Of a stretch of 64,000 nucleotides of DNA, positions 1 to 64,000 are shown piece after piece; position 1 is the stretch's first letter; every line of letters starts with the position of its first letter. The stretch comes from Mesorhizobium sp. M4B.F.Ca.ET.058.02.1.1. GTDB lineage: Bacteria > Pseudomonadota > Alphaproteobacteria > Rhizobiales > Rhizobiaceae. The notes beneath the pieces were generated by a model. The model worked only from the letters and a program-made list of their open reading frames with translations. It had not been told where the DNA came from and made no database searches. The DNA lies in assembly GCF_003952505.1 (NCBI RefSeq), contig NZ_CP034450.1:3658001-3722000 (forward strand), in the 5' to 3' direction. A program made the position numbers and the translations under genes.

Positions 1-1
1 T

Positions 2-397
2 CCCGCCACCATGGCGATCGCGCTGCGCGCCAAGAAGGGGCCGGGGAAAATCGTGCTGGTCACCGACGCCATGGCGACGATCGGCACCGACATGACATCG
101 TTCACGCTGAACGGCCGCACCATCTACCGCAAGGACGGCAGCCTCAGACTGGCCGACGGCACGCTGGCCGGGGCCGATCTCGACATGATCTCGGCCGTGC
201 GCTTCATGCACCGCGGCGTCGGGCTTGAGCTTGGCGAGGCACTGCGCATGGCTTCGCTCTATCCGGCCGAGGCGATCGGCCAGGCGCACCGGCTTGGCCG
301 CTTCGCCAACGGCACCGCCGCCGACATCGTGGCACTATCGGAGGATCTGGACGTGAAGAGCGTCTGGATCGGCGGGAAGAAGTTGTTCGGGGCGTAG
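2..397 (+). CDS. nagA: N-acetylglucosamine-6-phosphate deacetylase, C-terminal part
   Basis: The open frame runs in from the left window edge, so only about the last 131 residues are present. NagA removes the acetyl group from GlcNAc-6-phosphate in the cytoplasm to give glucosamine-6-phosphate and acetate, in amino-sugar and peptidoglycan recycling. The visible part has the family's C-terminal landmarks: VLVTDAMATIG, holding the metal-site Asp of the amidohydrolase fold, then a LADGTLAGADLDM segment, a helix with the pattern ALRMASLYPAEAIG, and the closing strand ADIVALSEDLDVKSVWIGGK. The methionine at position 11 lies inside the protein and is not a start. The gene ends with TAG and is followed by an inverted repeat element. 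Confidence 0.9.
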   Translation, partial: PATMAIALRAKKGPGKIVLVTDAMATIGTDMTSFTLNGRTIYRKDGSLRLADGTLAGADLDMISAVRFMHRGVGLELGEALRMASLYPAEAIGQAHRLGRFANGTAADIVALSEDLDVKSVWIGGKKLFGA

Positions 398-460
398 GCC
401 ATCGATCCCACCGTCAATTGGGAAACCAACGTTCGCAATTGGCCGGAACCCTTCGCGCAT

Positions 461-618
461 CGTCATCCTCGGGCTTGACCCGAGGATCCATGCCGTGACC
501 TGTGACGTAAAGTGTAACGGTGCAGAATTCTGTAAACGTTGCAACGCCTTGGCGTCTCGGCATGGATCCTAGGGTCTACGCCGCGTCGCTTCGCACCTTG
601 CTTCGCCCTAGGATGACG
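461..618. repeat. Rhizobial-type palindromic intergenic repeat, two inverted halves
   Basis: The arm at 461-495 (CGTCATCCTCGGGC, then CCGAGGATCCATGCCG) recurs in inverted orientation at 558-618, with CATGGATCCTAGGGTC and a terminal CTAGGATGACG. Each half is itself a short hairpin around the CCTCGGG/CCCGAGG type core. The unit lies between convergent genes (nagA end and matB end), the usual location of mosaic/RIME-like elements in rhizobial genomes. It may act as a bidirectional transcript end, but no T tract is seen. The family name is inferred from form only. Confidence 0.7.
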
Positions 619-624
619 AAGCTA

Positions 625-2151
625 TTAGCCGGCTCGAACCGCTGCGTAGAGATCCTTGTAGGTCTCGCGCAAAACGTTCTTCTGCACCTTGCCCATGGTG
701 TTGCGGGGCAACTCGTCGACGAAGATCACCTGCTTCGGATGTTTGTATCGGGCGAGCCGGCCCGCAATGGCGTCAAGGACGTCGGCCGCGCCGATGGCCG
801 AGCCCGGCTTGCGCACCACGACCGCGGTGACACCCTCGCCGAAGTCCGGATGAGCGACGCCGATCACCGCGCTTTCGCTAACGCCGGCAAGCGCATCGAT
901 CTCGCCTTCGATCTCCTTGGGGTAGATGTTGTAGCCGCCGGAAATGATCAGGTCCTTGCCGCGCCCGACGATATGCACATAGCCGTCCCGGTCGATGAGG
1001 CCGAGATCGCCGGTGATGAAGAAGCCGTCGGGACGGAATTCGGCCGTGGTCTTTTCCGGCATCCGCCAGTAGCCGGCAAAGACGTTCGGGCCCTTCACCT
1101 CGATTATGCCGACCTTGCCCTGAGCAAGCGACCCGCTGCCGTCTGGATCGGCGATGCGCAGCGAAACACCCGGCAAAGGAAAGCCGACCGTGCCGGCGCG
1201 CCGCTCGCCATCATAGGGGTTGGACGTGTTCATATTGGTCTCGGTCATGCCGTAGCGCTCGAGGATGGCGTGGCCGGTGCGCTCGCGCCAGGCGGCATGC
1301 GTCTCGGCCAGCAACGGCGCAGACCCGGAAATGAACAGGCGGATGTTCTTGGCCGCCTGGGCGTCCAGGCCCTCCTGCTGCAGAAGCCTGACATAAAAGG
1401 TCGGCACGCCCATCAATGCCGTGGCGCGCGGCAGCAGCGCGATGATGCGGGCCGGGTCGAATTTTGCTTCGAACAGCATCGAGGCGCCGGCCATCAGGAT
1501 GACGTTGGTGGCCACGAAGAGGCCATGCGTGTGGAAGATCGGCAGCGCATGGATTAGGACGTCATCGGACGTGAAGCGCCAGTACTCGACCAGCACATGT
1601 GCGTTCGACGCAAGGTTCTCGTGGCTGAGCATGGCGCCCTTCGAGCGGCCGGTCGTGCCCGATGTGTAGAGGATCGCGGCAAGGTCGTCCGGTCCGCGCG
1701 CCACGTCGTTGAAATCCGCCTGATATCCGGAAGCGCTTTCCGGCAGCGAACCGTCGCCGTGCTGGCCAAGCGTCGCCAGCGCCGCGCCGGACGCTTGCGC
1801 CAGCGGGGCGATATCGGCCGCCCTTGCCGGGTCGCAGACCACCAGCCGTGGTTCGGCATCGCCAAAGAAATAGCGGAGTTCCGGCGGCGTGTAGGCGGTG
1901 TTGAGCGGCAGGAAGACGGCGCCGGCGCGCAGGCAAGCGAGGTAGAGCAGCACCGCTTCCGGGCTCTTCTCGACCTGCACGGCGACGCGGTCGCCCGGCG
2001 CCACGCCGGATTGCACCAGCGCATGCGCCAGCTGCGCCGATCGCGCCAGCATGTCGCCATAGGTGAGAGATCGCCCATCATCCGTCCGCATAAGCAGCCG
2101 CTGCGGCGCCGTGACGCGGGCGCGAAAAGCGTCGAACAGGTGATTGCTCAT
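625..2151 (-). CDS. matB: Malonyl-CoA synthetase (AMP-binding ligase)
   Basis: A 508-residue member of the ANL acyl-CoA synthetase superfamily; MatB makes malonyl-CoA from malonate, ATP and CoA in the cytoplasm. Visible motifs are the P-loop ILYTSGTTGRSKGAMLSH near residue 165, the YGMTETNM motif near residue 300, the ITGDLG aspartate, the hinge GRGKDLIISGGYNIYPKEIE near 400 and the catalytic lysine in RNTMGKVQKN near the end. The frame stays open farther upstream, but the ATG at 2151 has GGGAG seven bases ahead, begins MSNHLFDAFRARV as MatB proteins do, and avoids overlap with the regulator gene. The length matches rhizobial MatB (about 504). It lies downstream of a GntR regulator on the same strand, but no malonyl-CoA decarboxylase (matA) is visible here. 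Confidence 0.88.
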   Translation of the reverse strand: MSNHLFDAFRARVTAPQRLLMRTDDGRSLTYGDMLARSAQLAHALVQSGVAPGDRVAVQVEKSPEAVLLYLACLRAGAVFLPLNTAYTPPELRYFFGDAEPRLVVCDPARAADIAPLAQASGAALATLGQHGDGSLPESASGYQADFNDVARGPDDLAAILYTSGTTGRSKGAMLSHENLASNAHVLVEYWRFTSDDVLIHALPIFHTHGLFVATNVILMAGASMLFEAKFDPARIIALLPRATALMGVPTFYVRLLQQEGLDAQAAKNIRLFISGSAPLLAETHAAWRERTGHAILERYGMTETNMNTSNPYDGERRAGTVGFPLPGVSLRIADPDGSGSLAQGKVGIIEVKGPNVFAGYWRMPEKTTAEFRPDGFFITGDLGLIDRDGYVHIVGRGKDLIISGGYNIYPKEIEGEIDALAGVSESAVIGVAHPDFGEGVTAVVVRKPGSAIGAADVLDAIAGRLARYKHPKQVIFVDELPRNTMGKVQKNVLRETYKDLYAAVRAG

Positions 2152-2236
2152 TGTTGCTCCCGCGAATGGCGCGGCGAATCCTGAATTCGCATCGTTTCGG
2201 TCAGAGCGAATATCAGATTTGAGGCTGAACGAGCAG

Positions 2237-2983
2237 CTATTTGCGCCCGCGGTGCGCCTTGGCGGCACTCACCTTCGGATCATCGTCCCGGCTGAAGCGC
2301 GCCATGCACCTGGCCGCCGTCAGCCGGTAATGGTTGAGCAGGGCCTCGACCGCGCCATCGGCGTCGCCATCGAGCGTGCGTTCGGCGATCTGGCGGTGCT
2401 CGGCAAGATCGTCGCGCTCGTCTCCCAGGCCGTGCTGCGACATCAGCCGGTAGCGGGAAGCCTGGTCGGAAAGTTGGTCGCAGAAACCGACCAGCCAGTG
2501 TGACCGGCAGCCCGCAATCAGCGCGCGATGGAAGGCCCGATGCAGCTTCTCCCAGTCGGGATTGTTCGACGAGGGATCCTCCGGCATGCGGCGCTGGGCG
2601 CGCGCCAGGCGGTGCAGGGCCAGCACCAGCTGCTCCTCCCACTCGCCGGTGCGGTGTTCGATCGATTCGCGCAGCGCGCGCTCCTCAAGCCAGCAGCGGG
2701 TGCGCGTCAGTTCCTCCAGCTCCTCGGCGCTGACCGGCATGAGGAAGAAGCCGCGCTGGTCGTGGCGGCCAAGCAGACCTTCGGAGGCGAGACGGTTGAG
2801 AGCCTCGCGCACGGGCGAAGCGCCGGCACCATATCGCGAAACCACCCATTCGACCCGAAGCTTGCTTTCGGTCTCCAGCACACCGCGCAGGAGATCGTCC
2901 CGAAGCTGATGATAGACCGTGCTGGCGAGGGTGCTCTTGGGTCCGGCACCTTCATCGCCCGGATCGGCGGTTCCGTATGTCAA
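2237..2983 (-). CDS. GntR family (FCD) transcriptional regulator, MatR-like
   Basis: 248 residues with an N-terminal winged helix (about residues 18-85, containing GAGASPVREALNRLASEGLL, the typical GntR recognition helix region) and a C-terminal all-helical FCD effector domain with conserved His and Glu/Asp residues (TRCWLEERAL, HRAFHRALIAGC, HRQIAERTLDGDADGAVEAL). The start appears to be TTG at 2983, because AGGAG lies five bases upstream and no in-frame ATG or GTG follows near the beginning. It is co-directional with matB, 85 bp upstream of it. In rhizobia MatR of this family represses the malonate genes, so a malonate-responsive repressor role is inferred, not shown. Confidence 0.82.
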   Translation of the reverse strand: MTYGTADPGDEGAGPKSTLASTVYHQLRDDLLRGVLETESKLRVEWVVSRYGAGASPVREALNRLASEGLLGRHDQRGFFLMPVSAEELEELTRTRCWLEERALRESIEHRTGEWEEQLVLALHRLARAQRRMPEDPSSNNPDWEKLHRAFHRALIAGCRSHWLVGFCDQLSDQASRYRLMSQHGLGDERDDLAEHRQIAERTLDGDADGAVEALLNHYRLTAARCMARFSRDDDPKVSAAKAHRGRK

Positions 2984-3258
2984 TATGGCTCCTGTTGCCT
3001 GCCTTGGCCTGTTGTTGGTTCTTGTTGCGAAGCAGTCTCAATCCCATACACGTACTATACCGTGCCACACTTCGCAGCCTCAAGCGGAAGATGATGGTAT
3101 TCGACTTAAAGAGGATAGAGCGCACTGGCCCGCCGAAGTAACGGTCGGCTAAAGAATCTTGAGTTTCCTGCATCGCTTGGGGCGCTGAACAGCGAAGCTA
3201 CTCATTTCGGCCATCAGTCAGACTGGGTATCCCGCCGCGATACGGTCAACGGCCAGGA

Positions 3259-3936
3259 TCAGGCGGCGGTTCGGTCCGCCGCGGTCCTGATCGCCTCGAT
3301 ATTGGCCCGATAGGCTTCGACGCTGCCGCCCTTGAAGATGGCGGCGCCCGCCACCAGCACGTCGGCGCCCGCCGCCGTGACCAGCGGCGCCGTCTCCGGC
3401 GACACGCCGCCGTCGATCTCGATCTGGATCGGACGGTTGCCGATCAGCGCCTTCACCCGCTTCACCTTGTCGACCATGGCCGGAATGAACGCCTGACCGC
3501 CGAAGCCCGGGTTGACGGTCATGATCAGGATCAGGTCGAGCAGGTCGAGTACATATTCGACAGCGCTTTCGGGTGTCGCCGGGTTAAGCGACACGCCGGC
3601 CTTCTTGCCGAGGTTCCTGATCGTCTGCAGCGAGCGGTCGAGATGCGGTCCGGCCTCGGCATGCACGGTCATGCCGTCGCAGCCGGCCTCGGCGAAGGCG
3701 GCCAGATATGGATCGGCCGGCGCGATCATCAGGTGGCAATCGAAGAAGGCCTTGCTGCGGTTGCGGATCGCCTTTACCACCGGCGGGCCGAAGGTGATGT
3801 TGGGGACGAAATGGCCGTCCATGACGTCGAGATGGATCCAGTCGGCGCCGGCTGCCGCGACGGCCTCGACCTCGTCGCCGAGCTTCGAGAAATCCGACGC
3901 CAGCACCGATGGCGCGATCAGGGTTTTCTTGGCCAT
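3259..3936 (-). CDS. rpe: Ribulose-phosphate 3-epimerase
   Basis: 225 residues, the usual Rpe length. It interconverts ribulose-5-phosphate and xylulose-5-phosphate in the cytoplasm (pentose phosphate route), which also links to the xylose genes farther right. TIM-barrel landmarks are [14 protein letters not shown] at the N-terminus, the metal-site segment [17 protein letters not shown] (about 35-51), FDCHLMI (about 67-73), the [13 protein letters not shown] phosphate loop (about 142-154) and [12 protein letters not shown] (about 176-187). An open frame extends far upstream but without similarity; the ATG at 3936 follows GGGAAG and starts [10 protein letters not shown], typical for the family. 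Confidence 0.95.
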
Positions 3937-3972
3937 GTCCGCTTCCCGTTCTTCAAGTCCGCTCCGCCCTAG

Positions 3973-4096
3973 CGCATCGGCCGGAAAATCGGAACCGTTT
4001 TTCGAAAGGGACAATGCCTGATTATGTGTTGGAGCGCAGCCAGCGCCCAAAAAGGAGCTACGTCGCTCCCGATCGGGATGACGTTTCGTCATCCCG
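3973..4096. repeat. Palindromic repeat and hairpin cluster downstream of the 652-aa gene
   Basis: Between rpe and the next gene lies a stretch of stacked inverted repeats: a REP-like unit around 3973-4017 (GCATCGGCCGGAAAATCGG followed by a diverged inverted copy), a GGAGC/GCTCC hairpin at 4054-4069, and a perfect 10-bp stem with a 3-base loop at 4074-4096 (CGGGATGACG, TTT, CGTCATCCCG). Similar REP-like units are common between rhizobial genes. A role in transcript ending or stability is inferred. Confidence 0.5.
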
Positions 4097-4100
4097 CAAA

Positions 4101-4126
4101 GGAGAGAGGCGTCGCCGCCTCTCTCC
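4101..4126 (-). terminator. Probable terminator after the 652-aa exported protein gene
   Basis: A perfect 11-bp stem (GGAGAGAGGCG and CGCCTCTCTCC) with a 4-base loop lies 17 bp past the stop codon at 4143. On the minus strand it is followed by TTTGCGG, so the T tract is short; termination is likely but may be partly factor dependent. Confidence 0.6.
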
Positions 4127-4142
4127 TGGTTTGCAGCAGGAT

Positions 4143-6101
4143 TCAGTTCACCTGAAGTCGTGACCTGGCCTGTCCCGGCAGGAACGACGGGCCTCTGCCT
4201 TGCTTCAACTTCTGCAGCCCAAGCGTCTTCGAAGCCGGCCTGGGCACGCAATGTCCGCGCACCGTCATTTCGGTCGGCCGGCAGCCCGTGGTGATGATTG
4301 CGTCCCTCACACATGCCTTGCCGACCAGATGGTAGCCGCGTTTGCAGTCGATGATGATGGAAGGCTTGCGCACGCATTCGCCATTGATGCGCTGTTCGTC
4401 ACGCCGGCATTTCCCGGCGATCACGGCATTCTTCACGCATTTCAGGCCGACCTGATGATAGCCGGGCAGGCAGTGGATGCTGACGCCGATGCACCTGCCG
4501 TCGACCAGCTTCTCGGTGCTCTTGCATGCGGCCACCAGCGGCCTGTCGACACATTTGCCGCGCAGCAAGCTTTGGCTGGGCAGGCATTTGCGGCCGGGAT
4601 CCACAACGACCGGCGGCAGCCTGGGCTTGCCGAAGTCGGGGCGCGTGCTTGAGACAAGATCGTCGACCTTGGGCTCGACAGTGCGTTTTATGCAGGTGAA
4701 ATCCTCCGCATCCGCGTCGATGGTGGCAATGGATCCATTCGGCTTGATCTCCTGCAAGGTGCACTGGATCGAGCGGGTCCTGCTTATGCTGAGATCGTGC
4801 GCGGCGCTGGCCTTGAACACACCGCCTTCGTTGAAGGCGACCGCGGTCCCGGTGAAGAAGGCGCCGTTCGAGCAACCGATCCGGTAGTGCAACGCGCCGG
4901 GAGCATCGCGGCTCGCTTCGAACGCGACCTGACCTTTGCGCGGGCAAAGTTTCCTCGATCCGGCGCTGTCGGAAACGGTCACTTCGCCTTGCCAGTCGGC
5001 CTTTGCCGGCGGGTTGTCGGGATCGGCCTGAGGTCCATCGGTGAAGCCGCCGCCGCCCGCGCCAGTGCAATGGACGGTGATGTCTTTCCAGCCGTCGAAG
5101 GGCTCGAACGGGCCGTTGCCGACTATTTCGGTCTTGTACTGGAAGTACGCGGTCGCTCCGACATTCTCCCATTTCTCATAAGTGGCGAAATAGCCGTTCT
5201 TGCCCGCGTCGAAGGACGCCCAGACCTGCTTGAATTCCGATGTGATCGGCCCATTGTCCTTCTGCCGCCAGATGCGCATCGATACCGGCCCGGCCTTGTT
5301 GGCCTGCGCGCGGCTGGTCACCTTGAGCGCCGGGCACACTGTGCCGGGTGTCGAGCCGGGCTGGTTCGAGCGGTAGGTGGTCAGGAACAGTTTGACGTTC
5401 TTTGTCTCGAATTCGCCGAAATCGACGGCGATGTCCTGAGCCGCCGGTTTGACGACGGGATCGCAAACGACCTGGACGTCGAACGAACCGTGTTCGGCAT
5501 AATGCGATTCGTAGATCGGATAGGGCCAGCTGCCGCCGGTCGTCTCGGTGGCAGCATTGTGCATGTCGAGCGCCTTGTCGGTCAGCGCCGAAAAGGTTGC
5601 GTGGAAGGTGTGCGTGAACGAATAGGACTTCGTCGGCCCATCGGGCTGGAGGTGCTGGTTGCACTTGGCGATAATCTGATCGCCATAGGGCACCGACGCG
5701 ATGTCCGCATTCGAAGACAGCGCCATGATCGAGGGATCGAAGGAGAAGTTCGCCTGGTGATCATAGTCGCGGCTGACCGGCGATGCGCTCCAGATCGGCG
5801 GAAACGCCCCGCACTGGCTGGGGCCGCATACGCCGAGCGATACACCGACCTGCTGCACGTAGCCTGGCCAGCGTGTGTCGATCTTCATGTGGCCCCAGAA
5901 CTGGACCGTGCCGCTTTTCAGCCTGTCCCATTTCTGTTTGTCGCTCGAAACGACATGGAGCGTGGTGTTGACGCTCTGCGTGTCGAACGACATCGACTTG
6001 ATGTTGGCCTGCGCGGCGGAAGCGGAGGTGCTGACTAGTCCGGCTGCGAACAGGGCAACAGTCGCAACCGTATTGCGAAAGGCATGGCTGACTGAAGACA
6101 T
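4143..6101 (-). CDS. Exported Cys-rich protein with C-terminal GxC repeats, function unknown
   Basis: 652 residues. A clear Sec signal peptide (positively charged start, hydrophobic [12 protein letters not shown], then STSASAA) with cleavage near residue 30 shows export. The middle (about 40-370) is beta-rich without a recognised family; a second region (about 375-490) has paired cysteines. The last 150 residues contain at least six short Cys modules of the pattern C-(x)3-G-(x)5-G-(x)1-C-V, for example [13 protein letters not shown] and [13 protein letters not shown], resembling the modules at the end of the next gene's product. ATG at 6101 has AGGAGAGAG upstream. Same strand and similar composition suggest a shared role with the two exported proteins upstream, although a terminator separates it from them. 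No enzymatic motif was seen; a surface or periplasmic structural or binding role is a guess. Confidence 0.75.
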
Positions 6102-6178
6102 CTCTCTCTCCTGATGTGTTCCTTCAGCGATTGGTCGCCGCTCGCGGCATCAAGGTTCACGCGGGCGATCCCGCCAAC

Positions 6179-6206
6179 GAAAAACCCGCCGGATTGCTCC
6201 GGCGGG
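6179..6206 (-). terminator. Rho-independent terminator after the DUF11/Cys-repeat gene
   Basis: On the minus strand the stem CCCGCCGG, loop AGCAAT and CCGGCGGG are followed directly by TTTTTC. It lies 24 bp downstream of the stop at 6230, so the two exported-protein genes on either side are probably separate transcripts. Confidence 0.85.
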
Positions 6207-6229
6207 GTTCTGGTTTTCCTATCGCTAGA

Positions 6230-9200
6230 TCACGGCTTGGAGTTCTGGATGTTCGCACCCGCCGGATCCTGCTGCACCTGCGGCGTACGTCTCGGCACCA
6301 GCTGCTGCAGGATGTTCGGATTGAGCAGCAGGTTCGGGTTGACCTCCACGCCCGGCTTGCGGATCGGGACGCAGTTTGGATATTTTCCGGTCGTCCCGGT
6401 CGGGCAGCGCCGCAGGATGATGATCGGCTGGCACTGGCCGTTGATCAGCTGCGAACCCGGAGCGCATTCCTGCCGGACCCTACGGCAGGCACCGTCACGG
6501 ACCTCGGTGCCACGCGGGCAGACACATTCGCCACGCTTGTTGTGGACCTGGCCGCGAATGGTGCACTGCTCCAGTTCAGGCTTCTTCTGCCGGCAGGCGC
6601 CGTCGCGGATTTCCGTACCCCTCGGGCAGACACAGTTGCCGTTGGCGTCGTGGATCTGGCCGCGGATCGTGCACTGCTCCGGCTTTGGCCGGATCGGCCG
6701 GCAGGCGCCGTTGCGCACCTCGGTCCCCTTCGGGCAGACGCAATCGCCATCGGCGTTGCGGACCTGGCCGGGGATCCGGCACTGCTCCGGTTTCGGCCGG
6801 ATCGGCCGGCAGGCACCATTGCGCACCTCGGTCCCCTTCGGGCAGACGCAATCGCCGTCCGCGTCGTGGACCTGGCCGCGAATGGTGCACTGCTCGGGCT
6901 GCTGCTTGTCCCGCACGCAGGCATTCGCGATCCTGTCGAGATGCGTGCCCTTGGGGCAGTAGCAGCTGTCGCCATCCGCCGACGGCACCGAGCCGGGTAT
7001 AGTGCAGCCCTGCGTCATCTTCACGCAGGCGCCGTTCTCGAGCTCGGTTCCGCGCGGACAGACACAGCGCCCGTCCTCGGTGCGGATCTGGCCCTTGAGC
7101 AGGACGCAAGGCTTTGGCTTTGGCTTCGGCTCGATGATGACGCCGTCGCCCGTGCACTGGCCGTTGCGGTAGGTGGTGCCTTCCGGGCAGACGCAGCGGC
7201 CGGCATCGTTCATGACGAAGCCCGCCGAGCACTGCTTCTTCACCTCGTTCCTGATGGTGAAGGGATGGCACGCATAAGCCTTGCCGCGATTGCCCTGGAT
7301 GTTGGCCTGATCGCCGGAAAGCACGTCGCCGCCGCCCTGCACCCGCGTATCCGGAGACAGGACGCCAACGCAGTTCTGACCGTTGACCGTGCCCTGCAGA
7401 TTGGCCAGGCGGCCGTCATCGGGGATGACCACGGTGACATTGTGCACGTGGCTTTCCCCGGCGCCGAGCGTCAGGTTGGTTATGCAGGACAAAGGCAGCG
7501 TCGTCGGTTCCGGCGAGCAGCCGAAGGGCGGCTCGATCGACGTGATCTCGACGCCTTCCAGCCTGCCCAGTCCTTCCACGCCGATCGCATCGCCGATCCG
7601 GACCGGACCGGAGAAGGCGCTCGGCCCATCGTTCGTGATGGTGATTTCGAACGAGCAGGGCTGGCCGGGCCGGCATTCGCTGTCGCCGGTCTTCTCGACG
7701 CGGATGGTCGGAGCCCCGCCGCCCTTGGCGCAAGCCTGGCCGATCGGATAGACGATGTCGTCTCCCGGCGCCGGCCCGTAGGAGCCGCGCGCGCAGTTCT
7801 CGAACTCGCCATTGGCCGAGACGGTCACGTCGAAGTGCCTGGAGGTTCCGGGCGTCATCACGGCGCCGGGAATCTGGCAAGACAGCGTGTTGGCCGGAAC
7901 CGGTCCGCAGGCCCATTCAGCGCCGTCGGGAGTGACGGTCTGGATCTGGACCGGTGCGCCACCGGCCACCAGCGTGGCGGCATCGTTGACCCGCACCGGA
8001 CCGGTGGGGGCCGCCGTGCCGGCATTGCTGACGGTGATGCGGCAGGAAACCACCGCGGCACCGGCCAGCGAGCCGTTGCACACCTTGGTGATGCGCAGGC
8101 CGGGCTTGCCGCCATTGGGATGGCGGAAGCGTTCCTTGGCGCAGGCCTTGTTGTTGGTGAGGTCGACCTCACCGGGTATGGCCTTCACCGCCGCGCAGTT
8201 CTCAACGCTGTCCGACTGGTAGTTTGCCGGCATCACCGCCTTGACGACGATCGACGTCGAGGCGCCAGGCATCAGCACGATGCCGGGATTGTCGCAACGG
8301 AACTGGCCGGGGCCGTTCGGTCCACAGCTCCAGGGCGGAGACGGGCCGAAGGTCGAGGAGGCAGGCGCGCCGCCGGGATAGCTGTCGATGACCGTCAGCG
8401 GTCCGTTATAGGGGACGCTGCCGTTGTTGATGAGGTCGATGACGAAGTAGCAGATGCCGTCAGCCGTGCAGACCGGGATGCGGGCACGCTTCTTCAGGAT
8501 CAGGTCGACCTTCTTCTCGACCGGCGGCCGGCACTCAGGGTCGCGATCGCCACGCCGGCAGATCGGGATCGAGGCGCAGCCGCGATCGTTCTGCTGGCTG
8601 CCGAACAGCGGCTTGCCGCTGGCCTGGTAGTCGTAGATGGCGCAGTTGCGCAGCACGCGTCCCTGCCAGCCCGGCGCCGGCTTGAAGCCGAGCTTGAGGT
8701 CGACAAAGGCGCCCGGGTTGAGCGTGGTCACCGGATGGGTGCAGGTCATCGGCGTGACGCCGGGCACGCAGACCCAGGGCGGGTTCGGGCCGGAATCCAG
8801 CACCGAGCCGGCTGGCAACGTCACCTCGTCGAGCACGATCTTGCCGTGATAGGGCGCGCCGCCGACATTGCTGACCCTGATGGTGAAGTCGCAGCCGCCG
8901 GCCATCGTGCAACGCGTGACATCGGCGCGCTTCTCGACCTTGAGGTCCGGCTCCTTGTCGGGCGGGCATCTGAGGTCGCGCGGGATGACGATGTCGATAG
9001 TCTGCGTGCAGCACAGGCCCCAGCCCTCCTCCGGACCGGCATAGGTCTCGATGCCGGTGACAATAAGGTGGATGACATCACCGGGCGATGCGCCGACGAT
9101 CTTCCAGTTGAGCACGCCGCCGCCCGCCGGCACCAGTTGCGTGTCGGGGATGATGGTGATGCCGGGCGTGGTCGTCGAGACCTGCACCCACTTGCCACCC

Positions 9201-10035
9201 ATCTCCTGGCCGACAGGCATGTGGTAGATGAAGGCGCCGCCGCCGGGCACGCAATCGACCGTGCCGCGCTCCACCTTGAAGCATTCCTTGCCGGGAGGTG
9301 GTGGTGGCGGATTACATTTGGTCAAGTCGATGCGGATCGAGGTCTTCTCGCCAGTGAGGAAATCGCCGTCATCCGGCTTGCCCGGATCCTGCGACGGGAT
9401 GATGGTCCCCGGGCCGCCTCCCATCGACACCTTGATCGTGCCCTGGTTGTCGACCATGGCCGGCGCGGGGAACGCCGCGTGGTCGATCTTGGCCACGATC
9501 TGGAAGGTGATGGTGCGTTCGTTCGCGGCGCCCATGCCGTCGAGATCGCTGGCGGAAATCCGGAAATCGGAAACCGTCGCGGTGTCGTTCGGGTCCGCCG
9601 AGGTGCTGATCACCGCACCGGGCAGTGCACCGCCCGCCGCATCGGTGCCATCGCCGGACACATGCGCGCTGACGATCTGCAGGCCATGCGGAGGCTGGTC
9701 CTTGAAGTCGAGCCTGGTGTTCTTTAGCGCATTGGCAAGCACGGGATTGGCAAAGGCTTGCGCATTGCCGCGCAGGCCGAACGTCAAGGTGTAGAAGACG
9801 TAGTCGCAGCTTCTCTGGCCGCCCTTCTTGGTGAAGAACGGCACGATGCGCCCCGGCTCGGGATTGACGACACGGGGATTGTCGAGCTCAAGCCTGGGTT
9901 CCGGGCCTGCGGCCTCGACGATCTTGGCCGGGATGGGGTCCTCGGCGAAGGCCGGCAATGCCGGCAGCATGGCGACCGCGATACCGGCCGCCATCAGCCA
10001 GCGCGCGCCGCGCCTGGCATATGACAGGGTTTCAT
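6230..10035 (-). CDS. Large exported DUF11 and tandem Cys-repeat protein (5' frameshift)
   Basis: The main frame from the ATG at 9994 codes 1254 residues. In order: a beta-rich N-terminal region (to about 340), four DUF11-like domains (about 355-455, 500-610, 635-750, 765-880) each with paired Cys and a PPWxC or similar segment, then a Cys-rich tail (about 920-1190) with four near-identical 36-residue modules (CVCPKGTEVRNGAC pattern) and a short asparagine/proline-rich end. ATG 9994 lacks a Shine-Dalgarno site and would give a signal peptide with no charged start. The ATG at 10035, with GGAG ahead, reads MK in another frame; adding one base in the AAACCC tract at 10027-10032 yields MKTLSYARRGARWL joined to the hydrophobic AAGIAVAMLPALPAFA, an ideal export signal. 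The protein probably is a cell-surface or periplasmic structural protein; no catalytic motif was found. Confidence 0.72.
6461..6892 (-). repeat. Tandem 108-bp coding repeats (four units)
   Basis: Four consecutive units of 36 codons, starting at 6892, 6784, 6676 and 6568 on the minus strand. Each encodes QC-(x)4-GQ-(x)5-G-(x)1-CVCP-(x)1-GTE-(x)2-(N/D)GAC. Two of them are nearly identical over the RPIRPKPE linker, implying recent duplication. Weaker related modules continue up to about 7225. Such arrays can change copy number by slippage. Confidence 0.85.
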
Positions 10036-10112
10036 GATCGTCTCCATGACGGTGGGTTTGCTGCTGCTGGGAGCAAGCGGGGAAAGCGCGGAAATGGTCA
10101 TCTTTCCCTCCC

Positions 10113-12091
10113 TCACGGTTCGCAGCTGACGGCTGGGGTTCTGAGCGGCAGGGTCATTTTGCAGCAAGGGTAGTAGCCGCCCTTGTCGCGGTCTGACTGC
10201 CTGTAGAAGCAGAGCCCGACATCGACCGTGTCGCCCGGATAATGGCCGGTGATGCCGATCGTGTATGGCGTGCCCGGCGCATGCGACATGGGTGAGGTCA
10301 CCCCGACGCCTGGCGTCTTGGACAGAGCCTTGATCGAATCGCCGCCGAAGCCGGCATGGTCATGGAGATAGAGATCGGCCTCGAGGCCCGAGGGCGTGCA
10401 GAAGTACTGGACATCCTCGACATCGAGACAGGGAGGCAGATTGCCGGGCGGTGGGAAGTCCGGCGGATAGAATGGCGGCAGGTAACCGCCTGGAATTTCC
10501 TCATAGTAGCCGGCACGGCCCTCGCAGGGACGCCAGACCCTGACGTCGCCGACATGGCCTTCCACTTCCGGGTCCTCGAAATAGCTGTCGAAGTCGACGA
10601 ACCAGGAGCCGAAGGGCGGCAGGTTGGCCGGCTTGACCAGCGGGGTCGGCGTGAACTGGACGCCATGCACGGCAAAAGGCCCGCCAGCGGCGAGCTGCTC
10701 GGCAAGCGCCGGATTGTCACGCAACTTGTCGCCGGTGTTGACCAGCGTGTCGGTGCAGACACTGGTGTCGAGATTGCCCTCGGCGTCATAGCCATATTGC
10801 AGATCGACGCCACCGGCCGACTGGCGGTTGCCTTGCGGGAAGCCGATCGCATATTCCTGCGGCACTTCCACCCAGACCGATTCCGTCGCCGGATCGTCGG
10901 GATTCTCGCGCCAGTAGCGGATGACCTCGCCCTTGCCGGAATCGGCGAAGCGGCTGTAATCGTAGCGGTTTTCGACCGGGCCGCGCTGGGCCAGATACAT
11001 GAAGCCCGTGTTGTCGAAAGCGATGCCGGTGACGGCGTAGTCCTTGTCGGCCTCGACCGTCAGCTCCCAGCGCGGATCGCCGGCGAAGCGGCCGTCGCGG
11101 GCAATGCCCACCGACCAGACCTCCGCCTTTTCGCCGACCGTATAGTAGACCCGGCCGCCGTGATAGGCGACCGCCCAGACACGGCGCTCGTCCTGGGTGT
11201 AGCCCCATGTGTCGGGGTCTTCGCTGTCGAAGGCGCCGCCCTGGATGTCCATGACGGCGCCGTCGTCGGCGACCGGGTCGAGCCCGTGCGCCGGGCGTCC
11301 GGCGACGCCATGGTCGAACGTGTCGATCAGCGTGCCGTTGGCGTCGATGCGATGGATCAGGCCAGTGTCGAGATCGGAGGCGAAGAACTGGCGATGGATG
11401 GGGTCGAAGGAAAGGTTGCCGATGCCGGGCCCGCTGTTGGTGTCGATATCGGCGAATTTCGAAACGGCGCCGGTAATGCCGTCGATCTTCCAGATCGTGC
11501 CCGGCCCGCCGCCATTCTCGGTGCCGAACTGGCCCTCCATGAAGGCAGAACCGGCAGCGCCGCGGCGCTCTCGCTCGGGCCGTCCGTCATTGTCGGCGTC
11601 GGGCGTGACGATCTCGATGCCGTGCAGTGAGGTCGCTGCGGTATAGAGGTTCGGGATGCCCGACGGCACGCCATCACGCACGCCGTCGTCATAGGTAAGG
11701 CCGAAGACCTCGCCGATCTGGCCGGCCGTCACCTCGAAGGGCGGCGGCGTGTAGACGAGCTGGCCCGAGGCCGGGCCGCCGAGATGCGAGACGTCGAAGA
11801 CGCGCAAGGAGGCGCGGCTGATGTCGATGAAGGTTTCGTCGACCGGATCGACGCCGGGCGGAAGGCCCCCTCTTCGGAATCGGAAGAGTCGAAATTGGGG
11901 ATGACAGTGCCGGGGAAGCCGGTCACCGCCATCGAGCCAGGATAGATGATCTGGGTTTCCTGCGCGCCGGCGGGACTGCCGAGCCACAGGCTGGCGCTGA
12001 GCGCAAGAGCAAGAAGTCCGCCGGTTGCCTTTGCCGCGCGGCGCAAACGGCCGGCACGAGCGTGCGCAAGAGCGCCTTGGTCGCAGGACAT
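10113..12091 (-). CDS. Exported beta-propeller-like protein (frameshifted)
   Basis: The ATG at 12091 (GGGGGAG six bases ahead) opens MSCDQGALAHARAG and a hydrophobic GLLALALSASLWL ending SPAGAQ, a signal peptide. That frame loses coding sense at 11866-11870, where the minus strand reads GAGGGGGCC; one more G joins SDSEEGG to LPPGVDPVDETF in the frame that runs to the stop at 10113. The rebuilt protein has about 659 residues. Repeated blades with GTIWKIDG, GIGNLSFDP, RVWAVAYHGGRVYYTVG and VTGIAFDNTGFMYLAQRG suggest a 6- or 7-bladed propeller (SMP-30/NHL-like), followed by a Cys-containing C-terminal region. No catalytic residues can be named. It is the first gene of the exported-protein locus. 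Confidence 0.7.
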
Positions 12092-12206
12092 AGAACTCCC
12101 CCCGAAGTCTATGGAAGAACCATCCGGCATTACCGCGCGAATCAGGGCAAGGCGCGGCGTTCCGGCACGTTCTTCCCTGATCGAATTGTCTGCTTTCCTC
12201 ATGTTC

Positions 12207-12235
12207 ACGATACGCCGGCTCTTACGCAGGGTCAA
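12207..12235 (-). promoter_or_regulatory. Candidate sigma-70 promoter for the exported-protein locus
   Basis: On the minus strand TTGACC (12235-12230) and TATCGT (12212-12207) are separated by 17 bp, a good housekeeping-type pair, about 115 bp upstream of the ATG at 12091. The rest of the 364-bp gap 12092-12455 shows no gene or strong hairpin. Confidence 0.5.
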
Positions 12236-12455
12236 CGGAATCAGCGGAAAGCCCGGCGCATCGACCCCGTCCCGAAGACGGTGGTCGCGCCGAGCTTCTG
12301 TTGTTCCCGGAGACCATGGAGCCTCTGGGTTTCTGGTCATTGGGTTTTCCTTTCCCGGGCCGCACCATGCGGCGCCTGAGCGTCAGTCGTGGGCTGACGC
12401 GGAAAGGTTCATGGGGGAAAGGCGGCGAACTGGGACAACCCGTCGCCGGAGTGCG

Positions 12456-13397
12456 TCACCAGATCCAGTCGCCCTTGCCGAGCGCCGTTGCGGCCTCGAC
12501 GATGCGGGTGAAGCTGGCGCGCGCCCGGCCTACCGTGCGCCGGGCCCTCAGGTAGCCATGCACAAGTCCCGGTTCCTCGAACCAGTATGCATGTCCGCCG
12601 GCCGCGACGACGCGGTCGCGATAGGCCTCGCCGTCGGAAGACAGCGGGTCGCATTCGGCGGTGATCAGCACGGTCGGTGGCAGGTAGGCGAAATTGGCGT
12701 CGGCGAGCGGCGACAAGGTGATGTCGCCGGTGCGATCCTCGCCGCCGGTGCGGATGTCCATGTAGAAATCGAGGTCGCGCACCGTCAGCATCGGCGCCTC
12801 GGCATGCGCGAAATAGGACCCCGTCGAACGGTCGCCGCCGAGGCCCGGATAGACCAGGACCTGGCCGACCGGCTTTTTGACATGGCCGCGCGTAGCGTGG
12901 CTGACGGCGGCGCAAAGGTTGCCGCCCGCGCTGTCGCCGCAGAGCAGGACGGGACGGTCGTAAGTGGCGGCCGCCCATTCGAAGGCGGCCATGACATCGT
13001 CGAAGGCGGCCGGATGCAGATGCTCAGGCGCCAGCCGGTAGTCGACCGAAACCACCTCGAAGCCGGTGCGGGCGCAGAGCTCGGCGCAGACATCGTCATG
13101 GCTGTCCAGCCCGCCGAGGATGAAGCCGCCGCCATGGACGTAGAGCACCATCGCCGCCGTGAGCGGTTTTGCGTTGCGATAGAGGCGGATCGGGATGTCT
13201 TGCGCGGGCGCCGGGATGGCCGTGGTCTCGACCGTCACGCCTTGCGGATAGCCGGCAAAGAATTCCCGGCACATGCGGTCATAGATCGCGCGCTGCTGGG
13301 CAACCGTGTAGTCGATCGCATACGGCGGGTAGTAGGCGTTGGTCTTCTCGATGAAGGCCCAGGTCTCGGCGTCGATGAGGGTTTTGTAGTTGGTCAT
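12456..13397 (-). CDS. Alpha/beta hydrolase, hormone-sensitive-lipase-type esterase
   Basis: 313 residues. The HGGGF oxyanion motif (in VLYVHGGGFILGG, about residue 90) and the nucleophile elbow GDSAGGN (about residue 158) place it in the HSL/family IV esterases; the acid DPL and a late His (LVHGYL) complete the expected triad. The protein lacks a signal peptide and would act in the cytoplasm. It is the last minus-strand gene after the carnitine-type operon, separated from the hydratase gene by a 150-bp repeat element, so joint transcription is uncertain. Its substrate is unknown; betainyl-CoA or carnitine ester hydrolysis is only a contextual possibility. Confidence 0.85.
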   Translation of the reverse strand: MTNYKTLIDAETWAFIEKTNAYYPPYAIDYTVAQQRAIYDRMCREFFAGYPQGVTVETTAIPAPAQDIPIRLYRNAKPLTAAMVLYVHGGGFILGGLDSHDDVCAELCARTGFEVVSVDYRLAPEHLHPAAFDDVMAAFEWAAATYDRPVLLCGDSAGGNLCAAVSHATRGHVKKPVGQVLVYPGLGGDRSTGSYFAHAEAPMLTVRDLDFYMDIRTGGEDRTGDITLSPLADANFAYLPPTVLITAECDPLSSDGEAYRDRVVAAGGHAYWFEEPGLVHGYLRARRTVGRARASFTRIVEAATALGKGDWIW

Positions 13398-13432
13398 GGT
13401 TGCTGCATCGATTGGAGAGGTCGAGCCCAGGC

Positions 13433-13586
13433 ACCCCCCTCTGGCCTGCCGGCCATCTCCCCCTCAAGGGGGGAGATCGGCAGTTTTGGCCATGCCGCCT
13501 TTTCTGCAGCGTCTGAGACTGGTGAAAGCCTTCGCGACATCCGATCTCCCCCTTGAGGGGGAGATGCCCGGCAGGGCAGAGGGGGA
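13433..13586. repeat. Mesorhizobium-type inverted repeat element, copy 1
   Basis: Ends of the form ACCCCCCTCTGGCCTGCC and its inverted partner GGCAGGGCAGAGGGGG bracket two internal hairpins (CTCCCCCTCAAGGGGGGAG and CTCCCCCTTGAGGGGGAG). The same design recurs at 23654-23813, with a different central part. This is a non-coding, miniature-element-like intergenic repeat. Confidence 0.85.
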
Positions 13587-13613
13587 TGGGAAGGAACGCC
13601 ATCGGCTGCGAGA

Positions 13614-14396
13614 CTATCTGCCCTTCCACACCGGATCGCGCTTCTCGGCAAACGCCCGGAACCCTTCCATATTGTCCTCCGACCCGTAGAGCAAATCGAC
13701 GGTCGCCAATTGCCGGCGCGTGACCTTGTTCATCGCGTCCTGGAAGGTCAGCGCCTCGGCCACGCGCGCGGTCTCCTTGATCGCGGCGAAGACCAGCGGC
13801 GGGCCGCTGGCGAGCAGCCGGGCGATCTCCCATACGCGGTCCTCGAGCTTCTCCTTGGGCAGCACCTCGTTGACCAGGCCCCAGCGATGCGCCTCGGCGA
13901 CATCCATCCAGCGGCCGGTGAGCAGGAGGTCCATGGCGACATGGTAGGGAATGCGCTTCGGCAGCTTGATCGTCGCGGCATCGGCAAGCGTGCCGGCGCG
14001 GATCTCGGGCAGCGCGAAGGAGGAATGGTCGGCGGCGTAGATGAGATCGCAGGACAGCGCCAGCTCGAAGCCGCCGCCGACCGCCATGCCGTTGACGCAG
14101 GCGATGACCGGCTTGTTGAGGTCGCGCAATTCCTGCAGGCCGGCGAAGCCGCCGACGCCGTAATCGCCGTCGACCGCGTCACCGCCGGCCGCCGCCTTGA
14201 GGTCCCAACCGGCGCAGAAGAACCTGTCGCCGGCGGTCTTGACGATGGCGACGCGCAGCTCGGGATCGTCGCGGAACGCCTTGAACGTCTCGCCCATCAG
14301 CCGCGACGTCTTCAGGTCGATGGCGTTGGCCTTCGGCCGGTCGAGCGTGACCTCGAGGATAGTGCCCTCGCGGCGGGTGGTGATGACGTCAGCCAT
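13614..14396 (-). CDS. Enoyl-CoA hydratase, carnitinyl-CoA dehydratase (CaiD)-like
   Basis: 260 residues of the crotonase fold. Visible are the first oxyanion segment FCAGWDLKAAAGG (about residues 62-74), the second GMAVGGGFELALSCD (about 104-118) and the catalytic Glu region ALPEIRAGTLADAA (about 128-141). The overall sequence resembles CaiD, which hydrates crotonobetainyl-CoA to L-carnitinyl-CoA. The ATG at 14396 overlaps the end of the upstream CoA ligase gene by 8 bp, indicating coupled translation in one operon. Specificity is inferred from neighbours (carnitine dehydrogenase, cleavage enzyme); a general beta-oxidation hydratase cannot be excluded. Confidence 0.82.
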   Translation of the reverse strand: MADVITTRREGTILEVTLDRPKANAIDLKTSRLMGETFKAFRDDPELRVAIVKTAGDRFFCAGWDLKAAAGGDAVDGDYGVGGFAGLQELRDLNKPVIACVNGMAVGGGFELALSCDLIYAADHSSFALPEIRAGTLADAATIKLPKRIPYHVAMDLLLTGRWMDVAEAHRWGLVNEVLPKEKLEDRVWEIARLLASGPPLVFAAIKETARVAEALTFQDAMNKVTRRQLATVDLLYGSEDNMEGFRAFAEKRDPVWKGR

Positions 14397-16473
14397 TCTT
14401 CTTTTCTCCAAGCACCAGCAGCGCGTCGGCGATCCAGGCGCCCTTGCCTTCGGCGCAGACGATCAGCGGATTGATGTCGAGCTCCTCGATCTCGCCGGCA
14501 TTCTGCTGCACGAAGCCGGCAATGCCGGCGATCGCGTCGATAGCGGCGGCGACATCAGCCTTTGGCCGGCCGCGATAGCCTTCGAGCAGCGGGTAGAGCT
14601 TCAGTCCACGCAGCGCCGCCTCGATGTCGTCGCGCGTCGCCGGCAGCATCAGGGTGACGCTGTCGCGCAGGAGCTCGACCAGCACGCCGCCGGTGCCGAG
14701 CGTCATCACCGCGCCGAACATCGGGTCGCGGGTGAAGCCGACGATCAGCTCGGCGACGCCGTCGCGCACCATGCGCTCGGCATAGAGGCCGGTGCCGAGC
14801 GGCAGGAGGTCATGCGCGGCGGTGCTCACGGATTCGGCATCCTTGAGGTTGAGGATCACCGCGCCGACTTCCGACTTGTGGGTGACGCCCAGCGCCTTCA
14901 GCGCCACCGGGAAGCCTAGCGCCATCGACGAAATCACCGCCTCAACCGCATTGGCGGCGCGCTCGCCCTTCGGCACCGGTAGCCCGGCCTTGATCAGCCG
15001 CGCCTTGGCCTCGGCCTCGTCGGGCGTGACATGGCCGGCGTCGGCCGCGCCCGCGGCGCTGGTGTCGACCGGCTGCGCCTCGGGCTCGCGCCAGGCCCAG
15101 CCGATGAAGGCGGCCGCCTGAGCGGCATCCATGGCTTCCGAGATGCCGAACAGCGGCACCATGCCGCGCGCCATCAGTCCGGCGGTATATTCCTCCGGCA
15201 GGTTTTCCGGCAGCGAGGACACGATCGCGCCTTGCGCGCTGTTGGTCTTCAGCGCCGCCTCGAAAGCGCGCAGCGTCGCCCACCAGTCGGTGTCGGAGCA
15301 GCGGTCGGGACGCGGGAAGTCGAGCACCAGCATGTTGAGGTCGAAGCCGCCCGACACCATCGCGGTGAAGGTGGCCGTCATAGCCGGCTCGTTGTTCCAG
15401 ATGAAGGTGTGGTAGTCGAGCGGATTGGCGACCGCGACCAGCGGCCCCAGCGTCGACTTGACATGGGCGCGATGCTTGTCGGTCAGAGGCGGGAAATGCA
15501 CCCAGCGCCCCTCCGCGCTATCGGCCATCACCGAGGCCTCGCCGCCCGAGCAGCTCATCGACGACAGCTTGTAGCCGGGCAGCGGCCCGGTGATGTGCAG
15601 GAGCTTGAGCGCCTCGATGAAGGCTGGAATGGAATCGACGCGGGCGATGCCGAGCCGCCTCAGGAAGGCGCCGGAAGCGGCGTCCGAGCCGGCCAGCGAG
15701 GCGGTGTGCGACACCGTCGCCTGCCGCGCCTGTTCGGAGCGGCCGACCTTCATGGCGATGATCGGCTTCCTCAGCTCGCGCGCCCTGGCCGCAAGCCGCT
15801 CGAAGCCGGCGACCGAATCGAAGGCCTCGATGTGCAGGCCGAGCGAGGTGACGCGCTCATCCTCGATCAGGCCGAGGGCCATTTCCGAGAGGCCGGTCTG
15901 CGCCTGATTGCCGGCGGTCATCAGGAAGGCGATCGGCAGGCCGCGCTTCTGCATCGTCATGTTGATGGCGATGTTGGACGACTGGGTGATGATGGCGACG
16001 CCCTTGCCGCTGTCGGGCAGCCTGATGCCGCCATGCTGGTCGGGCCACAGAAGCGCGCCATCGGCATAGTTGATGAGACCATAGCAGTTCGGACCGATGA
16101 TCGGCATCTGGCCGGCGGCGGCGACGAGCTCGGCCTGCAGCCGTTCGCCGTTCTCGTCATAGGCTTCGGTCTCGAGGAAGCCGGCGGCGAAGCAGACGGC
16201 GCCGCCGGCGCCGCGCTCTGCCAGAGCCTTGACCACCTCGATGGAAAGATGCCGGTTGACGCCGACGAAAGCGGCATCGGGCGCGCCGGGCAATTCGGCG
16301 ACGGAGCGGTAGGCCTTGCGGCCGGCAACCTCGTCCTTGGTCGGGTGCACCGGCCAGATTTCGCCGGCAAAGCCCATCTTGATCGATTGCGCGACGACGG
16401 CGGCGGCCTGCGCGCCGCCAAACACGGCGATCGATTTCGGGCGCAGGAGACGTTCGAGTTTATGCATGGCCAT
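14389..16473 (-). CDS. NDP-forming acyl-CoA synthetase (acetate-CoA ligase family)
   Basis: 694 residues with the fused architecture of ADP-forming acyl-CoA synthetases: an N-terminal CoA-binding Rossmann domain (LRPKSIAVFGGAQAAAV near residue 10), succinyl-CoA-synthetase-like domains with the phosphohistidine region around ATVSHTASLAGSD (about 265), and a C-terminal ATP-grasp part (KALGVTHKSEVGAVILNL, GTGGVLVELLRDSV, ELDINPLIV). It would activate a carboxylate with ATP and CoA in the cytoplasm. Its place between an acyl-CoA dehydrogenase and a CaiD-like hydratase suggests gamma-butyrobetaine, crotonobetaine or carnitine as substrate. Biochemical specificity is not readable from sequence. Confidence 0.85.
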   Translation of the reverse strand: MAMHKLERLLRPKSIAVFGGAQAAAVVAQSIKMGFAGEIWPVHPTKDEVAGRKAYRSVAELPGAPDAAFVGVNRHLSIEVVKALAERGAGGAVCFAAGFLETEAYDENGERLQAELVAAAGQMPIIGPNCYGLINYADGALLWPDQHGGIRLPDSGKGVAIITQSSNIAINMTMQKRGLPIAFLMTAGNQAQTGLSEMALGLIEDERVTSLGLHIEAFDSVAGFERLAARARELRKPIIAMKVGRSEQARQATVSHTASLAGSDAASGAFLRRLGIARVDSIPAFIEALKLLHITGPLPGYKLSSMSCSGGEASVMADSAEGRWVHFPPLTDKHRAHVKSTLGPLVAVANPLDYHTFIWNNEPAMTATFTAMVSGGFDLNMLVLDFPRPDRCSDTDWWATLRAFEAALKTNSAQGAIVSSLPENLPEEYTAGLMARGMVPLFGISEAMDAAQAAAFIGWAWREPEAQPVDTSAAGAADAGHVTPDEAEAKARLIKAGLPVPKGERAANAVEAVISSMALGFPVALKALGVTHKSEVGAVILNLKDAESVSTAAHDLLPLGTGLYAERMVRDGVAELIVGFTRDPMFGAVMTLGTGGVLVELLRDSVTLMLPATRDDIEAALRGLKLYPLLEGYRGRPKADVAAAIDAIAGIAGFVQQNAGEIEELDINPLIVCAEGKGAWIADALLVLGEKKNG

Positions 16474-16482
16474 CTTTTCGTT

Positions 16483-16531
16483 TGAACATGATCTTCTCCA
16501 AAAGCCGGATCCCGGCTTTGGGCATCATGCT
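16483..16531. repeat. REP-like palindrome between operon genes
   Basis: An AAAGCCGG/CCGGCTTT stem (16501-16519, 3-base loop) is flanked by ACATGAT and ATCATGC half-sites, the widespread rhizobial pattern ending in a CATGATGCCC-type arm. It fills the gap between the acyl-CoA dehydrogenase and ligase genes and may modulate relative expression within the operon. Confidence 0.7.
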
Positions 16532-17695
16532 CTAAGCCCCGAACGGACGCAGCAGCGCCCGCGAAATAATATGTCGCTGAATCTCCGAAGTGCCTTCCCA
16601 GATGCGCTCGACGCGGGCGTCGCGCCAGATGCGCTCCAGCGGCAGATCGTCCATCAGCCCCATGCCGCCATGGATTTGGATCGCCTCGTCGGCGACGAAA
16701 GCCAGCATCTCTGTAGCCTTCAGCTTGGCCATGGCCATGTCCTGGTCGGTGACGGTGCCCTGATCGTACTTCCAGCCGGCTTCGAACACCATCAGGTCGG
16801 CGGCTTTCAACTCCGTCGCCATGTCGGCGAGCTTGAACGACACGCCCTGGAACTTGCCGATCTGCTGGCCGAACTGCTGGCGCTGGGCGGCGTACTCGAT
16901 GGCGTGGCCAAGCGCACGCTCGGCGCGGCCGAGGCAGGTGGCGCCGACCTGCAGGCGAGTGGCGCCGAGCCAGGAATTGGCAACCTCGAAACCCTTGTGC
17001 ACCTCGCCCAGGACCTGGCTCGCCGGCAGCCGGCAATCATCGAATTCGAGGATGGCGTTGGTGTAGCCGCGATGCGAGACGTTGCGGTAGCCGTCGCGCA
17101 CGGCAAAGCCCCTGGTGCCCTTGTCGACGAAGAAGGCGGTGATCTTCTTGCGTTTGCCGCGCGGCGAATCCTCTTCGCCTGAAGCCATGAAACAAATCGC
17201 AAAGTCGGCGATGTCGGCATGGCTGATGAAGTGTTTGGTGCCGTTCAGCACCCAGTCGTCGCCATCCTGCACGGCGGTGGCCTTCATGCCGCGCAGGTCG
17301 GAGCCGGCGCCGGGCTCGGTCATTGCCAGGCAGTCCCACTTCTCGCCGCGGATGCAGGGGAAGAGATATTTCTCGCGCTGCTCCGGCGTGCCGGCGAGCA
17401 GGATGTTGGAAGGACGCGCTACGCAGGTCCAGTGCAGCGCGTAGTTGGCGCGGCCGAGCTCCTTCTCGTAGAGCAGCCAACTCACCGTATCGAGGCCGGC
17501 GCCGCCGACATCGGCCGGCATGTTGGCGGCGTAGAGCCCGGCCTCGATCGCCTTGGCCTTCAGCTCGTCGATCAGCTCGCGGCGCAGCACGCCGGTGCGC
17601 TCCACCTCGCGCTCATGCGGATAAAGCTCGTTCTCGACGAAGGCGCGCGTCGTCTCGACGATGAGCTTTTGTTCCTCGGAAAGACCGAAATCCAT
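16532..17695 (-). CDS. Acyl-CoA dehydrogenase
   Basis: 387 residues, a standard FAD acyl-CoA dehydrogenase. Motifs: CLAMTEPGAGSDLRGMKATA (about 128-147) binding FAD and substrate, FISHADIADFAICFM, QQFGQQIGKFQGV (about 270-282), and near the end AIQIHGGMGLMDDLPLERIWRDA with the EGTSEIQ flavin segment (about 366-372). It lies 4 bp from the carnitine dehydrogenase gene, so both are in one transcript. By context it would oxidise gamma-butyrobetainyl-CoA to crotonobetainyl-CoA (a CaiA/BcoCD-type step). This is inference; other acyl-CoA substrates are possible. Confidence 0.88.
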   Translation of the reverse strand: MDFGLSEEQKLIVETTRAFVENELYPHEREVERTGVLRRELIDELKAKAIEAGLYAANMPADVGGAGLDTVSWLLYEKELGRANYALHWTCVARPSNILLAGTPEQREKYLFPCIRGEKWDCLAMTEPGAGSDLRGMKATAVQDGDDWVLNGTKHFISHADIADFAICFMASGEEDSPRGKRKKITAFFVDKGTRGFAVRDGYRNVSHRGYTNAILEFDDCRLPASQVLGEVHKGFEVANSWLGATRLQVGATCLGRAERALGHAIEYAAQRQQFGQQIGKFQGVSFKLADMATELKAADLMVFEAGWKYDQGTVTDQDMAMAKLKATEMLAFVADEAIQIHGGMGLMDDLPLERIWRDARVERIWEGTSEIQRHIISRALLRPFGA

Positions 17696-17699
17696 CGCC

Positions 17700-18812
17700 T
17701 CAGCCCTTCTTCTTGCTCTTCTTCGACTTTTCGGCCTTTGCCGGCTTCACGGCCTTCTTCACCGGCTTGGCAGCCTTGGCCTTCTCGGCCGCCTTGGAGA
17801 CCGGCTTCTTCGCCGCCAGCTTGGCGAGCTGCCTGGTATAGTCCTTGTGCAGCGCGCCGGCGCCCCAGCCCTTGCCCTTGTTCTGCTTCGACAGCGCCTC
17901 CATGATCGCGACCAGATTGTCGTCGCGGATCTTTTCCAGCTCGCGGATCGACAGGCCGTGCGCCTGCTCGTCCGACTGGGTGGCGATGAGATCGACCAAC
18001 TCATCGTTGAACTCCGGCACGTCCATCAACTTGGTCCACGGCCATTTCAGGCAAGGGCCGAACTGCGCCATGAAGTGGCGCATGCCGGCCTCACCGCCGG
18101 CGACGCGGTAGACCTGGAACATGCCCATCTGCGCCCAGCGCAGGCCGAAGGAATAGCGCATGATGTCGTCGAGTTCCTCGACGGTGCAGATGCCATCCTT
18201 GACCAGCCACAGCGCCTCGCGCCAGGCGGCTTCGAGCAGGCGGTCGCCGACGAAGGCCTCGATCTCCTTGCGCACCACCACCGGCTTCATGCCGATCGAG
18301 GCGTAAAGTTCCTTGGCGACCTCGATCGCCTCCGGGAAGGTCTGCTCGCCGCCGACGATCTCGACCAGCGGCAGGAGATAGACCGGGTTGAACGGATGGC
18401 CGACGACCAGCCGCTCCGGGTGCTTCTTCATCGCCACCTGCATGTCGGTCGGCTTGATGCCGGAGGTCGACGAGCCGACGATGGCATTGGCCGGCGCATG
18501 GGCGTCGATCTCGGCCAGCACCCTGTGCTTGAGGTCGAGCCGCTCGGGTACGCTTTCCTGGATGAAATCGGCGTCGGCGACCGCCTCGGCGATGGTCTTG
18601 GCGAAGGTCAGCTTGCCTTCCTTGGGCAGGCCGCCGGGCAGCATCTGCTTATAGGCGCGGCGGGCGCCCTTCATCACCTCGCCGACCTTGCGCGACGCCT
18701 CGGGATCGGGATCGAAAATCGAAACATCGATGCCGTTCAAGAGCAGCCGCGCCACCCAGCCGGCGCCGATGACGCCGCCGCCGATGGCGGCTGCCTTGTT
18801 GATGATGCTCAT
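17700..18812 (-). CDS. L-carnitine dehydrogenase (3-hydroxyacyl-CoA dehydrogenase family)
   Basis: 370 residues. The NAD-binding Rossmann motif AIGGGVIGAGWVARLLLNG (about 9-27) and the family segments VGSSTSGIKPTDMQ, HPFNPVYLLPLVEIVGG and VGDRLLEAAWREALWLVKDG define the carnitine dehydrogenase branch, which oxidises L-carnitine to 3-dehydrocarnitine. The last 50 or so residues are a lysine/alanine/proline-rich tail (KPVKKAVKPAKAEKSKKSKK) of histone-like composition. Some rhizobial relatives carry a fused thioesterase domain here, which this protein lacks. The ATG overlaps the stop of the HD-domain gene (ATGA), so they are translationally coupled, within the carnitine-type operon. Confidence 0.87.
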   Translation of the reverse strand: MSIINKAAAIGGGVIGAGWVARLLLNGIDVSIFDPDPEASRKVGEVMKGARRAYKQMLPGGLPKEGKLTFAKTIAEAVADADFIQESVPERLDLKHRVLAEIDAHAPANAIVGSSTSGIKPTDMQVAMKKHPERLVVGHPFNPVYLLPLVEIVGGEQTFPEAIEVAKELYASIGMKPVVVRKEIEAFVGDRLLEAAWREALWLVKDGICTVEELDDIMRYSFGLRWAQMGMFQVYRVAGGEAGMRHFMAQFGPCLKWPWTKLMDVPEFNDELVDLIATQSDEQAHGLSIRELEKIRDDNLVAIMEALSKQNKGKGWGAGALHKDYTRQLAKLAAKKPVSKAAEKAKAAKPVKKAVKPAKAEKSKKSKKKG

Positions 18813-19438
18813 GCGGAAGCTCCGGTTCTGGTCTTGGCTGTTTCGGGATCGGTAAGCGGCACACGCTCACCGGCGCGGATCACGGCCGGGTCGTAGGCCT
18901 TGCGGGCGAAGACTTCGAGCACGAAGGGCCGGAAGAACTCGATCGGCAGCGTGTCGTAATCGGGGTCGAAGCTCGACTGGTCCCAGCGCTCGCAGAACCG
19001 GTCGCAGTCGTCGAAATAGGGATGGCCGGCGAAGCGGTCACGGGCGTGGCGGTTGCCGCCAAGATGATGCGCGTAATAGAGGCGCTGGAAATCGCCGTGC
19101 TTCTCCACCACCCAGGTGCACTGTTCGCGCACGAAGGGCTTCAGGATCGCGGCCGCGTATTCGTCGTGATTGTAGGGCGCGTAGATATCGCCGATGTCGT
19201 GCAGCAACGCGCAGGCGATCCAGTCAGTGTCGGCGCCATCGCGCCAGGCCCGCGTCGCCGCCTGCAGCGAATGGCCGAGCCGGGTGATCTTGTAGCCGGA
19301 GAGGCCCTCGTCAAGCTGCACCAGCGCGTCGAGCAGCCGCTCGCCGGTTTTCGCAGCGTAGTCGACCTCATGGGCGGTCAGGAATTCGTAGTCTTCCCTG
19401 TCGCCATCCTTCATCGCGGTGAATTTGACGGTCGCCAT
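18809..19438 (-). CDS. HD-domain protein of the carnitine operon, possible diiron oxygenase
   Basis: 209 residues with a single HD fold: RLGHSLQAATRAWRDG (first His, about residue 52), ALLHDIGDIYAPYNHDEY (HD pair near 75 and a further His near 86), and YAHHLGG. The arrangement His, His-Asp, then His-x-Glu inside a helix resembles the PhnZ/TmpB/MIOX-type diiron oxygenases more than classical nucleotidase HD proteins, but nucleotide phosphohydrolase activity cannot be excluded. The start at 19438 follows a G-rich tract, and the start of the dehydrogenase gene overlaps its stop codon. It lies between the two core carnitine enzymes, so a direct part in the route is inferred. Function not established. 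Confidence 0.75.
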   Translation of the reverse strand: MATVKFTAMKDGDREDYEFLTAHEVDYAAKTGERLLDALVQLDEGLSGYKITRLGHSLQAATRAWRDGADTDWIACALLHDIGDIYAPYNHDEYAAAILKPFVREQCTWVVEKHGDFQRLYYAHHLGGNRHARDRFAGHPYFDDCDRFCERWDQSSFDPDYDTLPIEFFRPFVLEVFARKAYDPAVIRAGERVPLTDPETAKTRTGASA

Positions 19439-19452
19439 GGTCAGCCCCCGCC

Positions 19453-20370
19453 TTATGCTGCGATCGGCGCCCGCTTGGTGAGGTTGAGCTTCTTGCGCAC
19501 TTCCTCCGGCCCGAGGATCCTGGCGCCGAGATTGGTGACGATGCTGGCGGCACGATCGACGAGCTGCGCGTTGGTCGCCAGCACGCCCTTGTCCAGCCAA
19601 AGATTGTCCTCAAGACCGACGCGGACATTGCCCCCGGCGAGCACCGCGGCCGCCGCATAGGCCATCTGGTTGCGGCCGATCGAGAAGGCCGACCAGTTCC
19701 AGGTCGACGGCACGTTGTTGACCATGGCCATGAAGGTATTGAGGTCATCCGGCGCGCCCCACGGCACACCCATGCACAGCTGCACCAGCGCGTCCGGCTT
19801 CAGCACCTGCTCCTCGACCAGCTGCTTGGCGAACCACAGATGGCCGGTGTCGAAGGCCTCGATCTCGGGCTTGACGCCAAGCGCCGTCATCATGCCGCCC
19901 ATGGCGCGCAGCATGCCGGGCGTGTTGGTCATCACATAGTCTGCCTCGGCGAAGTTCATCGTGCCGCAATCCAGCGTGCAGATCTCCGGCAGGCACTGGC
20001 GCACATGTTCCATGCGGTTGGTGGCGCCGCCCATGTCGGTGCCCTTCTCTTTCAGCGGCAGCGGCGCCTCCGGCGAGCCGAACACCATGTCGCCGCCCAT
20101 GCCGGCGGTGAGGTTGAGCACCACGTCGACATTGGCCTCGCGGATGCGCTCGGTCACCTCGCGATAGAGATGGATGTCGCGCCTGGGCTTGCCGGTCTCG
20201 GGATCGCGGACATGGCAGTGGACGATCGCCGCACCCGCCTTGGCGGCGTCGATCGCCGAATCGGCGATCTGCTTGGGGGAGCGCGGCACATGCGGACTGC
20301 GGTCCTGCGAGCCGCCGGACCCGGTCACGGCACAGGTAATGAAGACCTCACGGTTCATTGCGAGCGGCAT
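19453..20370 (-). CDS. 3-dehydrocarnitine cleavage enzyme (BKACE family)
   Basis: 305 residues of the beta-keto acid cleavage enzyme family (Kce-like). The N-terminal FITCAVTGSG, the Zn-binding AAIVHCHVRDPETGKPRRD (about 45-63), DVVLNLTAGMGGDM and the late GGNVRVGLEDNLWL (about 250-263) are the family's metal and substrate loops. In rhizobia and Pseudomonas the carnitine-linked member condenses 3-dehydrocarnitine with acetyl-CoA to give acetoacetate and betainyl-CoA. The start at 20370 has GGAGGAAG upstream. It is the first gene of the minus-strand operon, with the GlxA-type regulator divergent 76 bp away. Assignment rests on the neighbouring carnitine dehydrogenase. Confidence 0.87.
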   Translation of the reverse strand: MPLAMNREVFITCAVTGSGGSQDRSPHVPRSPKQIADSAIDAAKAGAAIVHCHVRDPETGKPRRDIHLYREVTERIREANVDVVLNLTAGMGGDMVFGSPEAPLPLKEKGTDMGGATNRMEHVRQCLPEICTLDCGTMNFAEADYVMTNTPGMLRAMGGMMTALGVKPEIEAFDTGHLWFAKQLVEEQVLKPDALVQLCMGVPWGAPDDLNTFMAMVNNVPSTWNWSAFSIGRNQMAYAAAAVLAGGNVRVGLEDNLWLDKGVLATNAQLVDRAASIVTNLGARILGPEEVRKKLNLTKRAPIAA

Positions 20371-20446
20371 TGGACTTCCTCCCAATCAAGACAGACCCAA
20401 CAATGACCGACTTGCCGGAAACTGTTTTGCGCTTTACGAAGCTGAC

Positions 20447-21427
20447 ATGACTAAAAGCGAAAAGCCGACGATCTTTCGCGCCGAACACGAAACGCTCAAG
20501 GTGACGCTCCTGGTGTTCTCCGGCTCGTCGATCATGTGCGTGGCCTCGGCCGTCGACCCGCTGCGCGCCGCCAACCGCATCTCGGGCGACACGCTGTTCG
20601 ACTTCAAGCTGGTCTCGGTGACGGGTGAGGCGCCGGTTACGACATGTGGCCTGCCGGTGGCGGTCAGCGGCCGCTTCGATGCCGCCGAGCCGACCGATGT
20701 GTTGGTCGTCGTCGCCGGCTTCGGCACGCAGAATTATGCCACGGCGGCGCTGCTTGCGGGGTTGCGCAGGGCGGCACGTGCGGCCCGCGCCTGCGGCGGC
20801 GTCGAGGCCGGCACCTGGCTGGTGGCGCGGGCCGGTCTGCTCGAAGGGCGAAGCGCCACCACGCATTGGGAGGACATGGAGGATTTTTCCGCCGCCTTCC
20901 CGGGCGTCGACGTGCGTCCGGACCGCTATGTCATCGACGGGCCTGTCTTCACGTCCGGCGGCGCCTCGCCGACCTTCGATCTGATGCTGCATCTGGTGCG
21001 GACCAGGCTCGGCATGGCCGTGGCGCTCGATGTGGCGAGCGTGTTCATCTACGACCAGGCGCGCGCCGCGACCGATGCGCAGCCGCTGGTCTCGCTCGGG
21101 CGGCTCGACGGCTACGACCCAAGGCTGGCGCAGGCGATCCGGCTGATGGAATCGCATGTCGACCAGCCGCTGACCATCGACGCCGTGGCCAAGCGCGCCG
21201 GCGTGACGGCGCGGACGCTGGAAAGCATCTTCCGCAAGTCGATCGGCGAGACGCCCGGCGCCTATTATCTGCGGCTGCGCCTCAGCGCCGCCCGGCGCCT
21301 GGTGGTCGACACGCGGATCGCCATGGCCGACATTGCCGGGCGGACGGGATTCTCCTCCGCGGCGGCATTTTCCAGGGCATTTTCGAGGGCTTTCGGCGAA
21401 GCGCCGGTGAGGCTCCGCCGGGGATAG
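20447..21427 (+). CDS. GlxA/CdhR-type AraC family regulator of the carnitine operon
   Basis: 326 residues: an N-terminal DJ-1/PfpI-like domain (about 15-190, with VTLLVFSGSSIMCVASAVDP and GLLEGRSATTHWE) and a C-terminal AraC double helix-turn-helix (about 225-320; DAVAKRAGVTARTLESIFRK and ADIAGRTGFSSAAAFSRAF). This layout is that of CdhR and GbdR, activators of carnitine and betaine genes. The ATG at 20447 begins MTKSEKPTIF; upstream frame has no similarity. The gene is divergent from the cleavage-enzyme gene, so the 76-bp gap 20371-20446 should hold both promoters and the activator site. Ligand (carnitine) is inferred from context. Confidence 0.85.
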   Translation: MTKSEKPTIFRAEHETLKVTLLVFSGSSIMCVASAVDPLRAANRISGDTLFDFKLVSVTGEAPVTTCGLPVAVSGRFDAAEPTDVLVVVAGFGTQNYATAALLAGLRRAARAARACGGVEAGTWLVARAGLLEGRSATTHWEDMEDFSAAFPGVDVRPDRYVIDGPVFTSGGASPTFDLMLHLVRTRLGMAVALDVASVFIYDQARAATDAQPLVSLGRLDGYDPRLAQAIRLMESHVDQPLTIDAVAKRAGVTARTLESIFRKSIGETPGAYYLRLRLSAARRLVVDTRIAMADIAGRTGFSSAAAFSRAFSRAFGEAPVRLRRG

Positions 21428-21428
21428 G

Positions 21429-21638
21429 CTACGCGGCGGTCTGCCGGGTGCTGGCGCTGTCGATCTCGGAGCGCATCTGCCTTGCAATATGGGTCTCGAA
21501 GCGGCTGGCGACCGCGCGATCCCATTCGGTCGCGCCGCGTGAACCGGCCTTGCCGTGCGGCAATGCCATCAGCCGGTCGATGATCGAGCCAGCCTCGCCA
21601 GATGAGAGCAGGGCGTCGATTTCGCGTTCGTGCTGCAT
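21429..21638 (-). CDS. Small hypothetical protein
   Basis: 69 residues, not recognised. It is predicted soluble and helical with many charged residues, without signal peptide or membrane segment. It is supported as a gene by a strong Shine-Dalgarno (AAGGAGG, 9 bases before the ATG at 21638) and by ending 1 bp from the convergent regulator gene, which leaves little other use for the stretch. The possibility that it is only a chance frame remains. Confidence 0.6.
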   Translation of the reverse strand: MQHEREIDALLSSGEAGSIIDRLMALPHGKAGSRGATEWDRAVASRFETHIARQMRSEIDSASTRQTAA

Positions 21639-21736
21639 ATCGTTTCGCCTCCTTCTTCCTGATTCCCGCCACGAGCCGACACTATAGGAAATCCGTGACG
21701 GCTGTTTGAAGGCAAGAGAGAGGCTATTGAGGGGCG

Positions 21737-21775
21737 GCGCGGGGCAAAACCTTGTCGTCGGTTTCAGCCCCGCGC
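21737..21775 (-). terminator. Hairpin downstream of xylA
   Basis: A 9-bp perfect stem (GCGCGGGGC and GCCCCGCGC) extended inward by GGTTTT/GAAACC pairing lies about 50 bp past the xylA stop at 21825, preceded on the minus strand by a smaller AGCCG/CGGCT hairpin (about 21777-21797). No long T run follows, so its action as terminator is probable rather than certain. Confidence 0.5.
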
Positions 21776-21824
21776 AAAGCCGTTTTATCTTAGCGGCTGC
21801 TTGAGTTAGGGCCGGCGCCCTGCC

Positions 21825-23150
21825 TCACACATAGCGGTTGACGATGTTTTCCAGCAGCTCCTGGCGGCCGGAGCGCGGCTGCGGCTCGATCTTCTTCTTG
21901 ACCACCCGCTCGGCGATCTCCTCCAGCGTGCGCTTGCCCGACAGCATCGCCTTGCCTTCGGCGGTGTTCCAGCCGGCATAGCGCTCGGCCAGCGGGGCCG
22001 ACAGCGCCTTGTCCTCGATCATCCTGGCCGCCGCCTTGAGGCCGCGCGCGCAGGCATCCATGCCGCCGATATGGCCGATCAGCAGGTCCTGCGGGTCGAG
22101 CGACTGGCGCCGCAGCTTGGCATCGAAGTTGGTGCCGCCGGTCTTGAAGCCGCCGCCCTGCAGGACCTGGTAGTAGGCGAGCGCCATTTCCGGCACGTTG
22201 TTGGGGAACTGGTCGGTGTCCCAGCCCGACTGGTAGTCGTTGCGGTTCATGTCGATCGAACCGAAGACGCCGAGGGCATTGGCGAGCGCCAATTCATGCT
22301 CGAAGGAATGGCCGGCGAGGATGGCGTGGCCCTGCTCGATGTTGAGCTTCACTTCCTTCTCCAGCCCAAAGCGCTTGAGGAAGCCGTAGACGGTGGCGAC
22401 GTCGTAATCGTACTGGTGCTTCGTCGGCTCCTGGGGCTTCGGCTCGATCAGGATGGTGCCCTTGAACCCGATCTTGTGCTTGTAGTCGACGACCAGGCTG
22501 AGGAAGCGCCCGGCCTGCTCCTGCTCGCGGCCAAGGTCGGTGTTGAGCAGCGTCTCGTAGCCCTCGCGGCCGCCCCACAGCACGTAGTTCTCGCCCTTCA
22601 GGCGCTTGGTGACGTCGATGCAGCTCTTCACCGTCGCCGCCGCATAGGCGAAGACATCCGGATCGGGATTGGTGGCCGCGCCGGACATGAAGCGGCGGTG
22701 CGAGAACAGGTTCGCCGTGCCCCACAGCAGCTTGACGCCGGTCTTCTTCATCTTGGCGGCAAAATAGTCGGCGATCTCGTCGAGGCGCGCGGCGCTCTCG
22801 GAAAAGTCCTTGCCCTCGGGCCGGACGTCGGCGTCGTGGAAGCAGAAATAGGGCGCGCCGAGCAGCGAGAACATCTCGAAGGCGACGTCGGCCTTGAGCT
22901 TCGCCAGCTCCATCGTGTCGATGCCGCCGGGCTTGGCGAACCAGGGACGATCGAAGGTCTGGCCGCCGAACGGGTCGCCGCCGGGCCAGGCGAAGGAATG
23001 CCAGTAGGCGACGGCAAAGCGCAGATGGTCTTCCAGCCGCTTGCCGGCGACCAACTCGTCCGGGTTGTAGAACCGGTAGGCGAGCGGATTGGTCGAATCC
23101 GGTCCCTCGTACTTGATCGTCTGGATGTCGCCGAAAAATCCGCTGCTCAT
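21825..23150 (-). CDS. xylA: Xylose isomerase
   Basis: 441 residues, the length of group II (long-form) xylose isomerases. It converts D-xylose to D-xylulose in the cytoplasm. Motifs: [19 protein letters not shown] with the catalytic-site His (about 47-65), [11 protein letters not shown] (about 102-112), [14 protein letters not shown] (about 190-203) and [16 protein letters not shown] with the metal-binding Glu (about 236-251); [18 protein letters not shown] (about 272-289) and [18 protein letters not shown] follow. The ATG at 23150 has GAGGAAGGA upstream. xylB lies 675 bp upstream on the same strand with an oppositely oriented NTF2-like gene between them, so xylA probably has its own promoter. 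Confidence 0.96.
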
Positions 23151-23264
23151 GATCGTCCTTCCTCTCGCAGGTTCCTGTCCGCCATTACCTCAGGCGTAAT
23201 TGGTTTCATGCCGGCGCTGGTCGAAAAGGGTCATGTCGAAACGATCCAACGAAGGATGAAGACC

Positions 23265-23627
23265 ATGACCGACCTCAACACGATCGCCCGGAACTACATC
23301 ACCGCCTGGAACGAGAGCGATGCGGGCCGCCGCAAGGCTCTGCTCGAAGCGGCCTTCACCAGCGACGTCAGCTACCGCGATCCGATCATGCAGGGCGACG
23401 GCCACGCAGGCATCGCCGCGCTGATCGACGGCGTGCAGCAACGCTTCGCCGGGTTCCGCTTCTCGCTGAAGGGCCAGCCGGACGGGTTTGCCGATCAGAT
23501 CCGCTTCTCGTGGAATCTCGGCCCGGAGGGCACCGAGTCGGTCATCGAAGGCACCGACATCGCCGTCATCGAGAACGGCCGCCTGAAGAGCGTCACCGGG
23601 TTTTTGGACAAGGTGCCGGCGCAGTGA
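23265..23627 (+). CDS. NTF2-like / SnoaL-like small protein
   Basis: 120 residues with the cone-shaped NTF2-like fold pattern: an N-terminal helix pair (IARNYITAWNESDAGRRKAL), VSYRDPIMQGDGHAGIAALI, a basic/aromatic FRFSLKGQPDGF strand, FSWNLGPEG and a closing strand IAVIENGRLKSVTGFLD. Members bind small hydrophobic ligands or act as isomerases; the sequence does not tell which. ATG at 23265 is favoured because GAAGG lies nine bases ahead; a second in-frame ATG at 23256 is too close to that site. It lies opposite to and between xylA and xylB; its 3' end abuts a repeat element. Confidence 0.78.
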   Translation: MTDLNTIARNYITAWNESDAGRRKALLEAAFTSDVSYRDPIMQGDGHAGIAALIDGVQQRFAGFRFSLKGQPDGFADQIRFSWNLGPEGTESVIEGTDIAVIENGRLKSVTGFLDKVPAQ

Positions 23628-23653
23628 GGCTTTGCTGTTGAGGTGGGCGCCAA

Positions 23654-23813
23654 GCACCCCCCTCTGGCCTGCCGGCCATCTCCCCCTCAAGGGGGGAGAT
23701 TGGCTGGCTTTTCCGCCTTCGCCAATCACTGACCTTGCAAGACTGGCATAGCCGTCGACGCTGCTGATCTCCCCCCTTGAGGGGGAGATGCCCGGCAGGG
23801 CAGAGGGGGGTGC
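23654..23813. repeat. Mesorhizobium-type inverted repeat element, copy 2
   Basis: Perfectly paired ends (GCACCCCCCTCTGGCCTGCC at the left and its complement with one difference at the right) plus inner CTCCCCCTCAAGGGGGGAG and CTCCCCCCTTGAGGGGGAG hairpins. Same design as 13433-13586 with a different centre. It occupies the whole gap between the NTF2-like gene and the end of xylB. Confidence 0.88.
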
Positions 23814-23824
23814 CTCGCGCCCGC

Positions 23825-25279
23825 TCACGCGGTTGCCGCCCTGATCGCCGGATAAAGCGCCCTGTAGCGCTGGTAGGCGTCGGCGAAGGCCCCGCCAAGC
23901 CCGGCGTCCGGATCGATCGTGGCGTCGGTCGCCGGCGCGGTGCACACGGCAAGCGGATCGGCGCCGGTCGCGGCGATCAGGCCGAGCCGGGCCGCGCCGA
24001 ACGCGGCGCCGAAATCGCCATCGGCCGGGATGTCCACCGGCACCTGCAAGGCCGTGGCAATCGCCTTCAGCCAGTAGCGCGAGCGCGACCCGCCGCCGAT
24101 CGCCGTGACCCGGGTCAGCGTCGTGCCGGCCGTCTTCAGCGCTTCGAGACTGTCGCGGAAGGCAAAGGCGACGCCTTCGAGCACGGCCTGCGTCAGCACG
24201 GCGCGGCCGGTTTCATGCGCCAGGCCGGTGAACGAGCCACGAATGGCGGAATCATTGTACGGCGTGCGCTCGCCTGAGAGATAGGGCAGGAAGGACACAC
24301 CGGTCGGCGCCTTGAGCGTATCGCCGAGCTCGGCGGTCAATTCGCCGGCGCTTTTGCCGGTGATCTCCGACAGCCAGTTGAGCGAATCGGTGGCCGACAG
24401 GATAACGCCCATCTGGTGCCAGGTGTCGGGCAGCGCGTGGCAGAAGGTGTGCACCGCGCTTGCCGGATTGGGCAGGTAGGCGGCGTTGGCGGCGAACAGC
24501 ACGCCGGAGGTGCCGAGCGACACAAAGGGGTGGCCGGCGCCGACCGTGCCCATGCCGCAGGCCGAGGCCGCATTGTCGCCGGCGCCGCCGGCGATCGGAA
24601 TGCCTGCTGCAACGCCCCATTTGGCGGCAAGCTCGGCGCGCAAGGCGCCGGCCTTCGCCGTGCCCTCGACCAGCGACGGCATGTGCTTCTCGTCGAGTGA
24701 GGTGGCTGCCAGCAGATCAGCGGACCAGCGCCGCCTGCCGACGTCGAGCCAGGAGGTGCCGGCGGAGTCGGACATTTCCGAAATGTGCTCGCCCGTCAGC
24801 CAGAGCCGCAGGAAATCCTTGGGCAGCAGCACCTTCGCCACGTCGGCGAAGATCTTGGGCTCGTTGTTCTTCACCCAAGCGAGCTTCGGCGCGGTGAAGC
24901 CCGGAAAGACGATGTTGCCGGTGAGCTTGCGGAAGCGCGGATCGGCGTCGAGCGCGGCGGCCTCGACATGGCTGCGCGTGTCGTTCCACAGGATGCAGGG
25001 GCGCAGCACCTGGTCGCCGGCGTCGAGCAGGGTTGCGCCATGCATCTGGCCGGACAGGCCGATGCCCTTGACGGCCGCGAGTTCCTTCGGATGTGCGGCC
25101 TTGAGTTCGGCAATCGCTTTTTCGCAGGCCGCGATCCAGTGCGCGGGATCCTGCTCGGACCATCCCGGATGCGGCCGCGAGACATCGAGCGAGCCGTGAC
25201 CGGAGCCGATGGCGGTCTGCCCGGCATCGATCAAAAGCGCCTTGACGCCCGACGTGCCCAGATCGAGGCCGAGATACAT
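23825..25279 (-). CDS. xylB: Xylulokinase
   Basis: 484 residues of the FGGY carbohydrate kinase family; it phosphorylates D-xylulose to xylulose-5-phosphate. The N-terminal phosphate-1 motif YLGLDLGTSGVKALLID, the SLDVSRPHPGWSEQDP segment, GLSGQMHGATLLD (about 77-89), LWNDTR, the adenosine-site GSGSRSR-like segment AIGGGSRSRYWLKAIA (about 393) and the phosphate-2 region GGAGDNAASACGMG (about 231-244) are in place. ATG 25279 has GGGAGG ahead. A 23-bp palindrome just upstream probably binds a repressor. The product feeds the epimerase and pentose phosphate route. Confidence 0.95.
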   Translation of the reverse strand: MYLGLDLGTSGVKALLIDAGQTAIGSGHGSLDVSRPHPGWSEQDPAHWIAACEKAIAELKAAHPKELAAVKGIGLSGQMHGATLLDAGDQVLRPCILWNDTRSHVEAAALDADPRFRKLTGNIVFPGFTAPKLAWVKNNEPKIFADVAKVLLPKDFLRLWLTGEHISEMSDSAGTSWLDVGRRRWSADLLAATSLDEKHMPSLVEGTAKAGALRAELAAKWGVAAGIPIAGGAGDNAASACGMGTVGAGHPFVSLGTSGVLFAANAAYLPNPASAVHTFCHALPDTWHQMGVILSATDSLNWLSEITGKSAGELTAELGDTLKAPTGVSFLPYLSGERTPYNDSAIRGSFTGLAHETGRAVLTQAVLEGVAFAFRDSLEALKTAGTTLTRVTAIGGGSRSRYWLKAIATALQVPVDIPADGDFGAAFGAARLGLIAATGADPLAVCTAPATDATIDPDAGLGGAFADAYQRYRALYPAIRAATA

Positions 25280-25300
25280 GATGTCCTCCCAATGCCTTTA

Positions 25301-25323
25301 ATTTTTTCGGATCTCGAAAAAAT
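25301..25323. promoter_or_regulatory. Palindromic operator candidate upstream of xylB
   Basis: A perfect 9+9 inverted repeat, ATTTTTTCG-GATCT-CGAAAAAAT, ends 22 bp before the xylB start codon. On the minus strand a TTGACC and TAAGAA pair with a 17-bp spacer lies just upstream of it (about 25329-25357), so a bound protein would block early transcription. AT-rich palindromes of this length suit ROK/LacI-type repressors such as a xylose regulator, which is not in this window. Confidence 0.55.
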
Positions 25324-25361
25324 CTGGCTTGGCCAGTTCTTATGCCAAGATCCGCTTCGGG

Positions 25362-26687
25362 TCAATTCTCGGACAAATCGGCGGCGCGCCGCGAAAACAG
25401 CGCCGACAGCGGACTGTCCGGCCGCGCAAAGGCGCGCTCGCCCGTCAGCGCCCGCGCCAGCGGTCCATCGCCGGCGCGCAGGGCAGCCTCGATCAGCGTC
25501 AGGTCGATGACGTCGCGCTGCGCATGGCTGCCGCCGAAGCGGTTCGCGATCGAGCGTATGGGCCGGATCAGGCGCGCCGCCTCGGTGTAGTCAGCTTCGC
25601 CGAACGCCTTGATCGCCAGCGTCAGCGGATGGCCGACATCCCGGGTAAAAGCGGCGTTGTCGTCGCTGGCATGCATCGCCTCGCGCTGCGCCTCCAGCAA
25701 GGTCCTGGCCGGCGCCTCCAGCCCAGCGCCGACGAAAGCCATCATCGCATGGGCATCGTTGAAGGCATAGTTGCCGGCAGCAGCCTTGGGCGCCCAATTG
25801 GCGGCGAGAGCGGTCCAGCGATCGCCGACATCGACGCCGCCGAGATGCAGCCGCCACAGGATCGCCGAAGCATCCACCATGTTGAGCGCCAGTGTCGAGC
25901 GCGTGCCGTAGATCGGCCCGTCATAGAGCGCCAGGACTTCCTCGGTCTCGCCGAGATCGTAGTGGAACAGCGCAAGGTGCCACCAATTGTGCACTTTGAG
26001 GAAGCTGTCTTTCGTCCATGCGTCCGGGTTGGCGCGCATCCAGGCGATGCCGTCCTTTTGCCGGCTCTGCATTTCCATAACATGCGCGACCGCGTGCTGC
26101 GCCCAGCCGTCGCGCGGCTCGATCTCAATCGCCGTCCGGCCGAAGCCCTCAGCGCGAGCATAGTCGCCCATCTCCTCCAGCCCGAAGGCCTGCATGCCGA
26201 GAATGGCGTGGTAGCCCGGCATGCCCCTCTGCCAGGACGGCAGCGCGCGACCGATACGATCGCGCAGCATGCGCGCATTGCCGGTGAAGAAGTCGATCTG
26301 ATGCCCGGTCTGCAGGGCCACCGCATCGAGCGGAAAATCGATGGCGATGTCCTCGAGCAGGCGCGAGGCGTCGTGCCAACGGCCCGCGGCGAGATGGCCG
26401 AGCGCCGCGATATGCGCCTGCTCGCGCGCCGTCGCCGCAAGCGGCAGCGCCGCTTCGTGACAGGCCCTGGCCACGGCCGTCGCCTCAGGCTCAGTGGCAA
26501 GCGCAAAGAGATAGCCCTTGAACACATGGGCCATGACGAAGCCGGGATCTTCGGCGATGGCGCGGTCGATGGTAGCGACCGGATCGCCGATAAAGCATTG
26601 CAGCTCGCGGACAGCCCTCTCATAGGGCGAAAATCCCGCCTCCGTCGCGCCGGAAAATGTCAGGCCGAATGCGTTCTTCAGCGCCAT
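25362..26687 (-). CDS. Tetratricopeptide repeat protein (TTC38-like)
   Basis: 441 residues, helical throughout, cytoplasmic, without signal peptide. Repeating helix pairs with TPR spacing are visible at FVMAHVFKGYLFALATEPEA (about 50-69), EQAHIAALGHLAAGRWHDAS (about 89-108), GYHAILGMQAFGLEEMGDYA (about 153-172) and WWHLALFHYDLGETEEVLAL (about 230-249). The overall pattern corresponds to the TTC38 family of widespread unknown function. It is monocistronic: 82 bp from the xylB start on one side, 106 bp from the LysE gene on the other. No enzyme motif. Confidence 0.8.
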   Translation of the reverse strand: MALKNAFGLTFSGATEAGFSPYERAVRELQCFIGDPVATIDRAIAEDPGFVMAHVFKGYLFALATEPEATAVARACHEAALPLAATAREQAHIAALGHLAAGRWHDASRLLEDIAIDFPLDAVALQTGHQIDFFTGNARMLRDRIGRALPSWQRGMPGYHAILGMQAFGLEEMGDYARAEGFGRTAIEIEPRDGWAQHAVAHVMEMQSRQKDGIAWMRANPDAWTKDSFLKVHNWWHLALFHYDLGETEEVLALYDGPIYGTRSTLALNMVDASAILWRLHLGGVDVGDRWTALAANWAPKAAAGNYAFNDAHAMMAFVGAGLEAPARTLLEAQREAMHASDDNAAFTRDVGHPLTLAIKAFGEADYTEAARLIRPIRSIANRFGGSHAQRDVIDLTLIEAALRAGDGPLARALTGERAFARPDSPLSALFSRRAADLSEN

Positions 26688-26793
26688 TGAGTGCCCTGCT
26701 ACCGTCCTGATCGAACTGGACGTGATCCTAAAACATCGACACTCGGCTCGCCAACCGGCGAGGGGCGGCTTGCACCGTTTGGCTGGACCTGAC

Positions 26794-27417
26794 TCAATTG
26801 CCCGAGCGCATCGCCATGGTGGCGATGCCGGCGCCGACCAGCAGCGTGCCGCCGGTGCGGTTGAAGATGCGAATCGCCTTCGGGTTGCGCACGACGTTGC
26901 GCGCCCGGGCCGCGATCAGTGCGTAGCCGAAGGCATTGGCGAAGGCGAGCGCCAGGAAGGTCGTCTCGAAGATCAGCATCTGCGGCCAGAAATCGGCGTG
27001 CCGGTCGAGGAACTGAGGCAGGAAGGCGACGAAGAAGGTGATGCTCTTCGGGTTGAGCGCGGTGACCAGCCAGGCATGCGCCATCATCTTGGCGGCGGAC
27101 ACCGCGTCGGTGCGCGGCTCGGCTTTCAGCGCCCCGCCGGCGCGGAACAGTTTGACGCCGAGATAGATCAGATAGCAGGCGCCGATCACCTTCAGCACGG
27201 TGAACACGGTGGCCGATGCCGCCAGCAGTGCGCCGATGCCGAGCATCGACAGCGTCATGGCGGTGAAGTCGCCGAGCGCGACGCCGACCGCCATCGGCAG
27301 CGCGGTGCGCCAGCCCTGGCCGAGCGCATAGGAGACGACCAGAAGGATCGTCGGACCCGGGATGACGAGAAGGATGGTGGAGGCGGCGGCGAAGGCGGCC
27401 CAGTTCTCGAAGGACAT
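26794..27417 (-). CDS. LysE/RhtB family amino-acid exporter
   Basis: 207 residues with five to six hydrophobic helices and the LysE family signature near the N-terminus (TILLVIPGPTILLVVSYALGQ, about 13-33) plus LGDFTAMTLSMLG and ALNPKSITFFVAFLPQF (about 119-135). Such inner-membrane proteins export amino acids or their analogues; the substrate is unknown. The start at 27417 is chosen because AAGGAG lies just upstream; the frame remains open for seven more codons. It stands alone, with no adjacent LysR-type regulator. Confidence 0.87.
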   Translation of the reverse strand: MSFENWAAFAAASTILLVIPGPTILLVVSYALGQGWRTALPMAVGVALGDFTAMTLSMLGIGALLAASATVFTVLKVIGACYLIYLGVKLFRAGGALKAEPRTDAVSAAKMMAHAWLVTALNPKSITFFVAFLPQFLDRHADFWPQMLIFETTFLALAFANAFGYALIAARARNVVRNPKAIRIFNRTGGTLLVGAGIATMAMRSGN

Positions 27418-27638
27418 TTCCTCACTCCTTGAGCACAAAGAAAAGGATAAATCCTCGGGTCGGCCGGAATGTAAAGAGGCATCTTCGAAATGTTTGGGCG
27501 GCTGGTTCGGCCCTGCCGGCGGCGGCGACGGCCCTTAGGACCAAAGTCGGGTCCTTCACGCTTTTTCAACCATGATCGATGAAAATGCCTGCTATCCGGC
27601 CGGACCGTGCTTCCCGCCGACAGTGTAGGGTTTGGTGC

Positions 27639-28409
27639 ATGCGCGAGTTGCCGCAAAGTTTGACGCCGCCTTCGAACGGCGATGCTATCGAAACCGGAAT
27701 ACAGCTTTCCCGCCGCAGCATGATCTCGGGCTTCGGCGCCGCGGCGCTGCTCGGCATCGCCGGCTGCAGCACCACCGAGACGCTCGACCTGCCGCAATTG
27801 CAGATCGACGACACCACCACCGGCTCGGTGCATCCCCTGCGCCCAGCGATCAGCGTCGACAAGAACATCACAGGCCCCGACGTCATGTATGCGTCGCTGA
27901 CCGATGGGGGTTTCGAGGTGCCGGCGGTGCCCTACCTGAAGGTCAAGCCGGAGTTCCGCCGCCAGATCGTCGTCGACAAGACCGGCGAGGCGCCCGGCAC
28001 CATCGTGGTGCACCTGCAGGAGCGCATGCTTTATCTGGTGCAACCCGGCGGCGACGCCATCCGCTACGGTGTCGGCATCGGCAAGGACGGCTTCCGCTGG
28101 TCGGGCCGCGCCAACATCCAGTACGGCAAGGAATGGCCGGTCTGGACGCCGCCGCCGGAAATGATCCAGCGCAAGCCGGAACTGGTGAAATGGCAGGGCG
28201 GCCAGCCCGGCGGCCTCACCAACCCGCTTGGCGCGCGGGCGCTCTACATCTTCCAGAACGGCAAGGACACCGGCTACCGCATCCACGGCTCGCCGGAATG
28301 GTGGAGCATCGGCCAGGCGATGTCGTCGGGCTGCGTTCGGCTGATCAACCAGGACATCATTGATCTTTACAGCCGCGTGTCGAAGAAGAACCCGGTGGTC
28401 GTGGTCTGA
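27639..28409 (+). CDS. L,D-transpeptidase (YkuD), Tat lipoprotein
   Basis: 256 residues. A twin-arginine element with lipobox (SRRSMISGFG, then GIAGC, near residues 24-44) suggests export as a folded lipoprotein. The YkuD domain (about 110-250) includes VVHLQERMLYLV and ends in the catalytic HGSPEWWSIGQAMSSGCVRL, with Cys in the SSGCVRL motif (about 235). L,D-transpeptidases make 3-3 peptidoglycan cross-links or attach proteins to the wall, common in Rhizobiales. ATG 27639 is one choice; a start at 27579 is possible but adds a low-complexity tail. Monocistronic. Confidence 0.87.
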   Translation: MRELPQSLTPPSNGDAIETGIQLSRRSMISGFGAAALLGIAGCSTTETLDLPQLQIDDTTTGSVHPLRPAISVDKNITGPDVMYASLTDGGFEVPAVPYLKVKPEFRRQIVVDKTGEAPGTIVVHLQERMLYLVQPGGDAIRYGVGIGKDGFRWSGRANIQYGKEWPVWTPPPEMIQRKPELVKWQGGQPGGLTNPLGARALYIFQNGKDTGYRIHGSPEWWSIGQAMSSGCVRLINQDIIDLYSRVSKKNPVVVV

Positions 28410-28530
28410 TCCTCGGCCGCTGCCGGCGGCCGCTTTGGCGACTTGTCCAAGTGCGGTCTTTTCTCCCGTTGCGTCATCCAGCAAGACAGGCGAAGGTGCC
28501 CTGAAACCATCGCCCCGGGAGAGATCAAGC

Positions 28531-29697
28531 ATGGCCGGAACTTTCGTCATCGCGCAGGGCGGCGGCCCGACCGCCGTCATCAATCAGACGGTCGTCGGCG
28601 CCGCGCTGGAGATCCGCAAGCGCCATCCCGGCGCCCGGGTGCTGGGCTCGATCCACGGCGTGCGCGGCATCCGCGATGGCAACTATGCCGACCTCTCGGC
28701 CATCCCTGAGGAGCAGCTCAGGCTGATCGCGGCGACGCCGAGCGCGGCGCTCGGCTCGACCCGCGACAAGCCCGACGCCGCCTATTGCGAGGTGATCCTC
28801 AACGGGCTGAAGAAGATCGGCGCCGACGCCTTCATCTATATCGGCGGCAACGACACGTCGGGCACGCAGCAGATCCTGACCGACGCAGCCGGCGGCACAA
28901 TCGCCTTCGTGCACGCGCCGAAGACTATCGACAACGACCTCGAGGAGAACGACCACACGCCGGGCTTCATCTCGGCGGCCGAGTTCGTCGCCGGCGCCTT
29001 CCTCTCGGTCGACCTCGATTTCCGCGCCCTGCCCGGCATCTATGTCGGCATCGTCATGGGCCGGCACGCCGGCTTCCTGACCGCGGCCGCCGCCGCCTGG
29101 CTGCTCGATCCGGACAGCGGCCCGCATCTGGTTTACGTGCCGGAGCGCGCCTTCTCGGCGAAACGCTTCATCGACGACGTGCGGGCCACGCTCGACCGCC
29201 ACAAGCGCTGCATCGTCGCCGTGTCGGAGGGCGTCAGCACAGCCGACGGCAAGGCGCTGGTCGAGAGCCTGGTGCCGCCAGAGAAGCTCGAACGCGACCA
29301 GCACGGCAACGTCAAGCTGTCGGGCAGCGACCTGACGGCGGCGTTGGAACGGGCGCTGGCCGAAGGCCTGCCGGGCAAGCGGGCGCGGGTCGATGCGCTG
29401 GGCTACATGCCGCGCGGCTACATCGGCGCGATCAATGCCGTCGACGCCAAAGAGGCCTTCGACGCCGGCGCCTTCGCAGTCGAGGTCGCCGGGCAGGGCG
29501 GCGGCTCGGTGGCGCTGCAGCATGACGGTTCCAAAACCGTGCTGAAGAAGGTGCCGCTGAAGAATGTCGCAGGCAAGACGCGCCACATGCCCGACGATTT
29601 CATGCAGCCCGACGCCAACAAGCTCTCGGATGCCGGCATGGCCTACCTCAAGCGGCTGGTGCCGGAGAAATACAAGGTCGGGAAGCCCTTCGTCTGA
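28531..29697 (+). CDS. pfp: Pyrophosphate-dependent 6-phosphofructokinase
   Basis: 388 residues of the PFK family. Near the start IAQGGGPTAVINQTVVGA binds phosphate; then GGNDTSGTQQIL (about 108-119), the substrate motif APKTIDNDLEENDHTPGF (about 131-148) and MGRHAGFL (about 179-186). The Lys in PKTIDND is the residue that marks PPi rather than ATP use. It phosphorylates fructose-6-phosphate reversibly in the cytoplasm; Rhizobiales often lack an ATP-PFK. ATG 28531 has GGGAGAG nine bases upstream. Its stop overlaps the start of the MBL remnant (TGATG). Confidence 0.9.
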   Translation: MAGTFVIAQGGGPTAVINQTVVGAALEIRKRHPGARVLGSIHGVRGIRDGNYADLSAIPEEQLRLIAATPSAALGSTRDKPDAAYCEVILNGLKKIGADAFIYIGGNDTSGTQQILTDAAGGTIAFVHAPKTIDNDLEENDHTPGFISAAEFVAGAFLSVDLDFRALPGIYVGIVMGRHAGFLTAAAAAWLLDPDSGPHLVYVPERAFSAKRFIDDVRATLDRHKRCIVAVSEGVSTADGKALVESLVPPEKLERDQHGNVKLSGSDLTAALERALAEGLPGKRARVDALGYMPRGYIGAINAVDAKEAFDAGAFAVEVAGQGGGSVALQHDGSKTVLKKVPLKNVAGKTRHMPDDFMQPDANKLSDAGMAYLKRLVPEKYKVGKPFV

Positions 29698-29995
29698 TGG
29701 GCGACCTGGTAGTCGGCGACTGGTTCGGCAAGGCCATCGTCGACGCCAGGACATCGATGCTGACCGAGCCGTTCGTGCACGATTTCGTGCGCGCCAACAT
29801 CTGGCATTTCAAAGGCCGGGACGCCGACCTTCTGGTCGACACCGGCATGGGCATCCTGCCGCTGGCGCCCGAGATCGACACGCCAGCAGGCAAGCCGCTG
29901 ATCGTCGTCGCCACGCATATCCATCTCGACCATGTCGGCTCGCTGCATGAGTTCCCGCTGCGGGCCGGGCCGAAGATGAGCGCCGCGCAGTTCGA
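29697..29995 (+). pseudogene. Metallo-beta-lactamase fold protein, 3' truncated
   Basis: The ATG overlaps the pfp stop by one base, so the gene was translationally coupled. About 100 residues remain: an N-terminal segment followed by LLVDTGMG (about 44-51) and the metal motif HIHLDHVGSLHEF (about 72-84). Coding sense ends at QFE (29996); the remaining frame is noise and runs to a stop at 30083. A complete protein would need about 170 more residues with further metal ligands. The remainder has been replaced by the end of a degP-like gene in another frame. Confidence 0.75.
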
Positions 29996-30325
29996 GAGAA
30001 GCCGTCGGCCGGGCAGGCCCTGCGCGTCCCGTCGCTCGGCCTTGGCCTCACCGACATCACGCCCGATGTCCGCGAGGAGTTGAACCTGGCCGACAATCAG
30101 CGCGGCGCCTTGGTCGAGCGCGTCAATCCGGACAAGGCGGCTTCGGCGGCCGGCCTCGAGCCGGGCGATGTCATCGTCGCCGTCGACCGGACCCCGGTGA
30201 AGAGCGCCAGGCAGGCGAACCAGGCGATCGCCGAGGCAGGCAAGTCCGGCCGCAAGTCGGTGCTGCTGCTCGTCGACCGCGGCGACGCGCAGATCTTCGT
30301 CGCCGTGCCTTTCGCCGCAGGCTGA
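29996..30325 (+). pseudogene. DegP/HtrA-type serine protease, C-terminal PDZ fragment
   Basis: From the junction with the MBL fragment the frame reads EKPSAGQALRVPSLGLGLTD, then ITPDVREELNLADNQRG and a full PDZ core (GLEPGDVIVAVDRTPVKS, then VLLLVDRGDAQIFVAVPF), the second PDZ domain of DegP-like periplasmic proteases. The protease domain, first PDZ domain and signal peptide are absent, and no start codon with a ribosome site precedes it. Therefore it is a remnant joined by deletion, or an assembly join. Confidence 0.75.
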
Positions 30326-30333
30326 GGCCTGGC

Positions 30334-30376
30334 GCCGGCGACAGGCCAGACACAAGGCCCGCCGCCGGCATTTTTT
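30334..30376 (+). terminator. Rho-independent terminator after the degP remnant
   Basis: The arms GCCGGCGACAGGCC (30334-30347) and GGCCCGCCGCCGGC (30356-30369) pair over 12 of 14 positions with an 8-base loop and are followed by ATTTTTTC. It lies 9 bp past the degP-type stop, as expected for the native end of that gene. Confidence 0.85.
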
Positions 30377-30449
30377 CTGTTGCCCGCCGGGCCATCTTCG
30401 AGAACATTGCGCTGGGCCGGCAAACGGCCCCACGCAAAGGGATGTGCTG

Positions 30450-31060
30450 ATGGTCACCCGTGGTTTCGTTTCCGGACGGCGTCCCCCACGGACCATGACA
30501 CGCGCATCCCGCCGGGCCAGTATCTCGAGCAGGGCTTCCCGGTGCTGTCGGCCGGGCCGACGCCGCATGTGCGCACCGAGGACTGGTCGTTCACCCTCAA
30601 GCACGGCCCTCGCCCGATCAAGAAATGGAACTGGGCCGAGTTCAGCGCGCTGCCGCTGACCAGGATGACGCGCGACATCCATTGCGTGACCGCCTGGACC
30701 AAGTTCGACACCGCCTGGCAAGGCGTGCTGGTCGACGACATCCTCGCCGATGCCGGCATCGCGCCGCCGACCGCCTACACGCTGGCGCTCTCGTTCGACG
30801 GCTACACCACCAATGTGCCGGCCAAGGATCTGCTCGACGGCAAGGCGATGGTGGCGCTGCTCTACGAGGGCAAGCCGATCACGCCGGACCATGGCGGACC
30901 GGCGCGGCTTCTTGTGCCGCATCTCTATTTCTGGAAGTCGGCGAAATGGCTGAACGGGCTGCAGTTCACCGAGCGCGACGAGCCGGGCTTCTGGGAATTG
31001 CGCGGCTACCATATCTATGGCGACCCGTGGCGCGAACAGCGCTATTCGGGCGATCCATGA
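30450..31060 (+). CDS. Sulfite-oxidase-like molybdopterin oxidoreductase (frameshifted)
   Basis: The true start is probably the ATG at 30450 (MVTRGFVSGRRPP), but that frame ends in noise; the rest (TDHDTRIPPGQYLEQGFPVL to the stop at 31060) is in another frame. One additional C in the five-C run at 30483-30487 restores PPTDHDTR. The rebuilt protein has about 204 residues. Family segments: VLSAGPTPHV, WSFTLKHG, DIHCVTAWTKFD containing the Cys that binds molybdenum cofactor (near residue 80), and GGPARLLVPHLYFWKSAKW. The enzyme family uses molybdenum cofactor for sulfite-oxidase-like reactions in the cytoplasm. It is coupled (ATGA overlap) to a flavin reductase gene, its likely electron partner. 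Confidence 0.8.
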
Positions 31061-31803
31061 GCGAGGCCTCGGCCGCGCAATCGCCCTGGCAGACGGCGAG
31101 GATCGTGCGCATCGAGAAACGCACGCCGCGTGTCACGAGCTTCTTCTTCAAGCTGTCGCGGCCTTTCCTCCACCTGGCCGGACAGCATGTCGACGTCAGG
31201 CTGACGGCGCCGGACGGCTATCAGGCGCGCCGCTCCTACTCCATTGCCTCGGCGCCGGAGAGCGCCGGCACGGTCGAGCTGGCGATCGAGAGGCTCGAGG
31301 ATGGCGAGGTGTCGCCCTTCTTCCACGAGGTTGCGGCGGTCGGCGACGAGATCGAATTGCGCGGGCCGCTCGGCGGCCATTTCATCTGGTCGGCCGGTGA
31401 TGGCGGGCCGATCCTGCTGGTGGGCGGCGGCTCAGGCGTGGTGCCGCTGATGGCGATGGTGCGTCACCGCAGCGTGCGGAAATCGGCCGCGCCGGTCGCT
31501 CTGGTGTTTTCGGCGCGGGTCTGGGACGAGGTGATCTTCCGCGACGAGTTGATCGGCCTCGACGACCGGCGCGACGGCTTCGACTTGGTGCTGACGCTGA
31601 CGCGCGAGCCGGCCCAGCGAGCCTCGGACTATTCCAGGCGCATCGACGCCGCGATGATGGTGCAGGCCATGGAGCGGCTGCCCAAGCCACCGATTCTCGC
31701 CTTCGTCTGCGGCTCGAATGCCTTCGTCTCGGCCGCCGCCCAGGCGCTCATCGATGCCGACGTGCCGGCTGGCTTGATCCGCACGGAACGCTACGGCGTT
31801 TGA
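31057..31803 (+). CDS. FAD/NAD(P) ferredoxin-reductase-type oxidoreductase
   Basis: 248 residues of the ferredoxin-NADP reductase fold: the FAD-binding barrel with RRSYSIASAPES (about 57-68) and GPLGGHFIW, then the NAD(P) domain opening ILLVGGGSGVVPLMAM (about 116-131) and closing FVCGSNAFVSAAAQALIDAD. No iron-sulfur domain is attached. The ATG overlaps the stop of the molybdoenzyme gene (ATGA), so both are translated together and probably transfer electrons between NAD(P)H and the molybdoenzyme. The end lies 22 bp from the convergent nucleotidyltransferase gene. Confidence 0.87.
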   Translation: MSEASAAQSPWQTARIVRIEKRTPRVTSFFFKLSRPFLHLAGQHVDVRLTAPDGYQARRSYSIASAPESAGTVELAIERLEDGEVSPFFHEVAAVGDEIELRGPLGGHFIWSAGDGGPILLVGGGSGVVPLMAMVRHRSVRKSAAPVALVFSARVWDEVIFRDELIGLDDRRDGFDLVLTLTREPAQRASDYSRRIDAAMMVQAMERLPKPPILAFVCGSNAFVSAAAQALIDADVPAGLIRTERYGV

Positions 31804-31825
31804 GCAGGCCGCGAGGAGGTCGTTG

Positions 31826-33298
31826 TCAGGAAACCGGCGAGAACTTTGCCGAGACGAGCTGGAAGGGCAGCGCGCCATAGGTGGCGACGGCGGTCTCGTC
31901 GTCCCAGGTGCGGAACTGGCGGGATGGCCGCGCCTCGATCACCAGCGTGCGCCCCGCCGTCGGGTCGAGCGCCACCTTGCCGCGAAAGCGCAGCACCCGT
32001 TCCCCGCCGGCGCGGCTGATCGCCAGGGCGCGCAAACGGGCGACATGCCGGCCATCGCCGTTGATCTCCATCTCGATGCGGCGGCGCACCGGCGGCACGG
32101 CGATCCGGACCGTCACCTCCAGCATGATCTCGCCGCCCGGGTCGGGACAGTCGATTGCCTGCGACATCACGAAAGGCGATGATTGCCTCTTCGCCCTACC
32201 GGCCACCCGCCTGCCGCGCCAGACGACGTCCGGTTCGTCCTGGCGCAACCGGCCGCTCTTGCGCTTCAGCCGCAACTGCTTGGCAAAGCCGCGCGACAGC
32301 CAGGTAAGCCCGCCGAAATCGGTGCGCGGCTTGGCCTGCAGCACTGAGGACAGCCGCGACAGGCCGGAGCGGTCGGCCATGCCGATCGTGCTGGCGAGCA
32401 CCGTTTCAGGCACCGGAATGCCGATCTCGAGCGCGAGATAGGAGAGCGCCACCGCAGCGGCGACGGCGAGGCCGCGCCTGGCGATCACGTCGAGGAACAC
32501 ATCCCAGTCGGCGTCGCCGCCGCGGATGGCCACCGCGCAATCGACGAGCCAGTCGCTGTGGGTGTGGGCATCGAGCCCACCATGCGCGATGGCGAGCGCG
32601 ATGCGGTCGGCGGGCGACGGCACGAAGACGCCGACACCGCTGAATTCCGCCGCGATCGCCCGCCGCCAGATCGCCAGGTCATCCTCGGCGCTTTGCTGCG
32701 ATCCGTCATAGGCGAGCTGGTGCAGGTCGATGTCGCCGAAATTGCCCTTGAAGAAATTCATCGAGCGCAGCGATGCCAGCCGTGTCCTAAGATAGGACGG
32801 GCTGACGCCACTGGCGATCTGCCAGTCGCGATCGCGCAGCACGTCGAAGGCAACCCGCATGTGCTGAGGGCGCACCAATATGTCGATGTCGTGCGCCACG
32901 CGGCCACGCTGCGCGGAGGCATTCACGGCGATGCGGCTGGCGCCCTTGATCAGCATGACCGGCGCGCCCGCCTCCACCATTGCCTTCAGCGCCGGCTCGG
33001 CTTCGCGCATGGCCAGGCGCGACTTGGTCCACAGCATCTTCTGCAGCCCGACAAGACGCGGATAGGCGGGATGGGCGGCGAGCTTGCGGCCGAAGCGGTC
33101 GGAAATCGCGGCGAGCAGCCGGTGCTCCCGGAAGGAGACGAGGTCGATATCGTTTTCGTCCAGCCAGCGCGCCGCGTGCGGGCTGGCCGCGTCCTCGTCG
33201 GGCAGGAGCGCGGCCTTGAGCAACTGGTCGAGCTTGCCGGTCGGCCAGGACCAGCCATAGTCGGGAAAGCGACGGCCGATGGAACGTATCCTGGCCAT
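31826..33298 (-). CDS. NTP_transf_5-type nucleotidyltransferase
   Basis: 490 residues. The nucleotidyltransferase core (about 60-320) has the motif VMLIKGASRIAVNASAQRG (about 112) and HDIDILVRPQ (about 136) with the Asp-x-Asp metal pair, then GDIDLHQLAYDG (about 187). This is the family often annotated as uncharacterised nucleotidyltransferase. A C-terminal beta-rich region of 170 residues (from DVVWRGRR) looks like a carbohydrate- or binding-type sandwich. The gene is the last of five overlapping minus-strand genes (PqqD-like, HprK-like, two glycosyltransferases), overlapping the preceding gene by one base. In such clusters it co-occurs with HprK-like kinases; the target is unknown. Confidence 0.8.
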   Translation of the reverse strand: MARIRSIGRRFPDYGWSWPTGKLDQLLKAALLPDEDAASPHAARWLDENDIDLVSFREHRLLAAISDRFGRKLAAHPAYPRLVGLQKMLWTKSRLAMREAEPALKAMVEAGAPVMLIKGASRIAVNASAQRGRVAHDIDILVRPQHMRVAFDVLRDRDWQIASGVSPSYLRTRLASLRSMNFFKGNFGDIDLHQLAYDGSQQSAEDDLAIWRRAIAAEFSGVGVFVPSPADRIALAIAHGGLDAHTHSDWLVDCAVAIRGGDADWDVFLDVIARRGLAVAAAVALSYLALEIGIPVPETVLASTIGMADRSGLSRLSSVLQAKPRTDFGGLTWLSRGFAKQLRLKRKSGRLRQDEPDVVWRGRRVAGRAKRQSSPFVMSQAIDCPDPGGEIMLEVTVRIAVPPVRRRIEMEINGDGRHVARLRALAISRAGGERVLRFRGKVALDPTAGRTLVIEARPSRQFRTWDDETAVATYGALPFQLVSAKFSPVS

Positions 33299-33972
33299 CA
33301 GCCGGAGCCCGGTCTGTTCTGCGCGCGGCGCAGCATGGCGGCGCGGACCACCTCCAGATAGCCGCGGTCGCGCGCGTCGCGCCCATAGGACAGGCTGCCG
33401 GGCCTGATGCGCCTGAGCGCCAGCACCTCGTCCAGCATGTCGAGCACGAAGCCCGCCTCGCGCGCCCTGGCGATCCAGTCGATCATCTCGCCGCGGCCAC
33501 CCGGCGGATCGACGATCGGCCCGACCGCCTCGGCTACCTCGCGGCGGATCACCATCGTCGTGCGAAACCAGCCGGGCGTCGTGCCCGCCTCCGGCAGATC
33601 GGGCCGGTCCTGGCGGAAATTGCGGGCATGGGCGAAAACGCCCGCCGTTCGCGGAGATCGTTCAAGATGCGCGAGCTGCAATTCGATCTTGGTCGGCAGC
33701 CACAGGTCATCAGCGTCGAGCGTCGCGATAAACGGCGTCGACAGCGCCGCCATGCCCCTGGTCGTCGCGTTGCCGGGGCCGGCGTTGTCCTGGCGCAGCA
33801 GCCTGACGGGGATGTCCGCAATGGCGATCGCCGCCTCGAGATCATCGGTCGAACCGTCGTCGACGACCACGACGGCGTCGGCGGCGATCGTCTGTGCGGC
33901 CACCGAGCGCAGCGTATCGGCAATGGTGGCGGCCGCGTTGAAGGCCGGAATGACGACGCCGTAGCCAGCCAT
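33298..33972 (-). CDS. Family 2 glycosyltransferase
   Basis: 224 residues of the GT-A fold. VVIPAFNAAATIADTLRS at the start, VVVVDDGSTDDLEAAI (about 33-48) and FIATLDADDLWLP (about 85-97) with the Asp-x-Asp are the nucleotide-sugar motifs. The start at 33972 overlaps the stop of the upstream glycosyltransferase by one base (TGATG); an upstream ATG at 33987 is possible. A cytoplasmic enzyme without membrane segments, transferring a sugar to an unknown acceptor. Confidence 0.85.
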   Translation of the reverse strand: MAGYGVVIPAFNAAATIADTLRSVAAQTIAADAVVVVDDGSTDDLEAAIAIADIPVRLLRQDNAGPGNATTRGMAALSTPFIATLDADDLWLPTKIELQLAHLERSPRTAGVFAHARNFRQDRPDLPEAGTTPGWFRTTMVIRREVAEAVGPIVDPPGGRGEMIDWIARAREAGFVLDMLDEVLALRRIRPGSLSYGRDARDRGYLEVVRAAMLRRAQNRPGSG

Positions 33973-34724
33973 CACATGAACCGCCAATCCGCGAGATCCT
34001 TGACCTCAAAGATCTTGTCGATCGCACACAGCGACGGGTCGGCCCGGCGCCGCTTCATCGATTTGTGGAGCGCGCGCATGAACTCGCGACGGGGAATATC
34101 AGGCTCCCTGGTCATGTTGCCGGGATGGCGCCTGTAATAGAGCCCCACCGTATCGGGCATGACATAGTTCGGGCCGCTCTCGAAAGTGCGCAGCAGGTAG
34201 TCGGTGTCTTCGGCCTGGCTGAAATCGGTGTCGAAGTCACCGATCCGATCGACAAGCCGGCGCGTGAATATCCCGGCCGACAGATGGATTCCGCGCACGG
34301 TCACGCAGTGGCTGTCGGCCGCCGGCTCCAGCGTCTCGTCGTCCAGATTGTCGGCCAGGGTCATCAGCGAATAGGTCAGATCGAGACCGGGATCGGTTTC
34401 GAAAAGCGCCAAATCGTCCTTGAAGCGGCCGGCCGGCGAGATGTCGTCCGAATCGAGGAAGGAGACAAAGCCGGTCTGTGGCAGGAGCTGCCGGAGGCCG
34501 GCGTTGCGCGCCTTGGTGACGCCCATATTGGGCTGCTGGAAAAGGCGGATGCAGGATGCTTCGCTCATCATCGAGCGCACCACCTCAACCGAGCCGTCGA
34601 TCGAGCCGTCGTCGATGACGATGATGTCGAGATCGGCACCGTCGCGCTGCCTGAGCAGCGAGCGCAGCGCAGCGCCGACATACTTCTCGCGGTTATGGAC
34701 TGGCATAATCACGCTCAGCTTCAT
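33972..34724 (-). CDS. Family 2 glycosyltransferase
   Basis: 250 residues, GT-A. It begins MKLSVIMPVHNREKYVGAAL, followed by IIVIDDGSIDGSVEVV (about 34-49) and VSFLDSDDISPAG (about 86-98) with the metal-binding Asp pair. The ATG at 34724 overlaps the stop of the HprK-like gene (ATGA), hence translational coupling; a longer frame without similarity extends upstream. Together with the next gene it suggests sugar transfer onto a common acceptor, possibly one prepared by the neighbouring PqqD-like and kinase-like proteins. Confidence 0.85.
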   Translation of the reverse strand: MKLSVIMPVHNREKYVGAALRSLLRQRDGADLDIIVIDDGSIDGSVEVVRSMMSEASCIRLFQQPNMGVTKARNAGLRQLLPQTGFVSFLDSDDISPAGRFKDDLALFETDPGLDLTYSLMTLADNLDDETLEPAADSHCVTVRGIHLSAGIFTRRLVDRIGDFDTDFSQAEDTDYLLRTFESGPNYVMPDTVGLYYRRHPGNMTREPDIPRREFMRALHKSMKRRRADPSLCAIDKIFEVKDLADWRFM

Positions 34725-35772
34725 GCGGAGCCTCGCGCGAGAAACCCGGAAACCGTGGCAGCGATTTCCTCCGGGCGCGTCCCCAGCGCCAGACGGTAGC
34801 ATGGCAAAAGGCGGGTAAGATCGCTGAAAAAGCGAAAGCCGCCTTCGCGCTCGCCAGGCATCTGAGCGATGCCGGACGGCGCCAACGCAATCATGGCGTC
34901 CTTGCGCGACAAGGGCATGACCGAGCTTGTCCCACCACCGCCGATATGTGGCACCACCAGCGCTGCGATGTCCAGACTTGCCGGCAGCGGCCGGGGCGCG
35001 ACGTCATCGATGCGGAACGGATGCTTGCCCTGCCAGTTCAGCGGACCATAGGATTTCAGCCGCTGCCTGAGGCCAAGCCGTTCGAAACCCTCGGGATCCT
35101 GCTTGAGGGTGGAAAACAGCGGATACGCCCTTACCCCTCATCCGTCCTGTCGATAAGCACATAGTCGTCGCCGACGCTGTCCAGGCCGTTGAGCAGGCCG
35201 GCGACGACGGTTCCCGATTTTCCTGCTCCACCGGCGCCGGCAAGCAGGATGCCCTTGCCGCCGATGCCCAGCGTGCCGGCATGCGCAAGCCGCATGCCGC
35301 GCGCCGCATAGTCCCAATGCAGAAAGGCGCGCAGCGGCGCGCCCGGCTCCCAGGGCGGAAAGCCGTCGGCGGAGCGCATCAATTGCGCGCCGACACGGCG
35401 CTTGGGATCGTATACCTGCCAAAAGTCGAGGTCGTGGAAGTAGCAGCCGCGCAGCCCGGCGTCGGCAAGCCGGGAGGCAAAGGCGTGCGGGGCGAACTGC
35501 GCCTCGCCCCATTTCGCCGGAGCGGCGATGTTACCGATGCCTGGATGGGCGATGAGGATGCGGCATACGCCCGACGCTTGCCGATCACCGCCGGCCGGAA
35601 CAAGGCCGCGGTCGATGGCATCCGCGAAGGGGCCGGGCGTGAGATGGACAGCCATGTCCAACCGGGGCAAACGGACATCCCGCGTGACGGAATAGCTGGC
35701 GGCCGCACTCTCGGCCATGGCCAAAACCTGGCGCGCATAGTCCGGCAAGCTTCCGAGGGTGACCTGCGACAT
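34721..35772 (-). CDS. HPr kinase-like (HprK-related) protein, frameshifted
   Basis: The first part (MSQVTLGSLPDYARQVLAMA to YVLIDRTDEG) stops at TAA 35133-35131; the sense continues at VRAYPLFSTLKQDPEGFERL and runs to 34721 if one G is added to the four-G run at 35134-35137. The rebuilt protein has about 350 residues with a P-loop GILLAGAGGAGKSGTVVAGL (about 190-209) and GLDSVGDDYVLI with the HPr-kinase-type Asp pair (about 212-223), so it resembles the HprK-related kinases found with PqqD proteins. GTG at 35826 overlapping the preceding stop (GTGA) is an alternative start. No HPr gene is near, so the substrate must be something else; in lasso-peptide systems such kinases phosphorylate the precursor. 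Confidence 0.77.
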
Positions 35773-35822
35773 GGCCTGTTCCCGCGCACCGTCGCCAATG
35801 CGATCGGCCGCTCCCGGATGTC

Positions 35823-36254
35823 TCACGACGCGTGCTTGACCGCGGGCCAGCCCAAGGGTTCCTCGACCTCATGGATCGGATCGACCATGATGAGATCGGC
35901 AAGATCGTCGTGGACGTCAACCTTCAGGGGTTCGCGGGACGCGGCAAGCTCGGCCGGCAGCCCGCTCGGCAGCGGCTGCGCCGACGCATCCGGGGCTGGC
36001 GCCAGCAGGCCGAAATCGATGAGCTGCGCGATGAAGCTTTCGAGTTCGACCAATCCTATCGTCGCCGTTCCCGCGGCCAGTCCGACCAGCACCGGGGCCG
36101 GCACGCCCAACGACAGCGCTTGCCAGATACGGCTGCCCGTATCGGAGAAACCGAAATACCTTCCGCTCGCGAGATCAAGCACGACGGCTTCGCCGTCGAA
36201 GGATTCAAAAACGATATCCTTGCTCGCAACAGCGTAGACATCCGCTGCCCGCAT
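35823..36254 (-). CDS. PqqD family peptide-binding protein
   Basis: 143 residues. The first 95 fit the PqqD winged-helix fold: IVFESFDGEAVVLDLASGRY followed by FGFSDTGSRIWQAL and a C-terminal helix ELESFIAQLIDFGLLAP. PqqD-like proteins bind leader peptides of ribosomally made peptides and present them to modifying enzymes, or sit beside HprK-like kinases in polysaccharide-type clusters. The remaining 45 residues are low-complexity and charged. The stop overlaps a GTG of the kinase gene. It is the first gene of the cluster; the promoter must lie in 36255-36395, downstream of gbcB, where no precursor peptide gene with a start codon was found. Confidence 0.78.
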   Translation of the reverse strand: MRAADVYAVASKDIVFESFDGEAVVLDLASGRYFGFSDTGSRIWQALSLGVPAPVLVGLAAGTATIGLVELESFIAQLIDFGLLAPAPDASAQPLPSGLPAELAASREPLKVDVHDDLADLIMVDPIHEVEEPLGWPAVKHAS

Positions 36255-36395
36255 TGTTCTTGCCCCACTTCATAGCTCAAGCAACCGCGGTACCGCGGTG
36301 CTCCCCCGAGGAACGCCTGTAAACACTCGGTTCCAGCTTGGCAAGACGATGAACACAGCGAGACGCCTGCCACTTTTGGGGTTCTATAGGGTGGA

Positions 36396-37505
36396 TCAGG
36401 CCTCGATTTCCAGCGCCGTCATCGGCCTCGAGCAGCAGGCGAGAATGAAGCCGTCGGCGATCTCGTGATCGAGGATGCCGCCATTGTGACTCATCTCGAC
36501 CTCGCCGGACACCTTCTTCACCTTGCAGGTGCCGCACAGGCCGAATTCGCAGGCGGCCGGGATCCTGACGCCAGAGGCGCGCGCCGTCTGCAGCACGGTT
36601 TGCCCGGCGATGCATTCGGCATCGACATCGGAAAGTGAAAAGCGAACCGGCGTCGCGGCCTCGACGGGCATCTCGATGCCGCCGTCGGTCGGCAGCGCGA
36701 ACGGCGCCGGCACTTCCTCCACCACCGGCGCGGCAAAGCTTTCCTGGTGGTATTTGGCCATGTCGAAGCCGGCGGCCTCCAGCATCTGCCGGACGGCGCG
36801 CATGAACGGGTCGGGGCCGCAGCAGAAGATTTCCCGCTCGCGGTAGTCAGGTGCCAGAAGCGGAAGCCTTATGGCGTCGATCCGCCCCATGTGACCGAAC
36901 CAGCCCTCGCGGATGGAGCGTTCCTCGATCATGAAGCCGAGCGACAGGCCGGGCATGCGACTGCCCAGCAATTCAAGCTCCTTGCGGAAGATGATCTCTT
37001 CCGCCCTGCGCGCGCAGTTGACGAAACCGACATCGGTCCAGGGCGCGCAGTCGTTCAGCCAGCGCAGCATCGACATCATCGGCGTGACGCCGGAGCCGGC
37101 AGAGATGAACAGGTACTTGGCCGCCGGATGGCTGTGCAGCGAGAAATCGCCGGCCGGGCCATAGGCCTTCACATGGGCGCCGGGCTTGAGATTGTCGAAC
37201 ATCCAGCGCGTGCCGATGCTGCCGGCCTGCGCCTTCACCGTCACCGCGATCGAGAACGGCCGCGACGGCGACGAGGACATCGTGTAGGTGCGCATCAGCG
37301 GTCCGTCGGCGACCGGCAGTTCCAGCGTCACGAACTGGCCGGGCTTGTAGCGGAACCAGGTCTGGTTGTCGGAGCGGAAGGTGAAGGTCTTGACGTCCGG
37401 CGCCTCGTCGCTGACGCCGATCACCTCCAGCACCTGCAGCCGGTCGTTCCAGGGCGCCATCTCGTCGAGATGGCGATAGAGGCCGAGATCGGTCATCGCG
37501 TTCAT
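36396..37505 (-). CDS. gbcB: Glycine betaine demethylase reductase subunit (GbcB-like)
   Basis: 369 residues. An N-terminal ferredoxin-NADP-reductase module with FAD motif RTYTMSSSPSRPF (about 74-86) and NAD motif FISAGSGVTPMMSML (about 133-147), then a C-terminal plant-type 2Fe-2S ferredoxin (CEFGLCGTCK and a final Cys in ILACCSRP). This is the architecture of the reductase that feeds electrons to the Rieske oxygenase GbcA, which removes a methyl group from betaine using NADH and O2. ATG 37505 has AAGGA upstream. gbcA lies 69 bp upstream on the same strand, so the pair is one transcript. Carnitine (CntB) or stachydrine reductases look similar; betaine is favoured by context. Confidence 0.85.
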   Translation of the reverse strand: MNAMTDLGLYRHLDEMAPWNDRLQVLEVIGVSDEAPDVKTFTFRSDNQTWFRYKPGQFVTLELPVADGPLMRTYTMSSSPSRPFSIAVTVKAQAGSIGTRWMFDNLKPGAHVKAYGPAGDFSLHSHPAAKYLFISAGSGVTPMMSMLRWLNDCAPWTDVGFVNCARRAEEIIFRKELELLGSRMPGLSLGFMIEERSIREGWFGHMGRIDAIRLPLLAPDYREREIFCCGPDPFMRAVRQMLEAAGFDMAKYHQESFAAPVVEEVPAPFALPTDGGIEMPVEAATPVRFSLSDVDAECIAGQTVLQTARASGVRIPAACEFGLCGTCKVKKVSGEVEMSHNGGILDHEIADGFILACCSRPMTALEIEA

Positions 37506-37573
37506 CCCTTGGTCCTTTTCATTCTGCACATGTCGTGATGCCAAAACCGCTCAACACTTTTGGGCGCCATGTG

Positions 37574-38821
37574 CTAGGCAACACTGCGCAGCGTCGGCTG
37601 GCCGCCTTCGGCAAGGCGCGGGCCCATGAAGGAGGCGTACCATTCGACGAACTGGATGACGCCGCCCTCATGCTGCTCCGAATAGGGGCCGGGTTCATAG
37701 GCCGGCGACAGGATGCCGAAAGCATTTTCCTCGACGATGCGGCGATCCTGGTCGTTGGTCTCGGTCCAGACATGGGTGAGTTCGGCAAGATCGTAGTCGA
37801 CGCCTTCCACCGCATCCTTGTGGACCAGCCATTTCGTCGTCACCGCGGTTTCGGTGGCGCTGATCGGCAGCACCCGGAAGGTGACGGCATGGTCGATCAG
37901 GATATGGTTCCAGGTCGTCGGATAGTGGTAATGCATCAGCGTGCCGATGCGGTCCGCCGAGACGCTCGTGGATAGGTTCTTCCTCACCGCGCGCTTGCCG
38001 CTCATCGTGTAGCTGACGGCATCGCGCAAGAGCGGGGCGCGGGTGGCGCGATACTGACCGGCGGGGTCTATGCGGAACTTGCTCGGCAGGCCCGCCGCCT
38101 CGCATTTCGCCCAATGCGCCTGCATCTCGGGATCGCTTTCGGCACCATGCACGCCGGTCACCGTCGGCGCCTCGGGAAAGGTCTTGCAGAGTTCGGGATG
38201 ATTGCCGGCGCAGTGGTAGCACTCGCGGTTGTTTTCCCAGACCAGCTTCCAGTTGCCCTTCTCGACGATGGTCGATTCGAAAGCGACCTTCGCCTCAGTC
38301 AATCGATGCGGCAGGAGATAGGGTTCGATCATGGCGCGCATCGGCGCAAAATCGGCGGGCTCCTTCGCCAGGCAGATGAAGATGTAGCCGCCGACGCTCT
38401 CGCAGGCGACCGGCTTCAGGCCGAACTGGCTCTTGTCGAAGCCATCCGCCATCTGGCGGGCGAACAGCAGCCTGCCGTCGAGTTCGTAGGTCCATTGATG
38501 ATAAGGGCAGACGAGCTTCGCCGCGGTGCCCTTCTCGGCGTTGCAGACGCGGCTGCCGCGATGGCGGCAGGAATTATGGAAGGCGTTGATCCTGCCTTGC
38601 TGGTCGCGGACCAGGACCACCGGATAATCGCCGATCTGCGCGGTGATGTAGCTGCCCGGCTTCGGCAGTTCGCAATCGTGCCCGATGAACAGCCAGTCGC
38701 GATACCAGATTAGTTCCATGTCGAGCTTGAAGTAATCCGGGTCGGTGTAGAAAGGCTGTTCGAGCGAAAAGCCCTGCCTGCGGTTATGCAGGTGCCTCAG
38801 CATGTCGTTGCGCGCATCCAT
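37574..38821 (-). CDS. gbcA: Glycine betaine demethylase Rieske oxygenase (GbcA-like)
   Basis: 415 residues of the aromatic-ring-hydroxylating type. The Rieske centre is Cys-x-His in HNSCRHRGSRVC (about 82-93) and Cys-x2-His in KLVCPYHQWTYEL (about 101-113). The mononuclear iron site lies near NWKLVWENNRECYHCAGNHP (His and His about 210-220), with an Asp or Glu ligand later (ENAFGILSP region). GbcA demethylates glycine betaine to dimethylglycine and formaldehyde in the cytoplasm. The gene is preceded by a cobalamin riboswitch on the same strand. A stachydrine or carnitine substrate cannot be excluded; betaine is favoured because the carnitine operon about 17 kb away would produce it. Confidence 0.85.
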   Translation of the reverse strand: MDARNDMLRHLHNRRQGFSLEQPFYTDPDYFKLDMELIWYRDWLFIGHDCELPKPGSYITAQIGDYPVVLVRDQQGRINAFHNSCRHRGSRVCNAEKGTAAKLVCPYHQWTYELDGRLLFARQMADGFDKSQFGLKPVACESVGGYIFICLAKEPADFAPMRAMIEPYLLPHRLTEAKVAFESTIVEKGNWKLVWENNRECYHCAGNHPELCKTFPEAPTVTGVHGAESDPEMQAHWAKCEAAGLPSKFRIDPAGQYRATRAPLLRDAVSYTMSGKRAVRKNLSTSVSADRIGTLMHYHYPTTWNHILIDHAVTFRVLPISATETAVTTKWLVHKDAVEGVDYDLAELTHVWTETNDQDRRIVEENAFGILSPAYEPGPYSEQHEGGVIQFVEWYASFMGPRLAEGGQPTLRSVA

Positions 38822-38944
38822 GTCCTGTCCCTCGCGTCGGTCGCATCAAGGACTGAACTGGTGGTGATGGAGAGGAACGGCGGCCACCGGCAGGGCCAGG
38901 CGCGCGCCATCCGCCTCTTGACCGCCCACCGCGATCAGTCGAGC

Positions 38945-39130
38945 CTAGAAATCTCGGGCTGGTTTCCGGGCTCTGGAGTGCCCTTGCGGGCGGGCGCGAC
39001 ACCTTCCCAGGCCAGATGGCCCAGTGGTCTCCCGTCGCGACTTGAACTCCACCACCGTTGCGGGGGCAGCGCCGGAATTTGACCGGCTTCCCAATTCTCC
39101 GTCCCGTCGTCACGGGTCGGCACCTGAGAT
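38945..39130 (-). promoter_or_regulatory. Cobalamin riboswitch upstream of gbcA
   Basis: Read on the minus strand this has the cobalamin aptamer landmarks in order: GGTGCC (39123-39118), GGGAAGCCGGTC/GCCGG pairing, the highly conserved core GCTGCCCCCGCAAC (39070-39057), and the B12 box AGCCCGGAAACCAGCCC (38972-38956). gbcA starts 135 bp downstream on the same strand. The expression platform between 38822 and 38944 is GC rich, with pairing GGCGG/CCGCC possible but no T run, so control of translation or Rho-dependent termination is more likely than an intrinsic terminator. Binding of cobalamin is expected to lower expression. Confidence 0.85.
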
Positions 39131-39644
39131 GGCCTGATCTAATCACTAAGGCCGGCGGACCGTCGGTACGAAAACGACATCGCATCCGTGCGGGCGCGAC
39201 ACGCGTTTCGGGTTCGCGGCACGCTGGCGCCGAATTGCCGTCCTCGGGGGCGATCCGAATCGCGCGCTGGAAACGCCTTCATATCGACCGCTGACCGGGT
39301 CTGAATTGGTTAACAGTATAGAAAAGTGACCATTAGGAGATTCTAAAATCGAACCGAACGGTTCGTTTCTGTTGACAATGCGTGCAGGACCGTGTGAACG
39401 CAGATCTTCCAAATCGTCAACTGGGTCGATGGGCCATTCGGATAACATATTGATATTGCTTTACAATACAATACGTGTGGGAGGCCGTTGCACAATTTCA
39501 AGGTGCAGAGTCATGGTCCAGGCGAAACAACTTCGTGATTGGAAACCGGGAAGGGGCTCTCCCACATCGGGGCTGTCCGAACGACGCGCTTTCCTCCCAA
39601 GACACGCCGCTAGACGGACGGAAAAATATACTGGAGTACTAAAA
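39131..39644. other. Intergenic region between riboswitch and first DUF680 gene
   Basis: No coding sequence was found in this 514-bp stretch. It becomes AT rich from about 39300. A TTGACA (39372-39377) on the plus strand and an AT-rich ATATTGATATTGCTTTACAA block (about 39448-39467) may hold promoters for the DUF680 genes, but no clear -10 pairing was fixed. Transcription toward gbcA must begin on the minus strand somewhere in this stretch, just upstream of the riboswitch. Confidence 0.4.
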
Positions 39645-39851
39645 ATGAAAAAGATTGTTCTTACTGCCGCCGCCCTTCTGGCCATTTCCGGCAGCGCCTT
39701 TGCTGGTGGCAGCGACCACTACGGTTCGAACGGTGCCAATCAGCCCGCCGCTGCCGTCGACAGCTCGTACACGGCTTCGGTCAAGAAGTCGGAACCGGCC
39801 GCTCAGACGCCGGCACAGGGCTCGGACCGCAACCTGTTCGGCAACAACTAA
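39645..39851 (+). CDS. DUF680-type small exported protein 1
   Basis: 68 residues. A Sec signal (MKKIVLTAAALLAISGSAFA) with cleavage near residue 20 leaves a 48-residue mature peptide, hydrophilic, with GGSDHYGSNGANQP and the closing EGSDRNLFG-like QGSDRNLFGNN. This is the first of three similar consecutive genes. GGAG precedes the ATG at 39645. Function is unknown for the family; small size and export suggest an envelope or stress role. A hairpin lies right after it. Confidence 0.8.
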   Translation: MKKIVLTAAALLAISGSAFAGGSDHYGSNGANQPAAAVDSSYTASVKKSEPAAQTPAQGSDRNLFGNN

Positions 39852-39856
39852 CACAC

Positions 39857-39896
39857 GATCCCTGACCGCGGTGGGCGATGCCCGCCGCTCGGGATC
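39857..39896 (+). other. Hairpin between DUF680 genes 1 and 2
   Basis: The outer GATCCC/GGGATC pairs enclose an inner GCGGTGGGC/GCCCGCCGC stem (one wobble) with a GAT loop, 5 bp after the first DUF680 stop. There is no T tract, so it may protect or attenuate a common transcript rather than end it. Confidence 0.6.
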
Positions 39897-39919
39897 CTCA
39901 GAAATTCAGGAACACTAAG

Positions 39920-40129
39920 ATGAAGAAAATCATCCTTGCCACCGCAGCCCTCCTGGCCATCTCGGGCGGCGCTTTCGCAGCCGGCAGCGACCACTTCGGT
40001 TCCGACGGTGCCAACCAGCCGGCCACCGCGGTCGACAGCTCGTACACGGCTTCGATCAAGCAGTCGCAGCCGGCCGCCGAGAAGCCCGCCGACCAGGGCA
40101 GCGACCGCAACCTCTTCGGCAACAACTAG
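39920..40129 (+). CDS. DUF680-type small exported protein 2
   Basis: 69 residues, closely similar to the preceding protein: signal MKKIILATAALLAISGGAFA, then GSDHFGSDGANQPATAVDSS and the same C-terminal QGSDRNLFGNN. AGGAA precedes the ATG at 39920. It arose by tandem duplication, judged by shared signal, core and end. The gene before it ends 68 bp upstream; one transcript is likely. Confidence 0.8.
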   Translation: MKKIILATAALLAISGGAFAAGSDHFGSDGANQPATAVDSSYTASIKQSQPAAEKPADQGSDRNLFGNN

Positions 40130-40210
40130 GCCGATCCGGACCACGCTCCAACGGAAGATGGACGCGGCGGACAGTCTCGCCGCTCCGATGCAGATTCAGG
40201 AGTACCAGAA

Positions 40211-40450
40211 ATGAAGAAGATTGCTCTTACCGCCGCCGCTCTTTTGATCGCCGCCGGCAGCGCCTATGCCCGCAATGACAATGTTGGCGGGACTGACATT
40301 AATCAGCGGCCGGCCGCCGCCGGCGTCGACACCACCCAGACGTCTTCGACGCGCGACACCAGCTCGCCGGTCTACAAGCTGCTAAACTCGTCGGGCGACG
40401 TTGAGAAGTCCGCCCCTCAGGGCAGCGATCGCAACCTGTTCGGCCGCTAA
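40211..40450 (+). CDS. DUF680-type small exported protein 3, diverged
   Basis: 79 residues, signal MKKIALTAAALLIAAGSAYA; the mature part shares NVGGTDINQRPAA and the terminal QGSDRNLFGR with its two neighbours but has a 10-residue insertion (SSPVYKLLNSSGDVEKS) and lost the GSDHFGS block. AGGAG stands ahead of the ATG at 40211. A strong terminator follows, ending the three-gene set. Confidence 0.8.
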   Translation: MKKIALTAAALLIAAGSAYARNDNVGGTDINQRPAAAGVDTTQTSSTRDTSSPVYKLLNSSGDVEKSAPQGSDRNLFGR

Positions 40451-40498
40451 CAGCCGGACAGAGCCGCCCATTCCGGTTCTACCGGCTGGCTGAGTACC

Positions 40499-40531
40499 AG
40501 AGCGGCGGGCAGTGCCCGCCGCTCTTGTTTT
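40499..40531 (+). terminator. Terminator after the DUF680 genes, before aglK
   Basis: A perfect 12-bp stem (AGAGCGGCGGGC and GCCCGCCGCTCT) with a 3-base loop is followed by TTGTTTT on the plus strand. It lies 49 bp past the third DUF680 stop and 15 bp before the convergent aglK end, so may serve both directions. Confidence 0.8.
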
Positions 40532-40545
40532 GTCCAACGTGAAGT

Positions 40546-41658
40546 TCAGGCCGCCTTCGCTGCCGCCATGTGCAGCGTGAAGGAGTGGCCGTCCGCATCG
40601 AAGATGTGCAGATCGCCGGCATCGGCGTTGAGCCGCAGCACAGCACCTCGCTTGACCTCGACATTGCCCGGCAGTTTCGTCACCAGCGGCAGGTCGGCGC
40701 GGCCGATGTCGACATAGACGAGCTGGACCTCGCCAAGCTGCTCGACATAGTCCACCGTTCCCTCGAACAGATACTCCGTGCCGGTAGCGATCGCCAGGTC
40801 TTCCGGCCGCACGCCGAAACTTACCGCCGCGCCATTCGCCGAGGCAGGGGTCGCGATCGGAACCGTCGCCTTGCGGCCGCCGACATGGCTGATGATGCTC
40901 GGATCGCCGGCCTTTTCGATCTTCGCCGGCAGAATGTTCATGGCCGGCGAGCCGATGAATTGGGCGACGAACAGATTGCCGGGCCGCTTATAGAGCTCCA
41001 TCGGCGTGCCGACCTGCTCGATGCGGCCTTCCTTCAGCACCACGATCCGATCGGCCAGCGTCATCGCCTCGACCTGATCGTGGGTAACGTAGATCATCGT
41101 GGTGTTCGGCATTGATTCCTTCAGCTTGGCGATCTCGATGCGGGTGGCGACGCGAAGTGCCGCGTCGAGATTGGACAGCGGCTCGTCGAACAGGAACACT
41201 TTCGGATTGCGCACGATGGCGCGGCCAATGGCAACGCGCTGGCGCTGGCCACCCGACATCGCCTTGGGCAGCCGGTCGAGATATTTGGTCAACTGCAGGA
41301 TCTCGGCCGCCTGCCGCACCCGCTTGTCGATCTCGGCCTTGCTTTCCTTGCCGATCTTCATCGAGAAGGCCATGTTGTCGTAGACGGTCATGTGCGGATA
41401 GAGCGCGTAGGACTGGAACACCATGGCGATGCCGCGTTTCGACGGCGGCACGTCGTTGACGACCTCGCCAGCGATCTTGAGCTCGCCCGAGGTGATCTCC
41501 TCCAGCCCGGCGATGGACCTCAGCAAGGTCGACTTGCCGCAACCGGACGGGCCGACGAAGACGATGAACTCGCCCGACTTAATGTCGAGGTCGATGCCAT
41601 GCAGGATGTTGAGATTGCCGTATGATTTCTTCACTTGCCTCAGCGTGACATCGGCCAT
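40546..41658 (-). CDS. aglK: Alpha-glucoside ABC transporter ATP-binding protein
   Basis: 370 residues of the MalK/UgpC class. Walker A GPSGCGKST (about 37-45), signature MSGGQRQRVAIGRAI (about 134-148), Walker B VFLFDEPLSNLD (about 154-165), the switch TMIYVTHDQVEAMT (about 185-198), and a C-terminal OB-type regulatory domain (about 240-370). It hydrolyses ATP for uptake of alpha-glucosides such as sucrose, maltose or trehalose at the inner membrane. Last gene of aglEFGAK, 32 bp after aglA, in the Sinorhizobium order. Confidence 0.9.
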   Translation of the reverse strand: MADVTLRQVKKSYGNLNILHGIDLDIKSGEFIVFVGPSGCGKSTLLRSIAGLEEITSGELKIAGEVVNDVPPSKRGIAMVFQSYALYPHMTVYDNMAFSMKIGKESKAEIDKRVRQAAEILQLTKYLDRLPKAMSGGQRQRVAIGRAIVRNPKVFLFDEPLSNLDAALRVATRIEIAKLKESMPNTTMIYVTHDQVEAMTLADRIVVLKEGRIEQVGTPMELYKRPGNLFVAQFIGSPAMNILPAKIEKAGDPSIISHVGGRKATVPIATPASANGAAVSFGVRPEDLAIATGTEYLFEGTVDYVEQLGEVQLVYVDIGRADLPLVTKLPGNVEVKRGAVLRLNADAGDLHIFDADGHSFTLHMAAAKAA

Positions 41659-41690
41659 GATTTCCTCCCAATGACGTCCGTTTCAAAAAC

Positions 41691-43355
41691 TCAGTCGATG
41701 CGGCCGAACCAGGCGCCGTAGCCGCCAAGGCGGATGGAGCCGGCGCCAGCTTGGCTCGAAAAACCGTGCCCCGGCAAGGGCTGAAGCGAGCCGCCGCCGA
41801 GATCGACCTCGGCCGGCTTGCTGCCCAGGTTGAAGACGCAGACGACGCGCTCATTGCCCTCGCGGCGGGTGAAGGCGACGGTGTCGCCCGCGCTTTCGAT
41901 GAAGTCGATATCGCCCTTGGCCAGCGCCGGATGCTGGCGGCGGAAGGCGAGGAAGCGCCGGTAGTGCTCGAGCAGCGAGCTTGGGTCGCCCTGCTGCACG
42001 CTCACAGCCTGCGAAAGATGCTTGCCGGGCACCGGCAGCCAGGGCTTGGCCGCCGAGAAGCCGCCATTCTTGGCGGCGGCATCCCACACCATCGGCGTGC
42101 GGCAGCCATCGCGGCCCTTGAATTCGGGCCAGAAGCGGATGCCGTAGGGATCCTGCAGGTCCTCGAACATGAGTTCCGCCTCGCCGAGGCCGAGTTCCTC
42201 GCCCTGATAGAGGCAGACCGAGCCGCGCAGCGACATCAGCAGCGCCGAGATAACCTTGAGATAGGCGGTCGGATCGGCCTCGCTGGCGGCCCAGCGCGAG
42301 GCCGGCCGCATCACGTCGTGATTTGAGAAAGCCCAGCACGACCAGCCGTCGCTGGCGACCTTGCCGAAGGCCTCCAGCACCGCGCGCACCTTGGCGGCGC
42401 TGATCTTCTCGGGTGCGAGGAAGTCGAAGGAATAGCACATGTGGACGCGCTTGCCGCCGGCGGTGTAGGCGGCCACCACTTCCAGGCCGCGCTGCGAATC
42501 GCCGACTTCGCCGACCGCTGCCTGCGCCGGATATTCGTCGAGCAGGGCGCGGAAGCGTTCGAGGAAGCCGAGGTTCTCCGGCCGGCTCTTGTCGTAGATA
42601 TGGTCCTGGTAGTTGTAGGGGTTGACGGCCGGAGCCGTCTGGTCGTTGCGCTCCTCGGGCGGCAGCGGCGGATTGTTCTCCAGCCCCTGGCTGTGGAAAT
42701 AGAAATTGATGGTGTCGAGGCGGAAGCCGTCGACACCGCGCTCCAGCCAGAAACGGGTGACGTCGAGCAGCGCGTCCTGGACCTCCGCGTTGTGGAAGTT
42801 GAGGTCGGGCTGCTCGGCGAGGAAATTGTGCAGGTAGTATTGCTGGCGGCTGGTGTCCCATTGCCAGGCCGAGCCGCCGAAGATCGACAGCCAGTTATTG
42901 GGCGGCGTGCCGTCCGGCCTGGCGTCGGCCCACACATACCAGTCGGCCTTCGGATTGCTGCGGCTCGAACGGCTTTCCTTGAACCAGGGATGGATGTCGG
43001 CGGTATGTGACAGCACCTCGTCGATCATCACCTTGAGGCCAAGCCGATGCGCCTCCGCCACCAGCGTATCGAAATCGGCGAGCGTGCCGAACATCGGGTC
43101 GACGTCGCAATAGTCCGATACGTCGTAACCGAAGTCCTTCATCGGCGACTTGAAGAAGGGCGATATCCAGATGGCATCGACGCCGAGCGAGGCGATGTAG
43201 GGCAAGCGCCGGACAATGCCCTTCAGGTCACCGATGCCGTCGCCATTTGAGTCCTGGTAGCTGCGCGGATAGATCTGGTAGATCACCGCGCCCCGCCACC
43301 AGTCGCGATCGACGGCGGGGTCGGGCCTCGACGTCGCCTTCAAAGCCGATTGCAT
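41691..43355 (-). CDS. aglA: Alpha-glucosidase, GH13
   Basis: 554 residues. GH13 motifs: DWWRGAVIYQIYPRSYQDSN near the start, VMIDEVLSHTADIHPWF (region I, about 98-115), GFRLDTINF with the catalytic nucleophile Asp (about 213-221), AVGEVGDSQRG with the acid/base Glu (about 282) and FSNHDVMR (region IV, about 345-352). It hydrolyses imported disaccharides to glucose in the cytoplasm (no signal peptide). 4 bp downstream of aglG in the same operon. Confidence 0.92.
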   Translation of the reverse strand: MQSALKATSRPDPAVDRDWWRGAVIYQIYPRSYQDSNGDGIGDLKGIVRRLPYIASLGVDAIWISPFFKSPMKDFGYDVSDYCDVDPMFGTLADFDTLVAEAHRLGLKVMIDEVLSHTADIHPWFKESRSSRSNPKADWYVWADARPDGTPPNNWLSIFGGSAWQWDTSRQQYYLHNFLAEQPDLNFHNAEVQDALLDVTRFWLERGVDGFRLDTINFYFHSQGLENNPPLPPEERNDQTAPAVNPYNYQDHIYDKSRPENLGFLERFRALLDEYPAQAAVGEVGDSQRGLEVVAAYTAGGKRVHMCYSFDFLAPEKISAAKVRAVLEAFGKVASDGWSCWAFSNHDVMRPASRWAASEADPTAYLKVISALLMSLRGSVCLYQGEELGLGEAELMFEDLQDPYGIRFWPEFKGRDGCRTPMVWDAAAKNGGFSAAKPWLPVPGKHLSQAVSVQQGDPSSLLEHYRRFLAFRRQHPALAKGDIDFIESAGDTVAFTRREGNERVVCVFNLGSKPAEVDLGGGSLQPLPGHGFSSQAGAGSIRLGGYGAWFGRID

Positions 43356-43359
43356 TGTC

Positions 43360-44514
43360 TCAACCTCCTTTCACCGAGCCGGCAAGCAGCCCGCGTACGA
43401 AATAGCGCTGCAGCGAGAAGAACACGATCAGCGGCACGATGATGGTCACGAATGCCGATGTCGTGAGGATCTCCCAGTCACCGCCGCGCGAGCCGAGCAG
43501 CGCGTTCAGCTTGGCGGTCAGCACGATCTGGTCGGCCTCTGTACCGAGGAAAACCATCGCCACCAAGAGATCGTTCCACACCCACAGGAACTGGAAGATG
43601 GCGAAGGAGGCGAGCACGGGGAACGACAGCGGCAGCACGATCTTGACGAAGATCTCGAAATCGCTGGCGCCGTCGATGCGCGCCGATTCCATGATCTCGC
43701 GCGGCAGCCCGGCAATGTAGCTCCTGAGCAGATAGATGGCGAAGGGCAGGCCGAAGCCGGTATGCGCCAGCCAGATGCCAAGATAGGTCTTGGACGGCAC
43801 GCCGAAGAACGAGCCGACGCCGTTGTAGAGCTTGAGCAGCGGTATCAACGACATCTGCAGCGGCACGACGAGCAGGCCGATGATGACCGCGATCAAAAGC
43901 GCTCGGCCGGGAAAGCGCATCCAGGCCAGCGCGTAGGCCGCGAAGGCCGCGATCAGGATCGGGATGACGGTGGCCGGAATGGTCACCGTCAGCGAGTTCA
44001 TGAAGGAGCGGCCGATGCCTTCCGAGAACAGCACCGTCTTGTAGTTGTCCGTGGTGAACTTCGGCGGCGCCGACGACGCGAAATAGACGCGCTGGCCGCG
44101 GTCGCCCTCGAAGGCCTTGGGCGAGGCAAGCACGAAGCTGCCGTCGGCATTGACCTGCAGGGTCACGCCGTCGCCGAGATCGGCGGTCGAGCCGGCCGGA
44201 TATTGCGTCGGCGCGGCCGACTTGACGCCGAAGGCGCTGATATCGCGCTTGGCGCCGTCGCCGAAGATGTTGCCCTCGATGACGAACTTGCCGTCCTTCT
44301 CGACCTGCGCCGAGGCGGCGGGCAGCCGCCCGGCTTCGGTCTGGCTGGAGCTGGCGAACGAGTTCCACCAGCCGGAAGCGATGATCTGGTCCTTGTCGCG
44401 CAGCGAGGAGACGAGGATGCCTAGCGTCGGCACGGTCCAGATGGCGACGAAGATCAGCACCGCGATGTGGACGCCGAAACGGCTGGCAAAGGACTTTCCG
44501 GTCGATGCGGCCAT
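43360..44514 (-). CDS. aglG: Alpha-glucoside ABC transporter permease
   Basis: 384 residues of the MalG class. N-terminal membrane helix (HIAVLIFVAIWTVPTLGILV), then a long periplasmic insertion (about 55-165, with tandem AEVEKDGKFVIEGN-type strands) unusual for MalG proteins but typical of AglG, five further helices and the EAA loop with ARIDGASDFEIFVKIVLPLS (about 280-299). Inner-membrane pore subunit with AglF; it starts 2 bp before the end of aglF. Confidence 0.9.
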   Translation of the reverse strand: MAASTGKSFASRFGVHIAVLIFVAIWTVPTLGILVSSLRDKDQIIASGWWNSFASSSQTEAGRLPAASAQVEKDGKFVIEGNIFGDGAKRDISAFGVKSAAPTQYPAGSTADLGDGVTLQVNADGSFVLASPKAFEGDRGQRVYFASSAPPKFTTDNYKTVLFSEGIGRSFMNSLTVTIPATVIPILIAAFAAYALAWMRFPGRALLIAVIIGLLVVPLQMSLIPLLKLYNGVGSFFGVPSKTYLGIWLAHTGFGLPFAIYLLRSYIAGLPREIMESARIDGASDFEIFVKIVLPLSFPVLASFAIFQFLWVWNDLLVAMVFLGTEADQIVLTAKLNALLGSRGGDWEILTTSAFVTIIVPLIVFFSLQRYFVRGLLAGSVKGG

Positions 44515-44515
44515 T

Positions 44516-45529
44516 TCAGTGTCCTCCCGTCTCTTTGTTGGCCTGGCGGATGTTCCAGACCATGATCGGGATGACCGCGATCATGATTATGATGGCTATC
44601 GTTGCGCCGCGGCCGAAATCGCCGCCACCGCGGAACATCCAGTCGAACATCAGATTGGCCAGCACCTGGCTGTTCCATTGACCGTTGGTCATGGTCAGCA
44701 CGATGTCGAAGACCTTCAGCACCAGGATGGTGATAGTGGTCCAGACCACGGCGATGGTGCCCCATATCTGCGGCACCATGATCTTCCAGAAGATCTGGAA
44801 CGGGTTGGCGCCGTCGATCACCGCGGCCTCGATCGTCTCCTCGGGAATGCCGCGCAGCGCCGACGACAGGATCACCATGGCAAAGCCGGTCTGGATCCAG
44901 ATCAGGATGACCATCAGGAAGAAATTGTTCCAGAACGGCAGCGATATCCAGACCTGCGGCTGCCCGCCGAAAAACTGGATGATGGCGTTGAGCAGGCCGA
45001 TCTGGACCTGGCCTTCGCCGCGATACTCATAAATGAATTTCCAGATCACGCTGGCGCCGACGAAGGAAATCGCCAGCGGCAGGAAGATCAGGCTCTTGGC
45101 GATGGTGCCCCACCAGATTTTGTCGGTCAGCACGGCGATGATCAGACCGAGGAAAGTGCAGGCCGCCGGCACTACGGCCAGCCAGACGATGTTGTTGAGG
45201 ATCGAGTTGCGGAACTCGCGGTCGCCGAACGCCCATTCGTAGTTGGCGAGGCCGACGAAGCTCGCGCCGCCGCGATCGAGGAACGACAGTCTGAGCGTCT
45301 CGACGACGGGGTAGATCAGATAGATGGTCAGGATGATCATCGCTGGACCGACGAACAGCCAGGGACGGATCAACCCCTGCCGGCGCAGGTTGTCGACGGC
45401 GGCAGTGCCGCTGACGCCGCGCGAGGGAAAGATGGTGTCGAGCGCCTTGTTGGCGCCCCAGAAATAGGCGACGCAGCCGCCGACTCCGACGATGATGACG
45501 AATATGGCCGAGAAAATCTGAGCCGCCAT
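44516..45529 (-). CDS. aglF: Alpha-glucoside ABC transporter permease
   Basis: 337 residues, MalF class, with eight or so hydrophobic helices. The start at 45529 follows GGAGAGG; the frame is open for 42 more codons upstream without similarity. Membrane helices: AQIFSAIFVIIVGVGGCVAY (start), WLFVGPAMIILTIYLIYPVV, the EAA loop AAVIDGANPFQIFWKIMVPQ (about 240-259). Inner-membrane partner of AglG; separated from aglE by 291 bp including a strong hairpin, which would give higher aglE expression. Confidence 0.9.
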   Translation of the reverse strand: MAAQIFSAIFVIIVGVGGCVAYFWGANKALDTIFPSRGVSGTAAVDNLRRQGLIRPWLFVGPAMIILTIYLIYPVVETLRLSFLDRGGASFVGLANYEWAFGDREFRNSILNNIVWLAVVPAACTFLGLIIAVLTDKIWWGTIAKSLIFLPLAISFVGASVIWKFIYEYRGEGQVQIGLLNAIIQFFGGQPQVWISLPFWNNFFLMVILIWIQTGFAMVILSSALRGIPEETIEAAVIDGANPFQIFWKIMVPQIWGTIAVVWTTITILVLKVFDIVLTMTNGQWNSQVLANLMFDWMFRGGGDFGRGATIAIIIMIAVIPIMVWNIRQANKETGGH

Positions 45530-45748
45530 GGGTCCCTCTCCCCTGCGCAAGATCCGCCAGGACTGAAATGATCGTGGCGATCGTGCGCTGTTCTCGTTGT
45601 TGGGGCGCGAACGGGACATGAAAGCGGAATATCCGCCCTCCCCGGCGCGCCGCATGCCGGAATGTCTACGCTTTCACGACAGGGCTTTCACGACTGGTAC
45701 CTGGTTCACCCCGATCCGACCGGGATGAGATACTGTGATGGGCCAGCT

Positions 45749-45775
45749 GGATCCGGGCGCGAAAGGCCCGGATCC
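45749..45775 (-). other. Strong hairpin between aglE and aglF
   Basis: A perfect 10-bp stem (GGATCCGGGC, 7-base loop, GCCCGGATCC) lies 46 bp after aglE and 220 bp ahead of aglF. No T tract follows. Hairpins at this place in sugar ABC operons hold up transcript decay or attenuate so that the binding protein is made in excess; the rest of the 291-bp gap shows no gene. Confidence 0.65.
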
Positions 45776-45820
45776 GCTTGGGAGGAGGAAGCAAGAGCTT
45801 CCGGCTAGGCGAACGACCGG

Positions 45821-47176
45821 CTACTTGATCGCGTCCCAGCTCTTCTGGATGTCGGTGGCGACATCCTGGGCGGACTTGCCGCCGACGAGGTCGATCATGC
45901 CGGTCCAGAAGGAGCCGGCGCCGATCTTGCCCGGCATCAGATCGGAACCGTCGAAGCGGAAGGTCGAGGCGTTGGCGAGGATCTCGCCCTGCTTCTTCAG
46001 CGCGTCGCTGGCATAGGCGTCCTTGTTGACCCCCTTGAACGGCGTCACGAAACCGCCCTGGGCCATCCAGATCTCGTGCGCCAGCGGCATCTTCAGGAAT
46101 TCGATGAAGGCGCGAGCCGCCTTCGAATCCTTGGTGATCATGGCCAGCGTGCCGGCGCCGAGCACCGGGGTGCCGAGCTCGGGCTTCGAGGCATAGGGCG
46201 GGAAGTAGAAGAAGTCGGCATCCTGGCCGAGCTTCGTGCCCTCGGGGAAGAAGGTCGGGATGAACGAGGCCTGATGGTGCAGGTAGCACTTCGGCGGCAC
46301 CGCGAAGAGGCCCTTCGGGCTGTCGCGGAAGTCGGTCGCCGCTACCGCCTTGGCGCCGCCGTCGACCATCTTGTCGTCGGTCGCGATCTTGCCGAAGATG
46401 TCAATGGCGTTGACCACCGCCGGATCGTTGAACGGGATCTCGTTCTTTACCCACTTGTCGTAGACATCGGGGGTCTGCGTGCGCAGCATGATGTCCTCGA
46501 CCCAGTCGGTCGCCGGCCAGCCGGTGGCGCCGCCGGAGCCGAGACCGATGCACCACGGCTTGCCGCCGTCGGCGATGATCTTCTTCTCAAGCTCGGCGAG
46601 TTCTTCCTGCGTCTTCGGGACCTTGTAGCCGGCTTCCTCGAAATTGTCCGGCGAATACCAGACCAGCGACTTCACATCGGCCTTGTAGGGGAAGGCGAAG
46701 AAGCCCGGCTTGCCGTCCTTGTCCTTGAAGGTGCCGAGATCGACCCAGGACTGGCCGGCGCCGTAATTGTCCTTGACCCATTTGGCGGTGTCGTCGCCAA
46801 GCGGCGTCAAAAGGCCCTTGGAAGCCAGGTCCTGGATCAGGCCCGGCTGCGGCAGCACGGCGATGTTGGGCGGGCTGCCGGCCTGGGTGTCGATGACGAT
46901 CTGCTGTTCGTAATTCTCCGACGAGGAGTACTTGATCTCGACGCCGGTGGCTTCCTGGAAATATTCGAGAACGGTGCGCACAAGGCCTTCGTCCTCGCCG
47001 CGCCATGGCCCGAAGATGGTCAGCGTCTCGCCCTTGAGGTCGACCTTCTTGAGGTCCTCGTAGTTCTGCCAGTTGAAGCGCGGGTCCTCGCCCGGCTTGA
47101 ACTTCAGTTCGGCTTGCGCCGGCAGGCTCAAGGCCAGCGTCGCGAACGCGGCGCCCAGCAGAAGCATTTTCTTCAT
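45821..47176 (-). CDS. aglE: Alpha-glucoside ABC transporter substrate-binding protein
   Basis: 451 residues. The signal peptide MKKMLLLGAAFATLALSLPA followed by QAELKFKP shows export to the periplasm. The mature protein has the two-lobed family 1 pattern: LTIFGPWRGEDEGLVRTVLE, then DTQAGSPPNIAVLPQPGLI, KPGFFAFPYKADVKSLVWY, and PVLGAGTLAMITKDSKAARA. It delivers alpha-glucosides to AglFGK. The gene is first in the operon; the start is preceded by GGGAGGAATATCG. Two palindromes upstream (47313-47326 and 47537-47546) match AglR-type operators. Confidence 0.9.
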   Translation of the reverse strand: MKKMLLLGAAFATLALSLPAQAELKFKPGEDPRFNWQNYEDLKKVDLKGETLTIFGPWRGEDEGLVRTVLEYFQEATGVEIKYSSSENYEQQIVIDTQAGSPPNIAVLPQPGLIQDLASKGLLTPLGDDTAKWVKDNYGAGQSWVDLGTFKDKDGKPGFFAFPYKADVKSLVWYSPDNFEEAGYKVPKTQEELAELEKKIIADGGKPWCIGLGSGGATGWPATDWVEDIMLRTQTPDVYDKWVKNEIPFNDPAVVNAIDIFGKIATDDKMVDGGAKAVAATDFRDSPKGLFAVPPKCYLHHQASFIPTFFPEGTKLGQDADFFYFPPYASKPELGTPVLGAGTLAMITKDSKAARAFIEFLKMPLAHEIWMAQGGFVTPFKGVNKDAYASDALKKQGEILANASTFRFDGSDLMPGKIGAGSFWTGMIDLVGGKSAQDVATDIQKSWDAIK

Positions 47177-47205
47177 CGATATTCCTCCCAGTGGTCACAA
47201 ACAAT

Positions 47206-47254
47206 CGGACGGAATTTCCATTCCGCCAATCGAACGGAACCTCCATTCCGTCCG
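47206..47254. other. Inverted repeat in the aglE leader
   Basis: CGGACGGAA (47206-47214) and TTCCGTCCG (47246-47254) are perfectly complementary, with a similar GAACGGAA/TTCCATTCC block between them. On the minus strand it lies between the operator and the aglE ribosome site, in the untranslated leader, and could fold as a 9-bp stem with a 31-base loop. Confidence 0.5.
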
Positions 47255-47312
47255 CCGACGCCGCAGGACTGTGACTCAGTCAGAAAGGAACCGCAACCTT
47301 TCGAAGAGTCTT

Positions 47313-47326
47313 CCAAAGCGCTTTGG
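47313..47326. promoter_or_regulatory. AglR operator candidate for aglE
   Basis: CCAAAGCGCTTTGG is a perfect 14-bp palindrome with a central CG, the typical LacI-family half-site form (AAAGCGCTTT). It lies 137 bp upstream of aglE. The 388-bp gap 47177-47564 also holds the second site, the leader repeat and AT-rich sequence around 47380-47460 that probably contains the divergent promoters. Confidence 0.7.
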
Positions 47327-47536
47327 TCGTTTTGATCTCGCCATTGAATCAACCGGAAGTCAAGAGGGGGCAGAAAGCTAATCGATTTAATTTCTGCAAA
47401 TAGGTGCGCAGAAAGTGCACTGCAGCACGTTTTTTTGGCGCTGCAGCAGTAAATTTTGCTTCAAACCCATCTGAACGATGCTTATGGTCGGCGCGTTCGA
47501 CGTCACCAGCGTTGGTTGTCGTTTTGACTCAAATTT

Positions 47537-47546
47537 AAAGCGCTTT
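47537..47546. promoter_or_regulatory. AglR operator candidate ahead of aglR
   Basis: AAAGCGCTTT is a perfect 10-bp palindrome identical to the core of the site at 47313-47326, placed 18 bp before the aglR GTG start and its GGAGG. It suggests autorepression; two sites about 224 bp apart could also allow DNA looping. Confidence 0.65.
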
Positions 47547-47564
47547 GAGGCTTGGAGGCCTCCG

Positions 47565-48587
47565 GTGAATCTTAAACAGCTCGCTCACATGCTGGCGCTG
47601 TCGCAGACCACGGTGAGCCGGGCACTGAACGGCTATCCCGAGGTCAACGAGGAAACGCGGCGGCGGGTGATGGACGCGGCCAAGCGACATGGCTACCGCC
47701 CCAATCCGAGCGCGCGCCGACTGGCGACCGGCAAGACCGGGATGATCGGCTATGTGCTGCCGACCGGCGCCGCCGTCGACATCGATCCGCACTTCGTCGA
47801 GTTCCTGTCCGGCCTCGGCGACTATGCCCGCTCGCACGAGCTCGACCTGGTGCTGTCGCCGGCGGACGCCGACGACCAGGAGACCACCTACCGGCGCATC
47901 GTCGCCAACCGGCAGGTCGACGCGGTCTACATCTCCTCGCCGCGGCCGGCCGATCGGCGGGTGGCGCTGCTCAACACGCTCGGCATCCCCTTCATCGTCC
48001 ATGGCCGCAGCGAGGGCTTCGACTTCGACTATGCCTTCCTCGACATCGACAACGAGGGCGCCTTCCACGAGGCGGCGCGGCTGCTGGTCCAGCTCGGCCA
48101 CAGGCGGCTGGCGCTGATCAACGGCGACGACCGTGAGACCTTCGCCATCCATCGCGAGCGCGGCATGCGCCGGGCACTCACCACGACTGGCCTCGTGCTT
48201 GGCGAGCGCCATATCTGTTCGCTCACCATGACCGAGGAGAACGGCTACCGCGCCGCCAGGCGCCTGCTCGAACAGAGCGAGCCGCCGACGGCGATCGCCT
48301 GCTCCAGCCTGATCATGTCGCTCGGCGTGGTGCGCGCGGTGCGCGATCTCGGCCTGACCATTCCGGGCGACCTGTCCTTGATCGCGCATGACGATGTCTT
48401 TCCGTGGCTGAAGCCGGAGAATTTCCCCGTGCCGCTGTCGACGACGCGCTCGTCGATCCGGCTCGCCGGCGCCCGCGTCGCAGAGCGCCTGGCGGCGCGC
48501 ATATCAGGACTCGAGGAGGGCGCCCGCGGCGAGGTCTGGCCGGTCGATCTGGTGGTGCGGGGGTCGGTGGCGGGCGCGCCGGGTTAG
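47565..48587 (+). CDS. aglR: LacI family repressor of the agl operon
   Basis: 340 residues. The DNA-binding domain is at the start (VNLKQLAHMLALSQTTVSRALNGYPEVNEETRRRV; key helix SQTTVSRALNGYP), with the hinge helix NPSARRLATGKT, then a periplasmic-binding-type sugar domain (GMIGYVLPTGA, AVYISSPRP, NGDDRETFAIHRERGMRRAL). The GTG start at 47565 is preferred because GGAGG lies six bases ahead and family proteins begin there; the frame is open farther upstream. Divergent from aglE; expected to release the two palindromic operators upon binding of an alpha-glucoside. Confidence 0.88.
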   Translation: MNLKQLAHMLALSQTTVSRALNGYPEVNEETRRRVMDAAKRHGYRPNPSARRLATGKTGMIGYVLPTGAAVDIDPHFVEFLSGLGDYARSHELDLVLSPADADDQETTYRRIVANRQVDAVYISSPRPADRRVALLNTLGIPFIVHGRSEGFDFDYAFLDIDNEGAFHEAARLLVQLGHRRLALINGDDRETFAIHRERGMRRALTTTGLVLGERHICSLTMTEENGYRAARRLLEQSEPPTAIACSSLIMSLGVVRAVRDLGLTIPGDLSLIAHDDVFPWLKPENFPVPLSTTRSSIRLAGARVAERLAARISGLEEGARGEVWPVDLVVRGSVAGAPG

Positions 48588-48800
48588 GATCAAAACTCAA
48601 TCGCTCGCAGCGACGGAGTCCGAACTGCCGCTATGCGCCTGATATCGGTCAACGAGCCGAACTTCGTTGGGGCGCAGCAGCGGGCATGACCGGCGCCAAC
48701 CACCTCGGCCACAATCATATTGATATCAAACGGCAAGAACCGAAACAGCGGCCGCAACTCGCCGCATCGCTGCGCGAACTTCCAGCCGGATGATGTCGCC

Positions 48801-48989
48801 TTACGGCTGCGCGCGCCCGTCCGCGCGAGCGTTCGCCTCAGCAAGCCTCGCCAGCGCCTGCTCGACCTTCTCTCCCGCGGCGTCCGTCAGTTCGATATGA
48901 TGCACGACCTGATGCGTCAGCAGCGCGAGCCTAGCAGCACGATATGTGGCGCTATGCTTGGCAGTCTCGATGTCAAAGGTCGCTATCAT
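48801..48989 (-). CDS. Small hypothetical protein, coupled to the preceding small gene
   Basis: 62 residues, soluble, helical from about residue 35 (EKVEQALARLAEANARADG). Not recognised. Its ATG overlaps the stop of the upstream gene by four bases (ATGA), a typical sign of coupled translation and the main argument that both are real. No signal peptide. Confidence 0.55.
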   Translation of the reverse strand: MIATFDIETAKHSATYRAARLALLTHQVVHHIELTDAAGEKVEQALARLAEANARADGRAQP

Positions 48990-49213
48990 CGGGCTGCCGC
49001 CCTCAGTGGGTGGTTGGTCCGATCGATCTTCATCAGGCGCGCTCTTGCATCAAGGACACGCCGTCGCGCCGACGTGATCCGGCAGCAAAGCGCCAAGTTG
49101 ATACCGACGCCGCACTCTTCGTTGAGCATCTCCTCAGCACGCTCAAGGGCGAGTTCCGCCCGGTTCACGCGTTGCCTCGCGATTGCAAGTTCCAAGTTCT
49201 GAAAGTCAAACAT
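48986..49213 (-). CDS. Small helical hypothetical protein
   Basis: 75 residues when started at ATG 49213, which has AAGGA nine bases ahead; the frame is open farther upstream without support. The sequence is a strongly helical, Ala/Arg/Glu-rich pair of helices (ELALERAEEMLNEECG and ITSARRRVLDARARLM) like a coiled coil. Two Cys near the centre. Coupled to the next small gene by an ATGA overlap. Function unknown; a paired two-gene module is suggested but no toxin-antitoxin family is recognised. Confidence 0.55.
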   Translation of the reverse strand: MFDFQNLELAIARQRVNRAELALERAEEMLNEECGVGINLALCCRITSARRRVLDARARLMKIDRTNHPLRAAAR

Positions 49214-49435
49214 TCCACATCCTTGGTTGCGGTCCCTTCGATGGCTAAACAGCCGCTGATCGCATTCGTTCCGACGATGCGACAATAGGGCCGGCGCTCC
49301 TGCGCCGAAGGCATTTGGCGAAAGAAGGCCTGGACTGGTCGGTCGGGTCAAACTCCTGAGGGGCGCCGACAAGCTTCGCCACGTGCCGCTCGAGGAACTT
49401 CGTAAGGAGACGCTTCGGCCTTTACATTGACGGGC

Positions 49436-50494
49436 TCAATAGCAGCTATCTGCCGCCGCAAGTGTTTCGGCGCGATGAGGTTCGTCCAGTACGCCAATCC
49501 GTCGAACCGACGCATAGAACCGTGCATAGTTGCCCGAACACAAGTCGAACAGGCGGAGAAATGCGGTCACCCGATCACTGTAAACGGAAGTCGCGGCGAG
49601 CTTTGCGTTGTTGATTGGGGAGGCGAACCAGGCATCGTATCCCCGGTATCGACCCCAGCGCCTGTCGCGCATGTGTCGGTAGCGCGTCCGCAGCCGTTCA
49701 ATCGCGGCCATCTTTGCGGCCCGCTTCTGCTCCGAGGTGCCGGAGTTGCCATAGATTTGTCCTAGCTCGTCCCGGGTTTGGGAGACAAGCGTAAGAAATT
49801 CAGCTTTGCGCCTCTCAGCGGCTTCGTAACGGCGCAATTGCGCAGTAGCGCCAGCGGCGCGCAGCCATTTTTTTACCCCGGTTGTTTCGACGGCGACAGC
49901 GAACGCCTCGTTGAATGCGGAATCGCCGTGCACGTAGACGCGCTGGTGGGCCAGTTCATGGAAAACCAGCGCAGCAAGATATGTCTCATCCTGGCTGAGC
50001 ATCGTGCTTAACAGCGGGTCACTTGACCAGCCAAGCGTGGAATAGGCAGTGATGCCGGTCACAAAGACGTCCATGCCCTGTCCTTGAAGTTCGACGGCGG
50101 TTTCAGTCGCAGACTTCTTGGAGAAATATCCTCGATAGGGGACGCAGCCGAAAACGGGAAAACACCATGTTCGTGGCGTCAGCGAGAATTCCGGCGCGGC
50201 AAAGACGGCATAGGTCACCGAGTCCCGACCGATGTCGACATAGCTGCGGTAGCTGCTGTTATCGGGCAGCGCCAGTTCATCAGTTGCAAACTGTCGTATG
50301 GCGCTCGCCGATACCATTCGGGCGCGCAATGCCTTCGGCGTCGAAGGGTCCTCGATCAGTTTTCCGACATCCCTGCGCGCCGTCATGATCTGCAGATGAC
50401 CCTGCACGGATTGCGCGTAGTAGGAAACACTGATGCAACCGGTCAAGCCGGACACCACGATCATAACGGCAACCAATCGATAGAATGTGCGCAT
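49436..50494 (-). CDS. Putative zinc aminopeptidase lipoprotein (Aminopep family)
   Basis: 352 residues. The start at 50494 gives MRTFYRLVAVMIVVSGLTGC, a lipoprotein signal with LTGC lipobox, so the mature protein would be anchored in the envelope. It has the zinc-metallopeptidase helix LVFHELAHQRVYV (HExxH variant HELAH, about residue 186-198) and a downstream NEAFAVAVETTG Glu ligand about 18 residues later. The regions ITAYSTLGWSSDPLLSTML and the Arg-rich C-terminal half agree with the family annotated as putative aminopeptidase. A TTG at 50521 is an alternative start with no ribosome site. Substrate unknown. The gene stands alone. Confidence 0.77.
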   Translation of the reverse strand: MRTFYRLVAVMIVVSGLTGCISVSYYAQSVQGHLQIMTARRDVGKLIEDPSTPKALRARMVSASAIRQFATDELALPDNSSYRSYVDIGRDSVTYAVFAAPEFSLTPRTWCFPVFGCVPYRGYFSKKSATETAVELQGQGMDVFVTGITAYSTLGWSSDPLLSTMLSQDETYLAALVFHELAHQRVYVHGDSAFNEAFAVAVETTGVKKWLRAAGATAQLRRYEAAERRKAEFLTLVSQTRDELGQIYGNSGTSEQKRAAKMAAIERLRTRYRHMRDRRWGRYRGYDAWFASPINNAKLAATSVYSDRVTAFLRLFDLCSGNYARFYASVRRIGVLDEPHRAETLAAADSCY

Positions 50495-50728
50495 CACGAT
50501 TTGCCCATTCCGATAGGGCAATTGTCGCGATTGGCCCGTGGTGGCCGAAGCTGAAGCATCGTGGGACTCTCACAATACGACCCCGCAGTGCAGCGGCGCG
50601 AGGGAACTGAAATCTGATCATAGTGCCCTCTCGGGCCCGCCGAGACTGTCATGGACGGAGGCCAGCCATTCGCGGCTATCGAGCTATCGCGGACCCCAGA
50701 AACGGTCAGTTTGCTTCCAGTCCCATCT

Positions 50729-50759
50729 CGGTCATTCTGTAACTGCTGTCGAATGACCG
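50729..50759. other. Perfect hairpin in a 345-bp gene-free stretch
   Basis: CGGTCATTC and GAATGACCG pair over 9 bp with a 13-base loop. The gap 50495-50839 between the aminopeptidase-like gene and the subtilase end has no coding frame I can support; codon-scale patterns suggest decayed sequence, and this hairpin may be the end of a lost gene. Confidence 0.45.
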
Positions 50760-50839
50760 TTAATGACTTCCACTGCCACCAATCCAGGCCATTGGCGACA
50801 AGTTTGTTGATTGGGCACCCGATCCATCTCGACTGAAGC

Positions 50840-52294
50840 TCATTCCTTCTTCACAGCTTCCGCCGCCTTGGTGTCCAGCAGGCCGTAGCCGAAGTCATTG
50901 TCCCTGCCCTTCGGGCCGAGATCCCTTGCGGTATCGGCCAGCGCCTTCTCGATTTCGTCGGCCGAACGGTCGGGCGCGACATGGATCAGGTTGGCGATGG
51001 CCCCGCTGACGATCGCGGCGGCAAAGGACGTGCCGGTGACGACGTCGGAGCCGGCGCCGCTCGGCGCCACCATCTCGACGCCGGGGGCCGAGATGAAGAC
51101 ATAGGCGCCGCGATTGGCCTGCGGCATCAACCCGTCCTTGGCATCGGTGGCGGTCACGGCGATGACACCGACAAAGGCCGCCGGGTAACCATAGGGAGCT
51201 TTCGGCCCGTTGTTGCCGGCGGCGGCGACCAGCACGATGCCCAGCGAGCGAGCGTTGCGGCAAGCAATGCCGAGCAGGTCATTCTTCGGGCCGACGAAGC
51301 TCATGTTGATGATGCGCACGTCCTGCTCCGCCGCCCAGTCGAGCGCCGAAAGGATGACGTCCATGGTCGACTTGCCACCCTCGAAGGCACGGGCATGGTA
51401 GATCTTTGCCCCCGGCGCCATGCCTTTGAGCGCGCCGACGCCGGCGATCAGGCCATCGATCGAGGTGCCATGGTCGCGCTTTTCGACCGGCACGTTGGGC
51501 ATGGCGTCGAACTGGTCGGCGATGACGCCCGACAGCGCCGGGTTGGTGTCGTCGATTCCGGTGTCGATGACGGCGACGCGCACATTCTCGCCGCTCGCCG
51601 CCTTGGCGTCGAGCGCGATGCGATCGAAGGCATAGTTGACGATACCGGCCGCCTGCTGCAGCGAATAGACATGGTTGGGCTCACGCCGTCTTGTGCGGCC
51701 GTCGGCGGCAAGCTGCGCCAGCACGACGCCGACCGGACGGCCGTCGGGAATGCCGAAGCGCGCCAGCGTGGTGCCGAGCAGGCGCGACTGGCGCTCGGAG
51801 CGCACTTCGAGGCCGAAGGAAGCAGCGATCTGCTGTACGGTAGCGGCATCGCCGTCGACCGTCACCAGCACCTCGTCGGGCACGAAATCACCGACGATGG
51901 CGCGCTGCGGCTCGGTGGCGATGAGGTCGGTCGGCGAAATGATCGGGCCGCCAAGTGCCGGCGCCTGCACGGGCGGCGCGGGCGGAGCCGGCGGCGGCAG
52001 AGTACTGGCCGGATCGCGGCGCGGGTCGGGCGTCGGCAGCGGCGCCGCACCGCCGGGAGGATTGGGAAACAGGTCGACGATCAGCGCCGGCAGAAAGACG
52101 GCGGCGCCGCCGACAGACCCGGTGCCGGACGTCCCGCCATCCTTGGCGCAGTCGGCGCCGGCGGCGTTTGTCCGGTCGGCACAATCGGTTTGCGCCGGCG
52201 GCTGGTCCTTGCCCTGCGCAAAAACGGGCGCGGCGGCGATTGTCGTCGCCGCCAGCAGAAATCCAGCGAATGCGATGACTGCTCTAGCCGCCAT
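50840..52294 (-). CDS. Secreted subtilisin-like serine protease (S8)
   Basis: 484 residues from ATG 52294 (GGAAGGAAA upstream). A signal peptide (RAVIAFAGFLLAATTIAAAP, end VFAQ) and a Gly/Pro-rich linker (about 40-115) precede a pro-domain (about 130-195, VPDEVLVTVDGDAATVQQIA) and the catalytic domain. The triad is visible: Asp244 in VRVAVIDTGIDDTN, His275 in KRDHGTSIDGL, Ser423 in VVTGTSFAAAIVSG, plus the oxyanion Asn in AAAGNNGPKA (about 361). It is exported and would cleave proteins in the periplasm or outside. It overlaps the anti-sigma gene by 11 bp, within the ECF operon. Confidence 0.9.
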   Translation of the reverse strand: MAARAVIAFAGFLLAATTIAAAPVFAQGKDQPPAQTDCADRTNAAGADCAKDGGTSGTGSVGGAAVFLPALIVDLFPNPPGGAAPLPTPDPRRDPASTLPPPAPPAPPVQAPALGGPIISPTDLIATEPQRAIVGDFVPDEVLVTVDGDAATVQQIAASFGLEVRSERQSRLLGTTLARFGIPDGRPVGVVLAQLAADGRTRRREPNHVYSLQQAAGIVNYAFDRIALDAKAASGENVRVAVIDTGIDDTNPALSGVIADQFDAMPNVPVEKRDHGTSIDGLIAGVGALKGMAPGAKIYHARAFEGGKSTMDVILSALDWAAEQDVRIINMSFVGPKNDLLGIACRNARSLGIVLVAAAGNNGPKAPYGYPAAFVGVIAVTATDAKDGLMPQANRGAYVFISAPGVEMVAPSGAGSDVVTGTSFAAAIVSGAIANLIHVAPDRSADEIEKALADTARDLGPKGRDNDFGYGLLDTKAAEAVKKE

Positions 52295-52952
52295 CAACCG
52301 GTTTCCTTCCCTCAATCACAGCATCCGCGAAGGGCTGGGCGGCAATAAGGCCAAGCAGCTTGTCGTAGTCGGCGCTCGTCTTGGCCGGCAAGGCAATATG
52401 GAAGACGCCAGCGGCGGTCGGCCCGCCTGATATCTTCAGCCCATTCTGATCAAGGAAGGCGGCGATGTCGGACATCTTCGCCTCCGGCTTGAACTTGACG
52501 AGAGCGAACGGCAGCTTCGCCAGCTCGTCCCCGGTGCCGGCGACCTCGAAATCATTGCCCTTGCCACCGGGCTGCTCGAAGGATTGCACCACCACCAGCG
52601 CCAGCAACGCCGCTGCGGCCGCCCAGGCGACAGTGGCCGGCACAGCCAAGAAGCGATTGAGGGCCTGCGTGAGCCATGACGGGCTGGCCGGCGCACGCGC
52701 CGGACCGGCCTCGGCGTCGAGCGTCCGGGCAAATCGGCTCAGCGCGTCGGCCGGCGGGCGGATCGCCTCGTTGGCGGCAGCGGTGCCGGAGAATTCGGCC
52801 TCGGCCTCGCCGAGCGCGGCAAGCGCCGCCGGGTCGCTCGCAAGCCATTCCTCGACGGCTTCGAGCTCGGCGCCTTCCAGCGAGCCGTTCAGGTAGAACG
52901 GCAGCAGCGTTTCCATCTCGTCGCGGCGCGACATCTTTTCAGCGGCGCTCAT
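52284..52952 (-). CDS. Anti-sigma factor, membrane anchored
   Basis: 222 residues. The N-terminal ASD-like helices (METLLPFYLNGSLEGAELEA, about 14-33, followed by AVEEWLASDP) bind the sigma factor in such proteins; one membrane helix (VPATVAWAAAAALLALVVVQ, about 113-132) separates it from a C-terminal periplasmic domain with a KFKPEAKMSDIAAFLD segment. No zinc motif HxxxCxxC. ATG 52952 overlaps the sigma stop (ATGA). It probably holds the ECF sigma inactive until a periplasmic signal; the neighbouring subtilase could take part in that cleavage or be the regulated product. Confidence 0.8.
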   Translation of the reverse strand: MSAAEKMSRRDEMETLLPFYLNGSLEGAELEAVEEWLASDPAALAALGEAEAEFSGTAAANEAIRPPADALSRFARTLDAEAGPARAPASPSWLTQALNRFLAVPATVAWAAAAALLALVVVQSFEQPGGKGNDFEVAGTGDELAKLPFALVKFKPEAKMSDIAAFLDQNGLKISGGPTAAGVFHIALPAKTSADYDKLLGLIAAQPFADAVIEGRKPVDGG

Positions 52953-53575
52953 GGCCACCCCCTGTCGTAACCGGCGGCCTTGAGGGCCTCACCGAGTTTC
53001 TTGCGGGCGTAGAACATTCTGGTCTTGACCGTGGCGACGGGAATGCCGAGCACCTCGCCAATCTCGGTCACCGACTGTCCGTGATAATAGGCAAGGTCGA
53101 TCACCGTGCGATGTTCTTCCGGCAAGGCGTCGATGAAGCGCCGCAGGGCGGCGCCCTTGTCTTCCTTCATGGTGACGACTTCCGGCGTGTCGGCGCTGTC
53201 GGGGACCTGGGCCGCGTCATCGTCGTCGATCCAGTCCTCCTTCTTCTTGCGCAGCGAGGACAGCGCCTTGAAGCGGGCGATGCCGAGCAGCCATGTCGAG
53301 ACTTCCGAGCGTCCTTCGAAGCTGGGCGCCTGGCGCCACAGCTCGAGGAACACCTCGTTCGCGATATCGTCGGCCATCATTTCCGATCCCGTCTGGCGCA
53401 CCACGAAACGGTAGACCCGCGCGTGGTGACGCATGAACAGGAGCCGCACGGCAGCCCGGTCGCCCTTCGCGACCCGGTCGACAAGCGCCCGATCGGTCTC
53501 CATCGCCGCTGTCATGGCCGGTCGAGCCGCCTGGCTCCTCGTAGCTCTGTCGCCGATCGGTCCAAAAAGGTTCAT
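52949..53575 (-). CDS. ECF-family RNA polymerase sigma factor
   Basis: 208 residues. Region 2: LLFMRHHARVYRFVVRQTGS with ADDIANEVFLELWRQAPSFE and WLLGIARFKALSSLRKKK (about 45-110); region 4: ALPEEHRTVIDLAYYHGQSV, then TEIGEVLGIPVATVKTRMFY (about 150-190). There is an acidic linker DWIDDDDAAQVPDSADTPE. The start is uncertain: ATG 53575 has a GGAAGG very close, ATG 53515 (MTAAMETDRA) fits family length better. The gene lies 60 bp from the IS481 end, so its natural promoter may have been displaced or replaced by the element. Confidence 0.85.
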   Translation of the reverse strand: MNLFGPIGDRATRSQAARPAMTAAMETDRALVDRVAKGDRAAVRLLFMRHHARVYRFVVRQTGSEMMADDIANEVFLELWRQAPSFEGRSEVSTWLLGIARFKALSSLRKKKEDWIDDDDAAQVPDSADTPEVVTMKEDKGAALRRFIDALPEEHRTVIDLAYYHGQSVTEIGEVLGIPVATVKTRMFYARKKLGEALKAAGYDRGWP

Positions 53576-53634
53576 CCTTCCGCCAAGGAATTTTCGGGAG
53601 GCTAACCGAAGAGCGCGAGCGTTGCCAGAGTATC

Positions 53635-54962
53635 TGTCCAGCCGATAGATGGGTAACAGTTTGAACCGGATACATAGGTAACAGTTCTCCCCCTATTTGT
53701 CCGCTGCAGCGCCAAGCGGATTGGTTAGCGCGGCGCTGCAGCGGACAAGCGTCATACGCCTTGTGTCGATGATGCCGAGCTGGTGTGCATGGAAGGAAAG
53801 AGCCCATTGACCATCCTCGGTTTGGGCGGCCGCGACAGCTTCACCAACCAGTGCCTGCGAGACATAGACGAAGCCGCCGTTCCACCTGATCTCGCCATTG
53901 TGGCGTACATGACGGACCGCGGCCTCGGCCGGATAATCAGGCTCGGGCGGCATCGTCGGCATGGCGCGCCGGGAGGATCTGTAATGCTGGGCTGGAGTGT
54001 CCATGCCTAGCGCCTCATGGGGACGTTCTTCATTGTAGCTGCGCCGGAAGGCCTCGAAGGCGTGGCCCTGGGCCGCCCTGTCGGCCTCCGGTGCCTCGGC
54101 CAGCGGCAACAGGGTCAGATGAAAGCGCTCGTGGCGCCCGTTCTGCTGGGGTTTGCCGGGCGCGATCCGCTCCAGGGCGATGCCGAGTTTGATGAAGCGC
54201 ACCGCAAGCGGTGTCAGCCCGGTGACACCGGCCGACGCGAAGGGCGGGCCATTGTCGCTTCGGAACCGGTCCGGCAGGCCATGCTCCTCAAACAGCCGCT
54301 CGAATACCGGCCAGGCCTCGGCATCCGCCGTCGAGCCGGTCGCTTCGAGCGCCAGCAAGTAGCGGCTCGACGCATCCATCACCGTCAACGGTTCGCAACG
54401 CCACCCGTCACGGGTCCGGAACCAGCCCTTGTGATCGCCGGTCCACACCGCGTTCGGCCCTTGCGGCTCCGGCCAAGGTCCATTGCCGCAGGCCCGCAGC
54501 CGGGTCCGCTTGCGGGCGCTGACAAGCCCATGCCGTGCAAGGATAGCGCCTGCCGTCGAGGCCGACGGCCAGATCAAGTCGGGAGCCGCGCGCTTGAGCC
54601 GCGCCACGATCTTCTTGGGCCCCCACAGCGGATGCGTCTCCTTCGCCGCCACGATCCGCTCGACAAGATCAAGGGCTGTCGCACGGCCATGATTGAGCGG
54701 CGCTCGCGGCCGATCGTGCAAACCTTCCGGGCCAAACTCCCGGTAGCGACCCAGCCATTTATAGCCGATCTTGCGCGAAATTCCGTAGGCCGCACAAAGC
54801 TCGCTCATCGTCTCTTCGCCAGAAAGGCAATCCACTACAAAACGAAGCCGCTCGTCCATGATGCCAGTCTCTCGCCAAACCATCGCCGGGTCCTCCGGCG
54901 AGGGAGAAAACTGTCACCTATGCAATCGGTCCATTCTGTTACCTATCTATCGGGTTCGGACA
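53635..54962. mobile_element. IS481-family insertion sequence, complete
   Basis: About 1.33 kb with one transposase gene. Left end TGTCCAGCCGATAGATGGG and right end reading inward TGTCCGAACCCGATAGATAG are inverted repeats extending over about 50 bp (GGTAACAG, then CATAGGT, ACAGTT blocks) with a few mismatches and one 2-base gap. Both ends have the TGT...ACA form common in the family. No target duplication is visible. Confidence 0.85.
53693..54883 (-). CDS. IS481 family transposase
   Basis: 396 residues. An N-terminal helix-turn-helix (TMSELCAAYGISRKIGYKWL, about 25-44) binds the ends; the integrase catalytic core follows: Asp in VWTGDHKGWF (about 146), Asp in RFRSDNGPPFASAG (about 207) and Glu in PQQNGRHERFH (about 248), the DDE triad. 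The C-terminal half shows the QxNGRxER signature of the family and YNEERPHEALGM. The frame is intact, so the element could be active. GGAGG stands nine bases before ATG 54883. Confidence 0.92.
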   Translation of the reverse strand: MVWRETGIMDERLRFVVDCLSGEETMSELCAAYGISRKIGYKWLGRYREFGPEGLHDRPRAPLNHGRATALDLVERIVAAKETHPLWGPKKIVARLKRAAPDLIWPSASTAGAILARHGLVSARKRTRLRACGNGPWPEPQGPNAVWTGDHKGWFRTRDGWRCEPLTVMDASSRYLLALEATGSTADAEAWPVFERLFEEHGLPDRFRSDNGPPFASAGVTGLTPLAVRFIKLGIALERIAPGKPQQNGRHERFHLTLLPLAEAPEADRAAQGHAFEAFRRSYNEERPHEALGMDTPAQHYRSSRRAMPTMPPEPDYPAEAAVRHVRHNGEIRWNGGFVYVSQALVGEAVAAAQTEDGQWALSFHAHQLGIIDTRRMTLVRCSAALTNPLGAAADK

Positions 54963-54969
54963 CCCTTAC

Positions 54970-54997
54970 CCTCTCCCCGTATAGTGACGGGGAGAGG
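54970..54997. terminator. Hairpin between the IS element and the phosphodiesterase-type gene
   Basis: A perfect 11-bp stem (CCTCTCCCCGT, 6-base loop, ACGGGGAGAGG) lies 19 bp past the end of the minus-strand gene at 55016. A T tract is not present, so it is either a factor-dependent terminator or a palindromic repeat unit. Confidence 0.5.
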
Positions 54998-55015
54998 AGG
55001 CGCCAACGCCGCGTT

Positions 55016-55867
55016 TCACTCCAAAAACGCCTTCGCCCTCATCGTCGCCGGAACTGGCACGCCGAGGCGCTTCAGCACCGTCGGCGCCAGCTGCAACTGG
55101 TCCAGCAGCGTGTCTGGCTCGGGACCCTTGCCCGGACCGAAATAGTACAGGGCGAAATCCTGCATCTCGTCGTCGTGGCCGCCATGATGGCCGCGGTCGG
55201 TCTGGCCATGGTCGGCGGTGACGATCACTTCGTAGCCGGCTTGCCGCCAGACCGGCAGGAAGGCGGCGAGCATCGCGTCCATCGCATAGACGGCATGGTC
55301 CATCTCGTGGCAGTCATGGCCGAAGCGATGGCCCATCGAATCCAGCGTGCAGGTGTGCAAGATGCCGTAATCGATGCCGTGGCGCCTGGTCAGCATGGTC
55401 AGCGTCGCGAACAGGTCGACATCGCTCGGCGTCATCTGGTTCCTGGCGTTGTAGCCGGTCATGGTGTGGAAGCGGCCATGCGTGATCGACCCGCCCGGCT
55501 CGTCGAATTCCATGTCCTCGATGAGGTCGAACGGACAGGAGCGGAAGAATTCCGACCAATAGGAATGGGTGACGGCACCCGTCTTGCCGCTGGCCTTGCT
55601 GACCTCGGAGAAGATGTCCGGCTGCTGGACCCTGAACCGGTTCTCGTTGGAGAGGATGCCATGCACCTGCGGCGCAACCCCGGTGTGGATCGAGGCATAG
55701 CAGCAGGCCGAGGTCGACGGCAGCACCGAGCGCATCTTCCAGACCCGCGCCTCGCCCGACTGAACCCAGCCCTCGAGATTGCCCATCAGCCGGCGCCAGT
55801 TCCGGTAGGGCACGCCGTCAAGGATGATGAGCAGAAGCTTCGTCGCGAGCGCCACGGGTGGCTCCAT
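55016..55867 (-). CDS. Alkaline-phosphatase superfamily phosphodiesterase/hydrolase
   Basis: 283 residues. The metal-site Asp lies in LLLIILDGVPYRNWR (about 11-25), the nucleophile Ser/Thr in SVLPSTSACCYASIHTG (about 47-63), and later metal ligands in HTCTLDSMGHRFGHDCHEMD (about 175-194) and VTADHGQTDRGHHGGHDDE (about 223-241). This is the pattern of type I nucleotide pyrophosphatases and phosphodiesterases. No signal peptide. It is the last gene of a minus-strand set with a transporter, so it may act on the imported compound; the substrate is unknown. Confidence 0.82.
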   Translation of the reverse strand: MEPPVALATKLLLIILDGVPYRNWRRLMGNLEGWVQSGEARVWKMRSVLPSTSACCYASIHTGVAPQVHGILSNENRFRVQQPDIFSEVSKASGKTGAVTHSYWSEFFRSCPFDLIEDMEFDEPGGSITHGRFHTMTGYNARNQMTPSDVDLFATLTMLTRRHGIDYGILHTCTLDSMGHRFGHDCHEMDHAVYAMDAMLAAFLPVWRQAGYEVIVTADHGQTDRGHHGGHDDEMQDFALYYFGPGKGPEPDTLLDQLQLAPTVLKRLGVPVPATMRAKAFLE

Positions 55868-55919
55868 GCGGTCTTGCGGGAGACGGCGTCTGGGGCGTCC
55901 CAGACGCGCGAGGAGCGTC

Positions 55920-57575
55920 CTAGTTGCCCGCGCTCGCCATGCGCCGGCCCTTGATCGCCTTCTCCAGCCAGCCGATCTCCATTTCGGGGACGGAGGATAG
56001 CAAAAGATCGGTGTAGGCGTCGAAGGGCGGCGACAGCACCTTGCTTTTGGCGCCGTAGCGCACCACCTCGCCGCGATACATCACCGCGATCGAATCGGCG
56101 ATCGACTTCACCGTGGCGAGGTCGTGGGTGATGAACAGATAGGCGACGCCCTCTTCCTTCTGCAGTCCGAGCAGAAGCTCGAGGATACCATGGGCCACCA
56201 GCGGGTCGAGCGCCGACGTCACCTCGTCGCAGATGATCAGCTTCGGCTTGGCGGCGAGCGAGCGGGCGATGCAGACGCGCTGCTTCTGGCCGCCGGAGAG
56301 CTCCGCCGGGTAGCGGTCGACGAAGCCCTTGCCCATCTCGATCTTGTCGAGCAGCTCGGCGACGCGCCGGTCGCGCTCGCTGCCGCGTATGCCGAAATAG
56401 AATTCGAGCGGCCGGCCGATGATGGTGCCGACGGTCTGGCGCGGATTCATCGCCACGTCGGCCATCTGATAGATCATCTGCAGCTGGCGCAGGTCCTCTT
56501 TCGGCCGATCGGCGAGCTTGTTGCCGAGCGTGCGGCCATCGAAGACGACGCCGCCCTGCTCGGGCGGCAACAGACCGGTGATGGCGCGCGCCAGCGTCGA
56601 CTTGCCCGAGCCGGATTCGCCGACGACGGCCAGCGTCTGGCCGGGAAAAATGTCGACCGAAACGTTCTTCAACACCTTGATATGGCTGCGGCCATAGGCG
56701 GCGGTCACGTTCTTCACCGACAGCACCGGCGTCGTGCCGGGCTGTTGCTCCTGGTGCGCGATCTCGTGCACCGACACCAGCGCGTTGGTGTATTCCTGGC
56801 GCGGTTCCTTGATGATCTGGCGGGTGCCGCCCCATTCGACCAGCCGGCCGTGGCGCAACACCATGATCTCGTCCGACACCTGGGCGACGACGGCAAGGTC
56901 GTGGGTGATGTAGAGTGCCGCGACATGCGTGTCGCGGATGGCGTCCTTGATCGCCGCCAGCACGTCGATCTGCGTCGTCACGTCGAGCGCGGTGGTCGGC
57001 TCGTCGAAGACGATCAGGTCCGGCTCGGAGCACAGCGCCATCGCCGTCATGACGCGCTGCAGCTGGCCACCGGAGACCTGGTGGGGAAAGCGTTCGCCAA
57101 TGGTTTCCGGGTTGGGCAGGCTGAGCTTCTTGAACAGCGCGACGGCGCGCTTCTCTGCCTCGGCCCGCGTTGCCGTGCCGTGCAGAAGGGCGGCTTCGAC
57201 TACCTGGTCCATCAGCCGGTGCGCCGGATTGAAGGCGGCGGCAGCCGACTGCGCGACGTAGCAGACCTCGCGGCCGCGCAACCTGCGGAAGCCTTCCTTG
57301 CCGCCCTTCAGGATATCACGACCGTTGAGGATGACCTCGCCGCCGGTGATGCGCACGCCGCCGCGGCCATAGCCCATCGACGACAGGCCGATGGTCGACT
57401 TGCCGGCGCCGGACTCGCCGATCAGGCCGAGCACCTTGCCTTTCTCCAGCGTCAGCGATACGTCGTGCACCAGGGTAATGGTCTTAGGCTGCTCGCCGGG
57501 CGGATAGACGGTCGCTTCGATGCGCAGGTTGCGGATGTCGAGCAGCAGGCCAGACTTTGCTTTGGTGTCAGCCAT
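55920..57575 (-). CDS. Fused double ATP-binding protein of an oligopeptide-type ABC transporter
   Basis: 551 residues with two complete ABC domains (DppD and DppF type in one chain). First: Walker A LIGESGAGKSTIGL (about 44), signature VSGGQLQRVMTAMAL (about 165), Walker B DLIVFDEPTTALD (about 182). Second: VVGESGSGKSTLARAITGL (about 325), LSGGQKQRVCIARSLA (about 435), LIICDEVTSALDP (about 456). It would power uptake by the two permeases next to it. The start ATG at 57575 shares a base with the permease stop (TGATG). Larger open frames upstream of this start have no similarity. Confidence 0.9.
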   Translation of the reverse strand: MADTKAKSGLLLDIRNLRIEATVYPPGEQPKTITLVHDVSLTLEKGKVLGLIGESGAGKSTIGLSSMGYGRGGVRITGGEVILNGRDILKGGKEGFRRLRGREVCYVAQSAAAAFNPAHRLMDQVVEAALLHGTATRAEAEKRAVALFKKLSLPNPETIGERFPHQVSGGQLQRVMTAMALCSEPDLIVFDEPTTALDVTTQIDVLAAIKDAIRDTHVAALYITHDLAVVAQVSDEIMVLRHGRLVEWGGTRQIIKEPRQEYTNALVSVHEIAHQEQQPGTTPVLSVKNVTAAYGRSHIKVLKNVSVDIFPGQTLAVVGESGSGKSTLARAITGLLPPEQGGVVFDGRTLGNKLADRPKEDLRQLQMIYQMADVAMNPRQTVGTIIGRPLEFYFGIRGSERDRRVAELLDKIEMGKGFVDRYPAELSGGQKQRVCIARSLAAKPKLIICDEVTSALDPLVAHGILELLLGLQKEEGVAYLFITHDLATVKSIADSIAVMYRGEVVRYGAKSKVLSPPFDAYTDLLLSSVPEMEIGWLEKAIKGRRMASAGN

Positions 57576-58399
57576 CAGCCGCGCCCTCCCTTCAGGCTTG
57601 CCGTGCGGTTGAGCACCCAGTCGGCGACAAGGTTGACCGAGATGGCAAGCGCCGCGATCGCCGCTGCCGGGATCAGCGCCGCCGCGATGCCGAAGACGAT
57701 GCCGTCCTTGTTTTCCTTCACCATGCCGCCCCAGTCGGCATCCGGCGGCTGGACGCCGAGACCGAGGAAGGAGAGCGTCGACAGGAACAGCACCGCATAG
57801 ATGAAACGCAGGCCGAGTTCCGAGACCAGCGGCGACAGCGCATTGGGCAGGATCTCGCGAAAGATGATCCAGCCGCTGCCTTCGCCGCGTAATTTGGCGG
57901 CCTCGACATAGTCCATGACGTTGATGTCGACGGCGACGGCGCGCGACAGGCGATAGACGCGGGTGGAGTCGAGAACCCCCATCACCAGGATCAGCGTCAC
58001 CAGGTTGGTGGGCAGCACCGAAAGCACGACAAGGCCCATGATCAGCGTCGGGATCGACATCAGCAGGTCGACGAGGCGCGACAGCAGCGTGTCGTACCAG
58101 CCGCCGAACACCGCCGCCGAGAAGCCAAGTATGGCGCCGAGCGAGAAGGACAGCGCTGTCGCCAGCACGGCTATGAAGAGGGTGATGCGGGCGCCGTAGA
58201 TCATGCGCGAGAGAAGATCGCGGCCGAGATTGTCGGTGCCCAGCCAATGCGCCGACGACATCGGTTCCCAGACGTCGCCGACGATCTCGGCATTGCCATG
58301 CGGCGCGATCCAGGGCGCGAGGATCGCCGCCAGCACGAACAACGCCGTCAGCACCAGGCCGATCAGCGAGGGGATGGGAATGCGTCTCAGGGTCTGCAT
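57575..58399 (-). CDS. Oligopeptide-type ABC permease (DppC/OppC)
   Basis: 274 residues. N-terminal helix (IGLVLTALFVLAAILAPWIA), then HWLGTDNLGRDLLSRMIYGAR, typical of DppC, and the EAA motif EAAKLRGEGSGWIIFREILP (about 178-197). Six membrane helices predicted. ATG 58399 has GAGGGGGC upstream; it starts 10 bp before the DppB-type gene's end. Inner-membrane subunit; the substrate is not fixed by sequence. Confidence 0.9.
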   Translation of the reverse strand: MQTLRRIPIPSLIGLVLTALFVLAAILAPWIAPHGNAEIVGDVWEPMSSAHWLGTDNLGRDLLSRMIYGARITLFIAVLATALSFSLGAILGFSAAVFGGWYDTLLSRLVDLLMSIPTLIMGLVVLSVLPTNLVTLILVMGVLDSTRVYRLSRAVAVDINVMDYVEAAKLRGEGSGWIIFREILPNALSPLVSELGLRFIYAVLFLSTLSFLGLGVQPPDADWGGMVKENKDGIVFGIAAALIPAAAIAALAISVNLVADWVLNRTASLKGGRG

Positions 58400-58409
58400 G
58401 CCCGCCCCC

Positions 58410-59369
58410 TCACTTCGGATGTCTGAGCCGCGGATTGGCGACAATCGCCGCAATGTCCGCGATAATGTTGAGGCTGATGTAGACGGCGGCGAAGATGAGG
58501 CCGACCGCCTGTACGACAGGCACGTCGCGCTTGGTGACATGGTCGACCAGGTACTGACCCATGCCGGGATAGACGAAGATCACCTCGACCACCACGACGC
58601 CGACAACTAGGTAGGCGAGGTTAAGCATGACGACGTTGATGATCGGCGCGATGGCGTTCGGGAAGGCATGCTTGCGGATGACGGCGAAAGCCGACAGACC
58701 CTTCAGCTCGGCCGTCTCGACATAGGCCGACTGCATGACGTTGAGGATCGCCGCACGCGTCATGCGCATCATGTGGGCCAGCACCACCAGCGTCAGCGCC
58801 GCGGCCGGCAACGCAATCGCCTGCATGCGCTCGCCGAAGGACATGCCCTCATAGACGGTGGAAATGGCCGGGAACCATTGGTGCTGCACGGCGAAGTAAA
58901 AGACGAGCAGATAGCCGATGAAGAACTCCGGGAACGAGGTCGAGGCGAGCGCCACGCCGGAGATCAGCTTGTCGACCCAACCATTGCGATAGCGCACCGC
59001 GATCAGGCCGAGGATGATCGCCAGCGGCACGGCGACGATCGCCGCCCAGAAGGCAAGGAACAGCGTGTTCCACAGCCGGTCCTTGATCGACGTCGCGATG
59101 TCCTGCCCGCTCGACATGGCGGTGCCGAGATCGCCGGTGAGCACGCCGCCCAGCCAGTGGAAGTAGCGGAGATAGGCAGGCTGGTTCAGCCCGAGCTGCT
59201 CGCGCAGATTGGCGAGCGACTCCGGCGTCGCCGATTGTCCGAGAATGGCTTGCGCGACGTCGCCGGGCAGGATCTGGGTGCCGGCGAAGATCAGGACCGA
59301 AACGGCCAACAAAAGGAGGATGCCCAGCGCAACGCGCTGGGCCACCAGTTTCACGATGGGTGAGGACAT
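58410..59369 (-). CDS. Oligopeptide-type ABC permease (DppB/OppB)
   Basis: 319 residues. MSSPIVKLVAQRVALGILLL, a membrane helix, LPGDVAQAILGQSATPESLA (the DppB periplasmic loop) and the EAA loop ELKGLSAFAVIRKHAFPNA (about 224-242). The end VVQAVGLIFAAVYISLNIIA is a last helix. Forms the inner-membrane channel with the DppC-type subunit. Confidence 0.9.
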   Translation of the reverse strand: MSSPIVKLVAQRVALGILLLLAVSVLIFAGTQILPGDVAQAILGQSATPESLANLREQLGLNQPAYLRYFHWLGGVLTGDLGTAMSSGQDIATSIKDRLWNTLFLAFWAAIVAVPLAIILGLIAVRYRNGWVDKLISGVALASTSFPEFFIGYLLVFYFAVQHQWFPAISTVYEGMSFGERMQAIALPAAALTLVVLAHMMRMTRAAILNVMQSAYVETAELKGLSAFAVIRKHAFPNAIAPIINVVMLNLAYLVVGVVVVEVIFVYPGMGQYLVDHVTKRDVPVVQAVGLIFAAVYISLNIIADIAAIVANPRLRHPK

Positions 59370-59385
59370 CTCCGCAAGGCCAGGC

Positions 59386-60972
59386 TCAAGCTTCGAGCCA
59401 GCATTTCGCCAAAGCGTAACCGTTCATCAGTTCCTGATGCGGATCGTCGACCCAGCCGCCGACCTTAGCACCCGTGGCGTCGATGAACTGATTGAACATC
59501 GGCAGGATCAGGCCGCCTTCGTCGCGCACCATGACGGCCATGTCATGGTACATCGCCTTGCGCTTGGCTTCGTCGAGCTCGGCGCGCGCGGCCAGCACCA
59601 TCTTGTCGAAGTCCGGACGCTTGAAGCGCGTGTCGTTCCAGTCGGCCGTCGACAGATAGGCGGTCGAGTACATCTGGTCCTGGGTCGAGCGTCCGCCCCA
59701 GTAGGAGGCGCAGAAGGGCTGCTTGTTCCAGACCTCGTTCCAGTAGCCGTCGCCCGGCTCGCGCTTGATCTCGAGCTTGATGCCGGCCTTGGCCGCGCTC
59801 TGCTGGTAGAGCTGCGCTGCATCGACGGCGCCGGGGAAAGCCACATCGGAGGTCCTGAGCAGGACCGAACCATCGTGGCCGGACTTCTTGTAGTGGAACT
59901 TGGCCTTGTCCGGATCGTACTTGCGCTGCTCGATCTCGGTGAACAGCGGGTAGGACGCGTTGATCGGGAAGTCGTTGCCGAGCGAGCCGTAGCCGCGCAG
60001 CACCTTGTTCAGCATCTCCTCGCGGTCGATCGCCAGCTTCAGCGCCATCCTGAGGTCGTTGTTGTCGAACGGCGCCGTGTTGCAATGCATGATGAACACG
60101 TAGTGGCCGGGGCCCGCATGGTTGCGGATGGTGACGCCGGGCACGCGCTTGATCAGGTCGACGATCTTCGGCTCGACGCGGTTGATCATGTTGACCTGGC
60201 CACCCTGCAGGGCCGCGGTGCGCGCCGTCGCGTCGTTGATGACGACCACTTCGATCTGGTCGGCATGACCCATCTTGTCGCCCTGCCAGTAATTGGCGAA
60301 GCGCTCGCCGACATGGCGCACGCCGGGCTCGTTGGTCACGATCTTGTACGGGCCGGCGCCGATGCCGGCATCGGGCTTGTCCTTGCCGCCGTTCGGCTGG
60401 ACGATGAGGTGATAGTCGCTGAGCAGGTAGGGAAGGTCGGCATTGGCCTCCTTCAGCGTCAGCACCACTTCCTTGCCGCTGGCCTTGATGCTCTCAATGC
60501 CCTTCATGTAGCCGAGCGCGCCGGACTTCGACTTCTCGTCCGAATGGCGCTCGAGCGTGGCGGCGACGTCCTCGGCGGTCACGGTCTTGCCGTTGTGGAA
60601 TTCGACGCCGTCGCGGATCTTCAGCGTCCAGACCTTGGCATCGTCGGACGAGCCGATCTCCTCGGCGATGCGGTTCTCGAGCTTGCCCTCGGGCGACAGC
60701 TCGACGATCATTTCGCCCCAGCACTTGCCGAAGGCGAACGGCACCTGCGTCATCATCAGCGCCGGATCGAGGCTGTTGGTGGATTCACCGCCGACGAGGC
60801 CGGCCTTCAGCGTGCCACCTTTGACCGGGCCGGCAGCGCGCGCGGCGCTCGACAGCAGCGAGTTGGCGAAGGGCGCGGTGATGCCGAGCGCGGCGGCGCG
60901 GCCGAGAAAGTCGCGACGGCTGAGCTTGCCGGCGGCGACACGACGGCTGAGGTAGTCCAGTTCGTTAGACAT
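59386..60972 (-). CDS. ABC transporter substrate-binding protein, Tat exported (SBP_bac_5)
   Basis: 528 residues. A Tat signal SRRDFLGRAAALGITAPFAN (about 18-37) with cleavage near AARAAG shows folded export. SBP_bac_5 landmarks: LDPALMMTQVPFAFGKCWGE, WTLKIRDGVEFHNGKTVTAE (about 118-137), RMALKLAIDREEMLNKVLRG (about 303-322). It binds oligopeptides or related nitrogen compounds in the periplasm. First gene of the transporter set, 16 bp before the permease; the gap ahead (60973-61125) probably holds the promoter. Confidence 0.9.
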   Translation of the reverse strand: MSNELDYLSRRVAAGKLSRRDFLGRAAALGITAPFANSLLSSAARAAGPVKGGTLKAGLVGGESTNSLDPALMMTQVPFAFGKCWGEMIVELSPEGKLENRIAEEIGSSDDAKVWTLKIRDGVEFHNGKTVTAEDVAATLERHSDEKSKSGALGYMKGIESIKASGKEVVLTLKEANADLPYLLSDYHLIVQPNGGKDKPDAGIGAGPYKIVTNEPGVRHVGERFANYWQGDKMGHADQIEVVVINDATARTAALQGGQVNMINRVEPKIVDLIKRVPGVTIRNHAGPGHYVFIMHCNTAPFDNNDLRMALKLAIDREEMLNKVLRGYGSLGNDFPINASYPLFTEIEQRKYDPDKAKFHYKKSGHDGSVLLRTSDVAFPGAVDAAQLYQQSAAKAGIKLEIKREPGDGYWNEVWNKQPFCASYWGGRSTQDQMYSTAYLSTADWNDTRFKRPDFDKMVLAARAELDEAKRKAMYHDMAVMVRDEGGLILPMFNQFIDATGAKVGGWVDDPHQELMNGYALAKCWLEA

Positions 60973-61125
60973 GATTTAGTTCCTCACTCTGTGGTTCGAC
61001 CTGATGGTCGTTTTCTTGTTTCTTGTGAGGGGAATAATGACCGCAACGGAAAGCTGTAAGCAAGACCGAATGCGACATGCCGTGGCGTAAATGGCGCGTC
61101 GCAATTGGATCAATCCTGCCAGCCC

Positions 61126-63111
61126 TCAGACGAGAGCGCGCGGAACGTTCTGTTCGAAGTCGCGTTCGAAGACGAGGTTTTCGCCCTCATAGGCCTCGAT
61201 TCTGGCGCTGAGCACGAAGTTTTGGGCGTCAGAGCGCATCTCGGTGAAGGTTTCGGTGCGAACCGACCATCCATTTCGCGACAAGGTCTGCGTCCAATGG
61301 GTTTTTCCCGAGGCTGACGACGGATCGTCGGGATGGATCGCCCATGTCTCGCGAGCGATGCTGCCATGGGCCAGGTCGTGCTCGAGATCGCGCACCGCGC
61401 CGAAATCATCGACGATGGAAAGCGTGACGACCCCGGTCTTCTCGTCGCGGTCGACATGACGCTCGGAATTGGCGGCACGGATCATTTTAGTCGCCCAGGG
61501 TGAGGCTGCCTCCGGAGAAGGGAAGCTTACCTCGTCGCCTATTGCCACCGGGCGTCTCGGCAGCTTCAGCGTCGCCTTCGAAAGGTCGAGCCGGACCGGC
61601 TCCGGCGACGGCCAGATCATCGGCCAGTAGGCGTTCGAAACGGCAACCCGCAACCGGTGTCCCGCCGGCACCCGGTAGGCGCACTGGTCGAGCACGACAC
61701 GGGCCGAGACACTCTCGCCCGGCACAATCGCCTCAGGGAATTCATGCGACTTGCGGTGCGTCAGGTTGAGCACGCCGTAGGAGATCAGTTCCGAGGCGCC
61801 ATCGGGATGGACGTCACAGAGCCTGACAGCGATGTTGGCCTGGGGCCGGTCCGAGGCGACCCTGACCAGGAGCTCCGGCGCGCCGACAATGTCGATCGCC
61901 CGATCAAGCACCGGCCGGTCGAAACACACCGACAGCGCATCGTCGGGGCGCTGGTCGCCCGGCAGTTCCGGCCCGAAGGTGAAGGGGAAATATTCGCCGC
62001 CGGCAAGGCCGCAGCTTTGCGGCGTGGCGACGATGGCAGGCTTGGCGCCTTCCGCAATCAGTTCGATCGCTTCTACCTTGACGTTGGACGACGGCCATTC
62101 CTGCTCCGCCACCCAGCGGCCTGGCCGCTCAGGGTGCCAGCGCGACGGGCGCACGCTGTCCATCACATAGGCGCGATAGGCTGGGTCGGTGTCGACGCCG
62201 GTCTCGGCGCCCTTCAGCCAGCGGTCCCACCAGCGCAGTGCCTCCTGCAGGAAACCGATGGCTGGGTTGGGCGCGGCGTAATGCGGGTATTTGTGGATCC
62301 AGGGGCCGACGATACCCTTGACCGGCGCCCTTATGTTAGCGACGAGGTGCGAGATGGTGTTGCGGTAGCCGTCATGCCAGCCGCCGATCGACAGCACGGC
62401 AGCTTTGACTGCGGAAAAATCCTCGCAGATAGAGCCGCGCTTCCAGTAGGCGTCGCGGTGCTGGTGGCTGAGCCACAGCGGCGCCAGAAACGGTTGGTTC
62501 TCCAATCGGGTCTGCCAAAGGGCACGCCACCGGTTGTTGCCGACGAAATGCGGGTCCGGCGGCCGCGACGAATAGGACAGCATCGTCGAGGCCCAGCCGA
62601 AATTTTCGATCAGCAGGCAGCCGCCCTTGTAATGGATGTCGTCGGCATAGCGGTCGACGGTCGAGCAAAGGCTGATCACCGCCTTCAGCGCCGGCGGCTG
62701 CTTGGCCGCCACCTGCAGGCAGTTGAAGCCGCCCCAGGAAATGCCCATCATGCCGACATTGCCGTTGCACCACGGCTGCGACGCGGCCCAGGCAATGACG
62801 TCGCAAGCGTCCTGCAATTCCTGCTCGGAATATTCGTCGTCCATCAGCCCTTCGGAATCGCCGTTGCCGCGCATGTCGACACGGATCGAGGCATAGCCGT
62901 GGCCGGCGAAATAAGGATGCGTCAGTTGATCGCGAAAGATCGTGCCGTCGCGCTTGCGGTAGGGCAGGTGCTCGAGAATGGCCGGCACTGGATCGTTGCC
63001 CGCATCCTCAGGCATCCATATCCGCGCCGACAGCCGGCAGCCGTCCGGCATGACGATGCCCATTACCGGAAATTCGACGACTTTGCGGGGGAACTCGGTG
63101 ACGATTTTCAT
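61126..63111 (-). CDS. CocE/NonD family X-Pro-dipeptidyl-peptidase-type hydrolase
   Basis: 661 residues. N-terminal alpha/beta hydrolase with VPAILEHLPYRKRDGT (about 41), VDMRGNGDSEGLMDDEYS (about 84) and the nucleophile GMMGISWGGFNCLQ (Ser about 127), Asp and His supporting residues (GWHDGYRN, KYPHYAAP). The C-terminal jelly-roll (from about 380) is the CocE family galactose-binding type. These enzymes cleave esters or amides such as peptides and cocaine. The start at 63111 begins MKIVTEFPRKV; ATG 63123 adds four residues. In the same direction as the transporter genes. Confidence 0.87.
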   Translation of the reverse strand: MKIVTEFPRKVVEFPVMGIVMPDGCRLSARIWMPEDAGNDPVPAILEHLPYRKRDGTIFRDQLTHPYFAGHGYASIRVDMRGNGDSEGLMDDEYSEQELQDACDVIAWAASQPWCNGNVGMMGISWGGFNCLQVAAKQPPALKAVISLCSTVDRYADDIHYKGGCLLIENFGWASTMLSYSSRPPDPHFVGNNRWRALWQTRLENQPFLAPLWLSHQHRDAYWKRGSICEDFSAVKAAVLSIGGWHDGYRNTISHLVANIRAPVKGIVGPWIHKYPHYAAPNPAIGFLQEALRWWDRWLKGAETGVDTDPAYRAYVMDSVRPSRWHPERPGRWVAEQEWPSSNVKVEAIELIAEGAKPAIVATPQSCGLAGGEYFPFTFGPELPGDQRPDDALSVCFDRPVLDRAIDIVGAPELLVRVASDRPQANIAVRLCDVHPDGASELISYGVLNLTHRKSHEFPEAIVPGESVSARVVLDQCAYRVPAGHRLRVAVSNAYWPMIWPSPEPVRLDLSKATLKLPRRPVAIGDEVSFPSPEAASPWATKMIRAANSERHVDRDEKTGVVTLSIVDDFGAVRDLEHDLAHGSIARETWAIHPDDPSSASGKTHWTQTLSRNGWSVRTETFTEMRSDAQNFVLSARIEAYEGENLVFERDFEQNVPRALV

Positions 63112-63182
63112 GGGCGAGCACATGATGGAGCCGGCGCCGCCGCGTCATGGGCCAGCCGGCGAAATCGGCTGGTCAATCCGCG

Positions 63183-63776
63183 TCAGTTCAACGGAATGTC
63201 GTTGTCTGCCTTGCTTTCCTGATAGGCGCCGGACAGCTCGTCGTAGCGTGCGGAAATCTTGCCGATGCGCGCTTCCAGCCGCTGGCGCTCGGCCTCCGGC
63301 AGCGCCCGCGCCAGCCGGCGGATGGAAAAGCTCTTCCAATAGGCGTTCTCGGCATTGTAGCCGCCGGGATCGAGGGTGAAGACCTCCTTCAGTATCTTGA
63401 GGTCGTGCGGAATGGCGAAGCTGTCGCGCGAATCTTCGTGGCTGAAGAGGTAGTAGAAATTGTCGAAGCCGGTCCAGGTGATGGCCGACAGGCAGAGCGA
63501 GCAGGGTTCGTGCGTGGCGAGAAAGATCGCGTCGCTGGTGTCGACGCGCTCGGCCTTCGGCATTTCGTAAAACCGCTTCAGGCAATGCACTTCGCCGTGC
63601 CAAAGCGGGTTTTCGATCTCGTTGTTGGTCTCGGCCAGCACCAGCGAGCGGTCATCCTTCCTCAGGATCGCGGCGCCGAACAGCTTGTTGCCATGCGCAA
63701 CGCCCTCGGCCGTCTTCGGCACGATGTCGTGCTCGATGACGTCAAGCAGGCGGTCGATCAGTGAAATGTCGGTCAT
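63183..63776 (-). CDS. Nucleoside/purine deaminase-type cytidine deaminase fold protein
   Basis: 197 residues with the CDA catalytic zinc pattern: HGEVHCLKRFYE (HxE, about residue 60) and ATHEPCSLCLSAITWTG (PCxxC, about 88-104). Insertions after the core (FYYLFSHEDSRDSFAIPHDL) and a helical C-terminal tail differ from TadA. Likely deamination of a purine such as guanine or a nucleoside, in the cytoplasm; substrate unknown. It lies between the CocE-type gene and allA, on the same strand, which points to nitrogen or purine catabolism. Confidence 0.8.
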   Translation of the reverse strand: MTDISLIDRLLDVIEHDIVPKTAEGVAHGNKLFGAAILRKDDRSLVLAETNNEIENPLWHGEVHCLKRFYEMPKAERVDTSDAIFLATHEPCSLCLSAITWTGFDNFYYLFSHEDSRDSFAIPHDLKILKEVFTLDPGGYNAENAYWKSFSIRRLARALPEAERQRLEARIGKISARYDELSGAYQESKADNDIPLN

Positions 63777-63795
63777 GACGGGTAATCTCGGGCGT

Positions 63796-64000
63796 TCAGG
63801 GAAGGTGGATCTCGTAAGAGTGCGAGAAATGGCACTCCTCGAGGTTGGAGCCGTCGCCGCCGCGGTCGACGATCAGGAAGTCCTGCGCCTCGCCGATCGG
63901 CGTCAGCACGCCGTGCCAGAGGTTGCGGCGGTAGTTGATGCCCTGGCCGGGCATGGTGATGAAGGCGTGCGGCTCGCCTGGGCCATCCTTGCCGTCATGA
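63796..64000 (-). CDS. allA: Ureidoglycolate lyase, C-terminal part
   Basis: The last 67 codons are visible; the start lies beyond the right edge. The minus-strand frame reads EPHAFITMPGQGINYRRNLW, then HGVLTPIGEAQDFLIVDRGG and SNLEECHF, the AllA end with GQGxNYxxxxWH and FLxVDRGG motifs. AllA splits ureidoglycolate to glyoxylate and urea, the last step of allantoin breakdown. Its neighbours (deaminase, transporter) suit purine or ureide use. Confidence 0.87.
   Translation of the reverse strand, partial: HDGKDGPGEPHAFITMPGQGINYRRNLWHGVLTPIGEAQDFLIVDRGGDGSNLEECHFSHSYEIHLP

Follow-up and report, generated by a model that had tools for sequence, protein, structure and literature searches.

A cobalamin riboswitch ahead of gbcAB-like genes in Mesorhizobium and its probable role as a B12-independent isozyme switch for betaine demethylation

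On the minus strand of the window, by which we mean the whole 64-kb stretch of DNA analysed here (C1:3658001-3722000 of a source genome held in a single contig of 6.46 Mb), a cobalamin riboswitch is followed by two adjacent genes that resemble gbcA and gbcB (Table 1). RF00174 (Cobalamin) is the single Rfam family to pass its gathering threshold in a cmscan search of the window; that threshold is 31.5 bits, and the match, at 101.5 bits, covers positions 1-189 of the 189-position model, that is, its full length. A chance motif is ruled out by the E-value of 3.2e-24. A first-pass annotation had claimed a cobalamin riboswitch at 38945-39130 and had named a covariance search among the ways to check it; the search returned a match and not a blank, and the hallmark core and B12 box that the annotation had picked out both lie, as it had said, on the strand of the gene. 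Its spacing of 135 bp between riboswitch and gene has to be corrected, as we measure 118 nt from the last base of the aptamer to the gbcA-like start codon at 38821. Translation of the gbcB-like gene probably starts at an ATG later than position 37544. Just upstream of the riboswitch unit and divergent from it (39645-40450, plus strand), three tandem paralogous genes encode small proteins that each carry a DUF680 domain (Pfam). Positions 31826-36254 (minus strand) hold genes for a PqqD-like protein and an NTP_transf_5 protein together with ORFs that read as glycosyltransferase-like, a cassette suggestive of a role in modifying a peptide or a polysaccharide.

Table 1. Features of the riboswitch unit, in window coordinates
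Feature	Position	Strand	Evidence
Cobalamin riboswitch aptamer, RF00174	38940-39142	minus	cmscan, 101.5 bits, E 3.2e-24
Aptamer core including the L5 loop, GCTGCCCCCGCAAC	39057-39070	minus	sequence reading, aligned to the RF00174 model
B12 box, AGCCCGGAAACCAGCC	38957-38972	minus	sequence reading, aligned to the RF00174 model
P13-type hairpin GATCGC-GGTGG-GCGGTC, directly 3′ of the aptamer	38920-38936	minus	covariation in relatives
Hairpin CCAGTTCAGTCC...GGACAGGACATGG over the Shine-Dalgarno sequence and start codon	38818-38861	minus	local folds
gbcA-like Rieske group-Vb quaternary-amine N-demethylase, 415 aa	37574-38821	minus	Pfam, NCBIfam and PDB matches
gbcB-like ferredoxin-NAD reductase, three domains	36396-37544	minus	Pfam, NCBIfam

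What reaction do these genes encode? The gbcA-like protein consists of a Rieske and a Ring_hydroxyl_A domain (Pfam), and by far its best model is the NCBIfam GbcA family NF058607, at 522.3 bits; the best model for the gbcB-like protein is NCBIfam GbcB (NF058606), at 364.1 bits. Both scores fall under the curated cut-offs, which are 670 and 500 bits, respectively, so that neither protein counts as a member of its equivalog family. The first-pass description of a gbcA-like Rieske gene therefore stands as a best-model assignment and does not extend to membership of the GbcA family. The nearest solved structures are 3n0q (553 bits) and the proline-betaine demethylase Stc2 (541 bits), to which the protein is 58% identical. 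According to the accessible sections of PMC7948474 and PMC10952381, group Vb Rieske oxygenases combine Rieske and catalytic domains with Asn in place of CntA Tyr203 and a Cys-X-X-Cys at the iron site, and the Asn marks enzymes that demethylate glycine or proline betaine (PMC7948474). Alignment and Pfam place all of these features in the gbcA-like protein, which reads ENNRECYHC where CntA reads DNYMECYHC. Domains, best models, closest structures and the Asn residue thus support the reaction class, betaine N-demethylation, well, and the substrate less so. The closest named relatives of the protein are from Mesorhizobium (93%), and the best 120 of 7867 protein-database matches at E<=1e-60 include no characterised GbcA.

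How might the aptamer act on the genes below it? The hairpin directly 3′ of the aptamer, which with its loop we take to be P13 and L13, is the regulatory hairpin expected of an RF00174 riboswitch, and it covaries: among 44 distinct sequences from relatives 98.9% of cells are paired and four of the six pairs show changes on both sides, against 21-50% paired in slid controls. The search pattern fixes the two inner pairs and skips loci whose B12 box falls outside it, so that the informative pairs are the four outer ones; at locus L147 the pattern is absent. Part of the G-rich loop is complementary to the L5 loop, which is C-rich, and the two would form a kissing loop as in class-I cobalamin riboswitches. 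About 60 nt (60-80 nt) past the aptamer and P13 region, a further hairpin covers the start site. This hairpin is too conserved in sequence among close kin for covariation to be informative. Occlusion of the start site was measured with shuffled upstream sequence as the control. We call a gbcA homologue switch-led when a cobalamin riboswitch lies upstream of it (L and G numbers label loci and genomes). Of 59 switch-led leaders, 52 were more occluded than the mean of their shuffles (0.69 vs 0.58); among 22 leaders of the gene that lack the switch, 5 were (0.50 vs 0.53). Both counts, and the Mann-Whitney test on these leaders, ignore kinship. In the window's own leader occlusion was 0.84 against 0.65 for shuffled sequence, a level that 2 of 30 shuffles reached. 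Folding energies were uninformative, as the whole-leader fold had a z of −1.0 (15 of 100 shuffles were equally good) and local 66-nt folds a mean z of −0.88 over 64 leaders, both barely better than shuffles. Control by an intrinsic terminator is rejected, as no terminator-like site was found on the minus strand between 38700 and 39700. The covarying hairpin, the occluded start sites of switch-led leaders and the missing terminator lead us to conclude that control is probably translational, with cobalamin closing the start site. Repression by cobalamin would follow from the riboswitch family and the occluded start site, and the coupling of ligand binding to the closing of a hairpin 60-80 nt away is putative. 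The leaders of L015, L016 and L017 are longer by about 100 nt between aptamer and gbcA; the added stretch includes an inverted repeat of the CGAAAATCGATTCCGATTTTCG type, and start-site occlusion is weaker in these leaders.

The arrangement recurs among relatives. By a motif search, 58 of the 80 best named relatives have the aptamer core ahead of the gene, at a distance of 230-348 nt from the start codon; Rfam agreed for all 21 motif-positive loci submitted to it and detected no cobalamin riboswitch in any of the 22 motif-negative ones. Switch-led genes occur in Mesorhizobium, Aminobacter, Shinella, Labrys, Sinorhizobium fredii, part of Rhizobium, Pannonibacter, Inquilinus and others, and switch-less ones in a Rhizobium group that includes R. 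phaseoli and R. ruizarguesonis, in Agrobacterium and its near kin, in Sphingomonas paucimobilis and in Ciceribacter lividus. A class-wide sample of 385 genomes contained 28, besides the source genome, with a homologue at E<=1e-90, and the switch lies directly upstream in seven of these (in G405, G404, G227 and G400, which have a second copy of the gene, the check covered one copy); an order-wide sample of 397 genomes contained 44, again besides the source genome, with a homologue at E<=1e-140, 24 of them with the switch. For L178 of G729 the check covered about 500 nt of upstream sequence. Genome G579 carries two gbcA copies (L168, L146), each with its own cobalamin riboswitch, and in G683 (L165/L170) and G806 (L166/L183) one of two copies has it. 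The flanks searched at 15 switch-less loci (L048, L051, L054, L058, L069, L071-L074, L076, L077, L080-L083) hold no gbcB homologue, so that their reductase is either encoded elsewhere or missing. Could the element be a relic, or misdirected, with no control over gbcAB? The aptamer ends 118 nt from the start codon and a search of the minus strand found no sigma-70-like promoter upstream of the unit, both of which such a reading would accommodate. Aptamer, P13 and spacing have, however, been kept across many genera in spite of sequence drift, with compensatory changes, and we find the relic hardly credible.

A B12-dependent counterpart, which may act on the same substrate, is encoded in the same genome, as an isozyme switch would lead one to expect. 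The genome-wide search for mtgB/mttB methyltransferases that the first-pass annotation had recommended brought up six MttB-family genes (PF06253) along with MtgC-, MtgD- and MtgE-like genes. Two of the MttB genes lie at 283-308 kb, in company with genes for an MtgD-like protein (PRK07535, 397 bits, cut-off 259), a betaine-homocysteine-methyltransferase/MtgE-like protein (PRK07534, 571 bits, cut-off 338), an MtgC-like protein whose best model, NF047996, scores 210 bits and so under its cut-off of 370, and a FAD/GcvT-domain protein that resembles sarcosine/dimethylglycine dehydrogenases with no model over cut-off. Four matches to the B12-binding domain PF02310 were found in the genome. One is the MtgC-like protein (at 288.5-289.2 kb) and another, at 1369 kb, is similar to it; the remaining two fall in ORFs of 707 and 519 aa, which from their sequences read as methylmalonyl-CoA mutase and a radical-SAM protein, respectively. 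None of the four is of MetH size, and MetE (PF01717) gave no match in the source genome in a search whose control was positive in 10 of 14 genomes. Since there is no MetE match and no MetH-sized PF02310 protein and MtgC/D/E-like genes are present, methionine is probably synthesised by way of a corrinoid protein shared with betaine demethylation, and complete loss of B12 would then stop methionine synthesis whatever gbcAB does. Such sharing is described for Ruegeria pomeroyi, where, in the available parts of PMC12478193, MtgC and MtgD have a dual use and methionine synthesis and B12-dependent betaine demethylation draw on the same corrinoid protein. Both the gene content of the source genome and the Ruegeria precedent would fit a switch that keeps scarce MtgC-bound corrinoid for methionine synthesis, as opposed to one that replaces B12 in betaine use. 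This account is possible in our view, if rather doubtful: the riboswitch islands of L035 and L036, described below, also carry metE, so that the sparing of methionine synthase cannot explain the switch in general.

The source genome has at least three RF00174 matches, that of the window included; as 150 of the 392 first-look candidates were scored, three is the number found and not a proven total. One of the other two heads cobW, with cobN further on, and the other heads cbtA, cobU and cobO. None of the three heads an mttB gene, and the switch would thus act on the oxygenase arm only. A second Rieske oxygenase gene (L100:7458-8717, which is C1 229,457-230,716, minus strand) also lies near a cobalamin riboswitch; that riboswitch (231525-231718) reads the opposite way, toward cobalt and cob genes, and was rejected as a switch for this gene.

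Does the switch travel with the B12-dependent route? Among the 80 named loci, 50 were chosen for an MttB search of their genomes so as to span switch-led and switch-less ones, and 49 were covered (all but L044). All 28 switch-led genomes have MttB-family genes, as against one of the 21 switch-less ones; 21 of these 28 switch-led assignments rest on Rfam and seven on the motif search alone. Similarly, the counts are 7 of 7 against 10 of 21 in the class sample and 24 of 24 against 8 of 20 in the order sample. As a background for the class, 82 of 385 genomes have an MttB match at E<=1e-30; among genomes without a gbcA match the figure is 64 of 356, on the assumption that the gbcA and MttB surveys drew the same 385 genomes (their labels agree wherever both are known). 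Every one of the 49 named genomes has cobalamin riboswitches somewhere, the 21 switch-less ones 4-7 each, so that the difference lies at the gbcA gene itself. Ciceribacter lividus (L064) has mttB and lacks the switch.

These counts leave kinship aside, as do the Fisher p values calculated from them, which do not count as evidence by themselves. We also placed both traits on a protein tree of 125 gbcA homologues (123 with both traits known; a quick method, with long-branch warnings), from which L146 and L151 were dropped, their proteins being equal to L041 and L072; L138, the second and switch-less copy of G089, is in no tree. MttB is present in the genomes of 60 of 60 switch-led rows and of 21 of 63 switch-less rows. 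The best tree requires 12 changes of switch state, of which at least nine fall on well-supported branches. In nine independent pairs, MttB and the switch differed in the same way in 4.8 pairs on average and in opposite ways in 0.0, with no difference in 4.2, and the median p of the paired sign test was 0.0625, within a range of 0.0156-0.25. A smaller, earlier tree (80 proteins, 78 of them with traits; the quick method again, with the long-branch warnings) had offered four independent pairs and no power. Corrected for phylogeny, the association is suggestive only, and its direction is clean.

The gene neighbourhoods of switch-led gbcAB provide a further view of its company. For example, a 10-kb stretch of Mesorhizobium sp. 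J18 (L036) contains three cobalamin riboswitches (Rfam), which head nrdA, gbcA-gbcB and, facing these, metE; nrdA encodes a class I ribonucleotide reductase (1725 bits, cut-off 965), metE scores 1163 bits over a cut-off of 541, and the gene after nrdA is, from its sequence, probably nrdB. L035 has the same genes, nrdAB, gbcAB and metE, with three switch motifs. Likewise, in L037 a switch with nrdAB is followed by a switch with gbcAB, and in L112 a switch-led partial nrdA diverges from switch-led gbcA. L027 and L041 have nearby a switch-led gene for a TonB receptor that resembles BtuB at a score under cut-off. In G683 and G806 the switch-led gbcAB stands back-to-back with mtgC, with mtgD and a gene for an activase-like protein, which resembles AcsV/RamA at a score under cut-off, further on, and in G475 it is convergent with a dehydrogenase-like gene and an mttB gene. 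Isozyme neighbours are rare: of 156 loci searched, many of them with flanks of only 1.5 kb, nine have nrdA/nrdB matches and two have metE. Where such neighbourhoods occur, the switch-led oxygenase stands beside known B12-independent isozymes or beside the B12-dependent route that it would replace. The first-pass annotation had suggested that the riboswitch may choose between the two betaine routes in the manner of an isozyme switch, and the occurrence of the switch only together with MttB in the tree, along with these neighbours, supports that suggestion. The same neighbours argue against a Rieske enzyme that works in B12 metabolism itself, in corrin or lower-ligand chemistry, under ordinary feedback control. 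The other two riboswitches found in the genome, which head cob and cobalt genes, would suit such an enzyme; the active-site Asn of group-Vb quaternary-amine oxygenases (in the sections of PMC7948474 at hand) and the presence of the gene without a switch in many genomes would not, and we judge this reading very improbable.

We propose, as the probable reading of the locus, that a class-I cobalamin riboswitch represses the translation of gbcAB and so acts as a B12-independent isozyme switch, of the metE and nrdAB type, for betaine demethylation. With adenosylcobalamin plentiful, the start site would be closed and translation of the two-gene unit repressed, and betaine would pass through the B12-dependent MtgB/MttB-MtgC-MtgD methyltransferases encoded in the source genome. 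With B12 or cobalt short, the start site would open and the O2- and NADH-dependent Rieske demethylase would be made, which would take a methyl group off betaine, most likely glycine betaine, without B12 and with release of formaldehyde.

Judged by sequence, glycine betaine is the most likely substrate of the oxygenase and another betaine is possible. Against the GbcA model Stc2 scores 495, the window protein 522, and the switch-led proteins of L118, L119 and L120 score 631, 636 and 654; L163-L167, which are switch-led too, fall among the Stc2/3n0q kin in the protein tree. The switch is thus present on near-canonical GbcA, in the clade of the window protein and on some Stc2/3n0q-like members. 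Proline betaine (stachydrine) or another quaternary amine might then be the substrate under the same switch, with another MttB homologue as the B12-dependent partner and the isozyme logic kept. The nearness of the window protein's score to that of Stc2, the place of L163-L167 in the tree and the six different MttB homologues of the source genome speak for another substrate, whereas the scores of L118-L120, near the GbcA cut-off, and the two sampled rows nearest Stc2 (L174 and L180), both without a switch, speak against it; on balance we think it unlikely. The isozyme switch on gbcAB could also be read more broadly, as a third class of riboswitch-controlled B12-independent isozyme, beside metE and nrdAB, across Alphaproteobacteria. 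Low B12 or cobalt would turn on the O2-dependent Rieske betaine demethylase and shift osmolyte methyl groups from methyl-H4F and methionine to formaldehyde, MtgC would be spared for methionine synthesis, and the riboswitch would be lost where the B12-dependent methyltransferases are lost. For this wider proposal we see the chances as evenly balanced.

The switch shares its RF00174 aptamer family and its logic with the cobalamin riboswitches of metE and nrdAB, beside which it stands in L035 and L036. In contrast to these, it would govern oxidative betaine N-demethylation, and the B12-dependent side of the pair, a corrinoid methyltransferase system, yields methyl-H4F or methionine in place of formaldehyde. 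The GbcAB glycine betaine monooxygenase provides the best NCBIfam models for both subunits of the window and has, like them, adjacent genes, with the window scores lying under the cut-offs; known GbcAB enzymes are controlled by other regulators. The stachydrine demethylase Stc2 (PDB 3vca/4qup), at 58% identity, belongs like the window protein to group Vb, and its two nearest rows in our sample are switch-less. The MtgBCDE betaine methyltransferase and split methionine synthase (PMC12478193, as far as the text was available) has its likeness in the MtgC-, MtgD- and MtgE-like and MttB-family genes of the source genome; in the available text of that paper the word riboswitch appears in a reference title only and gbcAB is not linked to B12 control. 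In the accessible portions of PMC2211319 and PMC3766115, metE and a category of isozymes of B12-dependent enzymes are listed under cobalamin riboswitches, and the words Rieske, betaine and oxygenase have 0 occurrences in the main texts; a metE riboswitch of Mesorhizobium loti is on record in the part of PMC5948670 at hand. The first-pass annotation knew of no described cobalamin riboswitch before a Rieske betaine demethylase, and we likewise found none in the literature searched, much of it available in part (PMC12478193, PMC2211319, PMC3766115, PMC8123684, PMC4465626, PMC5317091, PMC5948670, PMC12456013, PMC9723716); supplementary tables and subscription papers lay outside this search, and an earlier listing is possible. 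The type of switch is thus already known, and its use on betaine demethylation is what that partly available literature did not yield.

Why would such a switch matter? Rhizobia and marine bacteria use betaines, which are abundant, both as osmolytes and as sources of carbon. The B12-dependent betaine route in marine aerobes has been described only recently (PMC12478193, accessible sections). If the proposal holds, the supply of B12 and cobalt would be a control point for betaine use, for oxygen demand and for the fate of one-carbon units, and the reason why cells keep both betaine routes could be tested directly in laboratory strains. Finally, we note that TGTCG half-sites are repeated in four of the five switch-less leaders inspected (L048, L054, L060 and L064), where they perhaps form a transcription-factor site in place of the riboswitch.
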